Source: Tubulanus polymorphus
Lineage: Eukaryota > Nemertea > Palaeonemertea > Tubulaniformes > Tubulanidae
Assembly (NCBI RefSeq): GCF_964204645.1
Contig: NC_134026.1
Span: 24,012,650-24,076,649, forward strand
DNA: 64,000 nt
Direction: 5' to 3'
A program made the position numbers and the translations under genes. Below, piece by piece: positions 1 to 64,000 of this stretch. Within the stretch, counting starts at the first letter, position 1; every line of letters begins with the position of its first letter. The notes below the pieces were generated by a model, which was not told the DNA's origin, did no database searches, and saw nothing but the letters and a program-made list of their open reading frames with translations.

Positions 1-3000
1 AATTCAGGAGGGCATTCAGTTTTAATGATCTGTTCGCTTAGTTTCATGAAAAATTGATTGCCGGGAAAATCTACGACGATGTTACTGTTATTCAAATTGC
101 ATGGTTTGCAAAAAAGCCACCACAACTATCCATTGAATATCAATAGTAAGATTTTCAGTGAGTTGATGAAATATATATGTAAATAACCGAAATGGAATGT
201 ATTCGGTGGATACGTACAACAATGGGAAAACATAAAGTCTCAAGATATTCTTATGAAATGAAAGTGACACGATACCGATACTTTATGATCCTATTAAGTT
301 GTGTTTCGACTTTTTCATTTCAGAATTCGCTTATTTAGTGGATCCTTATTCATAACCCGTGTAACTTTGTTCTGTAATAAATGTTATGTTAGGTAATAGT
401 TAATTGTTTTATTTCATATTTAATAAAATTTTTATATTTTTACCAATCCATTTATCATACATACGTATATACATTAGAAATACATTTGTGTGAATTGAGT
501 AATTTGTAATCAAATACATATTGATGAAAGTTACAAAAGTTATGACGTAGAACCTCCGTCGCCCACGATTTGAATAAATGTCTGAGGCGCTTATAGTAAA
601 ACTGCGTTAACCAAGGCCAACAACAGAAAGATAGCACCATGTTTATCGCTATGGAAACATCGTATGCTCCGGAGAAATGACGAGTTGTCCGTCGAGAGTG
701 CAACAAAATACCAAAGTGATGTCGAACTGAATGCGTCAAATGAATTTGCCAATGGGAAGAGGTTATGAAAAAAGGTGCGCTCCCATTCACCTGCAATTTT
801 CAATGCTACCGGAGTAACCATCAGCTACGATGAAATATGAAAAGATTTCGAAAATGAAACAAATTACCAAAAGGAATGATGATAATGTGTGAAATGATGA
901 TGCATGAAGTACCGGACGTACGTAACCAGGTCTAAGAGCTGGGCGATTATTATATGTTATGTTATATTCTATGTTATCCATAGGATTTTAAAACTTCTGC
1001 GATTTCATCTACGTACGATATTATTTCGATGCAACCAGATGCTGAATATAACTCGGGGAATCCGTAAATGCCTGTTACAGCGGCCCGACTCCAGCCATCT
1101 CATCCTTTGAATAAACTATGGTATCAACAACAGTCTCGCTTCTCGTGCACTGCATAAGTCTGATTGGGTCTGGGCTACTCTTTTCCTTTTTATCAGTCAT
1201 ACGGTTGCCCATCCGCACGTGAAGATTCGTCGCTCTGCGCTTTTCCTAAACCGATTTGTCGAGTAGTAGCTCTGTATAATCCTCGCCCTTAAAGTGCCAT
1301 GGTAAAAATGCTGTGGCGATGAGATCGTCCACACGAACTGCAAGCAGACGGTATTTGATGTCGCCGGATAAAGAGCAGATAAATTCGGAGTAAATCAATT
1401 GTAACGAATCTCTCCGGTCGTAGTATACACAAACGGCAAATCACATAACTCAAAAAATTGTACAATCTGGGCGCGCGTGTAAATACATCCTTTTCATCTA
1501 TACATGAATCGAGAATTTTTCCTTTTATCAACAAAAGACAACCAGTAGAATTTATTGGAAGGGACATCCCTTGATAGAGCGATTACATCTTTTTACGAAT
1601 ACGGTCTTGTATTGCTCGGAAATATAAATCATTTTAGGAAGATTCTCTTTTCGATAGTCAATCATCTCCTGTCCACCTTATGTTGCTATGTAACTTCTAT
1701 ATAAGGGAGTGAGAAATCTAGCCGTTGTATTAACTCCAAAATATATATTTTTGGTATGATGACACCATTTTTCATCGACATCGCTGAATTATTGCTCAAT
1801 ATAAAATGTTTTCTGTTTTTGTTGACAATAATATCTTACGCGAAGCCTGTACCACCTACGGCATTCCTTCTTAATTTCCTATTGCACCTGGTTTTGACGG
1901 TAACTCTCGCTAAGCCAGCTTATGCAACGTGCGCGTCGGGGCGCATCCCCGGCGTATACATAAATCAACTTGTCGTTGTAACCTTAGCCCTATAAATAAA
2001 GCCTAACTACATCGATGGCCAAAAGATTAATGCGTAGTTTCAGCTACATAAATGGCGCCATATACTGTAATAACAAGGCATTAAATCGTTGTTCGGTCAG
2101 TGTCAGATAATTTTCTCTGATTTTCTGTTTTTATTCGACTTTTGTAAAAGAATCTCCTGATATTGATATTCTTAATGATAACAATAACAATTTCGTTTAA
2201 CTTTTTGAATTATGATAATTGTACAATAGTAATACAAATACAAGAATTCAAGATGGAGGGGCGCATGATTAAGCTTTATAAGATTTTCATGCCACCACAC
2301 CCAGTCACAATTGAATACGTCTTGTAAACGACGAAAGTGTAGGTGGCTGGGTTTCATAAAAAAAAGTTAATGTCTTAATTACTCTATTTGTTCTTAATCG
2401 AATTATGATTCAGTGAAACCATTAGCCGATAAATACTATCAAAGAAAAATCATATAGGGCTTGAAATGATATGCAAAAAAATTCATTGCGTATGAAGAGC
2501 TTGAACAATTTGTATTTGACCATCACAATAACTCTGCAGTGTACATGGAGACATACAACATCCATCATATGTACAACATGATGTCAGCTCAGCAATCTGT
2601 TACTGGAACTATGGGACAGACATCACTACGAAAAAGCTGTGCGCTGTTGACATTTAGATGTGATGTCGAGCATGAATTTTTGATAAAATGCGACATAATA
2701 AAAGATTATCACATCGCGCACCTAGTTTACATATGATAGAAATATAGTTCCATTTACTGAGATAAGCACCAAAGCGAGTCGTCGGAAACCTAAGTTTAGA
2801 AGCTCCTACGTAAATATATGAAAGCATTTCGTTGGCTTCTTAGATCGATGAGTGATGCGCTGTTTGAACTGCGTGATGGACTCCTCTGGTGTGTTTTAAG
2901 ATGTCGTTTTTACGTGCGTGCACCAGACAAACAGAAACTTAGCCAGGATTTCTTCTCCACTTTCTAGGATTCGATTCTTTCACGGTCCGAAGATTACGAG

Positions 3001-3020
3001 GAGAAATATAAAACCAGTTG
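1..3020. other. No recognised gene
   Basis: AT-rich sequence with only short open frames on both strands. Around 560-800 two overlapping minus-strand frames stay open after a possible splice acceptor near 792, but neither resembles a family I know. I see no RNA gene or repeat structure here. Confidence 0.4.
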
Positions 3021-3152
3021 CTACATTGATCGAAGGGCATTTTGCTCATGCGTTGCCTGAAATATCATCAATTTGAAAGGGGAATCAGCCCTCGGGTGAA
3101 ATGTAGTCGTCCAAGCGTTTGGAACACCGGTGCTACTACTGCTGTCACTTCG

Positions 3153-3212
3153 GTCTTTTACAAGGATCGATGATAAAAAGTAGTCTTTTACAAGGATCGA
3201 TGATAAAAGAGA
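3153..3212. repeat. Two-copy 30-bp tandem duplication
   Basis: The sequence gtcttttacaaggatcgatg followed by ataaaa occurs at 3153 and again at 3183, giving two nearly identical units of 30 bp. It lies just upstream of the inverted repeat and the interspersed-element copy that follow. Confidence 0.8.
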
Positions 3213-3260
3213 ACAATGTGGAGGAAACACTACTGTTCATGATCTGAACATTGATATAAT

Positions 3261-3355
3261 TGAACATTGATGAATGAAGCTGTACTGAGTAGAATGAAAA
3301 TATGCCCTATTTTTTCTGCATACTAGTGCACTGCAGCTTCATTTATCAATGTTCA
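3261..3355. repeat. Inverted repeat, 22-bp arms
   Basis: The arm at 3261-3282 (tgaacattgatgaatgaagc plus tg) is the reverse complement of 3334-3355 with one mismatch. The 51-bp loop has no recognisable content. It abuts the minus-strand element copy starting near 3361 and may be part of that insertion or an older foldback. Confidence 0.75.
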
Positions 3356-3360
3356 GTTAT

Positions 3361-3905
3361 CCCTGTTTCAGGGACGCCATACCCACTTGATGAAATGCTT
3401 TTCAGTTTCACAATTTCAATAACCAAGGCCCTCTGGTGAAAAAACGTATACAGTAATCAATGACCTTGAAACTCATTATAATCATAGACCATGTAATGAG
3501 CTACAATTTTGCAGTTGATTGTAGTCACAAAATGCATAGGTACCGGTACCAATATGTGTGGAAATACCACGTCATTCCACCATTCAACGCCCCCTGGTGA
3601 ACTTTAACCGAAAATAATTACCTTGAAACCCGCCATGGTGAGACCAAAAACTGAGTTATCCCAATTCCGTGAGAGAATGATGACGTGCCCTATGATATCG
3701 CTAACAATGATATCAAGACTGCACGTTAGAAATCAGTTGACATTTTCCTCAAAAGACCTTTTATACATCTATGATGATGACTAAGATGGCCGCCGATTGC
3801 GTAAAAATTGACTGATCGAAAAACCCCTCTGGTATGTTAAAGATATTTTCTCAAAGTATCTTCATCACGAGGTCAAAAAGATGGCCGAGGTCGACCCAAT
3901 TGCCC
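3361..3905 (-). mobile_element. Interspersed element, copy C (reverse orientation)
   Basis: Read on the minus strand, this stretch follows the order of the long element at 60.6-62.2 kb: a segment ending in a 'gatggcc' motif, a segment with 'gcggccatctt', a unit with 'gttgtagct', 'ctatgatt' and 'agggggcgttgaat', then 'tattgaaattgt', 'aagtgggtatggcgtccctg'. It is diverged and shorter than copy B, with only about one of the ~154-bp internal units. No open frame of transposase or reverse transcriptase is visible, so it is probably non-autonomous. I cannot name the family. Confidence 0.7.
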
Positions 3906-4296
3906 TAAGACGATGCAGGTTGAACGAGCTCTTACATCAATGAGTTCGATCCGATACACCGAACAAGGCAGAATCCCAGGCCATTAACGCCATAGTATTA
4001 CGCCTGATGAGGCTTGGCTTTCTGCACTTAAGCAACGGTGGAAATTAATAATTGACGAGTAAGCGCGGAAGGATCATTAGCCGTCAATAAGAATTGGAAT
4101 TGTTTTGAGTAATGTCACAGTGGTCGTATTTGATTACAATCAATCACACTCTCAAGTGTCGGCGATAAGCGAACGCTGTTAAAACAAAACTTGTCGAATC
4201 ATCAAGAGAATAAATGGGCCGAGAAACACATCTATACCTGTCCAATTTGAACCACAACCATGCCTAGAATTACAAGCCAAAATATATGATTGTAGG

Positions 4297-4835
4297 TAAA
4301 AATGCCACCGGTAAAAATGCCACCAAATTTTGCAACATAGGAAAAAATGCCACCAGTAAAAATGCCACTTTTTGTACAGTAGGAACATATGCCACCAGGA
4401 AAAAATTATTAACATACATAGATTTAAGTTGACTGTAATTGTCAGTCATTTTATCAATGATGTTACTATTGTATTTGGCTGTATTTTAGTACCCCTAAGT
4501 TTCCCCACTTTAAATTTCTTTAGTTTGTGGCTGGTTTTATGTTGTATATTACCCCTATCGTGTACTTATCAATCTACCTACAATCAGTTTGCTGTATATA
4601 ATCTGGATAGGAAATGTCTGAACATGAACTGTAGAATTTTATTATCATCATTTTGTTCGTTTTAAACTGTTGAAAAGAAATCATTGTATGTTACTTGTTA
4701 ATCGAAAAATATACCTTGTTAATCTTACAAATTATTAGTCTGTCTGAAAATAAAACTGTGGAATTATTATCATTATTTTTTCATTTTAAACTGTTGAAAA
4801 AAATCGTTGGTGGCATTTTTACCGGTGGCATTTTT
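4297..4835. mobile_element. Foldback (inverted-terminal-repeat) element
   Basis: The left arm 4297-4324 carries two tandem 'aaaaatgccacc' units joined by 'ggt'. The right arm 4809-4835 is its reverse complement ('ggtggcatttttaccggtgg' and onward). Further, less regular copies of the unit lie at 4346-4370 and 4391-4400. The ~480-bp interior has a diverged direct repeat (about 4628-4683 and 4755-4806, both with 'ttttaaactgttgaaaa') and no coding frame. This looks like a non-autonomous DNA or foldback element. Confidence 0.7.
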
Positions 4836-4845
4836 TCCGTATACC

Positions 4846-7311
4846 AATATATATGTATAGTACAGTGAAATTTTGATATTTTTTTTCCAAATTCCATCAG
4901 TTCATTTCGAACCAAAGCTATGTCGGGAATTACAAACCAATATCGAAACCATGTGCGCAGTGAAGGGACCTTTTTTAATGTCTCTGCGAATTGCCATGTT
5001 ATTTCCTCGGAAGAGTGGGTTTATTTTTCATAGCAAATCGTTCATCTATTTCGGTCTCTCCTTCGCCAAAACACAAACTGCCTTCTGAAAGCCTTCCGTT
5101 TCGCAGATTAACTTGTGTTGGCAATTTTGAAAACATTAATGAAAGCTTCGTCTTCATGGCTGGTATAATCTCTAAGACATTGCGGATAATTTAATTATTT
5201 CCTTCTAGACAGGGATTCACATCGGCACTGAGAGAATATCATCGCGTGAACGCTATTTCGTCAAGATGCAATTGAACAGAACTCTAAGTGGTGCATACAG
5301 TCGCTCTGTAACTCGGTGGTGTATACTTGGTAATGACGCTAATAGTTGCCATTTGTGGAAACCACAGTGTACATTGGGTGGTGAAACCTTGGAATCGTCA
5401 GAAAGATTACTCCAATGCGAAGGATCACGACAACTCGAATTAACAAAATTTAGTTTCCACTTGTATTCAATCGAGATGATGTACCGAGTTTCCATATTCG
5501 AAGACCGGCATTTATTTCTTTTACAATAAGTGAACCACGCTTTCGACATAATGAACTTCTCGCGTTTGACGCTTCCGGCGATTTTGTATTCTGACGTCAT
5601 CGACAACAATGGAATAAAATGGCGTGATGCGCATTTATGAACGAAAGCAAACGTTTTTGCACAGTGAACAGTCAACAGCGGTAATGTCTGAATTACGCCT
5701 CATACTAGCAGACAAAATAAAGAAGCGCATATCGACATTTTGTTTTTGTCTTTGTCGTCAATACGTCCTTCTCCGAATCGTTATATCCATCCCACGGGAT
5801 CCACTACCGAATCCGACGTGGCGCTGAAATTTAGATTTAGTGAAGATAAATTGCCCAAGTCACAGAGGACTGCCAATTTTCTACGCGGTAATTCCGATTC
5901 AAAGATCGTATGACCCGGGAAAAGATAATCGCGTAAAGAATATAGAGGTGGAATTGATCTGTCATCAGCCATTTCTATTTCTGATTTCCATTTCTATTTG
6001 CAAAATGAACGTACTCCTCCACATTGCTGGAAAAATAAGGCCAAACTTATTAGATACTTTACTAAATGATGGCCAAAGGAATTCACATTTCAATACTGTT
6101 AATTTTTTTGAGATCGAAGTTTTATGAACAGTTCAACAGTTTTCCAATCGACACCCACTTCGGCAATTACACGGCGTTACCAAGGTAACCCATTGATAGT
6201 TATCTTATTCGTCAAGCATTAAGTGGAAAATGAGGAGTACCGAGAAAATTGGCGAATTCTACCCGGTATGAGATTTAGAGCGCGACAAAACCCGTTACGT
6301 TACAGATATGACAGTTGCGTGTATAATGAGAGTGCACACAGCGGCGAGAGTTCTCAGACAAATGAAATGAAATTTGGTTTAACGATCACATCGAGTGCGC
6401 TACCAGACAAATGAATTAGAACTTTCATCGTAGTTTTTGCTGAATACAATTTGTAACATAACAATGACACTTTTGCATGTAAATGTTACAAGCAGAAAGC
6501 AAAAGCAAAAAGCTCCGCTTTGTTATCTGCAAAATGTCTATAATGTCTATAATGAATATAGATCCCTGCCGTGATAAATCTTCAATTTTTTTTGTAGTTT
6601 CTTGCACTCCTTTTTTATTGTATAATATCAAAATTAGAATTGATAAAGTAAGCAAGTTGTTTTCTTAGAGTATGTAAAATGCGGTAGCTTGAACTTGGAT
6701 TTCAATCCGGCAGTCACATGTACAAATGATGGTTGCCTGAAAAAAGCAAAATAAAACCGAGTGGTTTTCGCTATTTCAATTGTTTTCATCAACGACAGAC
6801 AATATATGCAAGACGCGTATGTATTAGAACCTGAAGGTAATAATAAAGGAAGTAATTTTCAGATACGGACGCTGGTAATTAAATTTCCTACTGGATATAT
6901 CGCCTAGGAAACGTTAAACATACATACGTTATGCGGATAATCAAACCTAATTATCACTTCTTTTGTAAGACGGGTGACCAACGTTTATATCTCACAGATA
7001 GGGAACTGCGTATAGAGATACACTATGTCAGCCTAGAAAATACCTTCTAACAAGCGCCAAGGACGTAAATTAAGAAGGAGAAATTGATGAGGAAAATTAT
7101 TGCACCCAGCATGTGCTTCCGAAATGAAGGATGTCGTGGTGCCCCGCCGGAGAAGTGGTGCCGACCGGCTTTCATGTGTTGAAGTACTGAAGAGATATCA
7201 AACAACTGGCCCCAGAAATATCTTTTTATCCGGCTACACTTAATTAATTGTCTTTACCATTGGATTTCCTGTTTACCCTACGACGAAAGAATATGTCAAT
7301 ACTGTAATCTA
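4846..7311. other. No recognised gene; open frames of unclear meaning at 5.2-6.4 kb
   Basis: Between about 5210 and 6420 the sequence has more CG dinucleotides and longer open frames than its surroundings, on both strands; the longest is the minus-strand frame 5253-5675 (about 140 codons). None of these translations resembles a family I recognise and I see no paired splice signals that would build a gene. It could be a decayed gene or untranslated sequence. The rest holds nothing I can name. Confidence 0.35.
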
Positions 7312-7457
<146 letters not shown>

Positions 7458-9423
7458 GTTAATTTTTCTGCGTTTGTTAGAACGTACGAGATTTCAGGAA
7501 ATGTGTGGTCTAACCCAAGTATTTATGAAAGTGCACGCGTTTTGAAAGTTCCATTGAAGACTTCATTTGTTCGTTTAAAAAAGGTCAAAGTTAAATGAGT
7601 GTTAAATGAGAATAACGACAGAAATTAAAATGCTTTGCAATTGAGTTTATCGTTATCACAATTCTCAAAGCAGCTATTCGAAGCCATTTTACAGAAAAAC
7701 TTATCCAATCATTTAACAACCAAATGACTGATATAAACTGATTATTATCATCTAGTTTCTAAAGCCTGGGTAGATCATTAGAACAATTAGAATTGATAAA
7801 ATCAGCGGTTACAGTTTTATACAGATTTTGTTCTCTTTGATAATTCAATGAAAGGCTCGCAAACAAATAATATCGGAAATTAGAAAAGAAGAGCAATGTT
7901 TTCTTTCGTTTGACACACACGGAAGTAGTTTGTCGTGGGTTAAGTACAGCCGACGATCGTATAGATGCATCGTAGTTTATCACTAGCATTTCACTCGAAG
8001 GTCGATTATATCGGCCACCTGCGGAGGGAATACGACAACCGCATCTCGTCGTATATTTCCTCCGCTATAGTCAATGATTTCAGTAATAATCAGACCGGTG
8101 ACTATCGGGAAAGATATGAGCTCCCATGTTCGATAGATTTACACATCCGATAGATTGAGTCGGGAAACCAATTTCAAACTTCGCATGCGGTGTCAGCAAG
8201 ATATCGCCGAGTGTTCGGATCAGTATCAATATTTGGTTTCATTGGAGCCATGACATGACACCAAATACATATATTATTTGTCTGTTAGTATCTGTGGCAA
8301 TTGCCTGATGCTGTTTTCTATACATTTCCAAAGTCTCCTGAGTTAACAGATTTGAACAGTATCAGCCACGTAGTTGATCAAACTGATATCCATCCTTTCG
8401 GTTTTCGGTAAACATAGTTAGAAATTTCAGATTTCTGCCAAAACCAATCATCTGTTTACAAATCTAGAAACAGCTCCATCTCTGTCTTCAAAAGTACCAT
8501 TGATTATGCATGACTGCTAGCCCGCGATGATGGGTAAATATAAAGCATACCATTTCGATTTACAACAATATTTTCAGTATGATTTACGAATATTATTGGG
8601 AATTTGATTCGCCAATTCTAGGTTAATTAGGACTTTAAGCTGAACATATGTCATTATATGACCATTGCCCGCACATGTCACTTCTGTCAGATAACAGATG
8701 AATGATGGTCGATAATATTCCAGATGTCACATTTTTGTTCCTAGTAGAGATATCGGCCAGATGATGCTATCAAATCATGGCACTATCGAATATTTCTTTT
8801 TCGAATTTAGTAACAACACGTCGTACGCTGACAATAGTTACATTGCGGAATTTGAAGGAAGATGAAAACCAACATCATTTATCTATTCATTGATAAATAT
8901 TACGAATACTCGTCGATTTTAAAGCTACCCTAAGCCAATTATGATTTTATTTAAACTGGAAATAATTGTTAGGTTGAGATAAATGAAGCAATTATATTGA
9001 CTGCAGCAGGCGTCGACCGTTTCAAAGCTAATTGCAAATTGTGGACGTGATCTAAGTTCAACTATTATACAGATAAATATGATAAACTTGACGAAAGATA
9101 CGTTGAACCATGGGTGTATATGCTAGGAGTTTACTGTTAATACGTCCATGGTTGAACCTTTTCCAATTTACAGCAACAAACGCATCCACCAGGCTCCGGT
9201 GATCAAAGGATGACGACGAAGCAATTGCTATAGGCTACACAATTTCCACGGAAGATATCAAGATCTGGTCGCGGTATAATTGGGAAAATCATCATTCAGT
9301 CGTCTACAGTAATTACTATGGCATTTAAGGAAGAAATAGAGCAGAGACGAACCTCGACAGCAATTCGTTAGTATGAATGAAATGTATATCTTTAATTACT
9401 AAGATTCTATTCATATCTTTTAT
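7458..9423. other. No recognised gene
   Basis: Only short frames are present. A stop-free minus-strand stretch of about 50 codons near 7985-8150 overlaps an equally long plus-strand frame; neither is recognisable. Downstream exons of the receptor gene whose first exon is at 9689-10081 should lie on this strand, but I could not identify any. Confidence 0.35.
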
Positions 9424-9492
9424 AGAGAATCCCACACTGATATAACGAGAAAGATGAAGTCGAAAAGGTGCCCGTTATATCAGTGTGGGATT
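9424..9492. repeat. Perfect 20-bp hairpin with foldback-element termini
   Basis: aatcccacactgatataacg (9428-9447) is the perfect reverse complement of 9473-9492, with a 25-bp loop. The outer 13 bases at 9424-9436 (agagaatcccaca) are identical to the terminus of the hammerhead-bearing foldback element at 41954, which suggests a short relative of that element. Confidence 0.85.
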
Positions 9493-9688
9493 TATCTATA
9501 TATCGTCGAAGCAGGGGCATAGTGGTTCACCAATGATTATCTATTCATATTTGTTATATTTGTCTCTCGAATGATTTTTTTCTCTGTTTCAGGTCATACT
9601 AAAGGCATGGAATATCGAATATTGTTATGAATGGTTTGATAGGAGAGTTTCATTTATCTCCGTGCGATGATTATACTCGCAGACTTAC

Positions 9689-10081
9689 CTCGTATTTACT
9701 TTCTACATAACCGTTCCCTAGTGACAACACAGGAAGTCCCGCATAAGACGTCAAATAGGACAACATAGGATCCACAAAAGTTGATACGACGCCGAAAATA
9801 TCATTTTCGGCCATTGCTGCACATATATCATTTGTTAAACTTTTAGGGTCGGCGCTGAAGCTTATATTGAGACCTGTGACGGAGACATTATGATCCTTCA
9901 GTAGTTTATCGCTTACCAGACGGATACTTTCGTAGAAAGGGCCGTGGAAATTTCGGAGGTTGTTCTCATCTTTGAATAAAATGCCGATTTTGACGCTATT
10001 TTGTGTCGACGACACAATAGAGCAAACAACACAAATTGTTACGACTAACGTGCCTTTAACTACATCCATGCGCCGAATCAT
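9689..10081 (-). CDS. First coding exon, ANF/ionotropic-glutamate-receptor-type ligand-binding domain (partial gene)
   Basis: The exon encodes 131 residues from ATG at 10081 and ends in phase 0 at a good donor (GAG then gtaagt, reading the minus strand). Residues 1-26 form a signal peptide (hydrophobic TLVVTICVVC core). From about residue 29 the pattern (VKIGILFKDE, a helix with FYESIRLVSDKLL, then NDICAAMAENDIFGVVS, and GLPVLSLGNG) matches the first lobe of a type I periplasmic-binding fold. That fold forms the amino-terminal domain of ionotropic glutamate receptors and the ectodomain of natriuretic-peptide-type guanylyl cyclases. The tract '...AAMAENDIFGVVS...AGLPVLS' favours a glutamate-receptor-like protein, but I cannot decide the subfamily. 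The rest of the gene must lie at lower coordinates, probably beyond the window start. Confidence 0.7.
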
Positions 10082-11530
10082 CGTCGACTTGTGACCAACA
10101 AATCACATCCTTTCATTTTCATAAACATTAAACGAATAGTAATCCTAGATAGATCCTACATGTCGATTGTAATCCGCGCTTTTACATATTCGTATGTGAC
10201 TGTCAGTTGAAAGAGGTGACGCGATTCAACGATTTGCGGTTATTTCGCCCCATTCTCCGCATTGATCATCGGCAAGCGAGGTAAAATCTCATGCTACACG
10301 CAACGTATCTTGTGCACCTGTCACCCACGCTATGATGGTTTCGTGTCCGATACCGAACCCGCATTAGCCAACTCTGTTTTAGATGCGCGGTAATTCGCTT
10401 TGACAGAAAACCTAAGTCGCTTTTAATCCGTATTCATTATCACGGCTTGTAAAACTAGCCATACTCACTAATTTTGCTTTCCCGTTTCCACCCTGAGATC
10501 TCGATGTTGCTTCCCTGGTGCATTAATCACGAAGTGATGCCGGGATGAGAAAGGGATGTGGCGACAGTTACGCAGATAAACTGTGCGAGACCTCGCTGAG
10601 ATTATAGCCACCTGTTGTTTTTCAGTATATTAATTGAGTAAAGCTCGCGGTTTGACCGTCACATTCGCCGATGACGAATTGATTAGAAATTAAAACAAAA
10701 TTGTCATGTGTTGATTATACACTGGCCCGTGTACTTATAATTAGAGCAGTACTACAAGGTTTATCATCACATTGTACTACAAACTGAATTTTTGATTATC
10801 TATATCATTACCATCATCAAATACAAAAATATATAGATTCCCAAAACGTATCTAGGTTGGTATTCACCTCGCGTAGTCGTGGCAAGTAGGAATAATGCAA
10901 ATATATGGCTCGAGAGATAGAGAGCAATTTTTTTCTTCCTTTTACGGGTTTATTTTGTTGATAATTAATGCTCCCGTATACGATTCGAATCAATCTAAAC
11001 AGTTTTGTAATCGTATAACACAAATAGCTTGTCCTGCTGTTGATTATGGCAGTTGTTTAAATATGTAAACACAAAGAGGGTTCTTTGATGAATAAATGCA
11101 TTTCATTATTTGTATGCGTATCATGATTTTCCCAAAAAGCAATCAATTCGTTTCTGGTACTCAATCCAGCGATTTTACAGCATAGGTGGATTGGGTAATG
11201 TCAAGTCTCTCATCGGCATCGGCTGTCCGTTTAACAAAACACGAAAAAAACGTTTTTAGAGCTTTTTCAGCTACTTGACAACCATCATGCTTTTTGAGAT
11301 GATTCTCGATTTTTCCTTTGTTAACATGACAGAACAATTGCTGAAGCTAAGCGGCGAGTTTATGTCCGATCGTAATAATGAATAATTGAATTTCATCGTC
11401 AATTTATCTTGACGTGTAAAAAATCGATCACAATAATCTAGCGAAGTAGTCTGAAATCCCGAAAAGTCAGGCACGGATCCTCCATAAAAACAAAAAGAGA
11501 AAGTGGTTTTGTCGCGTCGTGCAATGAAAT
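10082..11530. other. Intergenic; probable upstream region of the receptor gene and downstream of grainyhead
   Basis: No gene was recognised. The two flanking genes are both on the minus strand, so this stretch should hold the 5' region of the receptor gene (near 10082-10400, where CG dinucleotides are more frequent) and sequence past the grainyhead poly(A) site. Confidence 0.4.
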
Positions 11531-11542
11531 AAAATAGAACAA

Positions 11543-11548
11543 TTTATT
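11543..11548 (-). terminator. Poly(A) signal AATAAA of the grainyhead gene
   Basis: AATAAA on the minus strand, 168 bases past the grainyhead stop codon. It is the first canonical signal after the stop and implies a 3' UTR of about 190 bases. Confidence 0.6.
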
Positions 11549-11716
11549 TTACACATATCTCGAAACATAATATATACGTATATATACAAACTATGGCACG
11601 TTAAAATAAGGAGAGACGATTATGTCATTATTATTATACAGGGTCCGTCGATCAACGATGGACACGAATCAAAACATATATGATGAAAAAGAGATTTTGT
11701 TATCGTTGTTTTCTCT

Positions 11717-14700
11717 TCATCGGTGGTTCTGAGTGTCGTATTCTGGAACTATTTCGCGTAGTGTGACCTCGTACCCGGTTGTCTCATCTTCCCCTCGATG
11801 GATATCAATTTGGAAGATGCTTTCGCTGGGATAGTGGCGTATCACATCGTCGTCAACTTTCACGATTATTCTGCAAACATACAGTGAATGATGATACTTC
11901 AGGCCTGATTGACTCGACTTGACTTACGGCGCAGATTATGTGGGATTATTGTTCAGTGAATTAATTTCCGATTTCTGCACCGAAAATCAACCACAACACC
12001 TTCAGCGTAACCGCAGGATGTGGAACATTCTGGATTAGTCTTTTCAATTCAAATCGGTTCCAAACAAAAAATGGAGATCGGTTGTAAGATTTTAGAAATA
12101 TCTTCGGTTCATACATACCCCTTTTGGGAATATTTGTTAATGCTCCGTATGTCTGATGCCGGTATCTGGAATTTCTCTTCAATCTGTAATAATGATAAGA
12201 ATGTTGCTGTGTATATAGATGGATGAAAATAACAAGCAGGAAGGATTTTAAGCATCTTTTAAGATAGATAGATATATAGTTTATTTCCACAAGAAATTGC
12301 AACAAATTCTATATCTATAAAGAACGCTCATCTAAAGCAAGGTTGCTTGTCGGGTATGAGACATCTACCCTCACACGCACTCAAAACACATATTTACTCA
12401 TCAGGCATGCACACATTCAAATTTACAAGATTACAAAATTACAAATGGCGGGACGACGTCTTTTAACTAGACAACAATGGCAATAACAACCTTATTGAGC
12501 AATTACTCTAAATCTCATCAAATGCTTTATTTGTGATTCACACTGAAATAGTGACCCGTGTCCACAGTGAATGAGAAGCTATGGCTAATGCGCGATGGTC
12601 CACTTAATAACGAATACATCCATCAAACCGAATACTGGTCGTGCTGCTAGCGCATTTATTTGTCCAGCAGTAGTGGAAACGGGAGAAGTATTTTCTAACA
12701 CAGGTCGACATCGATCACAACCCACGACAGTAACTGTTCTCATTAGGAACAAAATCATTTATTTTGCACTTGTCAACGCCTGATGTTGCTCGTTCTGCGG
12801 CGCAATGCAATTTCCCAATCTCAAGTAATACGCGTTTCTATGTATGTATAAGGATTATTGATAGGACTCGGTCTCTAGTGAAGTGTACTATTGAATGAAC
12901 AGGCTAAAAGAACCATCTATACTATTTCCAGGTTAATGGCATTGGAAAATGAATGGTTGATATTATGGACATCAACTTGTTAGACATTATCTAATCGAAA
13001 ACTTCGTCGAATATTGCTATGGCATTTGAAGGGAAAGTTCTCACGCAATCTTTATAATTTTGTTATATTGGCACGATTACATTGCATTGCAGTTGTATTT
13101 GACGTCGCGATAGATTGGAATTTCAATTATAAAGATTCAACGTACCGCATCTTTAAGGCCGTCGGCGGTGGCTTTCTGCAAGACGAGAGCGGTAAAAACG
13201 GTTTCATCCTTTCTGCGCACGTACAACAGCACTGAAATTAGAAAATATGACATATCTGAATAATGCATAGCATGGATATACTTAACTCGCGTCAAATATT
13301 TACGTATGATAACGAACTTGTGAAGACTTGGTTAATCTTATAGTTATATCAACATAAATACCGTTGAAAGATTTTTACATAATGCAAACTGCATTGAATG
13401 TCTTTAATTGCAGGATAAGGGATGCCTTCAGAATCAGGCGTTAGATGGCGAATAGTATATTGTAAATTAAGTTACTAACGTTCCCCGTCTATTTTCTGGC
13501 GTTTAGCAGGTGGTGGAAGTCCATCCGTATTTGGAGGAGCTATCGCCGACGCAACGGGCCTGAAGTACATACAAGAATGTCTTTGAGCAGAAAATAACGA
13601 AATATCATGGTCAAATGTAAGACACATCGTGAAACAGTCCTCTAAGACTGTTATATGAAAATCCTACCTCGGTGCGACTGCAGGTGCAGGTGGACAGAAT
13701 ATTGGTGGAGGGGGCATTTGATGGCCGAAGAATAGGAAAGGTCGGGATTCGACGTCCACCATGGAATACAATTCAGTTTTCTCACATGGTGGGTGGATTT
13801 GAAAGAGTTTTTTCTTCTGGTAACCTGCAAAATAAGACTAAATAATAAAATCAAATCCTACATTCGATCCCCGGATATAAAACTTTGAGGGAAAGTGAAA
13901 TGTTTACAGAATTTACGTACCTGAGCTTTCTAACATTTTAAGCTTGGCTTCACGTCTTCTTTGTTCATCGCGTGTCTTCCTCTCGGCTCCCTAGAATTAA
14001 TGCATGAAGAAAAACGTAAAAACCTGATTACATTATTTTGAATCGAAAATGTCTCCCTAGCCATGTATAATGTACGAGTCATGCGTTGTTATGTTGAGAA
14101 CAATTTTCGAATCGTGACAATGAACTTTTCGAACGTTAAAATGGCCAAAGAATACTCAGTTCTACCTTATCGCAGAACGCCTTGATTTGACAATAAGCTC
14201 GATGCACAGGTAGAATATCTCGTTCATCTTCAAACGTGTCCACTTGTATATGCAACGGCATTCCCTGTATGGATAAAACAAGCGTTTTACATCCTTCGGC
14301 AACGCGACTATTTTATTCACTTCTGAAGATTTTTTTAGTCTTTTTAAGTCGAAAGTATGATTGAGTTCTCTTATGCGAGGTTAGACCAGACGGTTTCATC
14401 CGTGTGAACAAATACACTGCGGAATACTCACCTTAACACCTTTTTGATTGCTAAAATCTGTACTCAGACATTGGACGGCAACACTCAACTGGAAAACATG
14501 CAAGTAATAATGATAAGTTTATTTTCGTATAGAAGATTTGAGGTTTTTACGCTACATATGTAATTACTATGTCCATTTGAGAAAAACGGATGGACAATGA
14601 AAATGATAGACACTAAGAAATATCATTATTCCAGAACTCTGAATAACAGTATTTAGCTGCACTAAGCCCCCATTTTCTAGCCGTTTACTATGCCAGCGCT

Positions 14701-17700
14701 TGGCGGATACCACATTTATCAAAGCTGAACGTAGTCCTGTATATATACATACCTTCACTGGTTCTTTGGTCGGTCTCCAATGAAAAGAAAATGCGTTGCT
14801 AGATATTTCCGTTATGCTTTCTGTGATGATTCCGCTGCTGTTTTTCGTATCTACGGGAAAAAGAATCTGTGGATTAAATAATTCATATCGACCTAACGTT
14901 CAACCCGATCCTCGCGAGGGGAAATGATGCGATTAATTAAAAACATAGCGCGCTGATAGATGATAAAGTGCTGATAAAGATATTTCTACGCAGAAGAAAG
15001 TAATGTAAATAGATATATGAGGAATAGACATATTTTTTCGCAAATATTCAAAGGTCTAATCGCAGTACAAATAATTCAAAATTACGTATTACATTCGATG
15101 AATGAACGATACATACCTAGCTCTAGAACCCGTTGTTTTGCATTATGCTGTCTGCTATACCAAAAGTTCCATGCAGTTGCATTGTCGACATTCATTTTCT
15201 CTCCTCTCAAAACGATTAAGATAACAGTCTAAAATAGAAGAAATGTAATATTTTGTGAACCTAAGTATTCACATGGGGCATCATTAACTCTCAGAGGACA
15301 CCATTCACCTCGTTTTAGCGTAATTGCACTTACCTTTACGGTCTCATTTCTGAAATGCATTGACATTGATCGACGATTTGGATGAAACTCGAGACAAAGA
15401 TTGTAGTACTGCCCTAAAATATATACATCACAACTTGATGGGTGAAAGTTATGTAAACACGGTAACCACTAATGACTAAGAAAACATTTGACAAATAAAG
15501 AAAATACCCTTGTTGATATAGGTAACTCGATCTTCTTCGATTTTTTGGAACACCGATGTCTGTGCTTCAAGTGTATGAACAAAACCCGTTGGGTCTGGAA
15601 TTCTGAAAAATTATTATTCGTTACCGAGATTTTTTCAATGAAAGATATTTCTGAGGGGATAGGGTTCGTCTATCTTCCAGAGTAAAGTCTTATTTACCTT
15701 TTCGCAACCACGTCGTCCTCAACTGCGTATTCTTCGGGCGAACATTCATAACTTGATCGTCGTTTAGCTGCTCCTCGGTTGCTGCTTTTCTGCTCGCTGG
15801 TATAATGTGAGGACTTCATAACGTTTTCCGGCATATCTGCATCCTCATTTGGTCGGTGTTCGTGAACATGGACATGTCCACCGTGTGGATATTGGTGACC
15901 TGGCGTGGTCAGTGTCGTGAGATTGATAGGAGAAACGTGTTGGTCCATTTGAGACATTGTTCTCATTTCGTAGTATTGGCTGGTTACGGGTGTTAATGGC
16001 TGATATTGTGCGTTCTTCTCGGGTATCATTTGCATCGGTGGATAACCCATACTAACAGCAGCTGGATTCGGGTGGTACATCGGAGGAGGTTGTAAATGGT
16101 AACTGTCGCTCCAGGTTGTAGCCATACTTGAATGTAGTGGAGGTAATATAGGACGGGTGTTGAGGGCCTTTCGAAGCGGACTGGTGTCTGAAGCGGTGGG
16201 GCTATCTTGAGACATTGGTGACGGAGATTCATTATGAGACGGGTGGCCACCTTTGGGTGACGCCGATGCCATTTGCACGAACTTGCGCCGCATTATTTTT
16301 TCGGACAACGCTCGACGTATCTGGTCGCCGGCATCTCTCTGTTGCTGCTGGGTTTGTTCCGATGCACTGAGCTGAGCCACCGCCAGGGCTGCTTCATGTT
16401 CTCGATATAGCTATAAATATTTCGGTGAATGCATTGCTTAGATGACTGACACAATATTCAGTTGGAATTAAAAAGAGTACGTAATGAGAGATATCTCATG
16501 AGGACAGATGAGGACCTTATGGTTGAATATAATGTAAACTTTATAATATGGTTACTCACGTGCAATTCTTCTTCTGTCAGTTGATGGTCAGGTATAAACA
16601 ACTTCTCAATACTTGACCCATTCAGTAAGAGAAGCTCGGATTTCTCGCTCCTGGAAGATGGAGGGTAATATACCGATAGACATGTCATTAACAATGTCAG
16701 CGAACGGCACAATGTTAACCCCACAGAGATTAGTTTATCTGACATGATGAATTGACAACAAATGAATAGGTGGCTTTCTGTATCAACCTTTTTCGTGTCT
16801 AGACTGAGGAAAATGTGCCCCGTCTACCAGAAAGAATTGTCCGCGAGCAGTCAATGAATAATTCTAGATACTCTTTTTGTGAAAAAAAAAGAAAACAATC
16901 CAAGATCTTTGTTAGATGAAGATTGTGTAGAATTGTATAGAAAAAGGATAATACTTACTCATCAGACGGTGTCATGTCCCGGCTGGCATTGGCAACCAAC
17001 TTGATTTCATTTTCGCCGATCGGTGGTAGATTTTTATACTCGTGGAGTAAAGCCATAGAAAGAGTCTGTTCCTGTTGTGAAGGATCTCCATTGATAGCAT
17101 TCGTTGCAGCCGTAAGTGGATGGCCGAAGAAAGCATTGATGTCACTGGGTACTTCTCCATCACCTTCACCCCCTTCGATCCTGAAAATACATGTAAGATT
17201 TTGAAATTTCGAACCATGGTGCACGCGGTTGCTCTAAGCTGCTAGCTATCGAAGTGAAATTTGATGGATACCAGGAGTTTCCCGAAAAGTTGTCACTGTG
17301 CAATCTCATTTTTGAATAAGACAACTTCAGTTTAATCTGCCCTAGATATCTTACAGGAAGTCTATTTTCAGCCCAAAAAAATTTCTCAGAAAATGGGGTT
17401 CACTTGAAATCAATAGATCTAGACAATGAGTGACCAGCATTTCTCAAATTCGTTTGGGTTCAACGCAGGTCCAACGGGTCAACGCTATCCATCGTAACAA
17501 TGAGACGCCTCAACTGATTGCACCTGAAACTGACCGATGCATAAACCTTGGACGTTTCGCTTGAATTTAAGGTTACAGGAGTTCATTTAAGATTACATGA
17601 ATGAATTCAAAAAGTTAGTGGTTAAATGTATTTTTCAAATAAATTTTTAAATAAATAAATTTTTTTCATTGTGCGTTAGAGAGAGATTTTATAGTCTGAA

Positions 17701-19245
17701 GATTTTGGTTCTCTAGCCCCCTCAAGCGCCTAATGTAGTAGTTTTACATTTATTACATGGGGTAGATCAGGTTCTGTTCCACAGTTCGTTGCACGGGCAC
17801 GTCTGCATTTTTCAGATTTTCATGAAAAGGTAAAAGGTGGCCATAAAAGAATCATAAATAATGCATTTCTATATCGATATTACAAAGACTCGGTCGAATT
17901 GTGTACATGAAAAAAAACGAACAAAATAACGCTAATGCAATGAAATATGTATGATTCGATTCATGAACCTGGGAACCTAGTGGAAATTTCTGAATTTCGT
18001 GGGAATGTTAATCGTGATTGCCAAGAAAACTTCCTCGTTAATATTTCATGACTTCACCAAAAGATGAAAAAAAGAAAACGCATCGATTATATTCGCATGA
18101 TAAAATCTCTTAACGAAAGCAATTCGACATCCGTCATAATTTTCAGGGTTAAATAGAATTAAGTTTCTCCTAAAACATTGATTTCTCGATTAGAAAATAT
18201 GGAGCTGCACGTTCGTTTAAAGTGCCAACGATTTAACAACCATGTTGCATTCAAAGCAAATGCATAATTTCATCGCAAATTCTCTATGAAGACAAAAATG
18301 TTTTTTTCATCGTAAAGTTATTATGCCAATGATGTACAGCATACGACCGAAGTTTTCAAAGATTGGGAATTAAACACAGTAGCTGGCGCCGTCGTAGTAG
18401 TAATAAAAGTGCAAACAGACTCCGGTGACCAAGTCTAGAACATCCCGTTTGTTATGTGATTACTGACCTGAAACGATTTTTATGATTCGGTTTAGAAGAA
18501 AACCTTAAGGACGGCTGTATTGTGAATGTGGAGTGCTCGAATTACACATACTTTTAGACGTTTGTATAAAGGGAATGCATTTATGCTATTCAATGCTTTG
18601 GGGGAATTAAAGACATGTCATCGGAATAATATTTGCAATTAAAATACGCGTATGTCGTCGTCAATCCATTGAATAAGACTGTACATTGGGCTTTATTAGC
18701 GCACAGTAAGACGGTATAAGTTTATATATATCTTCTACGTAAACAGATTTCTTAGTTACATAAAATCGCTCGAAATAATGTGTAATGCAATTCGTTTTGA
18801 TGAAACCCCTTAGAAAATAATGCATGTTCTATTAGTTGATTTCATATTTCATACCTTACATAAATGAACTATGGATGTTTTAAATCCTCTCCTACGACGT
18901 CCGAACAAGTCTGGCCTAACCTAACCGCGGCGGTGGCCACATGATGTCTACTAATGTCCATAAAAACCGGTAGCTACACCCGTTCAATGACAATGTCCAT
19001 GTAAACTAATTAACAAAAGATAATCATTCCGGTTTTCGTGTGTAATAGGACCCTCGACCCGAATAGCGATGCCAAACTACTATTGGAGCCGGTTCCTTTT
19101 ACTCCCAAACCAGAAATTCAAGAACATCGAGCTATAAATTCTATTGACAATCATTGTCCCTCGGTTTGTTTAAAACCTCGATTGCAGGACATTGGTGTAT
19201 ATTTAGCCGAACTTACCTTTCAAGTTTTGGGGTTACAGTTAGCAT
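11717..19245 (-). CDS. grh: Grainyhead-like (CP2 family) transcription factor, complete, 16 coding exons
   Basis: Nuclear DNA-binding factor of the GRHL branch, which controls epithelial differentiation and barrier genes. Coding exons on the minus strand: 19245-19217, 17180-16959, 16650-16560, 16410-15698, 15602-15508, 15413-15334, 15228-15117, 14850-14753, 14488-14432, 14264-14166, 13990-13921, 13824-13668, 13559-13480, 13231-13146, 12183-12119, 11870-11717. Phases agree at every join, giving 735 codons plus TGA. Seen: N-terminal [14 protein letters not shown] (GRHL signature HPLTAAT), a poly-Q and His-rich linker to about 350, the CP2 domain at about 352-560 ([57 protein letters not shown]), a Pro-rich hinge, and a C-terminal ubiquitin-like dimerisation domain at about 635-735 ([26 protein letters not shown]). 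The 29-nt first coding exon (MLTVTPKLE) is my weakest call. One donor is gttagt; reading through it would give an immediate stop. Confidence 0.93.
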
Positions 19246-22200
19246 GGTTACCCAACCAGTTGAACCAGTCTCGGCGAACTTCCTCCCGTAAAAGGAACAG
19301 GTTTACAAGCGCCCAGTGTTATTGTATTCTGGTTTGACTTTAAGCTGCGGTTTTGAGACAGATCCACTTGTATTCGAGACACCTGTCCCTGCTGATCAGT
19401 CCGTGAACTTCACGCTAAAATTCTATGACTTTTCGTTAAAACGCACAAATTTTCGCGTTCGCGCCTTCGCGATTTGAGTCGGAGTTCTCACGCAACTATA
19501 AGCATGCCCTAGTGAGATTTTTCATGTAGGGTTTGACAATGATTCACACTATTTATTTAATGCAGGCCCGGAGCTTTTCATTTTATTTTGCGTGTCAGAC
19601 GTATAGTTCATGTTAAATACGACCATCGTTGTGCATGTACAAAGCATTTTCTATAGATCGCGCATAGTAATGGCTTCGTTTCTTACAATTTTCTTTGAGC
19701 TAAAAATAGTTCTGATTTTTTTAACCAAGAAGCTATTGTGAAAACACCGTGGACCGTGTATTCGATCCCATAGTTAGTATGTAAAGGCATATAAAAGCGA
19801 AGTGCGGTAACAAAATTGAAATACTTGAATGCACCAAATTTACCGATAATAAGACATTCAGATTGTGTGCTTTCTATTAAAGCCCTTTGGAATCACCAGA
19901 AGGGATACTCCTCAATACGAAACATCTTTAAAACCTTGAACTCAATTGAAGAAAATTGATACGCTAAAAATAACTTTGAAACTACATTCCTATGTTCAAA
20001 ACTCCATTACTCATATATTGTGTAGGCAGATTTAACTATGCATTTAAAACCTACAGAAATCCACAGCACGTTTTTCATTTGAGACCAAATCGGATGAGTT
20101 TACACTTTCTAATTCATTTTACCACAAAAAACCGTATAATCAATCATGTTACGTAATATGGTAAGTAATATCAAAACTATACACCCTTTTGGTGTACGTG
20201 TAGATTTTCTGATAATATGATATATCCATTACGGTATTATAGAGTAACCAAATGATAAGAGACAAGACACGACAGACACGAGACACCAGACATTGTGAAC
20301 AAAATCTATGAAAATATACTGAGATAGAGCATCAGTTTTAATGTGGGCGGAGAAGATCGTTTGGTTAGATGTCAACGTTTACCAACGCGCCACCTTCCAT
20401 ACATTTCTATAGCTACAACTGCTTATTGATTTATGGTGCGGCGCTTGAGCATGATCCGAATTAATCTTTTGCGACCAAACGAATTTTGAGGCGCGAAAAC
20501 AAAATTATTATAGATTTTTGCTCCATAGTTTTCATTTTGTGTTTTTCCTAATCGTTGTCAAATAGAAAAATCAGCCACCATAGAAAAAAAAGAAAAAATA
20601 ATGGCAAAACCAATCGTTAAGAAATCTTATCTAATTTCTAAGAGGGAATACTTTCATCAATTCTTTTATGTAACTCCTGATTATGAAAAATTCGTAAATT
20701 GTACAATACCGTTACATTATACAATACAAGGTAATACATCTCTAATTAAACAGATTTGATTTTACGAGCAGCTTGTTTTCACTTGGTCAGGAGCACCTAT
20801 AGCATTTCTGAAAGTGAGTGCAGCCGCCGATCAGGCAGCCTGAACAGAATGAATAGAGCGTCCACAGCATTTTCCATTAGCAGTCTCATTTGAGTACCAT
20901 TACTTAATCAAATAATTACTTGCCGTACGGGATAAATTAAGTTTCAATTCGAATATTACGGTGCCTGGCGATCATTTAGCGGTAGTAACGCATCTGCGCG
21001 CGAGAGAGGAGTTGATGATGCTGAGTACGGATAAGGCTTCCGATTGCTAGTTGCCGTAGCAGTCGATGTCGGCGTGGATGCGACTGAGCTGCATAATTGT
21101 GTTCGCGATAATAACCCAGAACGATCGAGATTCAAAATGAGACTCCCGAAGGTAAGGATCGAATGATTCCTTCTTGGTTTTCAGCTAATTTAGCATTGAT
21201 TAACGATCGGTCAGATTCGTAATACACATTTTCATTCGTCATATCATCCGCGATGCATAATATATGACTCAAGTGTTGCAGTATCGGTTTTACCAAGCGA
21301 TACGCGAAGCAAACTCACCGAGAACGCCATGTTTCAGCACGCCTACGTACTAAAATGCGTCTACGATTCTTTCCTGGGGATTCTTGCTATGGTACTCGGG
21401 GAATCACTAATCGTTTCATACACAAGAATGAGCCATTTATTTGTATTTTATAAATATATATATGCTGTAATAAGAAGATGTACTGATCTATACGCAGAAG
21501 TATTTGGTGTATATGTTTTAACAAATTCAAATATACAACTGATTCTATCTCCTAATGAGATATGTTTCACATATTTTGTGCTTTTAGTGCACAGGACAAA
21601 TATATATAGTCGCGTTTGCAAGTGAGTGTATATTGCTTTCAGGTAATCAAGCATGGAATTATGAATATATACATATATGTGTTAATTTTCTAGATGACTA
21701 GCAGTTAAACCGTTAACGAGTTACAGAAGATCCGTAGCCGTTATATTTACATAATGAAATAAAAGCAGGGATATTATGTGAACAACAACACCTCAAAATA
21801 GATATCCATTTAAACCTCATTCCCCGTACTTACCTCGCAACTAAGCTAGCTGCGCACGTACAGATCTCTAGCTTTTACATTGATGCATATAGTACCGGTA
21901 GCTGAGATCGCACTGAAGAAGCATGAGAAAATTGATTTACAATATCTTTCAGAAGCTCGAACGCAGCGGATATAATTGGTTTTCTCGAAGAACGAGGGTC
22001 AGCGATTCGACTGGTGCAAACTGAGAACGGAAAAAACGTAGATAAACAAATCTCTTTTCTGCGTTGATTTAGCGACACTCAGAAACTTAATTATAGTCGA
22101 AATACCGCCTAGATATAGTTACACTTAATAATTCATCATGCTGCACTTGGAACTAAGATTTCATAACAAAGTTGCCATCAAAGCAACAAGACGCATTGGT

Positions 22201-25200
22201 CGTTCGTTAGTTGTCTTGCGGCTAGATAGGACTTTACCCATTTAAGTAATAATGATTCGAGCGCAATCAGGCGCTGTCGGGAAACCTTGATTGCTTGGTA
22301 TATACCTCATATATGAACTGATTATATAGTTCGTAGGGTACCATACAATATTCATCAGGATTTCGTGTCGACGATGTAACATCCCAGCGGGTTATAATGT
22401 TACTATTAATGTAACGAATAATACACGTGAGCTAGCTATAATACATTTTCGTGTCCCAGAACACTCGGCGGATGTTTGAAGTAATCGTATGTTAACCAAT
22501 CAGCGGCCTCGTATTTGGAATCCATCCAATCGGCTTTAATCGACATTATCTGCCAAGAATATATAGATAATATATACGTACACGCATGAATATTCTATTC
22601 TCAAATGTCACAATTCTTCTCGAACGGTGGTTACAAAACTACCTTGATTATCAGATATCGATATGCCTAGACGTTACACTCATCTAGAAGTTGGGGCACT
22701 GCGTGAATTTGTTACCGTATAGAAACCGAAATGAATTGATAACATGTATATGCATATATGGACCAATTGGGAGAATCGGACCGCCAAATCAATTCAATAT
22801 ATTGATTGAGTCCGTTCTGTGTGTTGAACATGTACGTATTACGCTACTTGTAAACGCATAGTGTACTACTACTCTCCAGAATAATAAATGACATCCATAC
22901 AAACACCCGATTTCACATCATCAAAACTGTTTCCACGAGTTCGGATAATTGAGTGTCGAATGATATATTGCGTCCGATTCATTTAGAGAGAATTTGCGTG
23001 GATTAAACTACGACATTTCATACACGATTGTGACACTAATTATAACGGACATCTAGGTATTACCGAGGTATTATGATGCGGATGCTGCGAAACCAATGCA
23101 ATATTCATTCGCCGCCTAAAGCGTCAACTGTGAATTTTGATTCGTTCAAATTACTAGCGTAGGAAATATTATAATTCAAATATGTGTAAGTTTTATTTTT
23201 CTAAATTTGAAAGCAAAATTTTCATATTCGATATTTTCCACCAGAAAATGGTAACATATGGTGCGGGGTGTCTCATCCTTCGAATAGGAAAAATAGAACA
23301 TTGATCTATGTATACCCTTATTATTACTTAGATAAATGAATTAATGATTAACACTGTGTTTATTTTTGCTAGTGTAGAAATCATTTCCTATTCTGTTTGG
23401 ATGTTTAATTCATAACGCATCATGTACTTCTATTTTTTACGATTGTTCATAGCGTAAAGAATGAATATCGTATCGTGTGTAGGCTAATCACACGTCTATA
23501 CGAAAAAAACCTAAAACATGTATATTTCATGTCACGGTATGACAGATGATGCATATGATATTCTAATCATTATGTTAAAATTATTTTGATACTTCGATGG
23601 CCGGGTTTTTTATTCATAGAGTAATGATATATTCATCATCGTAATGTGTTATTTCGCGAAAGCTTTATTTACTACGTATTGTTCGTCGAAATACTTTCGA
23701 ATCGGTCGAAATCCGTCTATTACTGCCTCAAATGGGCGATGTAACAATGTGGACTATTTATTTATATATTGGTAGGCTAACCGTTATAGGCGATCGACCA
23801 AGATTGCTCGCCTTATTAACTGCCATCTACAACGGAAAGCTGAGAGTTATCAATCAGTTGGCAATTCATCAAATCAAATTATTCACGTTCGGGATGAAAT
23901 GCCCAAGAAATTACCGCGGACAAATGCTGTATATACGTACTTGTTATATACTTTACATGTACGTTCGTACATGCCCTGGTATTGTCCTGACGACTAAACA
24001 TTGGCGACATGAAGCATCCTCCGTCCCAATTGTCATTCGGTAGAATATTCGTCACAACTGATATCGTTTCCAATTGAATCATCGAAAATCAATAGAATTT
24101 CCCCATAAAACTGTAAGACAGTTTCGTTCGATTTGCAATACTCATTGATATAGCTGTTTAAGCGCATGATTAACGCGTTCTTTCCTGTAGAAAAGGTCGT
24201 CATGAAAATTGGAAGATTTTGCCTTCTGTGAGTTTTCCTAATGCTTATCCGAATCTCACATTATTGATGGCTATAACGATGGCCCCGTGAGCAAGAATAA
24301 TCAGGGATGGATTGGCTACCAACCAGCCTGTGGAGGGATGTAACGAATTCGTTATCCTCCCTGTAACGGGAAGATTTCTACGTAACAGCCCCTGGATACC
24401 TGGCCTGCTCGTAGCATGCAAATATATGATCTATGCACTTAGATTTATGCTGAATCAATGCATTGAGAGCTCGGTGATAATTTCCATCAATAACTGCCTA
24501 CAGCGTGATATATTTACATGAATTCTCTCTCTTTCATTCTCTCGGGTCAGACTGAGGGGGACTATATTCATAAACCCACCGCGAGTGGGGGGTAACGGTG
24601 CCTTATACAAGCTGAAATAGCGTCGATATTCCGAGATTTATTAATTAAACTATTGTATAGATGTGAATGTTCATTCTAGGGACTATCTTCCCGGCCTGAC
24701 GTCCACAATAACACGATTTCGGTTAACCGAGAAACGATTGATTATATCGGGAAGTTGTGGTTATTGGCTTCTCCTGACGCTGGATATAACATTGCTTGTT
24801 CGGCTAATAGATCGACGCGTCCGAATATCCAAAGACAACAAATCCCAATAGTCTGTGTGCACGTATATTATCTAACAGCGCAAGCACTAAAAACGAAGAT
24901 ATTTTCCGAACGCCGCCTGACAAGTGCCGTCGTGCAAAATGACAAGGCAATTTCGCATATCTTCATGTGTTATAAACGGCGATGGTTGGCGTTCTTGGTT
25001 ATAAAACCAGTTATCATGCATCGTGTTTAAGATGCCTTGCGCAGTCTTCTTGTCGTTTGTCTTCATTTTACTGCCTCCGTTAAACCACATGGGTACAATG
25101 AGCTGTGAAGCAGATTGCATATATTGAAGTTTTGCTGACTACAGGAATGCATTAGACATTCGTTACATGACGAACATACGTACACTTCGTGCCACCTTAT

Positions 25201-26219
25201 TAATTTTTTTTCGTCAGATTTCATAAAAAAGAAAATCGTTATAGGATTCTCTTTTGAAAATCTTTACAAAGAAATCAATAGTTCGTGGGGTTCAAGCTCG
25301 CCGTGGTGTTTCTAACCAGTACCTGGTGACCATATAAAGAAAAAGAACATTCATGGCTCATTATTGTTAATACAAACGTCACAATGTCCAATATAATGTC
25401 TCACTACATTAAAGTAAATATGCTGATTTATAGGACTATAATACATTTATAATACATTCAGAAATCGTTATATAAATGGGAAAGTAAGTTCAGTTTACCT
25501 TTCAATTACGTTGGATGTCACGATAAGGAAAAAGAACAGTTGGATTTATAAGATAGTGATCGATGTGAGGATAATAGGTGCCGGAAAAGCACTATTTCTA
25601 TATATATATTTAGATATACTTATAATCGAGTCAATCAGGTATTTTTGTGATAACGTTTTAGCGTTGATTTTAGTGAGCTTAGAGATAGAAGAACTGACTG
25701 AGTTTTGGATCGTGTTCCCTAGGTTACCAATTGAACGCACAGTACATAACATCTTAAGTGAATACGAGTGAAGCTAGCATAATGAGATCATGTCGGCTAG
25801 GGATTAACTAGCAATTCTGCGACTGATACTCCGCTTCGGTGAGAGCCTCGGCTAAATGTTTGCTGCGTTGACATTTCTAAAAATGATTCAACAGCGTTGG
25901 CAAAAAACTGAGATGCACCGGTCACCCTGCTTTTAGGCAGCCACGGAACGGGTACGAGCTAGCTGCATATCTGTTCATATTCAACACTGACCGATAGACC
26001 ATCGAAATTTCCCGACTTGGATTCTACACACTGTGTATAAGCTTAGTTTATGTGAACAACATTTGCCGTGAAGTTGAATCGTTATTTTTCTCAAGTAGGG
26101 AACGGATCATTTTATTCGTGCACCTGGCAAATTAAGGGTTAAATAATTGATAAGGATATAATAGGTTGTCGTTACATTGTACTTATTGGCTAATGTTAAT
26201 ACAATTTTTCATCATTTCA
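19246..26219. other. Large intergenic region between two divergent genes
   Basis: Grainyhead (minus) and the SLC10 gene (plus) point away from each other across about 7 kb, so both promoters should be here. Around 20950-21150 the sequence is richer in CG and ends in a short frame, ATGAGACTCCCGAAG followed by gtaagg at 21152, which could be a 5' exon of the SLC10 gene. It does not stay open when joined to the acceptor at 26219, so it would be untranslated or an upstream ORF. Near 21839 a minus-strand donor (gag then gtaagt) could mark a 5' UTR exon of grainyhead. No other gene was recognised. Confidence 0.35.
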
Positions 26220-26375
26220 GTTTCATGAGCCGTGAGGTATGCAGTGCGTATGATTCACAAGAGGAAGAATTCGCGGCCTAAAATGACTGTTCGAATATGT
26301 TAATAAATCGAGTGCCTTAGCATCTAGGTTCGGAAAATTAGTTCACTTTACTACTATACTTACAAGGTATATGCA

Positions 26376-29300
26376 ATGGCATTGTGGCGATATCGTGTAT
26401 CTACCTCTTTATTTGTTTTAATTTTGGGCAGCTTTGTCCCTTCAAATTGGGGCTTCGTTTATGAACCGTATTACAAAAATGGCATGCGACATAAAGATCC
26501 CATTGCCGAAAGTCGTGTGATGAGTTTGGAAGAGGCCGACGGTCCATTGCCTTGCGTGATGGATTTGAAACCGAATAGGAGTCGAAAGTTGTTACTCGAC
26601 TCGCCATTCCAAGTAATCCGATTCAACTGTTCGTGCCCCCATTCACCCATAATTCTCGAACGCAGAAACAATGAAAGCATCTACATTATCGTAAAAACAT
26701 CAGATTTCGTGGTAGCGAGACCGATGGTGTTGAAAGACCTTCGTCGTTGTATCAACAGGGACGACTGTGACCGCATTAGCGTATGGATTGATAATTGCGA
26801 CAAGGAAAAGGGATTTAAGATCGAACCGCTCCACATCGGACGTGTGAATTTCACTATCGAAATGATACAGTATTCTTACAACTCTCAGGGATTAAAAACA
26901 CCAAATGGCAGCCTATGGGACACGAAACTGTTGTACGAGTACAATTATAATGCGGTCGTCACGCGGAGGCGTAGAATGGTAGATACGGTCTTTGACGTGT
27001 TGATCGCGATGCTGGCCGTTCTGACTAGTTTCGCTGTCGGCTGCTTATGTGATGGTGAAAGCATCAAGAAACATTATAAGAATCCATTGGGTCTGATTGG
27101 TCTCTTAGTCTGCCAGCTTCTGCTAATGCCAACGGTATGTACCATAGACATAGTTAATTTTTATACTGCATATATATTTCTTTTTACTAGGATTGGGATT
27201 CGTCATCTCTATCTTGTGTCGCCCGTGCAATTTTCCGATGCACTTACTGAAATTGTACATTGTCCCGTATCAAGACCAAATAACTGTACGCTTCGCTGAA
27301 GTGATATATGAATAAATCTGTCAACCATGCGAAATACATGACATTGAAATGTATCCTTTTATTCTACATCTCGGTAATGTTTGCAGTAACAACATTGTCT
27401 CAGTCAACACATGGCTTGTCAATAAATAGAGATAATATGAAATCTGGTCATCAGCGTCATATGCTTCCCGCCGTTGAGCCGAGTCGGTGCTATTGCAGCT
27501 TCCACCATTGGATACCATACAACACCGAGATTAAAAATTAATACGCACTTACCATGAAAAAATTACTTACCCTCTTTTGTGGACACTTCTTGGCAATTCA
27601 TTAGACAAGATGTGGAATAACCAAAACAATTGGTTCGGCAGCTAATTTTGATTTTTACGAATTGTTGAATTCACCTTTTCACTATTTGAAGTATGCATAT
27701 ATCTAAAAATTGGTAAGGGTAATGTAAGATACAAGTATACTATAGCTTATATATGAACGGCGAAGATGAGGATAATGAATACGAACAGAGCGTCGTATAA
27801 CGAGGGGAGGTTATTTGTAGAACAAGAACTACAAGACGTGCATCTTATTTTGTTTTTAGTTCGTGAACTCTTATCTCTTTCCTACTTCTTTTCTGTGGTT
27901 TGTATCGTGCACAGGCGTTATCAACTCCGTCCTTGGCTTAAGAAATAGATGTATTGTTTTCCAGTTTACTAGGTTCTAGTAAATTGTGGTACTGTTTGAT
28001 TTTTTCCCATGTCGGCGTGGGAATAGTAACAAATGTTGTTTTAAGATATTTCGAATATTCTTTAAGTATCTCTTGACAATTGGAACTTCATTTTCCATTT
28101 ATAGCAGCTAGCCTTGGACTCTAAAACCATTCTTCCGTTGAGTAAACAAATGAATTTTCTGAGAAAGTAGTTTTCCGTTTTGTTGTTCAAACCATATATA
28201 CTAGCATGGTTGCTAATACGGGCCAGTATGAAGATCTTTCATTATGCAAATTAAGATGGAAAAACGGTAAAACGCCAATGACACAAATCACCCACCGCAT
28301 TATATACTCTACTCTCATGTTTATACATCGTAGCGGATTTTCCGTTAAGATATTCATCCTATTCGAGAAAATTTAGATTCTGTATATTGAGGGCTTCGTT
28401 TCTACTCAAGTTGTCATTGTCATTGATTCAATGTTGACGTTCAATGACATTAGTTTAGTATGGCATTCATGAACATGTTATTTCGACGGGTTCTTCAGCT
28501 GCAGAAAAACTGCCGTTAACCTATGACGCACAGTGAGGTTTGATCTGCCTCTCCGTCTATTTCCTGCAACGATTTCGATATCGATTCTTCCGCCATCACT
28601 CCTACGAGATTTATTGAACGCTCGATGTGATGTCGGAATATCAGCATATTGGCTTGCCTAACATCACGGCAATACACAAATTCGACCGGTAATATCCAAT
28701 TCAATGAGATACTTCAACGCTTTCAACTGATAGTAAAATAAGCCAATCTCTCCGCTGGTTCTACTGACACATTTAGCAGTCTAGTAAACATAGATGATGA
28801 GGGGTAGAAGGGAGGAAGGGAAAGATTTAAAGCTTAAAACAGATTATGTTAATCAATTCAACGCCTGCCAGTAGGAGTTGGAGTTAAATGCTAATTCGTG
28901 GCTGTTGATAATTTACTAAGTAAACACTAAAACCATCGGCTGCATGAGCAAATCCAACTTCATCACACAAAGAATGAACCATGTACGAAAACAGAACGTG
29001 ATTCAATTAGATTGGAAAACATTTGAATTATTAACATATATATACTAAGAATTACCCATGGGCAATCAGCTAATTACTTCACATTGAAGCATTATGTGCA
29101 TGTTTTATTTGAATTCCAAATAAGATTGCGTTCACATATTTCTTGATTCTTTAAAATAAATCGTTTAATCAAAACGTACTAAAATCTCGAAGGCTTTCTC
29201 ATTAGTATTCTGAGGACTGCCTAACCGGCCCTTTCGTCACAATCATGGAAATGGGGAACGTTTGATATACCGATGTTTGCACGAATCTGAATTATTGAAT

Positions 29301-30996
29301 TATGTGAATATCCAATGGGATTTCAACGGCCGGTCAGCATACCTCGGCAATTGGAGCGATCATTATACCGTCCCATTAACCCTAATGACACGGCTTCTTG
29401 GTGCCGTTGTGTAGCACATATTCGTCTGGAGGAAAATCTGGATGCTTAAGTTAATGAGCTTTCCTTTCGCTGTTTATAGAATCTGCGCAGACTAGCACGC
29501 AAACATCACATTTACCAGTACACAAAATCAGAAATCTATACCTTTACATGTACAGTTGTATCCATTGAGATGGAAACAGAAATCAATTCGTCGAATGAAA
29601 ATTTCAAGAGGCATCATGTATTGATGAAAAGTCAGTCGCGGATTCCTTTTTTCAAATTATTCTATGATTTTTATGTGCTCCATTGTGTATGAAAATTTCG
29701 TAAAGAGAAATAAAGAGATATTTTTTGTTTTACAGGTTGCGTACGGATTAGCAACGTGGCTCGTCTTGAGTAAAGAACTTACGCTCAGTTTATTACTGAT
29801 GGCCTCGATACCCGGAGGAGGTTTGGGACACTTGCTGTCGTTATCATTGGGAGGAGAGCATTCTCTGAGTCGTGCCAGCAATGCATTTTGTGTGATATTA
29901 GCCGTTGGTAAGCACTTTCGATACCTGAAGCACTCTTCTTATATATAACGCATATATGTTGAGTTCCCAGGGCAGAAGACATGTACACGATGTTAATATG
30001 TTGTAAAACTGTGGAATAATATGAATCTTGTTATGGACGTTTTATCGAGAAAAACACCAGGCTGCATCCCTCTCGCAATTTTAGATATGGCACAAGTGCG
30101 CTTACTGCAATTATGCCTACCATTTATAACTCTCTTCTTTTCTACTTTCATATTTCCTGTCAAATACTTCAGTTTGTACACTTTCAGTGACGTATATCCG
30201 ACTGCTCGGTTGCACACGCATTTTAATCGATGTCGCACGATTTTACCCGTTGATTTATTGTCGTTTCCTTTTTCTATTTTCAGGCACGTCGCCTCTGTGG
30301 ATCTTCGTGCTAAACGAGAAAACGATAATCAACGGGCCGGAGGTGATGAAGATCGATCTGTACAAAATTCCCATAGGCTTAGGAATGATTATGGTCCCTA
30401 TGGTGCTAGGTCTATTGTTACAACATTTCTACGAGTCTTCCGCCGAGGCCTTCCTCAACTGGATTATTAAACCCCTGCTGCTGTTAGCAAGCATCTTGTT
30501 CGGTACCCTCGGAGTGCACATTAACATGTATATGTTCAGTGTCATCGATTATGCAAGCGTTACCGCTTCGGCGACATTGCCATTAGCTGGGTTTCTGCTG
30601 GGCCTGGTTGCTGGTATCGTAACCCGACAGTCAATACCAAACATAAAAACAATGGCCGCGGAGTGCTCTGTCTCGAACTGTATGGTGACCATGTGTATTC
30701 TTCGGTTTTCGCTTTATCAACCGGAGGCGGACATCGCTTCCGCATTGCCCATTTGGGGCATTTTCTTCGCACCTGTACCCGTTATATGCACATTTATTAC
30801 GTTCAAAGTAATCAAAACTGCACTTGGATATATGCAAATAAACAAAGACAAAGAAGGAAATTTTAGCATAGCGTCGAGTTTGGCACAAGTTACTCAGGTG
30901 TCAGCTTTATCCACGCCATATCTAGTCGGGGAAGGCTCGGAAGTTGATGACGAAGGCCAGAATCTCATTGACCAAGAAAAAGTGACCGTATTATAG
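26376..30996 (+). CDS. SLC10-family membrane transporter, P3-like, with large N-terminal ectodomain
   Basis: Three coding exons, 26376-27134, 29736-29907 and 30284-30996, join in phase to give 547 residues; a possible acceptor at 26219 opens the first. Residues 1-26 are a signal peptide. About 27-200 form a Cys-containing, N-glycosylated (NCS, NES, NFT, NGS) ectodomain like that of SLC10A3/P3 and SLC10A5. From about 204 there are 9-10 membrane segments of the bile-acid:sodium symporter fold (VFDVLIAMLAVL, LLVCQLLLMPTVAYGLATW, SIPGGGLGHLLSL, VILAVGTSPLWIF, and so on). Several positions that bind sodium in NTCP appear changed: the GGNLSN motif reads GGGLGH (280-285), and the ETxxQN motif reads ECSVSN (437-442). 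The tail is acidic and cytosolic. An AATAAA at 31793 may end the transcript. The SLC10 assignment is firm; the substrate is unknown. Confidence 0.9.
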
Positions 30997-33777
30997 GATC
31001 TTGATGCAGTGACTCTTGAAATCATTACGTGAGGGCTTTCTTGGTATCACCCGCGGTGAATATGAAAATGGTGCCATATTGGTGCCAAATGTGAATTTAG
31101 AATATATGAAGATATTCGAGGTCATGTGATGTATCAGTGCTCTTATTTACCATTCGATATGGCAGCCCTGTTATCACGAACTTGCCGGTAACAACAGATG
31201 ACATAAGTTGCTAGGACCAGCCAGCCATTACGCATTAAAGTATATACCACCAGGAATGCTTCGGAGCTGATGCTACAAGTAGTGATCAAAGCCATTCGTT
31301 CATACACAGAGCTTCCTACGAACACAGTACAGGACAAAATGCAATCAATATGAATGAATATTGCCGTGTCTGTGATCTACCACAACCACCATCACCGCCA
31401 TCCATGAATATCCTCGATCCACCAGCACATCGTACTGCAAATTGATTCTTATAGAGCTACATATGCATACTGCATTGAATAACGGCAGGATAGCTTGCCA
31501 AATATAATAATAGGGATATCATGGTTTATATTGTTGATTTTATGGCGAGAATATATTCCCACCTCTACGTTTGCATGGCTTCCGTGTGGTTCATTTTCAT
31601 CCGCATGTAACGCAGTAAACATTAATACACAGTAGGCATGTTTTACATTAGTAGTCAGCTGCTTGTATGCAAATAAAAAGTGTTTTTTCAAGAGTTGTTC
31701 AGATATAAGAGGGAAGGCATCGATCGAAATTCTTGTGACTCGCATCTAAAATTCAACCAAATCGTTAGAATTGTTGGAATGAGAGAGTGGAAAATAAATG
31801 TAGATTATCAAATGTACCTAAATTCAACATAGTAAATGCACACAAGAATGAAATGGAGATCAAAAATTAAATGTTGTCTTAGAGACTTTATTTATACTTT
31901 TATACACGGCATAATGATAATATAAAACTAAACTAATAATGATAATATGCAAGATTTATCTCCTGTGACCATAAGTTTCATTCATCTTTGAATATGCAGA
32001 ATGTATGATTCATCAATATATCAAAACGTTTCACCGTGAAGTCTTTTTAGCAATATTCATTGGCCACGTTGGTCAAAATGCAAAATCGATGAATAACGCA
32101 TTTTATTCAGATAGGCTACCGGCCTGCCGTACACTGGTCTTTTTTCATTTTTGCGAATCGCTTGAGGTTAAATCCGGTTAACGGGGAATGTTCTTCGACT
32201 TTATAGTTGATTTATATAAATCATATATATTATAATGTATTCCACCGTGGTTTCCACGCACGTAAGTGTATATAAACTTATCTCAAATCTTTTCAAGATC
32301 TACCCATGAATTACTATCTCCCTTTCGCTCTCTATTTCCCGTTTCACATTACGACTAATGCAAATGCTTATCTTGATAGTCTCTTTCACCTTTTCAATCG
32401 GACGTACAAAATACATTTACTAACTATAAAGAGGTTGTATAGGAGCGTTATTCCACAATATAGGATGCTAATATGGTTTGAAATAGAAATATCTATAGAA
32501 ATTGAAAGTTTCGTGTGATAGCCAAAAAAATGAAGGTCAAACGTAGGTTTGTATTAGCAAGGTTTGTTTCGCGGAAAAAGCAGCGATATCAAATTATTAT
32601 ATTTCGCGCTTGGTAAGCTATTAATAGTAAAAGTTGTACAAATTTGCAGTTTGAAATAGATAAATCATAATTCATATATTCTCATTTTAGTCCACATAGC
32701 CACTCATATTATGACTATTACACGATTTACTATGATATACCTGAATACTGTTTGCGCTTGGCACTTTTTTATATCATAACAATATTATCAATACATACAC
32801 CATCGTCACATTTTCAATATATAGAACAATATACCGTTAAATTATATATGAATATTACTGTAAAGTTTTACACATCTTTAGGGACTCACTCTATCGTCGA
32901 AAACTCATTTTCATTTTTAGATCCTATTTTTAAGTGTTTTCTCTTGATCTCGGGATAGTGAGGCGTGGTATTGAGGATGCATTGCTCAGAATATTAGGCC
33001 TATGGTTATAAAAGTTTGACCGGCGGTGTGTGACCTTGGGCGCTCGTTTTTGATAAACGCACGTATGCAATTTTTCGTGTGTCATATTCTTCATGCAAAA
33101 ATATATATATATACATATGTATACATAAAATATCTACTTCTTACGAGTTCGCTTCCAATCTGTCCGGTCTTACGTACGTAAGTAATCACATTATTAATTT
33201 TCCTGATAAGAATAATAGCTATGATATTGATATCGATGTTAAATAGTTATGATGATAATGATAATGACAAAAATCGCTTGTTAATTTGCCAATGCTTATG
33301 TTATCTGCTGCTTAGAAGAAAAATACTCGCTTATATACGCTTCCTTCGTTTTACCAACAACTACCTATTTGTGAATATTCTATAGTACATTTATTTTCTT
33401 AACTCCTTACTTCTCTTCTTGCACTCGTGACTTTATTCTCTTTCGCCGTAGTTCAAATTTGGGGGTGCTAGAAAGCGCGTATCCCTGAGATAACACATTT
33501 TAACGAACTCATGACGAACAGTTTAAAACATCATTTCTTCTTATCATCTGAAATTTTCAATATTGGATTAAAAAAGTGGCATCTGGATGGTTGTAGGTTT
33601 GTCGATGATCTTGATAATGTTGATGGTAATACTGAAATCTTCCTTACAAGATAATAGACAAAAGTTATATAATACGTGGTTAATGTATAGAATTTTATTG
33701 TTATTATTAACTGCTGAGTTTCTTATTCTGATACCCATTTTTATTTGATTCTTGTGCATCGTTGAACGTTGAATGTA
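30997..33777. other. 3' UTR of the SLC10 gene, then no recognised gene
   Basis: AATAAA at 31793-31798 is a reasonable end for the SLC10 transcript. The rest is very AT-rich with short frames only; a short alternating TA run lies near 33103-33118. Nothing else is identifiable. Confidence 0.4.
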
Positions 33778-34375
33778 GATGCAGTATTCTGCTTTTTGAC
33801 CCACTTGGAATTTTAGTCCCAGCAGAATATTGCGTTCACTTTTCGTCCGTCGTTCATCGGATCCGTACGTTCGTCCACCCAACAGTAGACGGAAGCCAGC
33901 TTGGACCCATCAGCATAAGCAAAATTTGGTCAATCGGACACAAGATAGCCGTCCTGTGACCTGTCTGTGCCCATTTTCAGTCAATTCTTACGTAATCCAC
34001 AGCCATTTTAGTCTGATCACTCCTCATTCGTAGACGAAGACAATACCATCAGGTTTTAACTTATAGTAATGATATTTTATAATTGATTACACTGTCATAG
34101 GTCACATCTCTTCAAATGGAATTATGATTACCTATGATTACCTATTATGAATATTGAATCATATACAATTTGTCTATTTGTCCCAATGCATATTTTGTAA
34201 CCGTATTTAATCGAAAAGTTGTAGCTCATAACAGGTTCTATGATTGTGTTGAGTTTCAAGGTAACTGATTACTGTATTTGTTCACCAAGGGCGTTGAATA
34301 TTGAAATTGTCAGATTGTCAAGTATTTCACCAACGGGACGTGGTATCCCTAGGCCCCTAGTTAACTTCATCGATG
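33778..34375 (+). mobile_element. Interspersed element, copy A (diverged)
   Basis: The left end (cccacttggaattttagtcc ... attgcgttcactt) matches the left end of the element at 60648. A gap-rich middle follows with 'caatcggacacaagatagcc' and 'gccgtcctgtgacc'. The right part from about 34188 matches the internal repeat unit and right end of copy B (gttgtagctcataac, ttctatgattgtg, gggcgttgaatattgaaatt, ggcccctagtt). It holds no long open frame. The divergence suggests an older insertion than copy B. Confidence 0.7.
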
Positions 34376-35843
34376 GTTATATGCTGAACTATATCCCAAA
34401 TTGTAAACGATTATCTCTTTTCCGATGACCATACATAGTTCCTGGAAGTACTGTACTGTAGTTAAGAGAAAGAAAATACTGAGAGTAGGTGTGGGTGTTT
34501 CGAACGTTTTTTTTTTCATTTAATTTTATCAACAATTTCTTTAATATGCATTGTGTCCGAATGTCTTCACTGAGCTTCATGACTATATTTGGGATGCTTT
34601 TAACTGCTTAATTGTAAAAACTTTTCCATTCGTATTTAATTTATTGGTCTTTGATTTATTAGTGTATTTTCATTATAGCGGTAAAGCTCTATACCTTTCA
34701 ATATCCACGTATCTCTAATTATCGCAATGCATTATTTTCCTGCAGTTCAGCAAAATTAGGAATTTAATGAAAATAGAACATTTGAGATATGTTTATGAAT
34801 TATAGATTTCTTAGAACTCCTTCACGTACGTTAATTTTGATAAATGTTTTGTTTCAATGTTATGTATAGCAGGAAAGTTATTTTTCAAAATAACGTGTCA
34901 TTTAAGTGTTACTATTTTAAACCTCTAGACTTTAGTATTAAACATGTCTTATATCAAATTTCCCATGTAGCCATAAATATAGGATTCAGTATATACGATT
35001 ATGTTAATATATTAGAATTTCGTCCTGTTTGCAACTATACAAACTGTAAATATGTACATTTATTTCAAGACAATCTAAACAATGAAATCTCGTCTCATTA
35101 TCATGTATGTCCGACTACTCATTTTTCGCGTGTCAATTTTTTCCCTTGATATCATAGCCACGTTTTTTGGCTCTTGCTACCCCTGTTTATTGTCTATTTC
35201 TAATTTCCGAGATTCTTAGAAATCCACATTTCTTTCATAACCCTTACAGAAATCATAGGCCAGTTCTATAGACTGGGTATCCACTCCCCTATATCAAGTG
35301 GCTAACTTCTATAGTTAACAATAGCAAACGATGGGATTTTTCAAATGAAACCTAGTCTAAAAACGGGCGCTAGGGTTATTTTATTCATCGTTCTCATTAC
35401 AATTTTCTTACACTCGTTTCATGTTATATCAATGCACACTTCAATCTACGATGCAGGTACAGGTATTACGATACAGCGATCTAATGTACTTCAAAGGTGA
35501 CAAATTCAACTTTCAATCAGACGACGATAATTCATGTATTGTCCATATTTAAGAGTGAAAAATTTCCGCCGTGAGTGAAATCCAACTTGTTTTTTCCTCT
35601 TTGAATAAATATTTCAAAGGATTTAAAAAACTACACCTTTCGTTGTATTTCCTGCTGCTCGGTGTATTGGTAAAGATAATAAGAAATAAGACGCGGAATT
35701 AGTTGAATTTATGTAACAAAAGTCGATCATTATGCATCATTGTCTTGTACGTGGATATGTAGACGATGAAGTTTCTACAGTCAATTAGCGGTCGTTTCTG
35801 TCGAAGATTTTCATGTAGAATGGTATTTCAGTTGCTTCTTTCA
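34376..35843. other. No recognised gene
   Basis: AT-rich, short frames only. The plus-strand frame 34844-35149 (about 100 codons) is low-complexity in composition and has no resemblance to a known family. Confidence 0.4.
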
Positions 35844-35852
35844 GTAACCCAA

Positions 35853-38842
35853 ATGAGCGGAACCATTCCGCAGCCAAATCCGCCCGCAGGACACGAACGA
35901 AAGAAAGATACGCTGAATAAAAGAGCTACGGCAAGTAGGTAAGGTGGCTGATCAGGGACAAAAAAATTGTGATGATTGTTTTAACGCCACGTAAGATCTA
36001 CGTAAAAACAAAAAGAAAAAAATTATTGATTTTACGTGTTATTCACGTAAAAACAATTCTTTTACAGTTTTACATAGATTTTACTTGGCGTAGTAACAAT
36101 TTTGGGGATACAATTTTTTGTCGCGTATCAGCTTTGAAAAAGCCACGATGTACCTGATCAGCCGCCCTACGGGCAAGCGCGTATTCACCCACCCGGTATG
36201 GTGTCACAAAGTTACTGGTCACAATATATAATTCAAAATCTTTTGACGTCAAGGTCTTAAGAGACCATTACCAGAGTACCAAGACGATACGCTACGATAC
36301 GATATCTCAATTCAAAGATCTACAGGTGAGTTAATGTATGAAATTTGCTGAGGAATAAGTAATTGTAAATATTTATCCATACTTCAAATATTTCCAACAG
36401 TGTGTCCAACCATATAACTTTCAGTTAGGAACCAAAGGACACTTAAAAGTTTGAAAGCAAAGTTGTGAGTATGTCATTCACGGGCTTTTGAATGAGTTCG
36501 TAATTCATTTTCGTACGTATTTACCTTAACTCCGCTGGGAAATTCGTGCATTGCGTTCGTTCGAACAAAGAATCGAAAGTCATAATTTTCCCAGAATGTA
36601 TACAACAAGGAAAATATAGTTCACTAGAGTATAAAACAACGTAACGACAAAGGTAATTTGTCACACTTACGCTAACACAGATCTAGATAAGTTGTTCTGC
36701 TGAACGAAAATCTTCAAAAACCGATTAAGCAAAACGCGTTACTGAATCTCAATTCTGGAAAATGGCTGCTTTGATGGCTGCTCTCCGTATGAGGGAGAAA
36801 GTGGCGTATGGTCGTGACCCCTCAACGAGTACAGGAACGCGAATCTCGCTGCTGGGCAGACGTCGAGAACCGCCGAAGAAATACGAGCCGACGTACAAAA
36901 CGCAGCCGGATAAGCGTGTGTTTCCGGAAAAGTGTCAGAGGATAATCAGCGATTGTTTCGAGAAGAAACTGCATGACGTCAAATATCAAGCGCAAGCGTG
37001 TAACAAACTCGGTAAAGATCTGGCGACGCTCATAAAAAATCAAGTGAAGATGCTCGGATACAAACGTTTTCGTATCATTGTCGACGTGATGCTCGGGCCT
37101 GTGGACAATACATCAGTGACTGTCTCCAGTCAGTGTTTATGGAATCCTCTCACTGATACGTACGCCGAATGTTCGTATCGAAATGATTCGATATTTGCTG
37201 TCGGTTTAGTGTACGCTATTTATCAAGAATGAAATAAACAATATACATGTTAACCTATATCATGTCTATTACTTGGTAACGTAATTGTGTTTTATTCAAA
37301 TTATATATACAAATACAAGTAATTCATACATCAATATATAGCATGTATTTACCGTTATAGTACTGGTTACTACAATTTGTAAACATTATTTGAATACATG
37401 AGCTATGAATGAAATCCTTTACACATTTTCTATCTGCGGGGTACTTTCTTTTTCTCGGATGTTTTGAAATCCTGAACGACTCCCTTTTTCAGATGCCATA
37501 TTAGAAAACTAGTGGGCATTTCATTGTTTAGTGAATCTAATTTTCTACTGTGTTCTACGCGGCAGTACTTCTTGCAGTAGCTTTTGTCCTTGTACGTACA
37601 TTTGGCGAGGCATCGGGTCATGATGAAACATCTTTGTTCGCAGATCTTTTTGTATCTTGCATAATCTTTCGCCGTCGTTCGACCATCGTTCAAATTTGGA
37701 GAACAGCCTTTCTCGCATCTCATGAGGTTTTCGGTTGTGTCATGTCGGAGATCTCTAACAGCAATCGAGGCCTCTAAAAAGAGCAGCCCTGTAGAAATAA
37801 TCATGACCTCTACATTAATAACAGCATTCATTTCAAACTAAGGAAAAAACGAAGACATATATCACGATTTGAGTACTGAGATATAGAATATTCTACGAAT
37901 TTGTTGGAGTCAATATTGATTGACGAAAGGCACTAAGTGGCAGATTTCTTAAATTCAGTTGATTTATAGATTTGTTTACGTAGAATGGGTTAGATCATAC
38001 TCAACTTGCTTGATTATTATTGAACTGAACTGAACTGAACTGAATTGAACTATTTTGGCAACGAATTTGAATCTTAGATTGAACCTTTGGCTTTTGAAAA
38101 GCCTGTGAAAATTCATCGATAGAAAATCTACCTGACTAAATAGGTGCAGAATAGGTACACAAATCTAAAAAGAAAATTAAGTGCAAGATATCGCTCACCA
38201 CAAAACATCAGTAACGAAACCGAGTGCAGCATTGTCCCTTCGTGTCCTCAAGTGCCTCACTGCAAATTATTCTGTGATGATGCGATACTATCATCATTAT
38301 CAATATACATTGCCGCGGACTACGCTGTATGAATTACGTCACTTAATAACCACTTTCACGAATAATAAGTACAATCATTGTAAATGTGTTTTTCCTGCTA
38401 CTGGTTATCAAACCTTTAAGGAAATTATACGTTATGATAATAATATAATCATATATCTATCGAAGGAATTGATATATATGTCGTTGATCGTCTCATTATT
38501 AACCATAAGCTCAAGTTTGATTCTTTTCACACAAAGTATGTATAGATAGATGGCGAATGTAGCCGTTTCGCCTGTCGTTGCAACGATGCTGTCAAAATAT
38601 ATTAGCTAAATAAGAGATAGATGATATATGAATCAGGTTAAGTAATGAAGATGTAATACAAAATTAAAATTGAGCGAAAAGAAGATTAAAAACCATTCAC
38701 TTAATTTATGTTGCGTTCTTATTTCTAATTAGCTCCTACAGGTTACAGGCGTAAAGAATCGTATAAAAAATCCGTCCCTGAGGATTTGAATACAATGACG
38801 GCTCGTCCGCGCATGGCCATAATTACATCGATTTTCGGCTAA
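35853..38842 (+). CDS. Candidate two-exon small basic protein spanning two other genes
   Basis: Exon 35853-35938 starts with ATG soon after a strong acceptor (ttgcttctttcag, ending at 35844) and encodes MSGTIPQPNPPAGHE and a Lys/Arg-rich stretch, ending in phase 2 at gtaagg. The acceptor ending at 38748 opens an exon to 38842 that continues in frame (RRKESYKKSVPEDL, then TARPRMAIITSIFG) to TAA. The joined product would be 59 residues, basic, with no motif I know. Its 2.8-kb intron would contain the Tctex1 gene and the CX3C secreted-protein gene. The first exon is convincing as an exon; the join is an inference from phase and base composition, and the exon could instead splice elsewhere. Confidence 0.3.
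36630..36636 (+). promoter_or_regulatory. Possible TATA box of the Tctex1 gene
   Basis: TATAAAA lies about 130 bases before the start codon of the intronless gene at 36762, which would allow a 5' UTR of about 100 bases. It is supported only by motif and position. Confidence 0.35.
36762..37232 (+). CDS. Tctex1-domain protein (dynein light chain Tctex-type family)
   Basis: Intronless 156-residue frame. Residues 1-45 are a basic, low-complexity leader (Arg/Pro-rich, ending KKYEPTYKT). About 50-156 make the Tctex1 fold: VFPEKCQRIISDCFEKKL, KYQAQACNKLGKDLATLIKN, YKRFRIIVDVMLG, SSQCLWNPLTDTYAECSY, and the family's typical last strand SIFAVGLVYAIYQE. The basic leader and the sequence are closer to the DYNLT5/TCTEX1D1-DYNLT4 group than to classic DYNLT1/3. 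Members are accessory subunits of cytoplasmic or ciliary dynein and bind dynein intermediate chains. An AATAAA at 37233-37238 directly follows the stop. The gene converges on the minus-strand gene at 37430 with about 200 bases between stop codons. Confidence 0.9.
   Translation: MAALMAALRMREKVAYGRDPSTSTGTRISLLGRRREPPKKYEPTYKTQPDKRVFPEKCQRIISDCFEKKLHDVKYQAQACNKLGKDLATLIKNQVKMLGYKRFRIIVDVMLGPVDNTSVTVSSQCLWNPLTDTYAECSYRNDSIFAVGLVYAIYQE
37291..37296 (-). terminator. Poly(A) signal AATAAA for the CX3C secreted-protein gene
   Basis: AATAAA on the minus strand about 135 bases past the stop codon of the 37430-37831 gene. With the plus-strand signal at 37233 the two convergent transcripts would end within about 100 bases of each other. 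Confidence 0.5.
37430..37831 (-). CDS. Small secreted protein with four CX3C motifs (unrecognised family)
   Basis: Intronless frame of 133 residues. The N-terminus has a hydrophobic core (MIISTGLLFLEASIAV, 10-25) fitting a signal peptide with cleavage near 25. The mature part has exactly eight cysteines in four CX3C pairs, at 39/43, 64/68, 74/78 and 86/90, on sequences rich in Lys and Arg (CEKGC, CEQRC, CLAKC, CKKYC). This spacing favours helices pinned by disulfides, as in helical-hairpin proteins, although the known CX3C proteins of mitochondria lack a signal peptide. The C-terminus is basic (SEKKKVPRR). A possible minus-strand TATA box (TATAAATC) lies at 37961-37968. I know no matching family; a secreted peptide, matrix or defence role are all possible. 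Confidence 0.6.
   Translation of the reverse strand: MNAVINVEVMIISTGLLFLEASIAVRDLRHDTTENLMRCEKGCSPNLNDGRTTAKDYARYKKICEQRCFIMTRCLAKCTYKDKSYCKKYCRVEHSRKLDSLNNEMPTSFLIWHLKKGVVQDFKTSEKKKVPRR
38021..38050. repeat. Pentanucleotide microsatellite (TGAAC)6
   Basis: Six units of tgaac, one with a single substitution (tgaat). Confidence 0.9.
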
Positions 38843-39018
38843 CGAGAGTGATCAGATTTTATATTGCGACGTGATATTAATTTCAGTGATAGAGAGGAGC
38901 AAGTACTCTTCGCTAGGCGCGAGTCTAATAACTCGGTACAATGAATACATGTAACATAAAGCGTTCGGGGTTTTAACTGAAAATAACGTTTCAGACGCAC
39001 GCGGACTAGTTGAAGTTA

Positions 39019-39231
39019 ATGACATGTTGTATGTGCTGCTGCAAGCGACGCAAAATTCTATTGAGATCAACGCAAGATCACTACCTTGCACGACAGCGAG
39101 TATCTAATCACACCTTTGGCCGTAGCGGCGACTCCGGTCGATTTTCGAGTTCGGGCACCGTCGACGACAAATCGCGGCCGAAGTTCGCACGTTGTCTACA
39201 CTCGCAACTGAAATCACACGGCATTGGGTAA
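39019..39231 (+). CDS. Hypothetical 70-residue ORF or exon with a cysteine cluster
   Basis: ATG at 39019 follows an in-frame stop and a plausible acceptor (aacgtttcag ending at 38994). The product begins MTCCMCCCKRRK, a cluster typical of palmitoylated juxtamembrane segments. It continues as a basic, Ser/Gly-rich chain (RQRVSNHTFGRSGDSGRFSS) to TAA at 39231. Base composition is more GC-rich than the flanks. The end could also be a donor (gg then gtaata). No family was recognised; it may be one exon of a larger gene rather than a complete protein. Confidence 0.3.
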   Translation: MTCCMCCCKRRKILLRSTQDHYLARQRVSNHTFGRSGDSGRFSSSGTVDDKSRPKFARCLHSQLKSHGIG

Positions 39232-39393
39232 TAATATTATCACCGTTGCTACATAATCTCTGGCACATATTACCATAAGCGACCTATTATACGTAAACCG
39301 AAATAAAAATTCGGAAGCTCGACACGTGTTGTATTAGACAGCGCATAATATATATTTATTCATCCCATGGAATAAACTCGTCAATTTTCAAAG

Positions 39394-39447
39394 ATGCCTG
39401 CTATGGATGGGATGAACTGTTGTGGCGGTAGAAATAAATTCGAACCG
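39394..39447 (+). CDS. Candidate short first coding exon
   Basis: ATG-initiated 18-codon frame (MPAMDGMNCCGGRNKFEP) ending in phase 0 at a strong donor, gtaagt. The CC pair could be a lipidation site. No downstream exon could be attached with confidence, so gene and function are unknown. Confidence 0.25.
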
Positions 39448-41953
39448 GTAAGTTTGAATTATTATCACATGTTATCATCATTACTATTATGATCAGTATC
39501 ATTAAATACCCGTTGTTTTTATATTCTGATAGTTTCCAAAACTTTTTCCAAACTGTTACTCGATAAAAACTAAGTGGTTTTTAGTGAATGAGAACATCAT
39601 CGAATGAAATGTTCCGCAAAAAATACTTATTTGTGGACTATTTCTCGGTTCTATTTTGTATTCGATTTCGAATAAATTCTTTTCTATATAAATTCTATAT
39701 TCTACATATTTTCTTTGCCAATAATAGTTGCGTTGTTGGGGTTAGTTTTTTTGTATGCATTCCACGGGGATCCGATGTATTAGGTGTTTTATCTTCCAAC
39801 GTGACAGGACAGACTGCGCAGACCTAACGTGAATCGGTTATGGGGCAGATTGCGGAATAAAACATCATTGATTTCAGACCGGTTGAACGCTGACAGGATA
39901 TTTCTGTCAACCATTGTAAGCCAGTTTATCTGTGTTGAACAGATTTTGTGCAAGTTATGGGCGCCTAAGATCAATGACGGCCGGTTGGATACATTTCCAA
40001 TACTAAATATGCCTTCAATTTTTGGCGAACATTGTAAATGCCTTTTTATATTGGTAATTTGATCATGCGTGAAACGGACCTGCATTTAAGCGATAAGGTT
40101 CCTCAATAGAGCAGGGCATCATAAATTAAAGATTGCTCTGATTAGGGAATATAACCGCGTACATACCATCCGTGTTTTTAATTCTAATAATTTCCATAGC
40201 GACGTTAATTTGACTTTGGAAATGAGATTTACTGAACTTCCATTTCGTCAGTAAATATTTCTCATTGTGTCCACTTTAATTCATTAGCACTACGCGTCTG
40301 AGTAGAAAATAAAAAATGGTATAAAATCTCATTGTTTTGTAGTCTCTCACCTACCATGTATAATTAGTTCAACCAGTTCAATGATGATATCGTGATTATT
40401 TTTCTTGATAATCGATCGATAGAGTAATCGCTCATGTTTACCAAGACCTCTTTCTTATCTCCTGTTATCTTCGGCGGCCGATCACTACCAGTTCATAACC
40501 AACTAGTTCTAACTAGAATAGAAGTCTGTTAGGAGAGAATGTTATTAAAAAGAATGTTGAAAATGCGATCGTTATATTTGATGAGTGTAAAATAGGGAAA
40601 CTAAAATTTCTAATTTCCCCTCGATTGATTGATTGGACCTATTTAAATTCCATCACTATTCTAATCGTAAAGGCTATCCTTAAACATCGGCTGCAAGGGG
40701 GGAAATAGGGTTCATATCAGTGACAACCAGAGCAATAAGAATTCCTACGAAATTGAAAACGTGATATATATTTCCCCTGGAGATATAACATTACCGGTGC
40801 ATCTCGAGACAGAAGCTATCCCTTTGTGATTTGTCATGAACGGGTAAAGATAATACCCAAACCCAGAACCAAAATTTGAAATAAGTTCAACTCTCTTTAG
40901 AGAAACTGACAACGTGGAATTACGCTCGAAAAAGATGTTTGAAAGGATTTCAATGCCTCGAAAACAAATCTCAAGTCTTATACAATATTCCCTAATAGAC
41001 TTTCATGCTCGATACGCGAAAATAGTAGCAAATAAATTTCATTCGTAAAGATTATACAATTTTAATGAAATTAATGTGCATTTATGGGTATTCAAATTCA
41101 ATGAACATACATGTAAAACTGGATCCGTAATTTCTGTGTTAATTGTCTATGTAAAAGATAATCAGAAATGATTATCCATATCAAGCCAGATGGTATCTAA
41201 TTTTCATCCAAATATATGCAACCTGGCAATCTTCCATAGGTGTGGGATGATTTTATACGCATCAACGTGGGATAATCCGACCTTTTAAATATGCGCATCG
41301 CTAACGGAAAACTGCAAATGAAATTCAACTAATTTGTCCATTTTCATTATCATTATTCGTTTCGTCGATTCTTAACTTATATGGCACCAATAGTAGTGAT
41401 TATGATGATAATGATCTTTATTCATCAAAGCTAAATCGCATCAGCTGTACGATAATGATTGAGTAGCGCAAAACTTGTTGCCAACATCTGAAAATGTCGA
41501 ATACCAATATCCATTTTGGTCGGGAATTCACCCACAACCACGGGGTGGGAGCGCGTGGTGTTGTAGTGTAACTGTTCGGGCATACCGATGAATCATTCCC
41601 AGATGATATTTTTTTAGTCGGGGCCGGGGGTTCTGATTTTTTACGGTGGGTTGTGACGTAAGTAATGTTGTGAGTTTTCTTTTCTGTCGGCCTTGTGATT
41701 GTATGACCTTATAACTCTTTTTATACTTTACATGTTTACATGTTTACATACTTTACTATTTTGTTCTTTTATCTTATCCACATTGTTTGTACTTTATTGA
41801 CTTCATGCTCAAATGTTTTATATTGTAAGATTTTAGAGTTCCATAAAGTTATTTTCTATTCCTCCATCACAATTACCCGTCTCTGTCTCCTTATGAATAT
41901 ATATGTCAGTACACCGTGTGAGTAAAATACTATCAGTATCAGTGTCAATCTAA
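39448..41953. other. No recognised gene
   Basis: Short frames only. A G-rich patch at about 41530-41700 stands out from its AT-rich surroundings and precedes the foldback element; it may belong to the same insertion but shows no coding frame. Confidence 0.4.
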
Positions 41954-42122
41954 AGAGAATCCCACAATAACATAACGAACAAATATCAGGTCCGAAAATG
42001 TTTTCTCAAGCTTCATTCCTGAAGATGACTAATAGAATATAGTCGAAACGTCGAATGAATTACTAAAACAAGTAAATATTTTTCGGACTTAATATTTTTT
42101 CGATACCATTGTGGAATTCTCT
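41954..42122 (+). mobile_element. Foldback element with hammerhead-like core
   Basis: The termini agagaatcccacaa (41954-41967) and ttgtggaattctct (42109-42122) are reverse complements with one mismatch. A second, inner inverted pair is gtccgaaaa (41990-41998) with ttttcggac (42080-42088). The nested stems enclose the motif described at 42012-42059. A hairpin at 9424-9492 has the same 13-base terminus, so the ends recur in this genome. There is no coding capacity; it is probably a non-autonomous retroelement or MITE remnant. Confidence 0.65.
42012..42059 (+). ncRNA. Hammerhead-ribozyme-like motif
   Basis: In order: stem I strand TTCATTC (42012-42018), core CTGAAGA (42019-42025, fitting the CUGANGA consensus), one extra T, stem II GACTA with 8-base loop and TAGTC (42027-42044), GAAAC (42045-42049), the cleavage triplet GTC (42050-42052), and stem I return strand GAATGAA (42053-42059), which pairs perfectly with the first strand. 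Stem III is essentially absent (a single C-G), as in the minimal hammerheads carried by Penelope-like and related retroelements. The extra base before stem II departs from the consensus, so activity is uncertain. Confidence 0.5.
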
Positions 42123-44314
42123 AGATTATCGTCAACATACGGATATAATATCAGTATCAAATCCCATTAAGGCAATAAGGTCGACAATGCAAACAATTCC
42201 ACGACATTAGATGACTGCGCTCCTTAGATGAATACTAGATTTTGTTTTTTAAAACGAATTATTCTTTTTATAACTCATGAAAATCATATCAATTCATCCC
42301 TAAACATGGTCAAATATAACATAAAAATCTGTACATAATATTTGATATTCAAAGTACTGTTGCAAATGCGATTTTGGGATTCTGATGTTAATGAGAAGTC
42401 ATTGCAAGTCAAGTAGACTGGACTTGGGAATTATTTGTTATGCTATTGGTCTTTGACACTTTCTGTTTGTTATTACAGTCATTCATGGCTAATCAAGTCG
42501 TCGTTCGTAGATTGATTATCGTGAATAGTAGCACAACTACTACAGACTCGCGTTAGCTCATTTTTCCATAAATACCAATTCCGTATTTGAACCACGAAAT
42601 CATTGAATCTCGGTTTATTAGCGTTGAGTTGAAAGTGTGTAAGTGTTGTGCTGTCATCTGTGCATACGACTGTGAAAGTTATTAGGTATCTTTGCTTTTT
42701 TCATTTTTCGAAGAATTTGACAAAAATTTTCAAACAATCTGAAAATTGTGGCTGCCGACAAAAGAACTGCTATAACGAACTTTTCCGCCGCGCGGTTATT
42801 TGCAAGTTGCAGTGTTTGCAACTGCAATTAAGGGATTGTTTTGAGTGCCGATCTGAAAATGATTTGCCTTTGCAATTCTCAATATCAAAACCGCGAGAAT
42901 AATTTTGAATTGACAGAATTGGACGATATATTGATTTTCTAAGTAAATAGCAATCCTGGATAGCCAAGTCATCAACATTCACGACTGTACTGGCGTCCGG
43001 TTCTACACGCAATCTGAAGGCACTTGACCAGGTGACGATATCTTCCGGGCAAATATGCAGTTCGCTGCATGCTAGTATGTTAATGGACGTTTCGATACCG
43101 TTCTTCCAGCGAAGCACGATTTATGAAAATATGTCGCGGGTGATTAGTCGTAAGCTGATCGATGTATAACAACCGAAAGAATACCAGTTACACTTGCTCC
43201 CTGCCATTCCGCCGTTAAATCTGATACCAATGTCGATTAAGCCCATGGCCCCAGATATGGATAACGAAAATTTGTATTTCGTCAAAGTGTTTACACTTGT
43301 ATGACAATTAAAAATAAAGTGAACAAAACCATTAACACAGATGGCGTTACTTTTTCACAATACACTATCTTAATTGATGGACAAGTAATCATTTTAATTA
43401 GTATCACTTAGGAGAGCATCTTCTACGTCTGAACATCCCTAACTAATATTTTCCAATAGTATCTGTAGATTGACTGCGAGCACAGATATGGAACACAGAA
43501 GCTCTACAAATTTGAAGATAGTCGGATTACGAGTGTAGTATCTTGGTAAAAGGTCTCTTCTAAGTGAGTTGTACGCAAGGCAGGAAAGATGTATACACCT
43601 GTTGCATCTGGCGTTACTTTCATGTCTGTTTACACGCTATCTTCATTCAAAAGTTACCTTGATTTTCCACATGTATATGTGAAAAAGTCATCGCGGCGTC
43701 TGTGCCGTATTAGAGGTTAATCCGCTATTAGATGTTAGAATAAAAATCAACTTTTATTCCATGTGACGTGATAATCCTTCCCACGTTCAATTACTATAAA
43801 AAGTGTGTTCCGTAATCAACAACTGCGTATATCGCTAATCGGATTCACAAAATTAAAATGGACTCTTATCAGGTATTGCAGCCTCTGATTTGGGCTAATG
43901 TTATTTCTCGCCGAAATCCAGAAAACCAGAATATTATTCGCTTGATAACGAATCTCGTCCGGAAAACATAATTTCCTTACGAAACGGATCATGTGCACTG
44001 ACACGATGATTCTGCGTGTGATATCATAAACTTTCTCGCGTGAAATTGATGCAGATGATCATGATCGGTAGTGATCGCTAAATTTTCTAGGATGAGCAAT
44101 TTCTGATGTCATTTGACGGATGGATGAATTGTGAAACAAATAAAGAATGACAACACAAATATTCGCATCGAACCTATTCGGCCGCTGCGAAGCATTTTGT
44201 TTAAAGCTTGATACCCAAAGTTAAGCCTACAATATTCATATCAACACTAAAAACTACAAATCGTCCGTTGTTACTTTTGACATTTATGATGCAAAATGAT
44301 TCATAGCAAAATGT
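42123..44314. other. No firmly recognised gene
   Basis: A minus-strand frame of about 115 codons (42770-43117) and an overlapping plus-strand frame are the longest here; neither has a recognisable motif. The region just before 44315 should hold the promoter and 5' UTR of the SLC6 gene, but no TATA box is obvious. Confidence 0.35.
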
Positions 44315-47300
44315 ATGTCTGTAATTGAATTGCAGCCCACGACGAACGCAAATCATGAAGAAAAGATTCCAATCGATGGACCTTCCGATACCTCGTCTGA
44401 AGACAGCGAAAATGCGAGGGGACATTGGGGAAAACAGCTCGATTTCATATTATCATGTGTAGGATATGCAGTTGGTTTAGGGAATATATGGCGTTTCCCT
44501 TATCTATGTATGCGAAATGGAGGAGGTATGTAAAACTTAATTAACGGGGCTGGCAATATCCACATGGGACCTTTATATTACCACGAGTTAGTTATAATCA
44601 TGACACCTGTACGTTCCGCAACGGTACATCATGGTGGTAGTTGCAGAACCCAATGAGCCACATCGAGCTGTATATCTACAACTGTGATGAGTAATAAATA
44701 AATACAATATTATAATGAGCATGATACGTAGCCTCCGACTTTGGGCGGAATTGAAATTTGAAACTTTTAAACTACGCGATATGAAAAATCAGTTTATCTC
44801 AAATGCAGGTTGTTTACCAGTACATAGGTAGATGTTATGAAAAGCTTTTCTGAATATTCCAATGTACTTCCAATTTCAGGGGCGTTTCTCATACCTTATT
44901 TCACATTTATGGTGTTGGGCGGTATTCCCTTGTTCTTTATGGAATTATCGATAGGTCAGTTCTCCAGCCTGGGGCCACTGTCTGTTTGGAAATACTGCCC
45001 GTTATTTCGAGGTAAGTACCATATCATAAGTGGCATCGGAGTCAATAGCCAAAAGCGACACCGTGATGTTATTCAATATATCGTTTTTTATAGGGAACAC
45101 GAGGCTTAGGGGTAAAAGATCCGATGTTTCATTTACTTCGGAAGGACCCCAATGTTCTTCTAGCTTAGCATGAAATAGAATCTTAACATTGGAAAATCCG
45201 ATCCAAGCATTTGATTCAATATAGACTAACTGAGAGAAGTTGTAATTCTAATTCTGTAATTTTCAATGGTTATTCTGTACAACTGTTTCAATTTTACAGG
45301 TATTGGATGGGGAATGATTATCGTCTCAGGGATATATACTCTCGATTATAACGTCATTATTGCGTGGATTTTATTCTACTTGGGAAACTCTTTTTCCTGG
45401 GAATTACCGTGGGGATCATGTAAAAACGACTGGAATACACCAAACTGTCGGGAACGTGGCTCGGCGGCCAGCATACTAGTCTTATGCAATAGTAGTATAA
45501 GTGATTGCACGGAAAATGCAACTTACAGTATAACAACTCCTCTGAACGCTACGGCAAATATCACCACAAATATAACAGGACGAATCATGTCTCCGGCCGA
45601 GGAATTCTGGCAGTAAGTATACTAATTCTATCCGGAATGCAGAGTTTGTGATTTGGGGCGTTTAATTAACAAACCGGTCTATTGGCTAGCACATTTCTGA
45701 GTCGCAGTGGCTTTAGTTCATAGAATTTCAATGTATATTACATGCTGAACGCATCAGTCTCTCGATAGTCTTTGCTTTAGATTATCGTGGTGCAATCCAA
45801 GAAACTGAGATAAGCCGACTTAAAGTCTTTCCCGTGAATACAAAGAATGTTTCCGCGGAACTGGATGATGGAAATCCAACCAAAGGCGATTTGGTCCTAT
45901 ACACTCGAACATGTAAACGCGATATTTACAAAGGCCGCGTGTGCCGTCATTAGTTCAGGGTCAACTATATCTAACGGATGTCGATTCTATTGGGGTTTCG
46001 CGTCGGAATTTACGGTGAGCCGTCTGTCTCGTCAGGAAACGAGCTTCTGACAGCTCTACGGCTTTTATCCTTCGCATATTATTGAATTTTTGCCTTCAGT
46101 TTAAATCAATTTATAAGATGCCAAGCCCTAAAGAATTCGATGATTTGATTCGAAAGCGGATGGTCTTGAATAGGTTTCAATGCGAGTGATCCGCTGAGGG
46201 AAGGATTTAGGATATCGACCTCGATGATTATGACTTCTCTTCGTCGGGAAATTATTTCGCAGCGCTAATGAATTAGTTTCTCGTTTCGCTAAGGGAATTC
46301 CAAGTGAAAATAAAAACGAACATAGGTTGTAATTATATCATGATTAACACAGCCTCTCTTACTCGGAGAAACACGTAATGTCTTCATAATTTTCAATTTC
46401 GAATATCGTGCGCAGATACGTTTTTCAATTTCTTCTTAGCCACGCTGTCAACATGGAATTGAAATATCCAAAGCCAATAACTTTAAAGCACAGGTCGCAT
46501 TTTAGTGTGAATGCGTTGTCAATCAAGTAAAATGAAGTATTCTATTATTTATAGATTTAAAGTTTTAGACATGAGTGATGGAATTGGAACCTTTGGTGGA
46601 TTACACTGGCAATTAGTTTTATGTCATCTCGCCAGTTGGACGATTGTATTTTTCTGCTTGATAAGAGGCGTCAAATCATCGGGAAAGGTAACTTCAATTC
46701 AAACTTAGATTAGCCCGGCTAAATCCCACGAGCCTTCGCCGGGAACCTGGCGGGCGTATTAATAATCGGTATTTGGGTTGCAAAGGGTTGATTCACATTT
46801 ACAGAGCAATCTCGTCGCGAAATACGGCTCTTTCCGATCTCCGATATCAACTAACTGTATTATTCACAGAATGCACCGTTTTGTTCACATATGTCGTTTA
46901 TATTCACATGACAAACACAGATCTCGGCGCCTGGAGGTTTTCATCCATATATTCTTAAGGTCACAGACGATGTAATCTGTAATTTTCGTTTCATGATTTA
47001 TTACATTCATAACTACAAGAGACAAAGTGCGAATGTGTGAAATCTAATAAAGATCACAGATCTACTCAGCGCGCTGATGTTTCCTCGCTGCAATGATACG
47101 TGTAAAAGTAACGAAATCAGTACTCGGTATTGACATTCTTTCGAGCAGCAAACAGATTCATCTTTCCATGTCCAGAGTAATAAAGCTCGGCTTAGAAAAT
47201 GGAAAATGTAGCGCTAGCACAATTATTGAAGAGTCTTTTTACTTTTTCCAAGGTTGTGTACGTCACCGCTACAGTGCCGTATTTTTTTCTATTCGCCCTA

Positions 47301-50300
47301 CTCATCAGAGGCGCTACTCTGCCCGGTTCACTAAATGGAGTCAAATACTACATTTCCCCGGACTGGAGTAAACTACTCTCATTCAAGGTACGTTGTTATC
47401 ATTCTAGAGATTTGAAGTGAAGACAATCAAATTCAATCTTTTGGCTACGATTTATTATATGGTTTAAATGCAGATTGGGGCCCACGACCAAATAACGTGT
47501 TATCTTTTTATAGATTTGGGCTGAAGCATGTATGCAGATATTCTTCTCACTGGGTCCCGCATGGGGCGGATTAATAACAATGGCCAGTTACAACAAATTC
47601 CATCATAACTGTTATCGGTAAGTTTGACATTCCCCAAGGCAGTCTCACGACGAATCCCCGCCGATGGATGATACAGAATAGAAGGTCCGACGATTTGAAA
47701 TATCTCATAGTTGGTGTTAATCATTTTCATTTTTATGTACTTATCCTCTGGAAGCTGAAAATCTAATTTAAACTGTTCAACCATACATTATTGGTGAATG
47801 TCATTTATGAGTCTGAGTTGCGGTAAGAAAGGCTGATTTGAGCTGTATGTATTCATGCATAAACTGATAACGACTGAAGCATTTCAAGAGACATCCTTTA
47901 CATCGATTCAACCTGGCCACTGCAAAAACTCATTTGATTTTCAGATAAATGTTTCGGGTTTAATACGTGTGTCTCACTCGGTACTGGTCGTGTTACGGTA
48001 TAGTTCAAGTTGTCTTTAATTCCAGTGGTTTATCGCGTCACTAGTTAAATATGCCAGTTGTATCGTATTTGATAAAAAATGAAATAGCTATCAGCATCAT
48101 GTTTCTGATTTGCATGGCGTCCATTGAAGGTGGATATTGTCGATAAAAAGATACGACTGCATGAGGTTGACTTTTATTGCCTTCCACGTCTTAACGTATT
48201 CGACACTATTGTAGTGTATTTCCTGCGCTTAATGATTTTCTTTTCTCGCTTCGGCTTATAAAGCAAGGCATTAATTCTGACAGGTCGACGAAACCGTATC
48301 TTTCCATGACGAATTATCATTGGTAGCGAGAGGTTTCAGTTTCATTTCGATATTCTAATTAATGTCCATCAGTTGTATACATATATGTGTGAATTGTATG
48401 CTCCAGCTAATCTAGACATCAATATAACGGGAGGCTGTGCAGACAAAAAAAGAATCACAGGTGGCAGTCCGCCGATTTTTACCCATCGGATGGGTACAAT
48501 ATTTTCTGTTTTTCCGATGCTATATAGAGTATCTTTCACAATACAAAGTACTTTTTTCTAGGCGTATGTTTGGGATACGCATTCTTCCGATGACATTAAG
48601 AGGAGCTCCATACATATATACACGTATTGTTTCTTTTTTTATTATTATGTTTTCGATGGCCGAGTGAGAAAACGGGAAGCGCGGGACTGGCGCGTGCAGT
48701 TAGGTCCAAGTACTCAGACACGATTTTGCTAACTGGGAAATATTATGCGGCCGCATATCAGCTTCCGCTTTTTTGCGTTCATGTAAAATAGTAATATTAT
48801 CTAAAATCGATAATTTTCTAGATATGAATCAACAAAATTCTAATATCCGATGCGCTGTGAATACAATACATATGAGAAAATCATAACCAATCACACGGCA
48901 ACGAAATGATAGCGAGACTTATGACGAAAAATTTAGAACCTTTTCTCCGCCGTCGAAGAGCCAAAAATGGCTTTACCTTGCAATCAATTTTATGGAATGA
49001 TTTTTTATATAATCAATAAAAATGAAATTTTCTATAAAAGATATCGTTATACCGCCTCAAACATTTCGCAACTTTCCAGTTGAAAAGTTGTATTGTGAAT
49101 TCGCCGAAAAAGATAAAAGGGAATTCCAATGATTGACAGCGATTGATGAACAACCCCCTGTTTTCCATCTACAGAACACTAGTCATTCTGAGTTAAAAAG
49201 ACGTTTACAGCAATTACGTTTGTGTCACGTTGAAAGACGAGCCGAACGAGTTTGCCGTTACACCACCTACCATAAAGAAATCATCATGCATGGTGTTATC
49301 GATGTTATAAAGTGTAAATATTGGAATCAATAATGACAAGAAGTTTATTGCGCTGAAAATGAAAGATTGGGTATAATAAATATCCTTAGAAATGCCTATT
49401 TGACAAGGCTTCTTCGACTGTAATTTCGGATTCGATGTCGTTAAGTGATTTCCAATATAACAATGGTGGTTCTGATGCTCTTATAGATAACATGTATCTA
49501 TCAGTTTCCAATGCGTCAATAATTTGGGACAGTAAACAAAAGACGGACTGTTTGCATTTAATGTTCCTTACCAACTTCCGCAATATTGCCTCAGACACGA
49601 GTGATGGAGTATTATTTTCTTAGCATTACTGTATCGACGATAGCGGGCCACGATTTCAAAGACCTACAACTAAGCCAAAAAGGATACTTGGCAGTTACTT
49701 TGCACCGCTACTGCACCTATGTCCATATAAAAAACCCACCACACCTTGCTGACAAGGTGGTTTTGTTTTGAAGTAGGAAATCGAAGGGCAGATGCAGATA
49801 TAGTTGGATGGTCGGTCAAATGTACAGAATTCTTTGTTTAAATCGAAGCAATTTCGGTTTTAATTAGTGTCTAACAAACGACTGATTCAGTTTAGTTTTT
49901 GTGTCTGCCAACTTTGAAATCATCTTTGACATCAAAATCACAGTGTAACCTTGCCATCCACAATACTCAACTGATGATCTGAAGACAGGTCGAGATCAGA
50001 TCGGCATTCCATATACCGGGTAAGCCGATGGTCGAGCTAGTTGAACGATCTGCAATAAAATGCCCAGTTGAGAATCGCAGTAATTCCCTCCAACATTCCA
50101 TAAATAACGTCCAACACGACCGGGTTGTGGTAACGAGAACATAAACGCACACATACATCACACAATATACATATGGCTAATATCTTCTTGACAGTTACTT
50201 TTCTCATTTATCTCCGGGCGTTTCCGAAGCAGGTGATCTTCTTAGCGGGTCGCCACCAGTCTTATTCAAATTCTTTACCGATTATCCAGAATTGCTTAAT

Positions 50301-52793
50301 CACGCGTGGCTTCACTTTTCGCTGAATGATAATCGAGGTGAACTATCAAATAAATTTGACAGCCTGTGATGTATTTAATCACCTAATGGTCTATTCCGTG
50401 TCAGCAGCATCCTAGGGCTAATATTCCCAGTAAACATTATTTTTCGTAGTAACGAATGAGTTATCGATAGACATTGGCGCGTTTTTACACGCGTTTCATG
50501 TAGTGTGTAATTAGATGTATTTTCAATCTATTTGATATTCCAAATAAATTTCTAAATACAATATTAGAATTCTAACAAATCCACTGCTTTTCAGTGATGC
50601 TTTCATCGTACCATTGGTGAACTGTGGGACTAGTTTTTTCGCTGGTTTTGTCGTATTCAGTATCATCGGCTACATGGCACACGAAGCGAAAGTTCCCGTC
50701 GAAGACGCCATTACTTCCGGTTGGTAGATTCGAATTTCTCTCGGAATTACATGACAAAGATCCTTCAATTTTATTGTCCAACTGAAATAAGAGAAGAGTA
50801 ACATGTAATAACTTGGAAATATTTGGTTTAAATTGTTGGAAAATGTCTTTTTTCAATTCATTTTCAAGATTGATATGATTTTACTAATAACATTTATATT
50901 TCCTTTTACAGGCCCTGGTTTAGCATTCATCGCATATCCAGAAGCGCTTACGAAACTACCTGGGTCAGCAATTTGGGCAGTTTGTTTTTTCATAATGTTA
51001 TTGACAATAGGGCTGGATAGTCAAGTAAGTAATGTATATCATCATTGGTATTTTGGCCCTTGTTCGGAGATAATGGAAACCTGATAAATAATCGATTATA
51101 CGAAAGGTGTTGAGTGCATTTATGAATAGCGTTGATGGAAGAATCGATACATCTCGAGAGGCTGGGAAAATCGTCAAAAATCTCTATGCCTTTGTGGTGT
51201 GTTTCCTTGCAATGATTTCCATTATAAATCTAACATACGCTAGCTAGTGTCCTTTGAAGAATTCCCTTGACCACACTCACGCTCTTTCATCACATGAGAC
51301 GAGCTTTTGAAGATCTATAAAAAATCTTATTTGTTTATTATACATTTCCTTTTGATTTTCGAAGTGATTTGTGCACATTGAACTGTTTATTATCATTTCT
51401 ACTAGTTTGTAACATTTGAGACGCTTACGACTGGATTTGTCGACCAATTCCCCAAGCAATTGCGAAAAAGAAAATTACTGTTCACTTTTTCGTTGGTTAT
51501 ACTCGAAGTAATCGTTGGACTTCTTACAGTTTGTCGGGTAATACATATTTAACATATACGAAAGATACGAAACAGTTTCTAATGCTTCATCTTTATGAAT
51601 AATCACGTCGATGGTGTCTGTGTTACTTTTCTTCTGATTCTAATTCCAGGCTGGGATATATTGGTTTCAACTAATTGACTGGTATAGTGCCGCTTTTTCA
51701 ATTATGTTGTTCGCAATTATCGAGTGCCTTGTTCTATCATACATATACGGTAAATTTGATGAACATATCGTTTCACTTATTTACGTAATATTTTTAACGT
51801 AGCATAGGCATATCCCCATTCACTAGCCAATCTGAATAGTTATTATATCAGACTTTTGCTCTTTAATGAACCTTTATGCAATTTTTTTCGTTCCTCTCAG
51901 GTTTGAACCGGTTGTATGATGAGATAAGAATGATGATAGGTTATTACCCAATATTTGTCTGGAAAATTTGTTGGTGTGCGATAACCCCGCTGCTTCTTGT
52001 AGTAAGTACTACGAAAACCGAATGATTTTTTGGAATGAATATTATATGTTGCAGGAATTATGGTCAAAAATGTTTTGTCTGAGAAATATCTTAGCAAAAC
52101 TACAACGTCATGAGACAGTGATAGACATATTTAAAAGCATGTAAAGTTTGTGTGAATCCTGAACAATTTTATTTTCTGTGTTCTATTTTATCCAAGATAT
52201 AGTCTAAAATTATTTCAATCTTTTTGTTGTTGAATTTTTGCATTATAGGTATGTCTTCTGTACGCATTAATCAAGCAGGTTGCACCTTACTATGGAACCT
52301 ATTTCTATCCACCCTGGGCTATTGTCGCTGGATGGACGATTGCGAGCGTCTCGGTCGTTCCTATACCGATATTCATGGCGCTAGAATTACGCAACGCAAA
52401 AGGAACATTCTGGGAGGTTGGTATAGATTTATGATTTATTTGTATTAGTCTTAATTTCGTATAAACACTCATTAGCAAATGCTGATAAATCCAGCTGAAA
52501 TACTCGTTTTTAAATGTTTGTAATGCTTACATTCACAAAACTATACGTTAGTTCACGCGAGCATTTTCACGATTATTTATACGAAAAAAAAAAACTTTCA
52601 GAAATTGAAGTTCTGTATTACACCAGATCCGACCTGGGGTCCAGCAGAACGGTCGATACGAGAAGAAGTTAACTACGGTGCCCCACCGCCGCATGAAGTA
52701 AATGACGCATCAAAAATAGCCATGAAAGATCTACCTAGCGAGAAAACGGCGTTTTTGCATAATTCCAACATCCCTTCGCCGGCTGAAGTTTAG
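44315..52793 (+). CDS. SLC6 Na+/Cl--dependent transporter, glycine/amino-acid type, complete, 13 exons
   Basis: Plasma-membrane symporter with the LeuT fold. Exons: 44315-44525, 44880-45011, 45300-45612, 46555-46687, 47253-47387, 47514-47617, 50595-50719, 50912-51024, 51406-51537, 51650-51749, 51901-52001, 52249-52416, 52602-52793. Phases agree throughout, giving 652 residues and 12 membrane segments. Seen: TM1 [14 protein letters not shown] with Gly54 where monoamine carriers have Asp (amino-acid substrates); [13 protein letters not shown]2 with paired Cys ([11 protein letters not shown]) and five or more N-glycosylation sites; TM6 [21 protein letters not shown]7 NCGTS (Ser for chloride); GLDSQF in TM8. 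TM6 and EL2 are closest to glycine transporters (SLC6A5/9), but substrate is not certain. Two donors are gttggt. The start could instead lie in an upstream exon, since an AG precedes codon 8. Confidence 0.93.
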
Positions 52794-53004
52794 TTCCACG
52801 CAATGACCGATGCTGATATCATTGTATCGTATAACATTTAGTCATTGCCAAAACTTTTATAGTATCTCACTCGTAAACCACTAGAAAAAGGTGGATATTT
52901 TGTCCCTAGAACTAAGACGCTTCTGTAGCAATGTGATATAGATTTTGCAACGCACAGAACTTCCTCACTTTATAGGAAGCGTCCTTCGTCGGTACATCAG
53001 CTCG

Positions 53005-53064
53005 GGTTCAGTTAGGCTCAGTTAGGCACAATTGGGCTCAGTTAGGCTCAGTTGGGCTCAGCTA
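53005..53064. repeat. Decanucleotide tandem repeat, six units
   Basis: Six exact-length 10-bp units with consensus ggctcagtta, lying about 210 bases past the SLC6 stop codon and so probably within its 3' UTR. Confidence 0.9.
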
Positions 53065-55034
53065 AGGAGTGATAACCAGGCTAGCACGTGATATGAAAAC
53101 AACGATTAAGACGCTCCATTATTTCATTCATCAGATTGTTTCAAAGGGTAAAGCTATATATGTATCGGAATATATCATGTATTGAACTATATTAAAGGAA
53201 CAAATAGAGTTTGTATGAATAAATTTGAGAAAATCTTCCCATTATATGGGGAGCTTATGTATTCTTAGACTAGGCAATTGCACTTAGTGATCCGCTGTTA
53301 TTCATTAAGCCTTTGCTATCAATGAATTAGCAATGAATATGGAAATTCGTCTACCTCGATATAAGGTTCAAAATTGATTTAGCATATGATATTAACGTTA
53401 TGGCTTACAAAAAATATTTTAAAAATATTGTACCCTCTACATATCGTTTCATAAGAGCAATACTAATATTACGTATATAGAAACTCAGAATGGACGAATC
53501 TTTCGATGATCCATAAGAAAGAAAATGTTCATCATACAGATTGAGAAATTCTCGCAAATAAATGAAGTTCAGATATCTTGGAGAGACTGAACAGTTTTAT
53601 AGATATCGAAATAAAAGACATTTTGGAAATCATAGTTTAGGCTACAGGGAGGATTTTTTAGACAACATCTTTTTAAACAATCCTTACATCTATCCCAAAA
53701 ATTAAGGATATCAATGAAAAATCCAATACATAATTGTATAAAATATGAAATAGATGCAATTGAATCGACGTTGTTGCAAAATTTTTTACTTTTCCTGATA
53801 TTACAACTGTAAAGAAAATGTTGATATTGATATCCACTCATTTTATCCACTCCAAAAAGCTATGCAGAGTGAATTTCAGTCGGCATTGGCCGCTGAGTCT
53901 TGTCGAAATGTGAAATAACAACGGATTAATGGCACCATGCTTTGATAAATCTCACTGGTCTTCAATTGGTAATTATCATATTTATCACTCAAATATATAT
54001 CATTTTTTATGGAAAGCTAACGCAACATTGTTCCCTATTTCCTATCCTAGTACACACGAAAATGAAACAAGAAGTGAATTCAAATATGTACATTGCATGA
54101 TGTCAAAATTTGAAAGCTATTTAATGATTCAATTAATAACTTTAGATAGAAAAATTGTACTTGGAAATGTTTGTGCAACGACATGTACCTTTTTGTCTCT
54201 GTCTTTCTAGTCCCGCACATTCTAATGGCTTAAAAGATTAATAATGCAAATATGATATAAAATTAACTGAATCATATATCTTTATAGACATTAAAAAAGA
54301 TTGTTTTTAGAAATTGTGAACAATATACCTCATATCCTAAGTTACTATGTATATGTAATAATGTTTTATGTAGGGCCTATTGACTTCGTCACTAAGATCC
54401 TAGTTTCATCAAGCCTACGTAATAAACTAGTTCTAATGCCTATCACATCTTGGCACTAGCGTTATGTACAACGACACAGCTAAACCAACCGTAAAGATAT
54501 TCCATTAGATTTATGAGCAAATCTCAAAGAACAGCCAAAAACACATTAGCCTCCCGATCGGGTACAGAATACTGTGACGTGTGAAAATCATTATGGCATA
54601 GATGATACTTCTGTAGTATCGATATACAGACCGTTGAGTCTTTTTACCAATTGTGTATATTTGAAATTTTGCTACTAAATATATTTAGCTGTTAATGTTA
54701 TAGATATAGCAGATATTATTAGATTATGGTATTTCAATTACTTAAACTTATATATCCAAAAAATATTTACCTGTTAAAATTTTAATGATTAGGACCTAGT
54801 GTCAACATGGCAGCGACATAGCTGATAGTATATAGTTGCTGTAAATAGTCAACTACTGTAAATATTAATTCATTTCAGTATCAATAAAATTACCCAAAAC
54901 GTACAAAGAGTTTCATCGTTTATCTTGTTATCTTTACTGGGTGCGATGGCAAGTAATCAACAATTAAATGCGTTATTTCAAAATTTGTATTGTTCCCTTT
55001 CTTTGTAATCGTTATCGGGTCCTAAGAATTGAGC
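53065..55034. other. Probable SLC6 3' UTR and intergenic sequence
   Basis: Candidate AATAAA signals lie at about 53218 and 54884; the first would give a 3' UTR of about 440 bases. The remainder is AT-rich, with short frames only and no recognised gene. Confidence 0.4.
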
Positions 55035-56169
55035 ATGAAAAATAGGAAAATGAATACAAAATTACCCCGGACAATTCTGGTTCTTCTATTGCTGTATGAG
55101 TTCATGTGTATCACCGGTAAGCAAATGTCAGTAATAGGCTATCCATCGATTTTCTAAGATATTACAAACAGAAGAGGCGTGATGATTTTGGGAAGTGCAC
55201 TGCTTGTGAAATTGCAGGAAATGTTTCGTGTCTCAAACTGGATACTGATAGAATGAAGCGAGATGGTTCGGATCCGGATTATGAGGTATGATTTTGTTTA
55301 TACTGATGTCTGATGATGCAGATAATAAATGTATAACGGATTTTCTATTGATAACATTTTTGTATTTTCATATTTATCAAATGTTTAGCCAAAAGGGCTA
55401 CCCATCAGTCACTGTATGCGAAATTATTCTATAATAGTTACTCGACGAAAAGCCTGACGAAGTCGAAAAGTCAAATGATGATGACGGATTGAGTGGGAAA
55501 GCGATTGGTATTATCATTGGCGTTGTTTTCCTCTTGATCATAACTTTTATTATCACCTACTGCTGCTGGTTTTGGTGTAGGAATACAGGTTGCTGTCCCT
55601 GCTGTGACGATATACCCAAAGATGCGAAGGGTACGAAGGTTGGCAACATGATGTCAAAGTGAGTGACCATAAATGATTTGAATAGTTTATGGGAAATTTG
55701 TTCACGAATGAGTAATGTAAATCAACGCCTATGTAAATAATCTCATCGTAATTTCAGCAACAAATAACGCGTGATCTGTGAACTTTGAAATATGAGCGTT
55801 CGATATGACTTTCATATAGACCCATAACTCCCATTCGTTTTCCGAATAATACCTCGTAAATGTCTATACTCCTAATCAAATCATGATCCAACATTACGTG
55901 AACATTTACAATGACTCCAGTCACTTTCCCTGAATAAATATTAGATAGAATAGACAAGGGTTTTTTTAGTAACGGTTAATTTCCTTATCTAATCTTTACA
56001 ATAGCACCCAGACAATGTCGGATAAAATTCCAATCGTATTTGTGTTGACAGTTTTGTACCCGGAATGAGAAAGGACAAGGACGGAAAGATGAGATACTAC
56101 AAACCAACAGATGAAGAACTATCGGCTTTAAAAGAAGGCGGTGAAAACGTGGCAAATGTGTATTTTTAA
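55035..56169 (+). CDS. Small single-pass membrane protein with cysteine-rich juxtamembrane segment (unrecognised family)
   Basis: Four exons, 55035-55116, 55218-55285, 55438-55658 and 56052-56169, join in phase to give 162 residues. In order: signal peptide (ILVLLLLYEFMCITG, to about 28); a short acidic ectodomain (29-68) with one N-glycosylation site and one Cys; a transmembrane helix (about 71-91, AIGIIIGVVFLLIITFIITY); an immediate cytosolic Cys cluster (C92, 93, 97, 102, 103, 105, 106: YCCWFWCRNTGCCPCCDD) that looks palmitoylated; and a charged tail (FVPGMRKDKDGKMRYYKPTD) ending VANVYF. The layout recalls Shisa-like adaptor proteins, but there is no Shisa cysteine pattern in the ectodomain, so I leave it unnamed. 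AATAAA near 56262 may end the transcript. A decayed copy of the last exon lies at 58771. Confidence 0.75.
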
Positions 56170-57488
56170 CACAACTCTCTAGCAATTTTTCCGCGATTTC
56201 GCTACATCCGTTTAATCCGTTTGACAAAACAATGTATCACAGTCGTTATTTCTTTTAGAAGAATAAACGTTTGCTTAACGTATCAGCTCAACACAATTCT
56301 ATTTCGAATTAAAGTGTTGTTTTTTAAGTCTTTTCAATCAACTATGCAAACTCGTTGTCTCCGAGAATTTGTTATTTTGACCCATTTGAATTTCTTTGTA
56401 TTTTCTTAGAATAGAACAACTACCTGCATTGTAACAGAAATAATACTGCACATTGAAAATATTTACGCGCTCGAAAAATCCTTGGAATATTTCGTGCGTG
56501 TGATATATATGGGTTTTCTCTCTATTTTTGGAAGGTTAAAGGCATATTAAGTGCGTCACACTGGCAATAACATTCCGGACAGCGCAAAAGAAAAGCACTT
56601 AAAATTGACGTCACGAAAAATAGCCCCAAACCATTTCTCGGTCGTCTGATATTTTTCATTCACATCAAAATGAAACGCGACAAACCCTGAAAAGGTCAAT
56701 CTAACTATGTGTACTACTTTATTAAGCATTTACATTGTCAAATTTTGGTTTGAAATAATCCCCATCAAATCCCAAAGCGCGTTAACATGAATGGGATGAT
56801 TATTTTGAAATATCTGTATATATCACATCGTGTCCTTCGTGATTTTCCCGAAAAAATAGAGGCCGGGGGCATGAGTTCATACCTACGAATTTCCAGTAAG
56901 AGTATAAAAATGAATAATAGAGGCGCGCATACTGATTAATCCACTGTAACCATGGTGCCAAAACACATATTGATGTTTTGATAATAATGTCCAATCAATC
57001 CCAATAATGATGAGAAAAAATAGATGAATGATTGAATCTATAAAAGAATAACTCCATTACAGAATTATTTGTTATTACAATGTCCACAGATATAAACCAT
57101 ATTTGTAAATACGACATATCCCCCAATATATGTAACGTGGAATAAATCATCCGAAAAGTATACATGTTGTCGTGTAATTAGAAATCGTTACCGGGTAGTT
57201 TAGAGTTTAACTACAGACGTACTGGTACGCGGAATTATCTGCATATAATGTTTTGAATGTTATTGTTTTCTCAGTAAAATGCCATTCTATTGATGGATAA
57301 ATAGAATGATCTACATAGCGTATGCTTGAACCCGTAATCCAACTCGAGCGCATTAGTCATTCAGCAGTACCAACCGACGACACTTCCTGGAATTTGCGGT
57401 TTTATTATGCAGCGCGTGTTGATAATATTATTGTCAGGCATATGCGACACGGACTCGTCTAGAAACACAAACAGGCATATTCGCGTGC
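56170..57488. other. 3' UTR, then intergenic sequence
   Basis: Past the AATAAA near 56262 nothing is recognisable; only short frames are present. The last part upstream of 57489 is the promoter region of the next gene. Confidence 0.4.
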
Positions 57489-57494
57489 TATAAA
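57489..57494 (+). promoter_or_regulatory. TATA box of the intronless PH-like gene
   Basis: TATAAA in the context gctataaatgc, followed about 30 bases later by an initiator-like atcagtcaac (about 57520-57529). This places a start site roughly 135 bases before the ATG at 57657, a spacing usual for a core promoter. Confidence 0.5.
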
Positions 57495-57656
57495 TGCTCA
57501 TGACAAACGGCGGACCGATCATCAGTCAACTATCAGTCGAGAATTTCGGAAGTGTTTGAGAAGCCAATTTCTAAAAGACCGCGAGGATATCGGTAATAAG
57601 ACGTTTGAAGTTGTTTACTCTTTCGCTTGTAGCGGTTGTATGTACGATTAAAGAAT

Positions 57657-58157
57657 ATGAGGAATTTAGCGATGGAATTCAGGCGTCCATTCCAAACTGG
57701 CTTACCCGTGGATAACCGTGTGAGCCGTGATGATGATAAGTCTCCATTGTGTAACATGTGCGGGCTAGGGTTAGAGAAATTATCATCGGCGGTGACAGTT
57801 TACCAACCGGCAGCTGCTTGTAAACAACGCCTGATGGCAAAACTGTACGAGACAAACTTTGGACATTACATTATGTTCTATCAGCACCGCAAATACAGCA
57901 AACCGTTTGCATTTATAAATCTAAAAAACTTTTACATTCAGATGGATGACCACACACGGACATTTAATGTCATCACAAAAAATAACTGCGATGTATTCGG
58001 AAATATTTCGTTTACGGTGAATTCGGACAAAGATTCCGAAACGTGGAAAAGTGAACTGTCTTGCTACGAAGTGAAATTACAAGAAGGTGCGAAAAGATCT
58101 TCAATCCCGAAAGTGCCATTGATGCCTACGTTGGAAGAAGATGGAGACGAGGATTAA
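57657..58157 (+). CDS. Intronless 166-residue protein with PH-like C-terminal segment (unrecognised)
   Basis: The frame from ATG at 57657 runs uninterrupted to TAA; a second ATG with a better context is at 57672. Residues 1-30 are basic, followed by an acidic patch (SRDDDKSP) and a CNMCGLG pair that could bind metal only with partners. From about residue 70 the pattern (HYIMFYQHRKYSKPFAFINL, NFYIQMDD, TFNVITKNN, FTVNSDKD, then SETWKSEL) has the strand order and closing Trp helix of a pleckstrin-homology fold. The C-terminus is acidic (LEEDGDED). There is no signal peptide or membrane segment, so it is probably cytosolic. A TATA box and short leader suggest a compact, inducible gene. The PH assignment is by eye and weak; an ATTAAA near 58432 may be the poly(A) signal. 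Confidence 0.6.
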   Translation: MRNLAMEFRRPFQTGLPVDNRVSRDDDKSPLCNMCGLGLEKLSSAVTVYQPAAACKQRLMAKLYETNFGHYIMFYQHRKYSKPFAFINLKNFYIQMDDHTRTFNVITKNNCDVFGNISFTVNSDKDSETWKSELSCYEVKLQEGAKRSSIPKVPLMPTLEEDGDED

Positions 58158-58770
58158 AGCGATTTTAACTGTGATATTGCTATCTAATTGTGATGCCATT
58201 GTGTTCAGAAAATCTACCAATTTAAAAATAACTGGACTATTTTCATAGTATCGCGATATATGTTAATGTTAGTCTACCTGTTTAAGTGGGGTGTTAAGTA
58301 AATCAATATTTCGGAACATCAGATGAAATGTTATCTGTAATAGAATTAGCTCAATTCCTATCAATAGTTGATTGGAATAAGTGGGGTGATAGGCGAGGAC
58401 GTGGTATCAAAATTCGAATTGCCCTGATGTATTAAAGTATAATTTGTATGTATAAGATAAAAATTGATTAAAGTACGAGGTAAAATGAATTAACAGGTTC
58501 TTTATCTTAGTCTTCGTATAAGAAGCATAGCTCGACCGTTAGTGCTGTCCCTATGTTGCTGGTGAACATGTGAATTAACTTATCACCTCACGTTCACTGC
58601 TAATGAAAGCGACCAGCACTTGACGGTCACCAACGTGGGATGACCGGACTTCTTTAACAAATTCAGACCAGAGATTTTTAGTGCTGGTGTATTTTGTTAT
58701 CTAATTTTTACTGAATTCTATACGTTAACCGGAAATTGTTTGATAAGAACAAAAAAACGCTTAAAGAAAA

Positions 58771-58925
58771 CGATTAAAATTCCAACCACTGTGCTGACAA
58801 TTTTCTGCCCGGAATGAGGAAAGACAATGAAGGAGATACTGGACTGATCGGCATTAAAAGATGGCGGTGAAAAATATGGCCGACATATTTTCAAAATAAC
58901 TCTCTAGCAATTCTTCTTTAACGTA
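58771..58925 (+). pseudogene. Decayed duplicate of the last exon of the 55-kb membrane-protein gene
   Basis: The sequence parallels 56022-56200: an intron tail (attccaaccactgtgctgac versus attccaatcgtatttgtgttgac), the exon (cccggaatgaggaaagacaa; ggcattaaaagatggcggtg), and the 3' UTR (aactctctagcaattcttct). Because intron and UTR are included it is a genomic duplicate, not a retrocopy. The acceptor AG has become AA, about 30 bases in the middle of the exon are missing, and the frame is broken. No copies of exons 1-3 were found nearby. Confidence 0.8.
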
Positions 58926-59575
58926 AATGCGGATCAATTATTCAATATCTTAAGAATATTCAGACTAAAATACGTATATATCACTGCGCAATGAATCACA
59001 GAAACGGACACCAAACTGCGCTCGTTTTTTGCGGGCGTATTGCCGTCGACACGCAGTCAGCAGTGACACAGTGAAAAAATAGTTTTTTTTTAATGCGTCT
59101 GCTTAGCAAAATATTGATTTAACACCGTTTATTGACATACCATACAGGCGAAGTCTATTTCAGTTTTGATGTGTTTCAATGTCATCATCACAAACTGTCA
59201 AATTCTCTAATTAAAAACGAACTGGAAAAAAAACGTTGGATTTGCATTTATCATATTCATTCAGAATATCACTGTTCACAAAATGCCTTAAATTATACAG
59301 ATCTTAATTAAAGCGACAATTAAATCTTAAATCAATAAAAACGGAGATAATGATGATACAAATGGGCGTAAAATTATCTTAGATACTCGGTCACCGAATT
59401 GCCAATATAATCTATTAGAAAAAAAGATAATGCATTCTGGGAAAAAAGGAAAACGACTTTTTCCTCGCGTTTATAGTAAGTTGCGTGAGAATGGACCCAT
59501 TCTCGGAAAAGAAAAATTGTACGGTGCTGCCATCTTGTATGTTACGATTCTAGCACTGGCAGTTGATAATTTGAT

Positions 59576-59610
59576 GGGATTCGAACCTACTACCCCTTGT
59601 GCCCTTGACC
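59576..59610 (-). repeat. Possible repeat or tRNA-derived SINE remnant
   Basis: On the minus strand, gtcaagggca is followed by ggttcgaatccc, which resembles the B box of tRNA-type promoters and a motif pair seen in many invertebrate and fish repeats. No cloverleaf can be drawn around it, so it is not a tRNA gene. Confidence 0.3.
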
Positions 59611-59908
59611 TTACAATTACGGCAAAATGGCCTTGGGGAATGAAATTGTAGCTGCTGCGTCTTCTGTCGAGGTTTGTAGCTTGGTTTTACGATAAATTAC
59701 GAATATTTTCTGTTTTAACGAAACTTCATGTATAGTTTTATCAACCTTTAATGTTCAAGGTTGTTGAAATATCTGCAGATTTTATGTAATTCGCTCGAAA
59801 CTAGTTCTACTACGTGGTCTGCGTGAAATCTGTTAAGACAAGTCAATTCGAATTATTAATCACAGACAGTAGGCATGTCAACTGAAATGAAATTGATCTT
59901 TTTTTTAG

Positions 59909-60476
59909 CCTGAAGAGGAAGAGGAAGAAGTTGACTTAGAGGTAAGTCTACCATTCAATCTATGAAAATACAACTCCGCACAACCTAGAAAAATTCTCGA
60001 CTCCTGGCTAATAGTAATATTACAGTAAGAATTGAGGAAGAAGGTGCTAATGACAGGCGTCTTCGATTATCATTTCAGGACCCTCGCGACAAGGTGAAGG
60101 AAAGATGTCAGGCGACTAAGGAATGTCAGAAACATCTGGATGAATACGAACGCTGTAACGAACGAGTAAACAGTAAATCAAACACTAGTGAAACATGCGC
60201 TCAGGAACTGTATGACTTTATCCATTGTGTCGATCATTGCGTAAGTATAATCATCATTCGAACCATTTGATAGCAGCTGATGTTTCACTAGGTCATCGAA
60301 CCTGATAGCATCCCTTCCCATTTTAGACTGAAGAAGGGTGGTAGTGACCACCCGAAATAGTGGGATTTTAACTATTATTGTTTTATCACGGATATTGTGA
60401 GCTACAATTGGTTTTTATTTATTCCGGTTCTATTCAATTACAGGCAGCGCAGAAGGCGTTTGAAGGCACAAAATGA
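59909..60476 (+). CDS. UQCRH: Cytochrome b-c1 complex subunit 6 (hinge protein), first exon not found
   Basis: Mitochondrial complex III subunit that contacts cytochrome c1 in the intermembrane space. Exons 59909-59941, 60079-60240 and 60444-60476 join in phase 0 to give 75 residues: an acidic run PEEEEEEVDLE, then DPRDKVKERCQATKEC, HLDEYERCNERVNSKS, TSETCAQELYDFIHCVDHC and the end AAQKAFEGTK. The acidic stretch, the Cys spacing of the two-disulfide helical hairpin and the length match the family (human about 91 residues). The missing part is the first 10-20 residues, encoded by an upstream exon that must end in phase 0. The frame at 59430 is not it, because its donor is in phase 1. Confidence 0.9.
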
Positions 60477-60647
60477 AGACGTTAAATTTAGGAAATTTCA
60501 ATTGATATAACAATGATAAATTAGAACAATTACTAGACCAACAGATGTAATAATGATTAGTGGTGTGTTGTGTGATTAGATTAATGTATGATGTAAGCAG
60601 TTCTTTAAATATTAAACATGTTTTATTGAAAATCAGTGAATGTGTCT

Positions 60648-62190
60648 TTTTTAGCCCACTTGGGACTTTAGTCCCAGCGGGCTATTGCGTTCACTTGTCG
60701 TCCGTCCGTAGACGGAATCCAGTTATTTTGGGAAGTTTTGAAGACGCTTCAAGGTAACGTCTTGATATTTGGGTTACACGTGTATCTACCCTAGACACAT
60801 CTTCAGCCCAAAAACTGGCCCTGTCAGAATCAAGATGGCTGACTGGCAGCCATTGTTGTTCACCAAAATCAGCACTTTTTACACATTTTTTAACTTTTCG
60901 AGGGAAATTTTGAAGACGCTTCGATCAATTACCTTGATCTTTCGGATATATATGAATCCCCCAGGGCCCATCAACGAAACAAAAATTGGGTCGGTCGGAC
61001 TCAAGATGGCCGTCCTATAACCTTTTTAGTGCCCAAAAATGTTAATTTTTGCCCGAATTCTGAGTCCTGTAGCTTCCTACTGGTTTACCATTTCTCATCG
61101 CAATTTGTGATGGGTATTCTTTGGAAAGGGATGTTTTATACCTCAGACTGGCATTTTTCATCAGCCAATTATGACGCAATTGGCGGCCATCTTGGTGTCA
61201 CCAGTACTCATTCGTAAGTGGGAAAAAGTTTTTCCACATTATATTGATACCTAAGCGTATTTTGCTACCACAATCAATTAGAAAGTTGTAGCTCATAACG
61301 TGTTCTATGATTGTGGTGAGTTTCAAGGTAATTGGATTTCGTATATGGCCACCAGGGGGCGTTGAATAATACAATATCTTAGCATTTCTTTATTATATTC
61401 GTACCTATGCATATTTTGTAACCACAATCAATTGGAAAGTTGTAGCTCATGACATCATCTATGATTCTTGTGAGCTTTAAGGACATTTGTTTTTCTATAT
61501 GGTCACCAGGGGGCGTTGAATAGTAGAATAACTTAGTATTTCCTTATTATATTGGTACCTAGGCATATTTTGTTACCATGATCAATTGCAAAGTTGTATT
61601 TCATGACATTTTCTATGATTGTGGTAAGTTTTGAGGTCATTGGGTTTTGAATATGGTCTCCAGAGGGCGTTGAATAGTAGAATAACTTAGTATTTCCATA
61701 TCAATTTGGTAACGAGGCATATTTTGTTATCACAATCAATTACAAAATCGTAGCTGCTGACATGTTCTATGATTGTGGTGAGTTTCAAGGTCATTGGTTT
61801 TTGTATATGGTTGCCAGGGGCGTTGAATATTGAAATTGTTAGATTGTTGAACATTTGGAACCACTTCCCAAGTGGGCATGGTGTCCCTGGACCCCTAGTT
61901 GGACTTTTTTGTCGGTGTGCTGTCACAAGATCAATCAAATCAGATTTTTTTTCTCAGATGTTTGACACTTTTTTATGGATGAGGTGCAACTTCAGTACTA
62001 GGGTATACAGTACTTTACCAGCTGGCACCATCTTCGCTTGCTGGGGTTTTTTTAAGTCTGACTACCAGTCCAGTCGTTACGGGTTACTAGACCACTTTTT
62101 AGTAGTCGTATCGTTGCCTCCCGCTGATGCTGCTTGTGAGGTATGGCGAGAGGCAATCCAACTCTGGCAAGCGAGGATAGCTATATAGCT
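60648..62190 (+). mobile_element. Interspersed element, copy B (longest copy)
   Basis: It begins tagcccacttgggactttag followed by tcccagcgggctattgcg, and continues through two diverged segments of about 210 bases, each with 'ttttgaagacgcttc' and ending in 'aagatggc(c/t)g', then a segment with 'ggcggccatcttggtgtcac'. Next come four ~154-bp tandem units and a right part with 'aagtgggcatggtgtccctg'. Copies A (33.8 kb) and C (3.4 kb) have the same order, which defines this as one dispersed family. There is no transposase or reverse transcriptase frame; the 139-codon frame at 61769-62188 is unrecognised. The right boundary is uncertain. Confidence 0.75.
61265..61850. repeat. Four ~154-bp tandem units inside element copy B
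   Basis: Units start near 61265, 61420, 61574 and 61728. Each has 'accacaatcaatt', 'aaagttgtagctcat', 'tctatgattgtggtgagttt', a 'ccagggggcgttgaat' box and 'tatttcctta', and three end with 'gcatattttgt'. The last unit diverges after the gggcgttgaat box into the element's right end. Confidence 0.85.
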
Positions 62191-62212
62191 TACCCCGAAC
62201 ATATAAAGGCCT

Positions 62213-62551
62213 TATAGGCCTTTTTATGAACACTCGATTAGTATATTCGAGTATGCAAAACGTTTTTATGAGCATGGATTATGTCATAATCCGTCATTTT
62301 TATGAACATTGGTTATCATAATCGATTAGCATACTCAGCATACTCGCTCGGCGAGCAAGTATGCCGATTATCTAATCCAACCGATTATGGTGTTCTCGGT
62401 AGAAGTCGCTGCTGAGTAGGCCATAATTGAATAATTTCTACCTGGCGTTTTTATCAACCAACATACCCGGTTATGCTAATTGACACTAATCGGCTATATA
62501 ATCTAAATAGCTAATCTATTTCGATTTTGCTGGTTCATAAAAAGGCCTATA
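62213..62551. mobile_element. MITE-like element with perfect 19-bp inverted termini
   Basis: tataggcctttttatgaac (62213-62231) is the perfect reverse complement of 62533-62551. The interior repeats the arm sequence ('tttttatgaac' and variants near 62263, 62299 and 62446) and short cgattag and gcatactc inverted motifs. There is no open frame. It directly follows element copy B and may be its terminal module. Confidence 0.65.
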
Positions 62552-62689
62552 GTTTCTTAGGCCCCGAAGTTGCCAATGAAATAAAGATTGAATTGAATTG
62601 GTTTTCAGTTCGTGACCGGATCAGCTCTTGTCAAGGTCGGTGCCCGTAGAAGACCGGTTTTTTCATCTAGGGCAATCTTAAGACCTGCT

Positions 62690-64000
62690 TCATATGGCGT
62701 CACAAGCCCCGAGGCTTGTCACGCCATATTGGGGCTTGACACGCCATGTGGTAAACATAAAATGAAAATCAAATCCTAGTCGACTACGTCTCGCGGGTTT
62801 TTCTTCCGAAGTTGAAATATTCGATTGGATATTTATTTGTCATAGATGATTTACAACGTACTATATATACGTAATAAGAACTACATATTACATCGCATAT
62901 ATGAAAATGATTTGATTCAGAAGATTACTTTTAATCAATAACTTATAACGAGTAATGTTTGAATCAAACTTTATTTGATATGAATTTCATATTTTGTAAG
63001 AATCTGATGGAACAGGAAAATTGAATGAGTTTTACAGAATAAAAATTTTTAATTTACTATCTTACATTTCAATGAATCATTCATCTATTTCACATGATTT
63101 GTTGATCAATTAGTCTTAGAAGAACATAGTTAATGTTAGAAAAACATATATGGTGAGCCAGGCTCCAATCTAGTGTGATCTGCAGTCAATATGGCTCCTA
63201 AAATCGCTAAGCCTTCTACATGGCGTGTAAGGCCCCAAATGTTCTGCAGCCAATATGGCGTGTCAAGCCCCAAATTGTCTGCAGAATAGCTTCAATAATT
63301 GAAACATGGTTTGTCAATAATTTAGTCTTAGAAAAAAAGCAATACTGTTAAAAAAAACTGGTCTAAAATCACGCTGTCTTCTACATGGCGTGTCAGGCCC
63401 CAAATATTCTGCAGCCAATATGTCAAAGCCCCAAACGGTCTGCAGAATAGCTTCAATTGAAACATGGCGTGAGAGGACCCAATCGATCGGGTTTCCGTAA
63501 AAACAAATTAATAATTGTCACTATTTTTCTTAACTGTTCAAACATTAATCATTCAACATGGTTTGTCAAGCATTTAGTCTTGACAAGCAAAAACTGTTAC
63601 ATAAAGCTCCTAAAATCACGCTGTCTTCTACATGGCGTGTCAGGCCCCAAATGTTCTGCAGAATGCTTCAATTGAGACATGGCACGAGAGGACCCGAACG
63701 GTTTTCCCTACAAACAAATGAATAATTGTCATTAATTGTCTTAAATGTTCAAAGATTTATCATTCTATATGGTTTGTCAATCATTTAGTCTTAGAAAAAA
63801 GCAAATACTGTTACATAAAGCACCTAAAATCACGCTGTCTTTTACATGGCGTGTCAGGCCCCAAATGTTCTGCAGCCAATATGGCGTGAGAGGACCCGAA
63901 CGGTTTTCTATGGAAGCAATTAAATTATATCTTTAGTTTCAATTAGTTATATATTGTTTATGATTTGATAATCACAAAGTGTTAGAAAGCCAAACAAATT
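62690..64000. repeat. Satellite-like array of 'atggcgtgtcaggcccc' units, continuing past the window
   Basis: The block 'tacatggcgtgtcaggcccc' 'aaatgttctgcagccaatat' recurs near 63220, 63390, 63630 and 63850, each followed by 'gaggacccgaacgg' or a relative and, in the next stretch, 'tttagtcttagaaaa'. Spacing between the tttagtctt anchors is about 211, 252 and 210 bases. The array opens with a hairpin at 62692-62729 (17-bp arms atatggcgt...gcc, one mismatch, loop ccga). The end is outside the window. Confidence 0.8.

Follow-up and report, generated by a model that had tools for sequence, protein, structure and literature searches.

A 64,000-nucleotide stretch of the Tubulanus polymorphus genome (here called the window) holds a hammerhead-ribozyme-like motif nested in inverted repeats, raising the question of whether the surrounding element is a self-cleaving repeat in its own right or a part of something larger. 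The original prediction, which described the locus as a double-stem foldback and possible self-cleaving non-autonomous repeat, is partly supported by the analysis presented here. In our view, the element is very probably an old, decayed, non-coding solo leader insertion of a Penelope-like element (PLE), this being the best explanation of the locus as a whole.

All parts of the predicted motif were confirmed by the sequence (42012..42059, forward strand): a 7-bp stem I (TTCATTC, 42012-42018, with GAATGAA, 42053-42059), the core CTGAAGA (42019-42025), an extra T (42026), a 5-bp stem II (GACTA, 42027-42031, with TAGTC, 42040-42044) with an 8-nt loop, GAAAC (42045-42049), and GTC (42050-42052), with cleavage predicted after C42052. 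When the window was scanned in both orientations for the motif elements in this order, each stem being required to have 4 bp or more, this was the single site found, against 0.01 expected by chance per 64 kb (200 first-order Markov simulations). The 169-nt RNA folds at -48.7 kcal/mol compared with -24.2 ± 3.4 kcal/mol for shuffled sequences (z = -7.3, none of 200 as good), and its predicted fold contains both stems, the extra U being paired to the G of GAAAC. The window copy retains all core bases and the GTC cut site, and follows the order CUGANGA, stem II, GAAAC, GUH, stem I, as do the leaders of the two PLE families described below (PLE1 and PLE2). A looped helix III is absent, the loop length being 0 in every motif match listed, including the window copy. 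As GAAAC directly abuts GTC, ordinary single-molecule cleavage is doubtful, and self-cleavage by the window copy on its own seems unlikely; in our own reading, ACGT-ACGT pairing between two molecules would be possible via GAAAC-GTC, which would fit a dimer mode. A covariance check against Rfam, as proposed with the original prediction, yielded no hammerhead: the whole window gave 0 matches at the gathering score, and the threshold for canonical hammerheads was not reached. The sole Rfam match at E ≤ 10 within 41800-42300 was MIR6020 (E = 2.7, 16.2 bits against a cut-off of 118), which lies on the opposite strand of the fold-back and was rejected.

The boundaries of the element are given by a 15-bp direct repeat, identical at 14 of 15 positions (left copy ATACTATCAGTATCA, 41927..41941; right copy ATAATATCAGTATCA, 42145..42159; score 12, cross-locus null p = 0.0054), which places the insert at 41942..42144 on the forward strand. 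Together with homology to PLE leaders, this target-site duplication identifies it as a solo head-to-head PLE leader. A truncated left arm, inverted and without a hammerhead core of its own (41942..42018, reverse strand; its short end placed by homology from the minus-strand arm match), is followed by a right arm that starts with the hammerhead core and reaches the short-end position GGAATTCTCT (42019..42122, forward strand) and by the tail (42123..42144, forward strand), which forms the long end on this side, extends into the tail hairpin region (ACGGAT), and may be where reverse transcription started. The outermost 12 bases on the left (41942-41953), past AGAG, bear only a loose likeness to the tail. 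No open frame of 110 or more amino acids overlaps 41942..42144. The insert sits between a Tctex-1 dynein light chain frame (36729-37232) and a sodium:neurotransmitter symporter frame (45260-45616). A Pfam search of 9 of the 24 window frames of at least 110 amino acids returned Tctex-1 and SNF only, with no reverse transcriptase (RT) or GIY-YIG domain.

The inverted repeats said to enclose the motif do exist, one with 26-nt arms that are 85% complementary (41973-41998 and 42080-42105) and the other made of AGAGAATCCCACAAT (41954-41968) and ATTGTGGAATTCTCT (42108-42122), but they do not amount to a separate double-stem architecture. As read from the sequence, the nested stems are two head-to-head leader arms meeting at stem I, and the "inner" and "outer" repeats are the remainder of both arms with unmatched deletions between them. 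The last bases of the left arm, TTCATTC, are complementary to GAATGAA of the right arm and lead directly into CTGAAGA; the 7-bp stem I was thus created by the head-to-head joint itself. Stem I measures 7 bp in the window, compared with 3 to 6 bp in 18 other intact units and 6 bp in PLE1.

A BLAST search of the same genome (268 Mb, 77 contigs) with a 201-base query gave at least 76 matches, often several per locus; this is a lower bound, with 40 of 460 candidates scored. Copies were compared at 40 loci, the window being one of them. In the first twenty, copies consist of one or two arms that begin at or near the hammerhead and run outward, the two-armed copies being arranged head to head with the joint either direct or containing a spacer. 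Few units are present at 36 of the 40 loci, with at most three or four unit matches each, while the remaining four carry tandem arrays of 9 to 13 consecutive hammerhead units spaced by about 67 to 69 bp (L049, 7065-7683; L050, 6395-7277; L051, 5901-6574; L052, 5958-6532). The full motif is present in eight of nine units in L049, in one unit in L050, in five in L051, and in one in L052. Units of three of these four loci (also labeled L048, L017, and L042) share the variant CTACACTAG and mostly have GTT at the cut site, which gives the impression that the array was mobilized or copied as a whole. Counting all units, the entire motif is kept by 19 of 77, found in 9 of the 40 loci including the window. 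The extra T, which according to the original prediction made activity uncertain, is no peculiarity of this copy: 72 of 76 distinct units have a T at this position, as do both PLE families, and an extra U alone should not count against a hammerhead candidate.

Arms within one copy are more alike than arms of different copies (0.773 versus 0.716; 24 copies, 0 of 5,000 shuffles; terminal gaps excluded), and the same comparison with terminal gaps counted gives 0.667 versus 0.631 (p = 0.003). This likeness suggests either that one source RNA served for both arms or that one arm was copied from the other; both fit. The 10-kb surroundings of 20 copies contain 84 open frames, and visual inspection of the 40 longest revealed no PLE frame. 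The prediction of a non-autonomous repeat holds insofar as the family is dispersed and non-coding, but its members are solo PLE leader insertions and not free-standing ribozyme repeats. By eye, a second palindromic repeat was seen at L009 (about 785-876, reverse strand) and L025 (about 505-592, reverse strand), with ends resembling GGAACTGGATCC and GGATCCGGTTCC and with GAGTTAAC cores; in one case it adjoins leader arms and in the other it lies between them.

The outer ends of the inserts, placed on a 160-nt reference arm, form two groups, one at positions 103 to 119 (mostly 113 to 119) and the other at 128 to 160. The short end is located at GGGATTCTC, and the long end lies inside or just beyond the hairpin AACAC-GGATATA-GTGTT (as in L009 and L024). 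Among the 28 copies in which both ends could be classed (12 of the 40 loci were left unclassed, an arm being partial or missing), 23 have one long and one short end, four have two short ends, and one has two long ends. Label shuffling leads to an expectation of 14.1 one-long-one-short copies, and 23 or more were reached in 0.08% of trials (p ~0.0008). The window copy belongs to this class, with its long end on the right. Target-site duplications scoring 10 or more, which range from 10 to 15 bp, were detected at 11 of the 40 loci, window included, compared with 1.4% of 1,482 cross-locus controls; the other 29 loci have no duplication above this cut, the array loci scoring 6 to 8 (two of these on cut-off pieces). 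Symmetric terminal repeats with a duplication of fixed length, as in TIR DNA transposons and MITEs, are not what was found; the inserts have inverted arms with a tail on one end and, at 11 of 40 loci, a short and variable target-site duplication, as PLE derivatives do.

The connection to Penelope-like retroelements, drawn by the original prediction from animal hammerheads with a tiny stem III, was borne out in the same genome, where the same hammerhead, leader, and tail precede PLE frames. GIY-YIG matches number at least 150 (150 scored of 306 candidates), and 17 of those scored lie in open frames of 817 to 841 amino acids, several of them in tandem at about 2.86 kb or as inverted pairs. In the 798 codons read of the L098 frame, RVT_1 (E = 5.7e-10) is followed by a C-terminal GIY-YIG domain (E = 1.5e-5), which is the domain order of PLEs; GIY-YIG was also found in two C-terminal PLE pieces, the combination of RT and GIY-YIG being seen on the one frame scanned. 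A PDB sequence search with the PLE frame gave no match at E ≤ 0.01. A family profile made from four array units matched eight of nine fetched PLE leader regions (E = 4e-19 to 5.3e-7) in alignments spanning the hammerhead through the tail, and seven of the nine have an intact hammerhead. Twenty further pieces downstream of GIY-YIG matches, picked for variety and not at random, showed the motif in 12 cases (including L078), a rearranged motif in one, and none in seven. At L095 (165-230) and L081 (175-235, reverse strand), both of them PLE leaders, part of the hammerhead (TATTAGGATATAGTCGAAACGT or a fragment of this sequence) has been duplicated or rearranged, perhaps through slippage within the ribozyme.

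The PLE1 leader (L069) has TATATATA at 617-624, then 21 bases, then TCATT at 646-650, whose A lies 7 nt 5' of the core; TCATT is followed in turn by ATTCCTGAAGATGACTATTAGGATATAGTCGAAACGTTGAATAAACTA, by a segment that can be aligned with the window family, by the hairpin AACAC-GGATATT-GTGTT, and by an ATG, which is located beyond the tail, about 140 nt downstream of the hammerhead core. The layout of PLE2 (L070) is similar, with the hairpin TACAC-GGATATT-GTGTA. The tail hairpins of the two (L070, 773-789; L069, 762-778) differ by a compensating end pair, which may reflect recognition by the PLE protein. In L075 (174-232 and 366-421) and L077 (215-274 and 384-453), an inverted leader stands upstream of the element's own reading frame, reproducing the geometry of the window element. 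PLE1 leaders are about 74 to 79% identical to three family copies in most long alignments, indicating that the direct parent of the family was not seen. For 42 of the 48 non-array arms, homology to the part of the PLE upstream of the hammerhead is not convincing (extension scores ≤ 14), and the remaining six extend into this part with scores of 16 to 88 (L021, both arms of L026, L030, L031, and L039), by a cut that was chosen after the scores were known.

Compensating changes in the stems, suggested as a check on the motif, gave a divided answer. Among the dispersed copies there is no covariation: 87.6% of cells are paired, compared with 87.5% after shuffling, and 3 pairs are changed on both sides, compared with 2.2 ± 1.1. 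For these copies, this check, like the Rfam search, goes against the original prediction. PLE1 and PLE2, in contrast, whose proteins are 62% and 73% identical in two segments, have hammerhead cores that are identical save for the free N position, share the extra T, and differ by four stem pairs changed on both sides with pairing preserved. Two outer stem I pairs of PLE1 are missing in PLE2, which has just 3 continuous pairs in stem I, and in L078, a PLE2 variant, a core base is changed and stem I is broken. A comparison of five rows (window, one copy, PLE1, PLE2, and the PLE2 variant), which comprises few independent events, gave 88.3% of cells paired versus 75.8 ± 3.7% for shuffles (0 of 500 as high) and a covariation of 0.442 versus 0.223 (0 of 500; slid versions, 0.04 to 0.19). 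Its 6 double-change pairs were equaled by 25 of 500 shuffles and its pair-type count by 191 of 500. The hammerhead pieces of PLE1 and PLE2 fold slightly better than shuffled sequences (18 of 200 as good, for each), the minimum-energy fold of PLE2 differs from the hammerhead fold, and the PLE1 tail segment folds no better than shuffles. From these few rows, the stems appear to covary across PLE families, and the hammerhead motif looks constrained in the PLEs and not in the dispersed copies.

How might such an insert arise? We propose that PLE RNA would start at the hammerhead, as inferred from a TATA box and an Inr-like sequence, and would offer two alternative RT start sites about 100 to 140 nt downstream, around the short conserved hairpin; leader-length RNAs would have their 5' ends within a few bases of ATTATTCCTGAAG. 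The PLE RT/GIY-YIG protein would cut the target with a stagger of 10 to 15 bp, and copying would begin inside the leader at one start site and proceed as far as the hammerhead, where the RNA would have its 5' end. At the opposite side of the break, another leader arm in inverted orientation would then be added from the other start site, and the two arms would be joined head to head, yielding a fold-back that is tailed at one end, short at the other, and flanked by target-site duplications. We infer this order of copying as well as ribozyme cleavage, which would probably require a dimer or the assistance of a protein. The account of a decayed solo PLE leader insertion made by these steps is one that we hold with considerable confidence. 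It draws on the homology to PLE leaders, the PLE frames, the duplications at part of the loci, the one-long-one-short ends, and the compensating changes between PLE1 and PLE2; against it speak the copies without covariation, the small share of units that keep the entire motif, the 29 loci with no duplication above the cut, the 5 of 28 classed copies that deviate from the end pattern, the seven pieces in which no motif was recognized, and the modest folding of the PLE1 and PLE2 hammerhead pieces. A more speculative and rather doubtful extension is that PLEs may prime on both broken target ends, one per RT start site, with the cDNAs joined at the hammerhead edge, so that solo fold-backs would be the shortest products. 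If this were true, solo fold-backs would record how many priming events PLE integration involves and in what order they occur.

Other explanations deserve consideration. Tandem sub-repeats inside the arms are a trait of foldback elements, and since such sub-repeats occur in some arms of this family, alongside two inverted arms and short flanking duplications, the insert could be taken for a non-autonomous DNA transposon of the foldback or MITE type with long terminal inverted repeats, in which the hammerhead would be incidental. We regard this as extremely unlikely, given that in 23 of the 28 classed copies the two arms stop at different points, one at the long end and the other at the short end, that duplications above the cut vary in length, and that the arms are homologous to PLE leaders, some of which stand inverted upstream of their own frame (L075 and L077). 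Nor is it probable that PLE leaders carry the motif by chance or through conservation of its sequence alone, with no ribozyme in its past. The missing Rfam match, the lack of covariation among copies, and the short continuous stem I of PLE2 would agree with this idea, but one such motif is expected by chance in a hundred windows of this size, and the PLE1 and PLE2 motifs keep the same core except for the free N while four doubly changed stem pairs still pair. Moreover, the accessible part of a published study describes an anole PLE hammerhead whose protein-assisted cleavage was tested (PMC11167929). This explanation is therefore one that we consider highly unlikely.

Somewhat less improbable, yet still unlikely, is a retrozyme-like origin, in which the RNA would cleave itself and circularize and the circle would be reverse-transcribed into tandem arrays of about 69 bp. 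The four array loci, and particularly the eight intact units of nine in L049, are what this route would produce, and PLEs have been proposed as helpers of animal retrozymes (PMC7761336, available part). However, no more than three or four unit matches occur at any of the other 36 loci, the motif survives in just one, five, and one unit of the L050, L051, and L052 arrays, and the hammerhead is without a looped helix III. Published animal retrozyme repeats measure about 150 to 450 bp in the portion of PMC7229834 available to us, and the inserts studied here end near the 5' edge of the hammerhead and at the tail, not at the predicted cut. The solo PLE leader insertion thus remains the reading that we prefer.

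Several components of this picture are already in print, at least as judged from partial texts: minimal hammerheads in the pLTRs of PLEs, dispersed minimal motifs, inverted pLTRs, tails, and solo pLTRs. Among the titles and openings of abstracts listed in a literature search, with most subscription papers outside its reach, none dealt with leader-only PLE inserts following a one-long-one-short rule or with 69-bp hammerhead arrays. The route of PLE insertion, the head-to-head copies, and the role of the small hammerhead are open questions in the papers cited here, and this genome offers many short leader-only inserts with readable ends, whose relatives in the same genome suggest how such leader scraps form. 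The suggested rule (a long end paired with a short one, duplication of the target, and arms stopping near the hammerhead) is testable in vitro. More generally, a ribozyme-like motif that seems to stand alone in a genome can turn out to be a fragment of a PLE leader.

How do these inserts compare with known systems? Minimal type I hammerheads are reportedly found in PLEs and Terminons (Cervera and De la Pena 2014, Lunse et al. 2017, and Arkhipova et al. 2017), and small PLE hammerheads are said, in the title of the study by Lunse et al. 2017, to cleave as dimers. With the published minimal motifs, as far as the accessible texts describe them, the present ones share the order of the core, the absence of helix III, the location in PLE pLTRs (shown here for the relatives and, for the window copy, by homology), and their dispersal, with thousands reported in animal genomes. 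They differ in that most units and both PLE families have an extra U separating CUGANGA from stem II, which may set them apart from published motifs, and in that they are followed here in solo insertions with mapped ends. The dimer mode of small hammerheads is also mentioned in the available part of PMC7761336. Metazoan non-LTR retrozymes, as described in the accessible part of PMC7229834, are likewise non-autonomous, hammerhead-bearing, and sometimes tandem, with target-site duplications where present; their hammerheads are of the canonical type I, with helix III and loop contacts, and lie in repeats of about 150 to 450 bp, in contrast to the minimal motifs without a helix III loop and the units spaced by about 67 to 69 bp, at 4 of 40 loci, in this family.

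A mechanistic parallel is provided by PAc (Poseidon) from Anolis carolinensis, for which the accessible part of PMC11167929 describes an internal RT start in an AC-rich stem-loop 111 to 118 nt into the ORF, a "tail" corresponding to the sequence between two observed RT start sites, and the cutting and extension of both target strands. As in the PLEs studied here, the PAc hammerhead lies at the boundary of leader and ORF; the internal RT start in a stem-loop, the two start sites bounding the tail, and the cutting and extension of both target strands are features of PAc that we propose for the present PLEs as well. The PAc start codon lies at stem II, with the RT start within the ORF, whereas the ATG of PLE1 comes about 140 nt past the core, after the tail. 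The PAc hammerhead cleaved only when PLE protein was added, ribozyme mutants still inserted, and no RNA ends were seen at the cut site (PMC11167929, same part), suggesting by analogy that the hammerhead may play no part in insertion. In anatomy, our inserts resemble the Penelope elements of Adineta vaga, for which the available text of PMC3846280, whose main text does not use the word hammerhead, reports inverted pLTRs, a 31-bp tail optionally present at the 3' end of one pLTR, and duplications of 8 to 10 bp in some inserts. The same anatomy recurs here, but in inserts that consist of the leader only, carry no frame, and are spread over dozens of loci.
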